The notes below the pieces were generated by a model that did not search any database, had not been told where the DNA came from, and worked only from the letters and a program-made list of their open reading frames with translations. This document shows positions 1 through 21,070 of a DNA stretch of 21,070 nucleotides, one piece after another. Source of the stretch: a virus. The translations under genes were made by a program, and so were the position numbers. The DNA is taken from IMG/VR virus record IMGVR_UViG_3300031658_000174, positions 1 to 21,070 of that record; one strand, written 5' to 3'. Position 1 is the first letter of the stretch, and the number at the start of each line of letters is the position of its first letter.

Positions 1-716
1 ATCTTTCCCGCCATTTCTATATCCTCATCGCTAGAACTGTAAGTATCTACCATCTTTCTAATATCTTCCATTAACTGCTCAGTTATAGGAATCCTGTTAG
101 CTGATTGATTAAGTATAGTATCAGTTGCAATAACTTGCATCTCTCCTTTCTCAATTAGATCTGCTAACACCAGTGACATGGTACTGAAGACAAAAGAATC
201 AAAAGGTGCACTTTCATAATTCATGTTATGCTGGTAGAAATTCTCTTGACTTCTAGAGTCTAATATAACATCATTACCAGTTCTAGTGTGATAGTCCTGA
301 GTTAAAGGCCTGTGATCGTGGCAATAATATCCATTAGATAATTTAAACATCATTTTAGTCTGAGGGATATTAGCTGCATTATGATACTCTTCATAAAAAT
401 TAGTATGAGGGATAATAAAATCCGCTTTTTCATAATCATTAGTAACAGAAATCTTATGCTCCTTAAGGGAAGCTTTCAATCTATCAGTAGATACATTATG
501 CATAGGCAATACGAATGCTCGTTTAACTACCGTTAAATCCGCGGTAGTTTCAGTTGTTAAAAGATCTCTTACTTTATCATACTGAGCTACAGACTCAGAT
601 AGAAACATATCTTCTACTTGACTTGTTACAAATCCTACAGTAACCATGTCTACAAACCCTAAATCAGTAATTACTTGTTCAGGGTAATCTCCGGTATGTA
701 CATTTTTACTAGCCAT
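1..716 (-). CDS. Unidentified protein, C-terminus beyond window; last gene of the MoxR/VWA cassette seen here
   Basis: An open reading frame runs leftward from an ATG at 716-714 to the window edge, giving about 238 residues without a stop. It starts MASKNVHTGDYPEQ. The start overlaps the stop of the upstream MoxR-type ATPase gene in a TAATG arrangement, so the two are probably translationally coupled. I do not recognise a family. The visible part is soluble, with no signal peptide or membrane segment, mixed charge, and several His and Tyr residues around residues 100-170. Because MoxR ATPases usually remodel a specific client together with a VWA partner, this protein could be that client or an adaptor; this is inference from position only. 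The 3' end is missing, so length and C-terminal domains are unknown. Confidence 0.75.
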   Translation of the reverse strand, partial: MASKNVHTGDYPEQVITDLGFVDMVTVGFVTSQVEDMFLSESVAQYDKVRDLLTTETTADLTVVKRAFVLPMHNVSTDRLKASLKEHKISVTNDYEKADFIIPHTNFYEEYHNAANIPQTKMMFKLSNGYYCHDHRPLTQDYHTRTGNDVILDSRSQENFYQHNMNYESAPFDSFVFSTMSLVLADLIEKGEMQVIATDTILNQSANRIPITEQLMEDIRKMVDTYSSSDEDIEMAGK

Positions 717-1891
717 TACTTCACAGTCATTTTAATGATAGCTGGATTCATCATCATTTTGTTAAATTTAGCTTTATTACCATTAAATATAGTTCTAACT
801 ACTAAGTATTTTAAATCATCAGTTAAATAGTCTAAAGTGCACAGCTTAATCAGTCGATCTTGCACTTTTTGAGTTACGGTGTCCGTTTTGGAGAAAGCAA
901 CAGCAAAATTGGCTACTCTTGTAGCTAAAAGGCTTGCTATGTCCGCTCTGTACTCGTCGTCTTTACCAATACATTCTCTTAATTCGAGTAATACTTCGTC
1001 AGGACCTGTCACTAACTCACGTGGAGTTACCAACTTATCAAGCTTGTTATTAATGAACGTAGTGAACATAGAAGCGAACTCATTACCCACTGAACCTTCT
1101 CCAATCATCTGCACTAAAGGCAATTGATCTTCAAACTTAGGTATACTTGATATACTATTAAAGAACGTCGATATAGATCTGGCATTAGTTTCTTGAGTCA
1201 CTAATTCAGGGTGCATTAATAAGAAGTTGATACATCTAGTATCCATTCCACTCTCTTCAGCCCAACGTGCCCATACATTTATATCGAACTTTAAGTTAGC
1301 TGATATGTATCTGGTCTTCTGTGCTGAATCCACACTATTAACCATATAATCCCCATTATCAGGATTAGCAGTTAATATAATATGCCAATCTTTAGGAAGG
1401 GACCATGAGATGTAAGTTTGTCTATCTACTAACTCCATACATGCTTGAATAAATCTAGTATCAGCTCTATTCCAGTCATCAAGTAATAATACACCGCCGG
1501 CTTTCTTATCTGCAATCCATTCCGGGGCACTATAACTCATTCTACTCTTACCTGTTGTTTGGAAGCCAAGTTTATGTTGCGCATCTACTGCAACCTCATC
1601 TATCCATTTACCTATTTTCTTTCCATCTTTCTCAGTCCACATTTGGAACTGTTTAATAGGAAATCCAACTAAGTCACCTAATTCTTCGATCTGTGCTAAG
1701 TTTAACTTAACAAAGTCTAAGCCGTGGCGCGCTGTCATGTCCATGATACTGGTTGTTTTCCCAATACCTGATTCACCTACTACTTCAATTGCTACAGGTT
1801 TTTTCCCCTGTGATTGTAAGTGTCGATTGTTTGTTATGATGTGATCTACAAAACCTTGTAGTTCATCAATGTTTAAATTTACTTCATTCAT
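716..1891 (-). CDS. MoxR-type AAA+ ATPase
   Basis: A 391-aa AAA+ ATPase. Walker A is GESGIGKT (residues 39-46), Walker B is LLLDD (about 135-139), and sensor 1 lies in LTANPDNGDY (about 173-182). The N-terminal half is the nucleotide-binding core; the C-terminal part (about 220-391) is a helical region without recognisable motifs. MoxR-family ATPases act as chaperone-like remodelling enzymes and are typically encoded beside VWA-domain proteins that deliver substrates or metal-dependent contacts. That pairing is present here: the upstream gene (1916-3088) carries HExxH and VWA motifs. The AT-rich gap between the two genes is only 24 bases. The exact substrate cannot be read from sequence. A role in maturation of a phage or host protein complex is inference; a replication-related AAA+ is less likely given the VWA neighbour. 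Confidence 0.85.
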   Translation of the reverse strand: MNEVNLNIDELQGFVDHIITNNRHLQSQGKKPVAIEVVGESGIGKTTSIMDMTARHGLDFVKLNLAQIEELGDLVGFPIKQFQMWTEKDGKKIGKWIDEVAVDAQHKLGFQTTGKSRMSYSAPEWIADKKAGGVLLLDDWNRADTRFIQACMELVDRQTYISWSLPKDWHIILTANPDNGDYMVNSVDSAQKTRYISANLKFDINVWARWAEESGMDTRCINFLLMHPELVTQETNARSISTFFNSISSIPKFEDQLPLVQMIGEGSVGNEFASMFTTFINNKLDKLVTPRELVTGPDEVLLELRECIGKDDEYRADIASLLATRVANFAVAFSKTDTVTQKVQDRLIKLCTLDYLTDDLKYLVVRTIFNGNKAKFNKMMMNPAIIKMTVK

Positions 1892-1915
1892 AATTTTTTG
1901 TTTAATTGATTTGAT

Positions 1916-3088
1916 TTAATTTAATTGAATTTTCATACCGGTGAGGTCCTCATTGATACGACACCTAGTACTATGTACCCATAAAGCATTCTTTGGGCAG
2001 TTATCTGGATTTGGTGCTTCTCCATCTGTTAGACATATAAACCCTGAGTATTTATTATTAGGGTCATTGTAATGGTCTACCACCGGTTGGAAATCTGTAC
2101 CGCCTCTACCTTTAATTTCCCAACTTTTCTTAGGATTAAAAAGAGACACATCTGTTACCGTTGTGTCAAATTGCGCTACAGTGATTGTGTTACCAGTTTT
2201 ATGCATATGACATATCTCATGCATGAATTCTACTAACTCCTCGCTGCTTACGGACCCTGAAGTGTCAACACCTACGAGCACGTGATTCTTGTGTTTGATC
2301 TTTAGGCCCGGATTACCAGAGTAACGTTTGTTGTTCTTTCTTCGAAGCTTCTTAGTATAGACTGTAGAAGAGTTGTTAATAAACCTTTTAAGATAGGCCT
2401 TCCAATTGAACTTAGGAGGCTCTATAGTAAAGAGTCTTTCAATAATCTCAGCTAGCTCACCAGGTATGTTACCACATTTCTTTTGTATCTCTTTTGCGGT
2501 TTCCTTCATTTGATGTTCATACTGTTTCTGTACTAACTTCTTCTCTGCTTCAGGTAAATCACTAATTTCTTCCCATTCTTTATGGTCATACTGACTGTTA
2601 CCGTCCATATCTCCTAGAAGTTTCTGTAGTGCCTCATTCTCTGAATCACCATTTTGATCACAAGTATCATTAAGCAGATCGTAATATACTTTAGTACCAG
2701 CTTTCTCTGGTAAATATACTCCAGGAAATGAATCTAACTTCAATCCGCCATCTGGCAACATTCTAGCATCAATATATTGGTTGATTTCTATATCCGCCGC
2801 AATATTAAATAGCTTTTTGTTAGAGTATCTGTCTGACAATATAATATGTCCAAAAGCTATATGTAACAGCTCATGTTTTAGTAGACCTTGTTGATGTTCT
2901 TCACTAAGGTCCATAAAGAAGTCTGGGTTAATTACTAACCTCATACCTATGCCGTGTTTTCCTACACCTGCGGTAGCACAACTCATAGTAAATTGCTTTT
3001 GCAATCCTATAAGAAATATACCGTAGAAAGGCTCTGAAAATATCAACGTTTTTGATATTCTAGAGAGTTGTTCTTGGTTTGTTCTCAT
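1916..3088 (-). CDS. Putative metallopeptidase-like (HExxH) protein with C-terminal VWA domain
   Basis: A 390-aa two-domain protein of the DUF2201/VWA-like type. The N-terminal half has KHELLHIAFGH (about 71-81), i.e. HExxH with a further GH, followed by AADIEIN (about 97-103), which fits a zincin-like metal site. The middle (about 140-235) is charged and helical. The C-terminal domain is VWA-like, with the MIDAS motif DTSGS at about 275-279, Thr in GRGGTDF (about 327-333) and Asp in LTDGE (about 353-357), so all three metal-adhesion loops look intact. Such proteins are usually partners of MoxR ATPases, and the next gene encodes one. Its start codon overlaps the stop of the upstream zinc-ribbon gene (ATGA). 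Whether the HExxH site is proteolytic or structural is unknown. Confidence 0.85.
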   Translation of the reverse strand: MRTNQEQLSRISKTLIFSEPFYGIFLIGLQKQFTMSCATAGVGKHGIGMRLVINPDFFMDLSEEHQQGLLKHELLHIAFGHIILSDRYSNKKLFNIAADIEINQYIDARMLPDGGLKLDSFPGVYLPEKAGTKVYYDLLNDTCDQNGDSENEALQKLLGDMDGNSQYDHKEWEEISDLPEAEKKLVQKQYEHQMKETAKEIQKKCGNIPGELAEIIERLFTIEPPKFNWKAYLKRFINNSSTVYTKKLRRKNNKRYSGNPGLKIKHKNHVLVGVDTSGSVSSEELVEFMHEICHMHKTGNTITVAQFDTTVTDVSLFNPKKSWEIKGRGGTDFQPVVDHYNDPNNKYSGFICLTDGEAPNPDNCPKNALWVHSTRCRINEDLTGMKIQLN

Positions 3089-3345
3089 TTTTCGTCTCTT
3101 TCTGCGTCTGCTTTATCTTCTGCAGCGCGATCTTTCATTTGATCATGGAATTCATAATCTTTCACAGGGTTTTCAAAGAACTCATCACAGTCTTCACATA
3201 TAAAGCCTTCTTCAGGCTCTGCATGATCTAAACAGTCTTTGTTTTGGCATATTCCATTTTCTATAGGTGCGCCACAGCAATAGCTGTCCCCGTCATCATT
3301 ATCTGTGTATTCTGCCCCACAGCATGGGCTTACTAATTCTGACAT
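3085..3345 (-). CDS. Small acidic zinc-ribbon protein
   Basis: An 86-aa, strongly acidic protein with nine cysteines. Visible pairs are CC (8-9), CC near residue 23, CxxxxC (about 33-38) and CEDC (about 50-53), consistent with one or two zinc-binding knuckles. The C-terminal 30 residues are charged (Asp, Glu, Lys) and probably helical. It is the first gene after the terminator hairpin at 3371-3395 and overlaps the start of the VWA gene by ATGA, so it belongs to the MoxR/VWA cassette. It could be an adaptor or substrate-recognition protein; this rests on gene context only. No enzyme family is recognised. Confidence 0.8.
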   Translation of the reverse strand: MSELVSPCCGAEYTDNDDGDSYCCGAPIENGICQNKDCLDHAEPEEGFICEDCDEFFENPVKDYEFHDQMKDRAAEDKADAERDEK

Positions 3346-3370
3346 AGTTTAATTTTAATTGGTTAATAAA

Positions 3371-3395
3371 AAAGAGCCCGTTTATAGGGCTCTTT
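3371..3395 (-). terminator. Intrinsic terminator below the endonuclease gene
   Basis: A perfect 9-bp inverted repeat, AAAGAGCCC / GGGCTCTTT, encloses a 7-base loop. Read leftward, the stem is followed directly by TTTATTAA, giving an uninterrupted run of six T. It lies between the endonuclease gene (ends 3461) and the zinc-ribbon gene (starts 3345). It also has A/T runs on the other side and could work in both directions. It should separate the replication genes from the MoxR/VWA cassette. Confidence 0.8.
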
Positions 3396-3460
3396 ATAAT
3401 ATAAAAGGAAGAAGGGCTTCTAAACAATAACATCTAGAATGGGTATGTTACGCCTTCGAC

Positions 3461-3901
3461 CTATAATTGTTTGATAAGTTCTACTACCTCATCTACTTGC
3501 TTCTGATTTCGAGGCATAAATAGTACATAAGTCTTATTGTTATCTTTCAGGTGCTTTTTAAATAGTTTCCATCTTAATGGGAAAGATTCATTAGCGTACC
3601 CTTTAGTCTCAATAATCCATTTACCTCTAGGATCTACAAAATCAGGAGTATAAGTAATGGGCCTAATTTTACTACCCTTATTATACAATTTCTTTGCTGT
3701 TCCCTCATAGCATGCTTGAGGATATAATAGTGCATCAAAGATGGTAAAAGTGTGCTCTTCATATTCTACTGGTATATCTGCCTTTTCAAGCTTTTTATAA
3801 CAATAGAGTTCTAAGTTAGATTGAAAATTATGCCCGTCATAAGTTGACTTCTTTGCATTCCTAACTTTACTTCTACTTGGTTTATTTGGTCTCCAGGTCA
3901 T
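3461..3901 (-). CDS. PD-(D/E)XK endonuclease, T7 endonuclease I-like / DUF1064-like
   Basis: A 146-aa protein. A basic N-terminus (MTWRPNKPSRSKVRNAKK) is followed by FQSNLELYCYKKL (Glu31), ITYTPDFV (Asp87) and WIIETKGY (Glu98 and Lys100). The E...D...ExK order matches the nuclease core of phage resolvase-like enzymes such as T7 endonuclease I, which cut branched DNA. The length is typical for this family. Its start overlaps the 3' end of the phosphoesterase gene by 20 bases. Likely role: resolving recombination or replication intermediates, or degrading host DNA. The family is moderately certain because the fold is shared by several phage nucleases, including homing-type and restriction-like enzymes. 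Confidence 0.8.
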   Translation of the reverse strand: MTWRPNKPSRSKVRNAKKSTYDGHNFQSNLELYCYKKLEKADIPVEYEEHTFTIFDALLYPQACYEGTAKKLYNKGSKIRPITYTPDFVDPRGKWIIETKGYANESFPLRWKLFKKHLKDNNKTYVLFMPRNQKQVDEVVELIKQL

Positions 3902-5048
3902 AGCTCATAACATTAGTTTGAAGGTACCCTTCCAGTCCTCTATTCTTATTCCAGATAAATCCTTGCCCACATCTTAAGGTCCCTACATATCCTTGGGTTT
4001 TATGCCAAGCATCATTACCACATATCGATGGTATAAATCTAACTTTAGTTCCCATGTATTCATTAAGCATTTCTTTGTGCTTATGTCCACAATGTACTTC
4101 CCTAACTTTAGATCTACTCCACATCTCTGGCTGCTCAGTAGCAATCAATAATGGTAATTCTTGAGGCTTCTCTTTGTCTCCGTGAGTAAACATAATCATA
4201 TTGATCCCATATTCATAATACTTACGTGTGTCTAGACTGTTGTCTATATTCACATTCTTATTCTTATGATACATAGCATCTAATACCTCTCCCACATAAA
4301 ACATTCGTTCAAAGTCATGGTTACCTTGTACAACAATAACATCTACTGGAGCAAACTGCGCTAAGTAGTCAATTGCTTTCATAACTAAGTTCCAATAACC
4401 TCTAAAAGATTGCCTCCATTGCATACTATCATGCTGAGGTGTTCCTTTAGTAGTAGCTCTAGAAAATCCTTCTGAATTGAGGCCATCATTACCTACAGGC
4501 AATAGAAACCTTTCAATGTCTACTCCATCTGCTTTCCTGTGCAGGTCTACAATAGCTTTCATATACTGTTCTTCTATTGCATTTGGAGCATCCTCAGTGA
4601 ATTTACCATAGTGAATATCAGGTAAGGAGATTTCATAACAGATAGGATCTTTAGCCTTCTTATAGGCAATCTTGTTTACTTTGTGGGAATGAGTTTTAAT
4701 ATAGTTTAATAGTTCATCTTTAACTTGAGGCTGTTCATGCCACTGGTTATGAGTCACTATACTATATCTTTGCTCACCTTGAAAGTTCTGCCAAAATTTA
4801 ACAGATTTTACATCTGACATTGTTAGGCCATTATCTAAGAGGTGCTTGGAAAATGCTTGACTTTCACTTAAATCGTGTCCGTTATCATTGTTCATTCTTT
4901 CCTGTACCCACTCTTCAGAGGTTACAAGCTTCTTACAGTCTTTGATGATTGCTATATCAACGTCCCATTTATCAGCTAGCCATTGAGATCCTTTCTTTAG
5001 GAACCCTTTCTTTATTCGTAGCTTTTCAATAATTTCATCTCTGGTCAT
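3882..5048 (-). CDS. Calcineurin-like metallophosphoesterase (SbcD/Mre11-type fold)
   Basis: A 388-aa protein. The metallophosphoesterase motifs appear in the expected order: PDIHYG (Asp144, His146), GNDGLNSEG (around 186-194), GNHDFE (242-247), THGD (His289) and GHKH (321-324). All metal ligands look present, so the enzyme should be a dimetal phosphodiesterase or nuclease. The first 90 residues precede the catalytic domain; residues 1-45 look like a small helix-turn-helix segment. The position between primase and the branched-DNA endonuclease suggests DNA end processing rather than nucleotide or protein dephosphorylation, but substrate choice is inference. No partner Rad50/SbcC-like ATPase is seen in the window. 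The start overlaps the primase gene by 14 bases. Confidence 0.85.
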   Translation of the reverse strand: MTRDEIIEKLRIKKGFLKKGSQWLADKWDVDIAIIKDCKKLVTSEEWVQERMNNDNGHDLSESQAFSKHLLDNGLTMSDVKSVKFWQNFQGEQRYSIVTHNQWHEQPQVKDELLNYIKTHSHKVNKIAYKKAKDPICYEISLPDIHYGKFTEDAPNAIEEQYMKAIVDLHRKADGVDIERFLLPVGNDGLNSEGFSRATTKGTPQHDSMQWRQSFRGYWNLVMKAIDYLAQFAPVDVIVVQGNHDFERMFYVGEVLDAMYHKNKNVNIDNSLDTRKYYEYGINMIMFTHGDKEKPQELPLLIATEQPEMWSRSKVREVHCGHKHKEMLNEYMGTKVRFIPSICGNDAWHKTQGYVGTLRCGQGFIWNKNRGLEGYLQTNVMSYDLETK

Positions 5049-6030
5049 TTATTATATTTTTAAGTTCATTAAAACTGCCTACCTTAGCCACCAAGTCAGA
5101 AGGGTCCTTAGCCTTGAGGATGTCAGGTATGCAGATATTTTTAAAACCATATAAATTACAGATTTTCTTAGCCATTGTTTGCCCAGGATTATCTGTCTTG
5201 TCAAAATCATTATCATATAAAATGTTTATTGTTTCGAATCTTTCTTTTAACTCACTTATTAAATCCTCATTAGGTATTTGCATCTCACTTTGCATAGCGA
5301 TGGCATTGTAGCCGGTTGCATGTAAACACATAACATCTTTGAGAGAAGAGGTAATGATAAGTCTCTCACCTTTAGTCGGGAGTTGGTCGTAGCCTTGTAC
5401 ATCAGTTTTTGTTGTATTGCTTAACCACTTATTTTTATCTTCGTAAGGAGAGTAAATTTTATATCGATTTTTAAATTTAAAGGCGTAACTAACTGAATTA
5501 CATGTGAATCTAGCGTCGTTAATCCAAAAATAACTTATTGGTTCTACTGCAAACATAGACAAAATGTGTTTAGTCACCAAGTATTTGGCCCAAAAAGTCG
5601 CATCCTCTTTATTCCAGGGCCGACGTTTCTTCCGAATAATTACTGCAGGTTTACTAAAAACAGGAGCATTTTGCTTAGATGCCATTAACCCCATTGTAAA
5701 TTGAATACCCTTTAAATTAGGACTAAGGTTTAATCCAAAATCATTATCTATAATTCTTAAAGATTCTACAAAAGAACATCCATATTTATACTTAACATAG
5801 CTGAAACAGTCAAAAGCATCTGCATTTCCAAAGTCCTTATATAATAGTCTTCCATTATAAGGTATGATAGAAACAGTAGGAGACTTATCTTGTCGTAAGT
5901 CACTTAAAAACTTTCTATTAAGCTCTTTAAAATTGGGGCAATAGTACCTAAAAATGTCATACTCAGTAATTTTACCGAGTATGACATCTTTTGATAAGGT
6001 ATCATTACTGCTTCTGCAGTCAATAGCCAT
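5035..6030 (-). CDS. DnaG-type DNA primase with Toprim domain
   Basis: A 331-aa primase-like protein. The N-terminal part (about 20-100) resembles the primase zinc-binding/CHC2 region (RQDKSPTVSI, then LYKDFGNADAFDCFSYVK), but the zinc-binding cysteine set is absent. The Toprim domain spans about 223-315: LIITSSLKDVMCL (224-236), LYDNDFDKTDNPG (271-283) and KAKDPSDLV (306-314). The metal-binding DxD is intact (Asp273, Asp275). In classical Toprim domains the first motif carries a conserved Glu (EG..D); here that place reads SSLKD, so the usual catalytic Glu is missing. It has no helicase domain; the DnaB-like helicase is encoded separately upstream. Role: RNA primer synthesis on the phage lagging strand, by family. 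Confidence 0.85.
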   Translation of the reverse strand: MAIDCRSSNDTLSKDVILGKITEYDIFRYYCPNFKELNRKFLSDLRQDKSPTVSIIPYNGRLLYKDFGNADAFDCFSYVKYKYGCSFVESLRIIDNDFGLNLSPNLKGIQFTMGLMASKQNAPVFSKPAVIIRKKRRPWNKEDATFWAKYLVTKHILSMFAVEPISYFWINDARFTCNSVSYAFKFKNRYKIYSPYEDKNKWLSNTTKTDVQGYDQLPTKGERLIITSSLKDVMCLHATGYNAIAMQSEMQIPNEDLISELKERFETINILYDNDFDKTDNPGQTMAKKICNLYGFKNICIPDILKAKDPSDLVAKVGSFNELKNIINDQR

Positions 6031-6812
6031 TAAAACGGAGAGTCTACCGTTTCTTTAGCACTAGTTTGAGGTGCATCTGGGAATTCCCAATCTTTATCAT
6101 CCTCAGTAGTATCTGGAGTTACCAGTGAAGCTGTAGGCTTATACGTTCCCCATACAAGGTCAGCATTAAAGTCTGCGTTAAAGCTACCAAATTCTTTATT
6201 TAATTCATTAACAAAGAAGTCTGTACGATTAACACTAGCTTTCCCAAAGTATTTAGAATAAACACTTTGATACTTACCATCTTTAACTCCTACTAAGACT
6301 TTGATCTCATTTTCTTTCAATCCTTCTATGTAACTTCTAAGCTCTGTAACATTACCTGCTGCGATGTCTTGCATAGTGTCTAACGTTACCTCTCCTCCTT
6401 TAAGTACATTTGCCCAAGCAGTCATAAATTTAATAAGAGTCTCTTCTCCTATCATACATTTATGTTGACCATCAGCTTTAAACCAATCATATGTAGGTTC
6501 AGCATCGGACCAACAGCTTGTACCAAATTTATTTATCCATTGGTATTTACCTGTCTTAGATGTTCTAGGCTCAGGAGCCATTAAGATCTCTGCTTTAACT
6601 TTTGCATCCTCATTTCCTATCCAGAATACTATCTTGTTATAAGCTTGACCACTGAACTCTACTTTATAGTTAGGTTCTGTCTTAGCATTAATCTCCATAG
6701 CGTTTAACTCTGCTAGTGTAGGATTAACTGCTATTACTTTCATGTTTGTGATTCCAGACCATAATTCTGCGCCTGCGTCTACTACGTCGTTTGCATTACT
6801 TTGTATTGCCAT
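6030..6812 (-). CDS. Probable single-stranded DNA-binding protein
   Basis: A 260-aa protein with a beta-rich, moderately charged body, including a segment with Trp, Lys and Cys at about 75-115. The last 40 residues are a disordered acidic tail ending ETVDSPF. An acidic tail closing in an acidic residue followed by PF is the hallmark of bacterial and phage SSBs, where the tip recruits replication proteins. It sits directly before the primase gene and shares a TAATG-type overlap with it. I do not see a textbook OB-fold signature, so the assignment rests on tail, size and context. An alternative is another replisome scaffold protein. Confidence 0.6.
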   Translation of the reverse strand: MAIQSNANDVVDAGAELWSGITNMKVIAVNPTLAELNAMEINAKTEPNYKVEFSGQAYNKIVFWIGNEDAKVKAEILMAPEPRTSKTGKYQWINKFGTSCWSDAEPTYDWFKADGQHKCMIGEETLIKFMTAWANVLKGGEVTLDTMQDIAAGNVTELRSYIEGLKENEIKVLVGVKDGKYQSVYSKYFGKASVNRTDFFVNELNKEFGSFNADFNADLVWGTYKPTASLVTPDTTEDDKDWEFPDAPQTSAKETVDSPF

Positions 6813-6835
6813 TTTTTTACTGTTTTATTTATTAA

Positions 6836-7366
6836 TTATAAGTTAAATGTGTTGCTACTATCTTCTTCTACGTCTTCTATCTCCATCTCTTGTTCTTCTA
6901 CTAATTCTAAAGTATCTTCCAAAGTAGGTGGTTGATGATAATCCCCTTCACTGCCCAGGTCTTCAAAATCATCAAATTCAGTAGCACCCAGTACATCAGT
7001 AATAGCTTCTTGCGTTTCTTGCATTTGCTCTTTTACCTCTGTAACTGTTTCAGTAACCTCATCGATAGCTTGTTCTAGAGTTACTTGCGCAGGGTTTACC
7101 TCCTCAATAATCTCTTTAACAGCATCTGTAGATACATCATCTACAAAGCTAAAAGATAAAGTTCTTCTTCTAGCAGGCCTCTTACCTTTAAGAAGAGGAT
7201 GCTTGAACATCTCATCTACTTCCCAGGGTTTGATACTGTATTTAATAGACATCTCTGCCTTATTAATACCATTCTTTAGATCCTCAGTGATCATAGAGAT
7301 GGTAATCTCTGCTGGCGTTTCTTGTTTTACAACCTTGCCGTTAGTTGGTACGTTTCCTTCAATCAT
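6836..7366 (-). CDS. Acidic protein of unknown function
   Basis: A 176-aa protein not assigned to a family. Residues about 22-75 contain a predicted helix-turn-helix-like stretch followed by a basic patch (KGKRPARRR). From about 85 on it is very acidic and probably helical or coiled, with repeated Glu/Thr/Val patterns (about 95-125) and a Glu/Asp-rich tail. Basic head plus acidic tail suggests a DNA- or protein-binding accessory factor. It lies between the Sak4-like ATPase and the SSB-like gene, so a recombination-mediator or scaffold role is possible, but only by context. Confidence 0.8.
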   Translation of the reverse strand: MIEGNVPTNGKVVKQETPAEITISMITEDLKNGINKAEMSIKYSIKPWEVDEMFKHPLLKGKRPARRRTLSFSFVDDVSTDAVKEIIEEVNPAQVTLEQAIDEVTETVTEVKEQMQETQEAITDVLGATEFDDFEDLGSEGDYHQPPTLEDTLELVEEQEMEIEDVEEDSSNTFNL

Positions 7367-7372
7367 GTTTAA

Positions 7373-8071
7373 TTAGTCTATAAATATTGATGACCATTTC
7401 ATAGGCATGGTCTGCCCCTTTAAGTGTGCGCATCTTGTCCCTGCTATTGTATCTTCAAGAGAGTCAAATGAGACCATAGTTTCATCCCCTTCTCTGTAGA
7501 TATACCCTATAGCATCTGAATTAGCGCACGTAATCTGTTTGATCTTTCCGGTTAAATCAAGGTCCTTAACAGCAACCTCTTTTCCTTTCTTCTCAAGCAT
7601 CTTATCCTTGAGGTGTCCAACTAAGATGATATGATCCGCTAGCATGTTCATTCTATCTATCCATTTTTTGTAGGCCATTCTTAAATATAAGTAGCCGGCG
7701 CCATTAGGCAAGGATAGGATTGACATACCAGGGTTCTTTTTCTCAAAGTTTACACCCATAGGAGTCTTCATATAAATCTGCTTACCTTCATCTTCACACC
7801 ATTCCTCTAGCTTCGAGATAGTGTCAATGGCAACATACTTATATGGTTTTCCCTGTTTAATTATTTCCCTTCCTACATCTGCAAGCTCTTTTAAGTTGTT
7901 TACTTTAACCTTCAAAGCATCCACCATATCTGAACCTGATTCCAGGTCTATAATTAAACAGTTTTCTAATTGTGTTAATACGGTAGTCTTCCCTATTTTA
8001 GGGGCCCCATATATTATCATGTTCTTTGGCGATTTACGGCTCGCTTTTATTTTTTCCGTTGGTAAATTCAT
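7373..8071 (-). CDS. Sak4-like RecA-fold ATPase (AAA_24 type), putative recombinase
   Basis: A 232-aa P-loop ATPase. Walker A is GAPKIGKT (22-29), followed by CLIIDLESGSD (38-48). Walker B is YVAIDT (79-84), and ILVGHLKDK (about 147-156) is the segment expected for the RecA-like core. The length and the GAPKIGKT form of the P-loop match phage Sak4/AAA_24 proteins, which promote single-strand annealing together with a phage SSB. An SSB-like gene lies two genes downstream, which fits a Sak4-SSB pair. Its start overlaps the stop of the 65-aa gene by ATGA. Confidence 0.8.
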   Translation of the reverse strand: MNLPTEKIKASRKSPKNMIIYGAPKIGKTTVLTQLENCLIIDLESGSDMVDALKVKVNNLKELADVGREIIKQGKPYKYVAIDTISKLEEWCEDEGKQIYMKTPMGVNFEKKNPGMSILSLPNGAGYLYLRMAYKKWIDRMNMLADHIILVGHLKDKMLEKKGKEVAVKDLDLTGKIKQITCANSDAIGYIYREGDETMVSFDSLEDTIAGTRCAHLKGQTMPMKWSSIFID

Positions 8072-8265
8072 AGTATTAAATCTTTTGTTTTTATTTTATG
8101 CGTCTTCATTAATTTACTTAACATTAGTTCTAGAGTAGCTTTTTTAGCTCTCGTAGGAGTTTTAAAGCTACATACACTTTCTACAGGTGTTAACACTTTC
8201 ATTGTTCTAATGGTGCGATTTAAATTATTACATATTTCAAGTGCTATTTTTGATGTTTTTTTCAT
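8068..8265 (-). CDS. Small basic protein of unknown function
   Basis: A 65-aa, Lys/Arg/Thr-rich protein. It is linked by short overlaps on both sides: its ATG shares bases with the DnaB stop (TAATG) and its stop with the Sak4-like start (ATGA). No motif is recognised. The close coupling between helicase and recombinase genes argues that it is a real gene and may be an accessory protein of either. Confidence 0.65.
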   Translation of the reverse strand: MKKTSKIALEICNNLNRTIRTMKVLTPVESVCSFKTPTRAKKATLELMLSKLMKTHKIKTKDLIL

Positions 8266-9212
8266 TATGGTCTCTCTTTAATTGTAAACGTTGACATTTC
8301 AGCTTCATAAGGTATCATACCTAATAAGCCATCTCTATTCTTCTCTACATGTACAGCTAATAATCCTACCGGATCCTCTTGACAATATGTATCAGTGATA
8401 CCATATAAATCATGAGGACGTTGTAGCATCATAACTACATGCGCGTCTTGCCCAATACTATCTCCCCCAAATAAATCTGTTAGGAGTGGTTGGTACTGTG
8501 CTTTAGCTCTATGTTCCTGCTCTATGTTTCTATTTAACTGTGATAAGAGTATATTAATACACCCCATTGTTGATTGCATCCACATGCACCCCTTACTAAC
8601 CTCATTTAGTTTTTGCAGTTCCATATCCTTGTTGCTTAATATTAAGCGGGAATGATCAAATACATTAACTATAGTTTTATCAGGGTACTTCTGTGCTATC
8701 TCACTGTTAGAGTCTTTAATAAACTCCATATCTCTAGGAACGTTGTTAAAATGAACTGGATAGTTAGCATACTTCATAACTTCTTTTTTGAAGTGGTCAT
8801 ATGCGTCGTTATCTAATCTATTTGTAACTGATAATAAGTCTCCTATCTCTTTACCTGAGCCTTTAGAGCCTGCTCTAAGTATCTGCTGATACCCTGGCAT
8901 CTCAAAACTCCAGTATAAAACAAGTAAGTTACTCTTATCGTTGTTATCTAGTAAATCAAATATTAATTGATTACTAAATGCTGATTTCCCTACTCCTGGT
9001 CGTCCTGCAATTACATACATCTTACCTGGTTGTAGTCCTCCTAGTAAATTCTTATTTAATCTAGGCCATGCTGTTGGAAAGACAAGTCTCCTGCCCGTCA
9101 TACCATTTACTACCTGGTGTAACGATGCTGATATAGCTTTATTTATACTTTTAAAGCCTCTCTTTTTAAAGGGATCTTGTGATTCTTGATTTTGTTTCGT
9201 CGGTTGGTGCAT
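8265..9212 (-). CDS. DnaB-like replicative helicase (RecA-like core only)
   Basis: A 315-aa protein. Walker A is GRPGVGKS (70-77), the SFE motif is at 102-104, Walker B is in IVNVFDH (181-187), SQLNR is at 224-228, and KNRDG (291-295) is near the arginine-finger region. The order and spacing match the C-terminal motor of DnaB. It lacks the roughly 150-residue N-terminal primase-interacting domain of bacterial DnaB, which is common for phage helicases. It should be the hexameric fork helicase partnered with the separately encoded primase (5035-6030). Its start lies 47 bases inside the end of the upstream gene, suggesting coupled translation. Confidence 0.9.
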   Translation of the reverse strand: MHQPTKQNQESQDPFKKRGFKSINKAISASLHQVVNGMTGRRLVFPTAWPRLNKNLLGGLQPGKMYVIAGRPGVGKSAFSNQLIFDLLDNNDKSNLLVLYWSFEMPGYQQILRAGSKGSGKEIGDLLSVTNRLDNDAYDHFKKEVMKYANYPVHFNNVPRDMEFIKDSNSEIAQKYPDKTIVNVFDHSRLILSNKDMELQKLNEVSKGCMWMQSTMGCINILLSQLNRNIEQEHRAKAQYQPLLTDLFGGDSIGQDAHVVMMLQRPHDLYGITDTYCQEDPVGLLAVHVEKNRDGLLGMIPYEAEMSTFTIKERP

Positions 9213-9720
9213 AATCGTTTAAGTTTTCATACTTTTCCCAAGTATAGTTATTAATCCAAACCTCTAAATTCTGTAAGAATCCGAGGCTTTCTTTGTTTAC
9301 TAAAAGCTGTCTATCTAGACATTCCATGATATGTTTATGTAAAACTGGTTTACTATCAACAATCTTTTTATATCTATTTCTAGCCTTATCGTTTGATTTT
9401 GCTTTGGGATCGATGGCATGCAACACACGTACTCCTCTCCCTGGTGATAATACTTTCCAGGGGTATTTGTTAATCAATTCAGTGAACATTTGTTCGAAAT
9501 TAGATACAAAGAGATTGATGAACTCTTGAGTAACCCTATGGTCTTCAACAGTTTCACCTATCTCTATGTAGCTATTTTCTTTCAATTCGTCTAAATTTGG
9601 TTTTAAATTGAGGATGTTCAAATAATTAAATCCTTTTCTATATACTAGGTAAAGATAGAGATAATCGTCAGAGCTCATCTTTGTAAGCTTTAGGACTTCT
9701 AAGTCTATTTCTAACCTCAT
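9166..9720 (-). CDS. Putative replication accessory protein / helicase loader candidate
   Basis: I place the start at the ATG 9720-9718 (184 aa). A longer frame beginning at 9726 uses TTG and adds only two residues. Residues about 15-55 (SSDDYLYLYLVYRKGF, then NLKPNLDELKENSYIEI) look like a small winged-helix domain. The rest is helical with Trp and basic residues. It has its own promoter (TATATTTG at 9758-9765) and overlaps the DnaB-like gene by 47 bases. Proteins in this position often act as initiator or helicase loader; no family hit is claimed. Confidence 0.7.
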   Translation of the reverse strand: MRLEIDLEVLKLTKMSSDDYLYLYLVYRKGFNYLNILNLKPNLDELKENSYIEIGETVEDHRVTQEFINLFVSNFEQMFTELINKYPWKVLSPGRGVRVLHAIDPKAKSNDKARNRYKKIVDSKPVLHKHIMECLDRQLLVNKESLGFLQNLEVWINNYTWEKYENLNDYAPTDETKSRITRSL

Positions 9721-9757
9721 ATACAAAATTTCTTTACAGTTGAACGGAACATTAATG

Positions 9758-9765
9758 CAAATATA
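9758..9765 (-). promoter_or_regulatory. Bacteroidota-type promoter -7 box
   Basis: Read leftward the sequence is TATATTTG, an exact match to TAnnTTTG. Transcription should start about 7 bases further left (about 9750), roughly 30 bases ahead of the ATG at 9720. The surrounding stretch 9721-9804 is otherwise non-coding and AT-rich. I see no convincing -33 TTG element. Confidence 0.65.
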
Positions 9766-9804
9766 CTAATTTTTTTCATATGATAACACGTATTTAATTA
9801 TTTT

Positions 9805-10965
9805 TTATAGCCATTTTACTCCACTCAAATCACGAACTGAATTCTTTAACCACTTTTCTTCTTGAGAGTTGATGATATATAGTATATATACCTTACCTAC
9901 CTTACCCTCTTCAAATCTAATTAGTCTCCCTATTCGTTGGATCATTGACAAAGCTTTGGAAGTTAATCCACATATTATCCCTAAATTGGCATTAGGTATA
10001 TCAAATCCTTGATTTAATGCCTTTGTTGAACATAATATGTTTACTTCCCCTTCTTTAAATCTCCTCAATGCTTCTCTTCTCTTCTTAAGTGTTCTTTTAC
10101 TGTGATATACCTCTGCCAGCGGCGCAACACTTTCTGCTAGTCGATCAGTGAATTCATTTAAGCCTCCAAATGTAATTATCCTCTTATCTGGGTTAGCCTC
10201 TACTATCTCTTTAAACTTATCCACTTTTGCATACGCTTGATCTACAATACCTTTACGTTCTCTTATAGTTTTGTAAAACCCACTAGCATGATGCTTCTCT
10301 TCTGATGTCGCTTGCTTACTACCAAGGAATACCTTAGCCAAACTAAATGCATCAGGACCAAGAGCTAACTTGTGTCCTACAAACTCTTTATGTATATCAT
10401 CATACAATAGCCTCTCCCCAAATGTAAGTTCAAGGGGTACACAGTATATTTCATAAGGAGATACTAAACCCATTGACACACACTGGTCTAGAGTTATCTC
10501 ATATACTTTAGGGGCCATCTTCAACAGCTCTAATTTATACTCCACCTCTTCAGGTATTGTAGCTGTCATTGCAAGTAAATGCTTATAAGAGTTATTCTTA
10601 AAGAACTTCCTATACTCTTTACTTAAGCCTAAATGCACTTCATCACATATAACTATCGAATACTTTTGTCCTTGTAGTTTATAAGCGCTTTGATAGCACA
10701 TTATATCAATGTTATCCAAGTAGTGACCACACCCCCATTTTTCAAACTCTCCCGCAAATTGCTCTTGGAGTTGTATGGTAGGGACTAAAACCAGCGCCTT
10801 AGAAGTAGGAAAACGATCAAGAATATACTTACATGCAAGGACACCACATCTAGATTTTCCAAATCCAGTCCCAGCAATAATACTGCCAGTACCACTATTG
10901 CGAGCCCAAGCATTAAGCGCCTTTCTCTGTTGTTTGTTTTTCTCTTCATTTATAGCGTTTTCCAT
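9805..10965 (-). CDS. SF2 DEAD/DEAH-type helicase
   Basis: A 386-aa superfamily 2 helicase. The Walker A loop GTGFGKS (32-38) is followed by motif Ia-like VLVPTIQLQEQF (59-70), motif II DEVH (108-111) and motif III TAT (134-136). In the second RecA-like domain are motif V, LNQGFDIPN (about 316-324), and motif VI, QRIGRLIR (about 343-350). The short length means only the two motor domains. This resembles phage UvsW-like or Rad25/XPB-like branch-migrating helicases. Likely role: remodelling recombination intermediates or replication restart; the precise class is uncertain. Its start overlaps the end of the winged-helix gene by 16 bases. Confidence 0.85.
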   Translation of the reverse strand: MENAINEEKNKQQRKALNAWARNSGTGSIIAGTGFGKSRCGVLACKYILDRFPTSKALVLVPTIQLQEQFAGEFEKWGCGHYLDNIDIMCYQSAYKLQGQKYSIVICDEVHLGLSKEYRKFFKNNSYKHLLAMTATIPEEVEYKLELLKMAPKVYEITLDQCVSMGLVSPYEIYCVPLELTFGERLLYDDIHKEFVGHKLALGPDAFSLAKVFLGSKQATSEEKHHASGFYKTIRERKGIVDQAYAKVDKFKEIVEANPDKRIITFGGLNEFTDRLAESVAPLAEVYHSKRTLKKRREALRRFKEGEVNILCSTKALNQGFDIPNANLGIICGLTSKALSMIQRIGRLIRFEEGKVGKVYILYIINSQEEKWLKNSVRDLSGVKWL

Positions 10966-11201
10966 AATGTCACAGTTCTATTAGTTTCATTATCTTTATG
11001 AGTACCATCAGAATCAACTAACCCTAAACCTACAAGCTCTGTTACTCTTCCAGTCACTCTATTTATATCCCAACCTAAATGCTTAGCTATATTTCTATTA
11101 GTAGCTGGTTTAAGATACTTTATTACATTATAAACAGTCTTTCTCTTACCGCTTAAGTCTTTTAACTCTTTAAGGGAGTTAACCTGTGTTTGTCTAATCA
11201 T
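10950..11201 (-). CDS. Small winged helix-turn-helix protein
   Basis: An 83-aa protein whose residues about 20-70 look like a MarR/ArsR-style winged helix (KTVYNVIKYLKPATNRNIAK, then RVTGRVTELVGLGLVDSDG), with a final beta wing (NRTVTLWKTL). It could be a DNA-binding regulator of phage genes or a DNA-binding accessory to the adjacent helicase. The start shares ATGA with the preceding 52-aa gene. Confidence 0.8.
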   Translation of the reverse strand: MIRQTQVNSLKELKDLSGKRKTVYNVIKYLKPATNRNIAKHLGWDINRVTGRVTELVGLGLVDSDGTHKDNETNRTVTLWKTL

Positions 11202-11356
11202 GTCAATTGTGCTTTTAACCTTCGTGAAGCTGCAGTATTTTTTACTTTAGCGATTGATACCCATTTCTGGTGACGATAGCATGATGGTTGTTTAAATCCA
11301 AACATCATTCTAAAGCTACCTTGTGTAGTTGGGTCATACATTATTTCTTTTCTCAT
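11198..11356 (-). CDS. Short basic protein (52 aa), unknown function
   Basis: Read directly on the minus strand from ATG 11356-11354 to TGA 11200-11198. It begins MRKEIMYDPTTQGSFRMMFG and is rich in Lys/Arg, Phe and Met. The ATG overlaps the stop of the upstream 35-aa gene (ATGA), and its own stop overlaps the ATG of the winged-helix gene (ATGA). Two successive four-base overlaps in an otherwise compact operon make chance unlikely. No family is recognised. Confidence 0.65.
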   Translation of the reverse strand: MRKEIMYDPTTQGSFRMMFGFKQPSCYRHQKWVSIAKVKNTAASRRLKAQLT

Positions 11357-11460
11357 TGTGATACAGTTTTTATTAATTCTTTTACTATTAGTCGTCTTAA
11401 TTTTGCTCTTATGATACTACTATGTATCCATTGTTTAAGCATGTCATCTATTTCTTTCAT
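11353..11460 (-). CDS. Very short protein (35 aa), unknown function
   Basis: The minus-strand frame starts ATG 11460-11458 with MKEIDDMLKQWIHSSIIRAK, continues basic and helical, and ends at 11353. It overlaps the preceding 48-aa gene by 17 bases and the following gene by ATGA. The amphipathic helical pattern with many Lys/Arg suggests nucleic-acid or membrane-surface contact. It is supported by position rather than by any recognised family. Confidence 0.5.
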   Translation of the reverse strand: MKEIDDMLKQWIHSSIIRAKLRRLIVKELIKTVSQ

Positions 11461-11590
11461 CTTCTTTCTCTTTTAATTTATTCATCTTATCAAGAAGCTT
11501 TTCATTTTCACTTGGGCCCCTCATCCCTCCAATACATACTGCTATAAACAAAACACCTAGTATTAAGAGTACAGTTTCTAGTTTTTCCAT
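11444..11590 (-). CDS. Small single-pass membrane protein (48 aa)
   Basis: The minus-strand frame runs from ATG 11590-11588 to TGA 11446-11444. It starts MEKLETVLLILGVLFIAVC: residues about 6-21 form a hydrophobic segment long enough for one membrane helix. A Gly-rich turn and a highly charged Lys/Glu tail of about 25 residues follow. The topology resembles phage small inner-membrane proteins such as spanin- or lysis-inhibition-like peptides, but nothing more specific can be said. Its end overlaps the next short gene by 17 bases. Confidence 0.6.
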   Translation of the reverse strand: MEKLETVLLILGVLFIAVCIGGMRGPSENEKLLDKMNKLKEKEDERNR

Positions 11591-11641
11591 AATTCTACGC
11601 CCTTATTAGTGAGAGGGACTTTACTCTTTTATCGTATCATT

Positions 11642-11670
11642 TGAGCCAATTAGCGTATCAAATCGGCTCA
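11642..11670 (-). other. Hairpin at the end of the 36-aa frame
   Basis: TGAGCC / GGCTCA arms. On the minus-strand RNA the stem extends to 10 pairs through one G-U and three A-U pairs (TGAGCCGATT with AATTGGCTCA), loop 9 bases. The plus-strand version has an A-C mismatch at the wobble position, so the leftward RNA is favoured. There is no T-run, so it is not a classical terminator. Confidence 0.5.
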
Positions 11671-11768
11671 TTTTGTTGTATGCATTCAACGATTTTGTCT
11701 CGTTTTATCTCCAATAAACTGGACATATTAGCACTATTTATCTCCTTAAAAGTGTATTTCACCTTCAT
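11658..11768 (-). CDS. Possible short protein (36 aa)
   Basis: The minus-strand frame begins with ATG 11768-11766 (MKVKYTFKEINSANMSSLLE) and ends with TGA 11660-11658. GGAG lies about 10 bases ahead of the ATG. It starts just after the structured hairpin 11783-11832, and its stop lies within the hairpin 11642-11670. A further 16-codon frame (11621-11671) overlaps its end in another register. Evidence is only an open frame with a plausible ribosome site. Confidence 0.35.
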   Translation of the reverse strand: MKVKYTFKEINSANMSSLLEIKRDKIVECIQQNEPI

Positions 11769-11782
11769 AGGTTTTTACTCCA

Positions 11783-11832
11783 GGGTGAGCAAGAGTATTA
11801 ACCTTATGGCAAAAACGCCTTTATGCTCACCC
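11783..11832 (-). other. Stem-closed RNA-like structure between polymerase and the short genes
   Basis: A perfect 9-bp repeat, GGGTGAGCA (11783-11791) and TGCTCACCC (11824-11832), closes a 32-base interior that contains a smaller GGC/GCC hairpin. It precedes the possible 36-aa frame by 15 bases on the leftward transcript. It could be a 5' regulatory structure, a processing site or a small RNA. Confidence 0.5.
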
Positions 11833-11857
11833 CTTCGTAATGTTAATAGTGTATGAA

Positions 11858-11917
11858 TGTTGGGAGATATACTGAAATATAAACGCTTAATTAAATATTA
11901 TGTTATTTCTCCCAACA
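11858..11917 (-). other. Inverted repeat spanning the polymerase stop codon
   Basis: A perfect 10-bp inverted repeat, TGTTGGGAGA (11858-11867) / TCTCCCAACA (11908-11917), has a 40-base interior. The right arm is the last codons of the DNA polymerase gene, so the stop codon sits in the loop. In the transcript the stem would form at the end of translation. Possible roles: mRNA 3' end protection, processing, or attenuation. Confidence 0.5.
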
Positions 11918-13795
11918 ATCACTCACTGTTACTTCAGCCTTTAATAGTTTATTAGTCACTATCTCATCAGCTGCTTCTTCCATCAATTCCTTCATTTTAA
12001 CTGTCCACTCGTCTAGATAGATGTTCCTACATATAGTATCTATCTGATCATGCACAGTCATAACTATTTGAACTGGTGCTTCGTTCTCTTTAATATAGTC
12101 ACGCATTAATACTAACGCTCTCTTAGTCATGTCAGCACTAGCCCCTTGAATTGGTGTGTTCTTACTAGCTCTCTCAATACTACCAAGCTCCATTGACATT
12201 GACCTGTGTTCCCATATCCTTGGGTACCAATTGGTAAACCAACGACGTCTTCTGTAAGGAGGGAATGTAGTTATAAATCCTTTCTTCTTACCAAAGTCAC
12301 CTAATTTATCCAAGAATCCTTTAATAGCCGGGAACGCTGTGAAATACTTCTCGATAAGAAGCTTCGCATCATCAGTTGTAATGTTAATAGTATCAGCCAG
12401 TTTATTAGGCCCCATACCATAAGCTAAACCAAAGTTAATAGTCTTAACATTAGTTCTAAGCTTCTTATGTGATGGACAATTACACTTTTGCCTCGCATTT
12501 TCTGCATAATATGCACAGTCTTCTTCTGCTGCATCATACCATTGTTCACCATAAACCAACTCAGCACAGGTAGAGTGTAAGTCCTGTCCTTCTTCTAAAG
12601 CCTTTAACCAAACAGGGTCTTTAGATCCAAAGGCAATTACATTTAACTCTTGGGATGAGTAATCAGCACTTACAAAGCTCCAACTCTCAGGTGCAATAAA
12701 ACAATTCCTATAGATATTATCTGCAGGTATCTGTTGCATGTTGGGTTTTGAAGAGCTAACTCTACCTGTATCTAGAATTTGGTGAAAATTAGTATGTATC
12801 TTGTTATCAGCTTTAAGGTTCTTAAAGAATGCATCACCATATGATGTACACAATTTCATAGCCTCTTTATACTGCACGTATATATCTATAATAGGATATT
12901 TATACCTATACTTATACATCTCTTTACCGTTTACATTCTCTAAACTGCTAATAAGAGTCTTAAATACATTCAACACTTGTTTAGGTGATGTCCATTTAAC
13001 GTCCACCTTCCTTAAGTCTTGTACATCTGTGAACATATCAGCTTGTATATACTTAGCTACAAATCTCTGTAACCTAGTATCTTCTATTAATGTGTTGTCT
13101 AAGTTTATTAATAAAGCTTCAGCTTGTAATAGATTTCTCTTCTCTATCTTTTTCCAAGCTTCTGTATCTAGTCCTAATCCATTATACTCTATGTCTGCAA
13201 ATGCCAATACAGCTTCATTCTCTAAGTCTACTACTCTTTCTAAACGATTAGTTATAGTCTTAGGTATCTGTATATCTCTCAACTTACATAAATACTCAAC
13301 ATCTTTAGCCCCATAAACTATCTGAGCTTGCGTGTAAGGTGCACCATCTAATGTAATGAACTTGTTCCTTACCTCTTTGTTTAATTCAATGTTAAACTCC
13401 CTCTTAACTAGGTCTTTTAACCCAAATCCTATCTTCTTACCACAATTGTTTACTAATTCAGTTAAGAATGTATCATATACACCCTCACACTCTATGTTAG
13501 CCCATCTTTTAATGAACTTATAGTCAAACTTAGCATTGTGAAATATCTTAACTATATCCCTACTCTCAAGTATATCCCTTAATGGTTCAATACTTATATG
13601 TCTTGTATCTATTATGTATTGGTTCTCTTCATCCCCAATTTGAAACATGATCATCTTCTTACAGGTAAAGTCAAGTCCCTCAGTCTCTGTATCAACGCCT
13701 AAAACTGTCTTGCTTTCACAATACTTCTTTGCATCTTCTACTGTTGCTACCTCACATTGAGGTAATATACTAGGTGGTCCTATAAAATATATCAT
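11903..13795 (-). CDS. Family A DNA polymerase with 3'-5' exonuclease
   Basis: A 630-aa replicative polymerase. The exonuclease domain shows Exo I DTE (35-37), Exo II HNAKFDYK (86-93) and Exo III YGAKDVEYL (161-169). The polymerase domain shows VSSSKPNMQQIP, motif A ADYSSQEL, motif B RTNVKTINFGLAYG and motif C VHDQ. All exonuclease acids, the motif A Asp and the motif C Asp are present. Motif C reads HDQ where family A enzymes normally have HDE. The 5' nuclease domain of bacterial Pol I is absent, as in T7-like enzymes. It has its own promoter at 13812-13819 and should replicate the phage genome with the DnaB-like helicase and primase. Confidence 0.95.
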   Translation of the reverse strand: MIYFIGPPSILPQCEVATVEDAKKYCESKTVLGVDTETEGLDFTCKKMIMFQIGDEENQYIIDTRHISIEPLRDILESRDIVKIFHNAKFDYKFIKRWANIECEGVYDTFLTELVNNCGKKIGFGLKDLVKREFNIELNKEVRNKFITLDGAPYTQAQIVYGAKDVEYLCKLRDIQIPKTITNRLERVVDLENEAVLAFADIEYNGLGLDTEAWKKIEKRNLLQAEALLINLDNTLIEDTRLQRFVAKYIQADMFTDVQDLRKVDVKWTSPKQVLNVFKTLISSLENVNGKEMYKYRYKYPIIDIYVQYKEAMKLCTSYGDAFFKNLKADNKIHTNFHQILDTGRVSSSKPNMQQIPADNIYRNCFIAPESWSFVSADYSSQELNVIAFGSKDPVWLKALEEGQDLHSTCAELVYGEQWYDAAEEDCAYYAENARQKCNCPSHKKLRTNVKTINFGLAYGMGPNKLADTINITTDDAKLLIEKYFTAFPAIKGFLDKLGDFGKKKGFITTFPPYRRRRWFTNWYPRIWEHRSMSMELGSIERASKNTPIQGASADMTKRALVLMRDYIKENEAPVQIVMTVHDQIDTICRNIYLDEWTVKMKELMEEAADEIVTNKLLKAEVTVSDCWEK

Positions 13796-13811
13796 AATTC
13801 AATTCTTTTAA

Positions 13812-13819
13812 CAAATATA
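13812..13819 (-). promoter_or_regulatory. Bacteroidota-type promoter for DNA polymerase
   Basis: Read leftward: TATATTTG, matching TAnnTTTG exactly, about 17 bases ahead of the polymerase ATG (13795). A transcript start would then fall only about 10 bases ahead of the ATG. The box touches the arm of the 14-bp inverted repeat 13819-13873. No clear -33 element at consensus spacing. Confidence 0.55.
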
Positions 13820-13873
13820 AAGAAATTAAGTACAACGGCGAGTCCAATCAGCTCTATTATACTTAATTTCTTT
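13819..13873 (-). repeat. Perfect 14-bp inverted repeat upstream of polymerase
   Basis: AAAGAAATTAAGTA (13819-13832) and TACTTAATTTCTTT (13860-13873) are exact reverse complements with a 27-base interior containing a smaller GAG/CTC pairing. It lies between the end of the 229-aa gene (13889) and the polymerase promoter. It could be a terminator-like hairpin for the upstream gene, followed by a T-rich stretch, or an operator pair flanking the promoter. Confidence 0.65.
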
Positions 13874-13888
13874 ACACTCATATTAATA

Positions 13889-14578
13889 TTAACCTACTAC
13901 TTCTGCTACTTCTTCACTTACCATACTAACTTCTTCAAAGTCAAGCTCTTGCTCTTGTAACTGGTCAGCTGTAACTTTTCTAGCATCAGGTACAAGGTAT
14001 GTATGCTCTACAAATGACTCTTCATCTGATGGGTCAACTAAGATCATCTCAGTATTTCTCCACATTAATTGTCCTTCGTGAGTAATTTCAGCTCCATCCT
14101 TACCTGCTCTTTTACAAGTTGCTTCAGGATTGTCCTTTTGATATTTGTCTGGCTCAATAGTTTCATTGATTTCCATTTTCCAAGCACATTCTATATCTCC
14201 CAACATTGTAACTGGGTTTAAGATATTTAAATCCATAATAGTTACACTATCTCCATTTTTAGATGATGCTATATACCATGCATCATTTTGAGAACTCGTG
14301 TCAATACCTAGAAATGTCTTTAAATCTGCTGAAGTATAAGACTCCCAGCATCTTTGTGCTCCTGAACTAAACTTATCGTTAGAAGTGTTTAATAACTGAA
14401 TTGCTGTCACTTTCCTGCGACTAGTAATTGATGAAGGCATTTTCTCAGCCCATTCTAAAGTAACCATGCTAGTGTTAGCATAATCTTGTGTTTGTGTTGC
14501 ACTGATAATCAGTACATCTCCCGATGCTAGTGACTCAACTGAGTTAGTAGGATCGATAATGTTTGTTGTTTCGCTCAT
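13889..14578 (-). CDS. Acidic protein of unknown function (229 aa)
   Basis: A 229-aa protein with a Ser/Thr-rich N-terminus, a beta-rich middle (about 20-170) containing Trp and two spaced Cys, and an acidic Glu/Val tail (about 205-229). No family is recognised. The acidic tail and position just before the polymerase raise the possibility of a replication-associated nucleic-acid mimic or a second ssDNA-binding protein, but unlike the 6030-6812 protein it does not end in a PF tip. It ends ahead of the inverted repeat 13819-13873. Confidence 0.85.
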   Translation of the reverse strand: MSETTNIIDPTNSVESLASGDVLIISATQTQDYANTSMVTLEWAEKMPSSITSRRKVTAIQLLNTSNDKFSSGAQRCWESYTSADLKTFLGIDTSSQNDAWYIASSKNGDSVTIMDLNILNPVTMLGDIECAWKMEINETIEPDKYQKDNPEATCKRAGKDGAEITHEGQLMWRNTEMILVDPSDEESFVEHTYLVPDARKVTADQLQEQELDFEEVSMVSEEVAEVVG

Positions 14579-14588
14579 TTATTTATTT

Positions 14589-14792
14589 TTATGAGATTAC
14601 ATGTGCAGTTTCGTAGGAAACACTGCCAACCTTTCTTAATTTTTCACTTAACATTAAAATCACAAATTGTGTCATCTGTGCTTTAACTATTGATTGCGTT
14701 CTCTTTAGAGTTGTGCAAACTTTTATAATTCTTCTGATTCTAGCGTCTGTACCTTTTGTAGATACGACCCTACCTTTTAATTTAAGTTTCAT
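14589..14792 (-). CDS. Small basic protein of unknown function
   Basis: A 67-aa, strongly basic protein (KLKLKGRVVSTKGTDARIRR near the N-terminus) with a helical middle. It overlaps the end of the SET-domain gene by 11 bases and precedes the 229-aa gene by 10 bases. No motif is recognised. If the SET-like enzyme modifies a lysine-rich protein, this Lys/Arg-rich neighbour is one candidate; that is speculation from adjacency. Confidence 0.65.
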   Translation of the reverse strand: MKLKLKGRVVSTKGTDARIRRIIKVCTTLKRTQSIVKAQMTQFVILMLSEKLRKVGSVSYETAHVIS

Positions 14793-15162
14793 ATTCGTCG
14801 TTATAAGTATGTGTTAGTTCTTCATTAGTTAATATTCTTCTCAGTGCTACTATTCTTACTACTCTTTCGTAGTCCATATTTTGTACAATGTGACAATTAG
14901 GAGTTTTACTATGCCCTAATACAGAAGCATTCCCTAATATTATAACATCATGTCCTTCACCTGCAAATCTATAGTTACTAAGCGCATGATTTGTGCGTGG
15001 TAATATATCCTTTGCTACCACGCACTCCTCAATTACTGTACCTTCATCTATATCTTTAGTTGCAAATACACCATAACCTAAGTATTTAGCTTTCCTAATT
15101 TCAATACTATTACTTTTTATTAAACTATACTTATATAGTTTGTTACCAATATTCTTTATCAT
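14782..15162 (-). CDS. SET-domain lysine methyltransferase-like protein
   Basis: A 126-aa protein that is almost entirely a SET domain. Residues 27-34 (YLGYGVFA) match the GxG start motif, followed by KDIDEGTVIEE (36-46). GNASVLGHSKTPNC (77-90) corresponds to the NHSxxPN motif, with Gly instead of the usual Asn before His. NEELTHTYND (113-122) matches the GEELxxxY motif with the catalytic Tyr region. SET enzymes transfer a methyl group from S-adenosylmethionine to protein lysines. Pre-SET and post-SET zinc clusters are absent. Small SET proteins exist in bacteria and viruses, but targets in phages are poorly known. The start overlaps the upstream gene by 20 bases. Confidence 0.8.
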   Translation of the reverse strand: MIKNIGNKLYKYSLIKSNSIEIRKAKYLGYGVFATKDIDEGTVIEECVVAKDILPRTNHALSNYRFAGEGHDVIILGNASVLGHSKTPNCHIVQNMDYERVVRIVALRRILTNEELTHTYNDEYET

Positions 15163-15433
15163 CGTGTTTTATGTATTTGTTTAAATCCACCTCTAATGTC
15201 TTTAGATAGGTATCAAACTTAGTTGGTTCTTTTAATCTAGTCTTGAACTTCCTTGCTGATTCAAACTTCTTAGGTATATATTCTTGATACAATGCTAAAG
15301 AAGGTAATGTCTTCTCTGTTTGTCCACTATTATTAAAATAGTCATCAAACTCCCTAACATTCTGTTTATGTACCTTGTCTACTTCTTGAGCCAGCTTATT
15401 TTGCTCAATGAAGTATTTAGTTTCATCCTTCAT
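15143..15433 (-). CDS. Charged helical protein of unknown function
   Basis: A 96-aa protein, Lys/Glu/Asp-rich and probably all-helical, with no recognised motif. It overlaps the SET gene by 20 bases, suggesting coupled expression. It lies 14 bases after the 72-aa gene. Either neighbour could be its partner; nothing in the sequence decides this. Confidence 0.75.
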   Translation of the reverse strand: MKDETKYFIEQNKLAQEVDKVHKQNVREFDDYFNNSGQTEKTLPSLALYQEYIPKKFESARKFKTRLKEPTKFDTYLKTLEVDLNKYIKHDDKEYW

Positions 15434-15447
15434 CTCTTTATTTATGT

Positions 15448-15666
15448 TTAGTTATATTTATTTAATGGGTGATTCTTAGTCAAAGGTATTCTAGTTAATT
15501 CAGTTAATAGATTAGTTAATGACTCGTTATTATGTGTGTATTCACCAGTTTCTAGTAAATGTCTAATCCATTCTTCACATTCTTTTATTGTGCTTAATGT
15601 CTTTTTACATTGATTTTCTTCTAATGCTTCAGCATAGAACTCTTTTGATAGTTTTTCAATATTCAT
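15448..15666 (-). CDS. Small protein of unknown function
   Basis: A 72-aa helical protein with Lys/Glu-rich N-terminal half and a Thr/Asn-rich tail. It begins just after (leftward of) the large structured island 15667-16134, so any RNA structure there is its upstream leader. No family recognised. Confidence 0.7.
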   Translation of the reverse strand: MNIEKLSKEFYAEALEENQCKKTLSTIKECEEWIRHLLETGEYTHNNESLTNLLTELTRIPLTKNHPLNKYN

Positions 15667-15699
15667 CTCTCTATTTAGTTTAATTAGTATTTATTAGAT

Positions 15700-15819
15700 A
15701 ATAACAGGTCAAGCAGCGGTTTATAGCCTCATCGCGGTTTACCCCATAAGGACTACTTGTTCGACACCAACTCTAGATGGTTATCACTAACCGTTGGGCT
15801 TATTGTTACACCTGTTATT
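15700..15819 (-). ncRNA. Candidate structured RNA A
   Basis: A 120-base segment closed by a perfect 10-bp terminal stem (AATAACAGGT 15700-15709 / ACCTGTTATT 15810-15819). Inside, helices ATAAG/CTTAT (746-750 with 799-803, offsets within 15xxx), CCAAC/GTTGG (767-771 with 793-797) and GGTTA/TAACC (779-783 with 788-792) nest on one arm. The last is capped on the minus strand by GTGA, a GNRA tetraloop; the plus-strand loop would be TCAC. That favours leftward transcription. No open frame or tRNA shape is seen. Class unknown; it could also be a leader of the 72-aa gene. Confidence 0.45.
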
Positions 15820-15881
15820 AATATACTGCCGTTACCTTTAGCCTAAAGCATAATCAGTAATCATTTATCAACAGTTATTGT

Positions 15882-15989
15882 AAAAGAGAGGTACAACTCA
15901 GGCACAACACAACAGGCTATAACTTTCGTTTAGTGCTGGTATTGAGGCTGAACGTTTTATAAGGAGTCACCTAGTTATACCTCTCTTTT
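15882..15989 (-). ncRNA. Candidate structured RNA B
   Basis: A 108-base segment closed by a perfect 12-bp stem (AAAAGAGAGGTA 15882-15893 / TACCTCTCTTTT 15978-15989). Interior helices include CTCA/TGAG (15897-15900 with 15943-15946), GCAC/GTGC (15902-15905 with 15933-15936) and AAC/GTT (15921-15923 with 15928-15930). The last carries a GAAA (GNRA) loop on the minus strand. The plus strand ends in a T-rich run (TTTTTATTTTT), so rightward transcription ending there is the alternative. No coding frame is seen. Confidence 0.45.
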
Positions 15990-16036
15990 TATTTTTCAAC
16001 CAGCTCTCTATGTTACAGCTCATGTATACTTATTTT

Positions 16037-16107
16037 GCATACCAATATTACTGTTTACACTTACGAGTGTGGTGCCTGGTCTTCCCGCATTTATCCACTT
16101 TGTATGC
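16037..16107. ncRNA. Candidate structured RNA C
   Basis: A 71-base segment closed by GCATAC (16037-16042) / GTATGC (16102-16107), with an internal perfect 5-bp hairpin ACACT/AGTGT (16057-16061 with 16066-16070) around a 4-base loop. It is weaker than A and B because the outer stem is only 6 bp; strand is unclear. It directly abuts the hairpin after the 98-aa gene. Confidence 0.3.
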
Positions 16108-16133
16108 TAACTCTCTTGTCTAGCTAGAGTTAG
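16107..16133 (-). other. Hairpin just after the 98-aa gene stop
   Basis: CTAACTCT (16107-16114) / AGAGTTAG (16126-16133), perfect 8 bp with an 11-base loop, one base past the stop codon (16135-16137) on the leftward transcript. No T-run follows, so 3'-end protection or processing is as likely as termination. Confidence 0.5.
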
Positions 16134-16134
16134 T

Positions 16135-16431
16135 TTAGTTATTAAAATTGTTCATTCTTTCTATCCTTCCTTTACTATGCCTTAACATATTACCATTACC
16201 ATCAACCGTAACCCAATACAGTTCTTTAGTTTGTAGGTTAGCTACATAGACCATCCAATCATCATAAGTTTGTGCTTCATCACACCTTACATCTATTTTA
16301 GTATCTATTGGGACAGCTTCATAGCAAGGATGACTAGCCAATTGTACCCTTAAAGGTTGAATAGTAGGTGTTGACTTAGGTCGTAGTTTAGTTAGTAAAA
16401 TACTTAACAGTTTATAGAGTAATCTTCTCAT
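16135..16431 (-). CDS. Protein of unknown function with basic-hydrophobic N-terminus
   Basis: A 98-aa protein. Residues 1-18 (MRRLLYKLLSILLTKLRP) form a basic amphipathic helix that could bind a membrane or target another protein; it is too charged for a cleaved signal peptide. The rest is beta-rich with Trp, Tyr and two Cys (about 35-85). No family recognised. It stands alone between two structured non-coding stretches (15667-16134 and 16432-16622), unlike the overlapping genes further left. Confidence 0.7.
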   Translation of the reverse strand: MRRLLYKLLSILLTKLRPKSTPTIQPLRVQLASHPCYEAVPIDTKIDVRCDEAQTYDDWMVYVANLQTKELYWVTVDGNGNMLRHSKGRIERMNNFNN

Positions 16432-16622
16432 AGTGTTATATTAGTTTAATTATACATTTCAAGTTAGGTCATGACATAGTACCAAATGGTGCGAATGTGA
16501 TGTGGGTTACACGATCACAAACGCATCACTAGTCAATCCAACAACAATTGGTTAGAGGTTGGGAATATATGTTATGTTATTTATATAGTACCCTCACTCC
16601 CGAAGGAGCGAAGGTGCTATTG
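16432..16622 (-). other. Non-coding stretch with hairpins between two leftward genes
   Basis: No convincing frame. On the leftward strand it contains a small CCAA/TTGG hairpin, GTGATG / CATCAC arms and the GGTACTAT motif twice (near 16478 and at 16585-16592 read on the minus strand). The strongest element is the hairpin 16585-16620. Confidence 0.5.
16585..16620 (-). terminator. Long UUCG-capped hairpin after the 148-aa gene
   Basis: On the minus strand an 8-bp outer stem (one C-A mismatch), a four-pair middle with two wobbles, and CTCC/GGAG close a TTCG loop: the very stable C(UUCG)G tetraloop. The plus strand gives a poorer stem, so leftward RNA is favoured. It begins two bases beyond the stop codon of the 148-aa gene. 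No T-run follows, so it may protect or process the mRNA end rather than terminate fully. Confidence 0.6.
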
Positions 16623-17069
16623 TTACAGTTGTTCTGTTAGTTCAAGGAGTAAAGCCTTACCTTTCACGAAGTTCTGAACATCAGCAATGGTATCAAGTTT
16701 ATTCATTACCTTGAAGTACAAGTATTGCTCTCCCTCATCATTAGTGAAGTGAAGAGTTTGTACTCTAATGTAACTCCAGTTGATTGATGGTTCAGCATAC
16801 TTGAACTGTCCAATGGTAGTCTTACCATCTGTGTCGTAGACTGAGTAACGGTAGATGTCCTCCATTACTGGCTTACCGTGCTCGTCCATTGCACGCTTAC
16901 CATCAAGGTAAACAGGACGCTGTTCTCCAATGTTACTGAAGTCTGTGAACTCTTTTAAATTGAGTAGTTCTCCCTCTGGAAATCTTGAGTGAAGGCTGTC
17001 TACTACCTGTACTGTTACTGGTGATGAGTCCAGTTGTTCATCGATTGTTGTTGTTGCTACTGTTGCCAT
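16623..17069 (-). CDS. First gene of the leftward block, unknown function
   Basis: I choose the ATG at 17069-17067 (148 aa, MATVATTTIDEQLDSSPVTV) rather than the longer frame from a GTG at 17117, whose extra 16 residues are Trp/Cys/Phe-rich, overlap the GC palindrome 17115-17128 and look non-coding. The protein is acidic and beta-rich, with conserved-looking segments VYLDGKRAMDEHGKPV (about 53-68) and YSVYDTDGKTTIG (about 74-86). No family recognised. Being first after the divergent control region, it could be an early host-takeover or abundant protein; this is inference from position. Confidence 0.75.
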   Translation of the reverse strand: MATVATTTIDEQLDSSPVTVQVVDSLHSRFPEGELLNLKEFTDFSNIGEQRPVYLDGKRAMDEHGKPVMEDIYRYSVYDTDGKTTIGQFKYAEPSINWSYIRVQTLHFTNDEGEQYLYFKVMNKLDTIADVQNFVKGKALLLELTEQL

Positions 17070-17114
17070 TTGATTGGATGTATTGGTTAATTTATTTACG
17101 AAACACCACAGAAA

Positions 17115-17128
17115 CACCCCCGGGGGTG
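17115..17128. promoter_or_regulatory. GC-rich perfect palindrome, operator candidate
   Basis: CACCCCCGGGGGTG is a perfect 14-base palindrome in AT-rich DNA, 46 bases upstream of the first leftward gene. It could bind a dimeric regulator. CACCCCC could alternatively pair with GGGGGTG at 17485-17491 in a transcript. Confidence 0.4.
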
Positions 17129-17237
17129 GTTGAGATGAAAGAAGTAGGTAGGGTGACTTTCCAAATACCTTCCCTCTCTCACAACTCCCTCATTAAATTT
17201 TTTTTCCATTTTTCTTATATTATGTTTCCAAAAAGAG

Positions 17238-17245
17238 TATCTTTG
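17238..17245 (+). promoter_or_regulatory. Bacteroidota-type promoter, rightward
   Basis: TATCTTTG matches TAnnTTTG exactly. A start near 17252 leaves a leader of about 260 bases before the ATG at 17511, which is long for this compact genome and suggests a structured regulatory leader or a small RNA. The -33 region has no clear TTG. Confidence 0.6.
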
Positions 17246-17510
17246 CCCCGTAACATTATCATCCCTCGGTAACCAGACAAGGGAAAAGACATCGGATTGC
17301 AGTCTCAAATAGAGATAGATTTTTCTCCGGTAGTTACGAAAGAGTAGTGTATAAACTATAGTTAGGGTAGAATTAGCACACAGGTATGTGCGGTGAATTA
17401 ACATCAGTCTTACTATCCTTGGGTCCCCAGAGTAAAATGGGAGTACTGCTAAAGTGAAATCCAAACTTGAAATTGAAACCACAAGGGGGTGAACTATATC
17501 AAAATTAGAA

Positions 17511-17705
17511 ATGTCAAAATATATATGTAAGTGTGGAGAGAAGAAAGAACTTCACAAAGTTAGTATGGTAGTTATAGATGATAAGGTTCGTGTTGAAGAA
17601 GCCTTATGCCAATGTGGTGAATATATGGAAGAGGAAGATCAAAGCTTCTCTGGTTTCCCTACGTTAATACGTACTGAGCCAACATTAAATAAAAAAATAT
17701 CTTAA
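17511..17705 (+). CDS. Small zinc-ribbon-like protein
   Basis: A 64-aa protein with two CxC pairs, CKCG (6-9) and CQCG (33-36), about 25 residues apart, typical of a single zinc-ribbon knuckle. The middle is Val/Asp/Glu-rich, the tail Thr/Lys-rich. It is the first gene of the rightward block and is separated from the next by a promoter. Could be a small transcription or translation modulator; no family identified. Confidence 0.7.
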   Translation: MSKYICKCGEKKELHKVSMVVIDDKVRVEEALCQCGEYMEEEDQSFSGFPTLIRTEPTLNKKIS

Positions 17706-17710
17706 AATAG

Positions 17711-17742
17711 TTGGAACTATAAAAGAATAATTTATATCTTTG
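17711..17742 (+). promoter_or_regulatory. Strong Bacteroidota-type promoter upstream of co-chaperonin
   Basis: TTG at 17711-17713 (-33 element) and TATCTTTG at 17735-17742 (-7 box) are separated by about 21 bases, matching the Bacteroidota consensus better than any other site here. A start near 17750 gives a short AT-rich leader ahead of the ATG at 17764. Confidence 0.75.
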
Positions 17743-17763
17743 CATAAACTAAATATATAAATT

Positions 17764-18033
17764 ATGAAATTTGAACCAAACGGAAACTGGATAGTTCTTC
17801 CAGACCCAACAATCGAAACAACAGAGTCAGGTATTATCTTAGATGAGACTACAGCTGCAGCAAATGCAAAAAAGTCTAATGTATTAGAGGTATTAAAGAC
17901 TGGTCCTAATTGCTTATTCGTAAAGAAAGGCGATACTGTAATGGTAGATCCAAGATCAGAAGCTATTAAAGCTAGGATTGAGGATAAAGATTACCTATTA
18001 GTAGGGGAACACCAGGTATTAGGGAAGTGGTAA
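17764..18033 (+). CDS. GroES-like co-chaperonin (Cpn10 family)
   Basis: An 89-aa protein matching the GroES layout: PNGNWIVLPDPTIETTESG (about 5-23, first strand and mobile loop), IILDE (24-28), then VLEVLKTGPNC (about 41-51), VKKGDTVMVDP (54-64) and DYLLVGEHQVLG (about 77-88). GroES caps the GroEL ring. Phage versions such as T4 gp31 replace the host co-chaperonin to fold the capsid protein. No GroEL gene is in the window, so it should work with the host chaperonin. It has its own promoter, suggesting strong or separately timed expression. Confidence 0.85.
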   Translation: MKFEPNGNWIVLPDPTIETTESGIILDETTAAANAKKSNVLEVLKTGPNCLFVKKGDTVMVDPRSEAIKARIEDKDYLLVGEHQVLGKW

Positions 18034-18272
18034 ACGGGACAGTCACCATTTCTCTTAGTGACTTCCAAACTTTACTAGAATCTTCTACCAACGCAGACGA
18101 CGTTCTTAAATCTACAACTACCGCCTCTAAAGAGATACAAGTATTCTTGTCTTATCTTCACGCACAACTAGATCTAACTCCTCACATAGAAGCTTTTAAT
18201 AGACAGTCTAAGAAGTCTAAGATTATCGTTGAAGATGGTAATAGAATAAAAATACAATTTAATGAGAAATAA
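18027..18272 (+). CDS. Small protein of unknown function, GTG start
   Basis: An 81-aa frame beginning at GTG 18027, overlapping the co-chaperonin end by 7 bases; no ATG lies in frame, so GTG is the only good start. It has a Ser/Thr-rich N-terminal half, a helical middle and a basic beta-like end (KKSKIIVEDGNRIKIQF). No family recognised. Confidence 0.6.
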   Translation: MVNGTVTISLSDFQTLLESSTNADDVLKSTTTASKEIQVFLSYLHAQLDLTPHIEAFNRQSKKSKIIVEDGNRIKIQFNEK

Positions 18273-18396
18273 ATTAATGTACATTCTACATAGAATGGGT
18301 TTTCACACAGATTTGTGTAGGAGACGATTGTATTCAACTGAACAAGATTATATCTGTACGGTTACTGGGAATACGCATAAAAAATTTACACTATGA
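18262..18396 (+). CDS. Short basic protein (44 aa), unknown function
   Basis: The frame from ATG 18262 to TGA 18394-18396 begins MRNKLMYILHRMGFHTDLCR and contains a YICTVTGNTHKKF segment. The start lies inside the end of the previous gene by 11 bases and the stop shares ATGA with the next gene's ATG at 18393. That overlap on both sides, and the absence of any other coding content for these 120 bases, support a real gene. Confidence 0.6.
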   Translation: MRNKLMYILHRMGFHTDLCRRRLYSTEQDYICTVTGNTHKKFTL

Positions 18397-18617
18397 GTTA
18401 TTTATCACATATAAAGAGAACCTCTTTAAATAAAGAGTGTAGATGGATTGTTAAGTATAATAATAGTGGATTGATACGAGAAGTTAAACAAGTATATAAT
18501 CCTTCAGAGTATCACGCTATGAATAAACATAAAGGAAAAGATGCAAGACCATTGCATACTAAAAGTGCATTAATAAATATATTAGAAAATGACAGACACA
18601 GACGCAGTAAAAATTAA
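18393..18617 (+). CDS. Small basic protein of unknown function
   Basis: A 74-aa protein rich in Lys, Arg, His and Asn, coupled to the preceding short gene by ATGA and overlapping the winged-helix gene by 29 bases. The charge suggests nucleic-acid binding, but no motif is recognised. Confidence 0.65.
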   Translation: MSYLSHIKRTSLNKECRWIVKYNNSGLIREVKQVYNPSEYHAMNKHKGKDARPLHTKSALINILENDRHRRSKN

Positions 18618-18948
18618 TAAGAGAAGTATAACAGTTAGTATAAATAGTACTTATAAGTATCTACAGATATGGAATGGTATATTTGGGTTGACTAATAAAG
18701 AGCTAAGTATATTAGCTTCCTTTATAGATGTACAAATACTAAAAGATGATATGAATCTATGTAGTGTAAATGTAAAGAAAGCTGTTGCAGAACTCATAGG
18801 TATCAAAGATCCTAATACTTTAAATAACTATATTAAGAAGTATAAAGATAAAGGTGCTATATTTAAACGTCAGGGATACTATAAATTAAACCCAATGCTA
18901 GATCCATCAACGGAGGTAGTAGAAATAACAATCAATAGAGATGTCTAA
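18589..18948 (+). CDS. Winged-helix DNA-binding protein
   Basis: A 119-aa protein with three segments typical of a winged helix: LTNKELSILASFIDVQIL (about 34-51), VNVKKAVAELIGIKDPNTLN (about 60-79, recognition-helix region) and KYKDKGAIFKRQGYYKLNPM (about 84-103, wing). It resembles RepL/replication-initiator-type or regulator proteins that phages carry ahead of the packaging genes. Candidate regulator of the rightward block; function by fold only. Confidence 0.7.
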   Translation: MTDTDAVKINKRSITVSINSTYKYLQIWNGIFGLTNKELSILASFIDVQILKDDMNLCSVNVKKAVAELIGIKDPNTLNNYIKKYKDKGAIFKRQGYYKLNPMLDPSTEVVEITINRDV

Positions 18949-19072
18949 GGGAATTACACATTTAGTAATATCCGTGTTTGAGGAGGACATATATAAAATA
19001 ACAGTTTTCCAAGATGTAAATGGGGGCTATTTAACAATGAATATAGAATTTAATTACGATTATGAAAGATAA
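18941..19072 (+). CDS. Short protein (43 aa), unknown function
   Basis: The frame from ATG 18941 to TAA 19070-19072 begins MSKGITHLVISVFEEDIYKI and continues as a beta-like sequence with an acidic end. It overlaps the preceding gene's stop by 8 bases and the next gene's start by 11 bases, and otherwise fills an apparent 113-base gap. No family recognised. Confidence 0.6.
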   Translation: MSKGITHLVISVFEEDIYKITVFQDVNGGYLTMNIEFNYDYER

Positions 19073-19556
19073 TAAAGAAGAACCAGAGGAAGTAAAACCA
19101 TTAGAGGTGGAACCGCCTTCAATGTTTAGTATGATTAAAAGTTTTGGGAAAGACTTAGGTAAGTGGGTTGCAGAAGGAGCTCCAGCAACAACACCTGCAG
19201 ATTATATTGAAAGATTAACTGCTTGTAATAACTGTCCACATTTGATTAAGAAGCATATGAGGTGTGGTAAGTGTGGGTGCATGGTAGAGCATAAAGCAAA
19301 GTGGAGAACAACTACTTGTCCAGATGATCCTCAAAGATGGAAAGCCCAGGATGCTACCCCTAAAACGAAACAAGAAAAGATTGTAAGGGAACAGCAGATG
19401 TTTGATAAGGAGAATGAAGATGTTATAGAGGCAATCCAAGATATAAAGAGGGATGCAGGCGAGGAGAATCTGTTTGTTAGTAGGGATGAGGTAGAAGCAT
19501 ATAAAAAAAAGCAAGCTGATGAAGGATATGTAGACTTCGAAGATGTCCCAGAATAA
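19062..19556 (+). CDS. Zinc-ribbon protein of unknown function
   Basis: A 164-aa protein. CNNCPH (about 55-60) and CGKCGC (about 68-73), followed by TTCPDDPQRW (about 88-98), make a treble-clef-like Cys cluster seen in uncharacterised phage proteins near terminase genes. The flanks are helical and charged, with a C-terminal Glu/Asp-rich tail. Possible roles: packaging accessory or nuclease cofactor; unproven. Confidence 0.75.
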   Translation: MKDNKEEPEEVKPLEVEPPSMFSMIKSFGKDLGKWVAEGAPATTPADYIERLTACNNCPHLIKKHMRCGKCGCMVEHKAKWRTTTCPDDPQRWKAQDATPKTKQEKIVREQQMFDKENEDVIEAIQDIKRDAGEENLFVSRDEVEAYKKKQADEGYVDFEDVPE

Positions 19557-19776
19557 AAGTTTCATTATATATAAAATAGCTAATAAATATAACCTTCCTC
19601 TACAGACGGTGGAAAGGATTGTTAACTCTCAGTTTAAATATTTAGCAAAAATAATGAATGATGGCAACTTTGATAGTGTGCGTCTCCCATATTTCGGTAA
19701 GTTTTCTGTAAAAAAGGGTAGAATAGCGCATATAAAACGTTTAACAGATAAAAAAAATGGTAAAAGTAAAATATAG
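19543..19776 (+). CDS. HU/IHF-like DNA-binding protein
   Basis: A 77-aa protein fitting the first part of the HU/IHF fold: two helices (about 6-40) and then SVRLPYFGKFSVKKGR (about 45-60), the FGxF-like beta turn. The long DNA-binding arm is short or absent, and the tail is very basic. It could bend or coat DNA in replication or packaging. Overlaps the previous gene by 14 bases and the next by 20. Confidence 0.65.
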   Translation: MSQNKSFIIYKIANKYNLPLQTVERIVNSQFKYLAKIMNDGNFDSVRLPYFGKFSVKKGRIAHIKRLTDKKNGKSKI

Positions 19777-20053
19777 TCCAAAGTATATTAAAATATGCGA
19801 CATACAAATTAGAGAAACTGAAAAGTTGATAGATAATCCGGACTATATATATGACTGGGACCTATTAAAAGATGATCTTATAAAAGATGGTTTACAGGAG
19901 TGCATACATGTGGAGGAGGCAGCTGGTACGTATCACCTTATAAACGGACACCACAGAATACAAATACTTAGTAGATTGTATGGTGAAGATGTAGAAGTAC
20001 CTATAAGAATACAAGCAAACTCTGAAAAATATAGACCCCAAGATAATGGATGA
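19757..20053 (+). CDS. ParB/Srx-like domain protein
   Basis: A 98-aa protein corresponding to the ParB N-terminal domain: IKICDIQIRETE (about 11-22), then a helix, then YHLINGHHRIQIL (about 59-71), the GHHR motif that binds nucleotide in this fold. The helix-turn-helix DNA-binding domain and a ParA partner are absent, so plasmid partition is unlikely. Phage proteins of this type may be nucleases, CTP-binding switches or regulators; which applies is unknown. Confidence 0.7.
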   Translation: MVKVKYSPKYIKICDIQIRETEKLIDNPDYIYDWDLLKDDLIKDGLQECIHVEEAAGTYHLINGHHRIQILSRLYGEDVEVPIRIQANSEKYRPQDNG

Positions 20054-20558
20054 TTTAATATATATAAAAGATAATAGAACTGTACCTTCAACGTATGCTT
20101 TACAGGTAGTAGAGTTTAAAACTTTATCCCCAACTGAGTTAGCTTACGTATACTTTATGGTGGATCATAAGTCGCCTTTTGCGGTTTATGAGTGGGAACA
20201 ACGTACTATTGAAGTAAAAAACAGTATATTTGGCGATGATAATAAGTTTATTCCAAGTATTAAAGTTAATACTGCGTGTAAAAAGTATGAAATATTAATT
20301 GAAACGTCAGCTGTTAGATTATTAAAGGCCGCTAAAGGCTCAATAGTAAAATTAGAAAAGTATTTCAGAGATATAGACCTTACTATGATGGATGACAACG
20401 GTAAACCTATCTTTCACGCTAAAGATTTAATAGCTAATCTCTCTAATATGGGGAAAGTAGTAGATGGATTATCTAGATTAGAGGAAATAGTTAAGAAGGA
20501 AGAGCAGGCTTCTAATACAAATAGAGGAGGAATTGAAGTAAATAAATATAGTACGTAA
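20046..20558 (+). CDS. Unknown protein upstream of terminase (small-terminase candidate by position)
   Basis: A 170-aa protein with a beta-rich start, an EWEQRTIEVK segment (about 50-59) and a mostly helical C-terminal half (about 80-160). The gene precedes a 92-aa gene and then TerL. Small terminase subunits often sit here, but I see no clear helix-turn-helix, so this is a positional guess. Overlaps the ParB-like gene by 8 bases. Confidence 0.75.
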   Translation: MDDLIYIKDNRTVPSTYALQVVEFKTLSPTELAYVYFMVDHKSPFAVYEWEQRTIEVKNSIFGDDNKFIPSIKVNTACKKYEILIETSAVRLLKAAKGSIVKLEKYFRDIDLTMMDDNGKPIFHAKDLIANLSNMGKVVDGLSRLEEIVKKEEQASNTNRGGIEVNKYST

Positions 20559-20836
20559 TGGATTTTTTAGAAGAAATAGAGTTATATAACACAGCTATGC
20601 AGAATGCATATAATGTTATTACAGGTAGGATCTCAATAGAGGATGTATACATTGAATTAGAAGAAGGAGATGAGGATCTAGAGTTTCCTTTACCTTTTAA
20701 TCCATTTTTACATGATGATATTAGCGATGAAGAGATAGGATGGGTGATTGACCACTTCATAGAATTAGAGGATTATGAGAAATGCCAAGAATTACTTGAT
20801 AGTAAGAAAGAGATAGATGTTAAAAGAGACAAGTAG
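20558..20836 (+). CDS. Acidic helical protein of unknown function
   Basis: A 92-aa, strongly acidic protein (Asp/Glu about one third) with a FPLPFNPF segment (about 48-55) and helical ends (IDHFIELEDYEKCQEL near 69-84). It overlaps TerL by 20 bases. Acidic helical proteins here may act as DNA mimics or TerL adaptors; no family recognised. Confidence 0.75.
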   Translation: MDFLEEIELYNTAMQNAYNVITGRISIEDVYIELEEGDEDLEFPLPFNPFLHDDISDEEIGWVIDHFIELEDYEKCQELLDSKKEIDVKRDK

Positions 20837-21070
20837 GGCTAGGCCCGCCGCTCTAGCCTTTTTAAAGGACGGTGTGTACACGAATGCCCTTCCTGGCACT
20901 AAAGAGTACTATGACTACTGGGATGAGGAGAAGCGACGTTGTATGTACGGATATGAGATAGGAGAATTACGTATAACAGGCTTTCATTACTTTTATTTGA
21001 ACTATTGTCCTATTGATAGGGCTATTGATGAGGAAATGCCAGATGGTACTATACAATCTAGACGGGAGAG
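20817..21070 (+). CDS. Large terminase subunit, N-terminal part (runs off the window)
   Basis: An open frame from ATG 20817 to the window end gives 84 residues. It starts MLKETSRARPAALAFLKDG, followed by YYDYWDEEKRRCMYGYEIGE and LRITGFHYFYLNYCPID. The pattern 'RITG.HYF.LN' is the N-terminal signature of large terminases of many Bacteroidota phages. The ATPase and nuclease motifs would lie beyond the window. The protein would drive DNA into the capsid. Assignment rests on this N-terminal pattern and on position. Confidence 0.75.
   Translation, partial: MLKETSRARPAALAFLKDGVYTNALPGTKEYYDYWDEEKRRCMYGYEIGELRITGFHYFYLNYCPIDRAIDEEMPDGTIQSRRE

Follow-up and report, generated by a model that had tools for sequence, protein, structure and literature searches.

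The phage RNA GOLLD increases in abundance during lysis and assembles into an RNA cage, and ROOL is another large RNA of phages whose function is unknown (PMC12286853). A noncoding RNA of similar length is the most abundant transcript of phage ICP1 (PMC7567579), and hammerhead ribozymes occur in phage intergenic regions as well as in clusters by which polycistronic RNA is cut (PMC3088659). A literature search on structured RNAs in crAss-like phages returned no relevant work. The locus described here is part of a linear viral record of 21,070 bases (the window, i.e., the whole stretch of DNA that was analyzed) with a leftward replication operon. The operon encodes a family A DNA polymerase (PolA; 11903 to 13795, minus strand; Pfam PF00476, PHROG 17), which served as the synteny anchor, along with a DEAD/DEAH-box helicase, a DnaB-like helicase, a primase, and recombination genes. 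Among named phages, only distant relatives of PolA were found (best 28 to 32% identity), several of them crAss-like, a similarity from which no taxon is inferred; many IMG/VR contigs showed 65 to 83% identity. Megablast and distant blastn searches against phage records found nothing. The phage is uncultivated and probably marine.

Upstream of the PolA gene, a noncoding gap of 468 bases (15667 to 16134, minus strand) separates a 98-amino-acid (aa) open reading frame (ORF; 16135 to 16431, minus strand) from a 72-aa ORF (15448 to 15666, minus strand). The 72-aa ORF has a single relative, which occupies the corresponding position in contig L001, and the 98-aa ORF shares 49% identity over 43 aa with another ORF of L001; scans with the 98-aa protein and a 229-aa protein as queries did not find relatives. 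A first-pass annotation had described about 470 bases without a plausible gene and without a tRNA or tmRNA shape, and this description held. No ORF of at least 50 aa was present between 15667 and 16134, stops interrupted all six frames, ARAGORN found neither a tRNA nor a tmRNA in the window, and an Rfam 15 search of the window returned nothing. No family was obtained at the gathering score or at E values up to 10 over positions 15600 to 16700, where a chance match to mir-11 (E value, 6.2) lay outside the gap; GOLLD, twister, and hammerhead RNAs had no match in the window at E values up to 2. The proposal of an otherwise gapless operon was too strong, as further gaps occur at 16432 to 16622 and at 11591 to 11902, the latter with another conserved RNA (element K). 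The gap upstream of PolA contained three exact inverted repeats of at least 9 bp, and two or more such repeats arose in just 2.6% of dinucleotide shuffles. It holds more than was seen at first, namely, in minus-strand order, the elements C, B, D, and A.

Element A (15699 to 15820, minus strand) is a structured RNA with a three-way junction, identified by covariance model matches and covariation. Its closing repeat had been placed at 15700 to 15819 with a length of 10 bp; the exact stem is present but comprises 11 bp and spans 15699 to 15820. The helices are P1 (AAUAACAGG/CCUGUUAUU), P2 (CCAAC/GUUGG), P3 (GGUU/AACC with a GUGA loop), and P4 (CAAGUAG/CUGCUUG). P1-P2-P3, the UAACAAUAAG junction, and the UCUAGA bulge were all found in the window copy, and the junction, the bulge, and the GUGA loop are invariant across the family, the last being the GNRA loop (GTGA) that had been proposed. 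P4 is a fourth arm of variable length that closes beside P1 in every sequence; in L019, its pairs are changed (UUGAGUAGG/CCUACUCAA). The first matches came from six PolA-linked loci. The core pattern was present in 22 contigs, one of which (L101) apparently matches by chance, and the covariance model yielded 22 matches of 118 to 150 bits including the window, hence 21 other IMG/VR contigs. A single match of the pattern in a cellular genome (Oceanobacillus) was dismissed as chance, since none of the A structure surrounded it. Across 15 distinct sequences, P1, P2, and P3 were paired in 99.6% of the cells and 6 pairs showed double changes; none of 500 shuffles was as good. P2 alone occurs as CCAAC/GUUGG, CUAGU/ACUAG, and CCAAA/UUUGG. 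Lengths of the aligned stretches run from 111 to 175 nt and do not differ by whole codons; together with the stops in all frames, this supports a noncoding RNA.

Element D (15821 to 15880, minus strand) is a structured RNA of 60 nt, likewise identified by covariance model matches and covariation. A CTTTAG/CTAAAG palindrome had been noted at 15836 to 15848; it is present but is no mere palindrome, as it forms the apical part of this separate covarying RNA. D consists of P1, an 8-nt AUAAAUGA bulge, P2, an internal loop, and P3 with a UUUAN loop, and P1/P2/P3, the AUAAAUG bulge, and the UUUAN loop were all found in the window. The covariance model gave 11 full-length matches above 74 bits (the window and 10 other contigs), and the 10 distinct sequences aligned without gaps. 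The three helices were paired in 92% of the cells compared to 76% in shuffles, 10 pairs showed double changes, and the covariation score was 0.48 versus 0.19. Stems change freely and internal loops are near-invariant; two U.G pairs are invariant as well. G.U combinations filled 26 cells and A.C combinations 3, which assigns the RNA to the minus (leftward) strand. The stability of D alone was not unusual (z = -1.1), so that fold energy would have missed it, and the case for D therefore rests on covariation. The AUAAA of the bulge could pair with the UUUAU loop, judging from the sequence only. A core consisting of the hairpin and the internal loop (ACUGANUANGCUUUANGCUAAAGGU) was present in 30 contigs, most of them in subtypes II/III, in which an extra hairpin takes the place of the bulge; about 27 contigs beyond those with D proper carry this D-related core. 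Another 11 loci that carry cores of subtype II/III had no match in Rfam.

Short strings in D recall known ribozymes (GAUAAA/UAAC and CUGA/AAAG), but a permuted twister or hammerhead was ruled out by the pairing. A hammerhead would place three stems around a CUGANGA/GAAA core. In D, the strings CUGA...AAAG flank a hairpin, yet just two strands come together at that site, covariation giving a two-way junction instead of a hammerhead junction, and no Rfam match was obtained in the window. The AUG of D was also considered as the start of a leader peptide and rejected, as the short frames differ in the codon at which they end and follow a covarying stem.

Element B (15882 to 15989, minus strand) is closed by an exact 12-bp stem, as had been described, and is an orphan: nhmmer and blastn found no relatives in more than 100 loci. 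It is modeled as a very stable structure, with single-sequence stability as the whole basis (z = -6.3 on the minus strand and z = -3.1 on the plus strand). Element C (16037 to 16107, minus strand) was said to be closed by a 6-bp repeat. GCATAC/GTATGC does pair in the fold, but this stem is weak, stability is not unusual (z = -0.8 on the minus strand and z = -1.1 on the plus strand), and the match in relatives covers a pseudoknot core and not the closure. The conserved core (about 16064 to 16107; AAAGUGGAUAAAUG...CCAGGCACCACACUCG) belongs to a family of six sequences. The 5′ part of C matches five other contigs, with 72 to 83% identity to L113, L047, L004, and L110. The crossing stems of the family, GURG/CYAC and CCAG/CUGG (CUGG/CCAG in L047), would form an H-type pseudoknot. 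In the window, the first stem is kept and the second is largely absent at the aligned columns; since the statistics are also modest (six sequences only, four cells with double changes), C is called a divergent copy.

Folding of both strands against shuffled sequence, proposed as a check in the first-pass annotation, showed A (z = -3.4 on the minus strand and z = -1.9 on the plus strand) and B to be more stable than shuffles on the minus strand, with minus exceeding plus; this did not apply to C. The suggested covariation among related contigs was present for A and D, while B is without relatives and C is limited to its six sequences. For A and D, the RNA-like character that had been claimed for the gap is thus supported by compensatory changes seen in relatives; for B there is only single-sequence stability, and for C a divergent family copy. 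Leftward transcription fared well for A and D, given the compensatory changes on the coding strand and, in D, the excess of G.U over A.C. Taken together, sequence comparison showed A and D to be conserved, covarying RNAs on the coding strand and C to be a divergent copy of a predicted pseudoknot family, with modules that differ between relatives.

Another structured RNA, element K (11772 to 11845, minus strand), is situated just 3′ of PolA, outside the 15667 to 16134 gap. In 18 sequences (the window and 17 related ones), 97% of the cells were paired and 6 pairs showed double changes; the fold was more stable than shuffles (z = -4.0), and Rfam contained no family for it. An exact 10-bp stem (TGTTGGGAGA.../...TCTCCCAACA) was also seen at the PolA 3′ end (11858 to 11917).

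Gene calls on the related loci revealed noncoding gaps of 200 to 1,000 nt upstream of PolA in many of them. Permissive Rfam searches of these gaps detected GOLLD and twister-like sites: the equivalent place, 1 to 4 kb upstream of PolA, is occupied by GOLLD or by twister-ended RNAs in relatives. GOLLD (RF02032), a phage-encoded noncoding RNA as our elements are, exceeded the cut-off in 6 of 50 whole records (E value of about 1e-60); it lies in the same island and on the same strand, and D was found upstream of it on five of the six GOLLD contigs. GOLLD, however, often exceeds 800 nt and has a conserved 3′ region (PMC12286853), and none of A, B, C, and D matches it; for ROOL, neither the window nor the island loci that were scanned gave a match. 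Twister-like sites (type P1, RF03160) were present in nine related records (E values of 2e-8 to 3e-13), all below the Rfam gathering score. In at least five of the nine, the site is the end of a conserved, undescribed RNA of about 460 nt on the minus strand (L038, 5525 to 5990; L047, 5746 to 6215; L067, 121 to 590; L106, 7660 to 8125; L113, 4368 to 4827), for which a consensus fold with 28 compensated pairs is predicted. The C module precedes this RNA in L047 and L113; the window itself is without a twister match. Weak hammerhead matches (RF00008, RF00163; E values of about 1e-5, below the gathering score) were found in the islands of the L082 group, upstream of A; in L069, upstream of a twister-like site; and in L073.

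L001 has orthologous flanking ORFs together with D and A and lacks C and B, in line with its relative of the 98-aa ORF overlapping D at its end. On other contigs, D was found without A and A without D; as the records are fragments, co-occurrence counts are lower bounds. These comparisons indicate that the gap in the window is one arrangement of a modular RNA island, a spot where functional RNAs appear to be swapped in. Further stem-closed elements were observed in the island of relatives (L047, 5330 to 5650; L058, 5960 to 6210; L002, 4620 to 4709), and a AAGAATGAACTAACC...GGATGTTCATTCTTT element is common to L002 and L058. At least two of the island RNAs are new RNA families. A, B, C, and D are all absent from Rfam 15, and current annotation is therefore blind to these families.

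We favor, with confidence only slightly above even, an island of independently folding noncoding RNAs that would be cut from the operon transcript and act in trans. Because they are found on the operon's coding strand, C, B, D, and A are presumably transcribed together with the replication genes. The modules may be cut out by self-cleavage or by host RNases at the terminal stems and, once excised, may function in trans during infection as stable structured RNAs. GOLLD is thought to act in trans, and the company of GOLLD and of ribozyme-like ends is what suggests excision as stable trans-acting RNAs. Counting against this reading, the window is without GOLLD, twister, or hammerhead matches, and the position of A, usually 28 to 80 nt before the start codon of an ORF, also fits a role in cis. 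A bolder version is possible but doubtful: a swappable island of undescribed classes (A, the D subtypes, K, and the twister-ended RNA), at least one of which would be a new ribozyme class or a trans-acting RNA machine directed against the host. No function is known for GOLLD and other large phage RNAs of this kind, and the syntenic site, where further compact structured RNAs accompany or replace GOLLD, gives a comparative handle on them. The compact elements found at the place and on the strand of GOLLD (60 and about 120 nt) are amenable to synthesis and testing, and which RNAs cooperate is suggested by the modules that occur together.

The alternative that survives best, though we regard it as rather unlikely, makes A and D folded blocks that act in cis to process or stabilize the polycistronic mRNA. 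They may be sites for RNases or for protein binding, and they would separate genes, set mRNA ends, and have no function once released. Both are intergenic and on the coding strand, K comes after the PolA stop codon in most relatives, the island also harbors ribozyme-like sites, and unrelated downstream genes would fit a general element. Such an element might be expected at many gene boundaries, however, and at most one confident copy each of D and A was found per contig; the conservation of the A loop and junction also exceeds the needs of a simple stem. That D or A represents a new self-cleaving ribozyme class appears improbable. The small size of D, its near-invariant internal loops, and its freely changing stems are what a catalytic core would show, and other island elements resemble known ribozymes, but neither a match to any Rfam ribozyme nor a recognizable catalytic motif was found, and the conserved loops are equally compatible with binding sites. 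A ligand-binding riboswitch for the next gene is very unlikely, even though many copies of A lie 28 to 80 nt ahead of a start codon. Apart from the pair in the window and L001, the ORFs that follow A are unrelated, and genes after D form a few small groups. A is therefore not tied to one gene, a conserved downstream gene is missing, and a switch for one given gene is argued against; the regulatory role for a particular neighbor that was suggested at first is disfavored accordingly. For A and D, the compensatory changes in both and the G.U bias in D refute an explanation by inverted repeats that arose by chance or by elements that work at the DNA level. This reading is scarcely credible overall, even if the genome is AT-rich and C is no more stable than shuffles.

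Elsewhere in the window, a stretch at 9460 to 9834 was considered as conserved noncoding sequence and rejected, being mostly coding in alignment. A conserved leader hairpin lies upstream of the 98-aa ORF (16425 to 16525, minus strand), followed in the numbering by a UUCG-loop hairpin of very high stability (16585 to 16620, minus strand; z = -5.1). Positions 14782 to 15162 encode a 126-aa SET-domain protein (Pfam PF00856), which to our knowledge is unusual in a phage. The divergent intergenic region at 17040 to 17540 shares 73 to 83% identity over about 250 to 400 nt with several relatives and is likely a bidirectional promoter or an origin.
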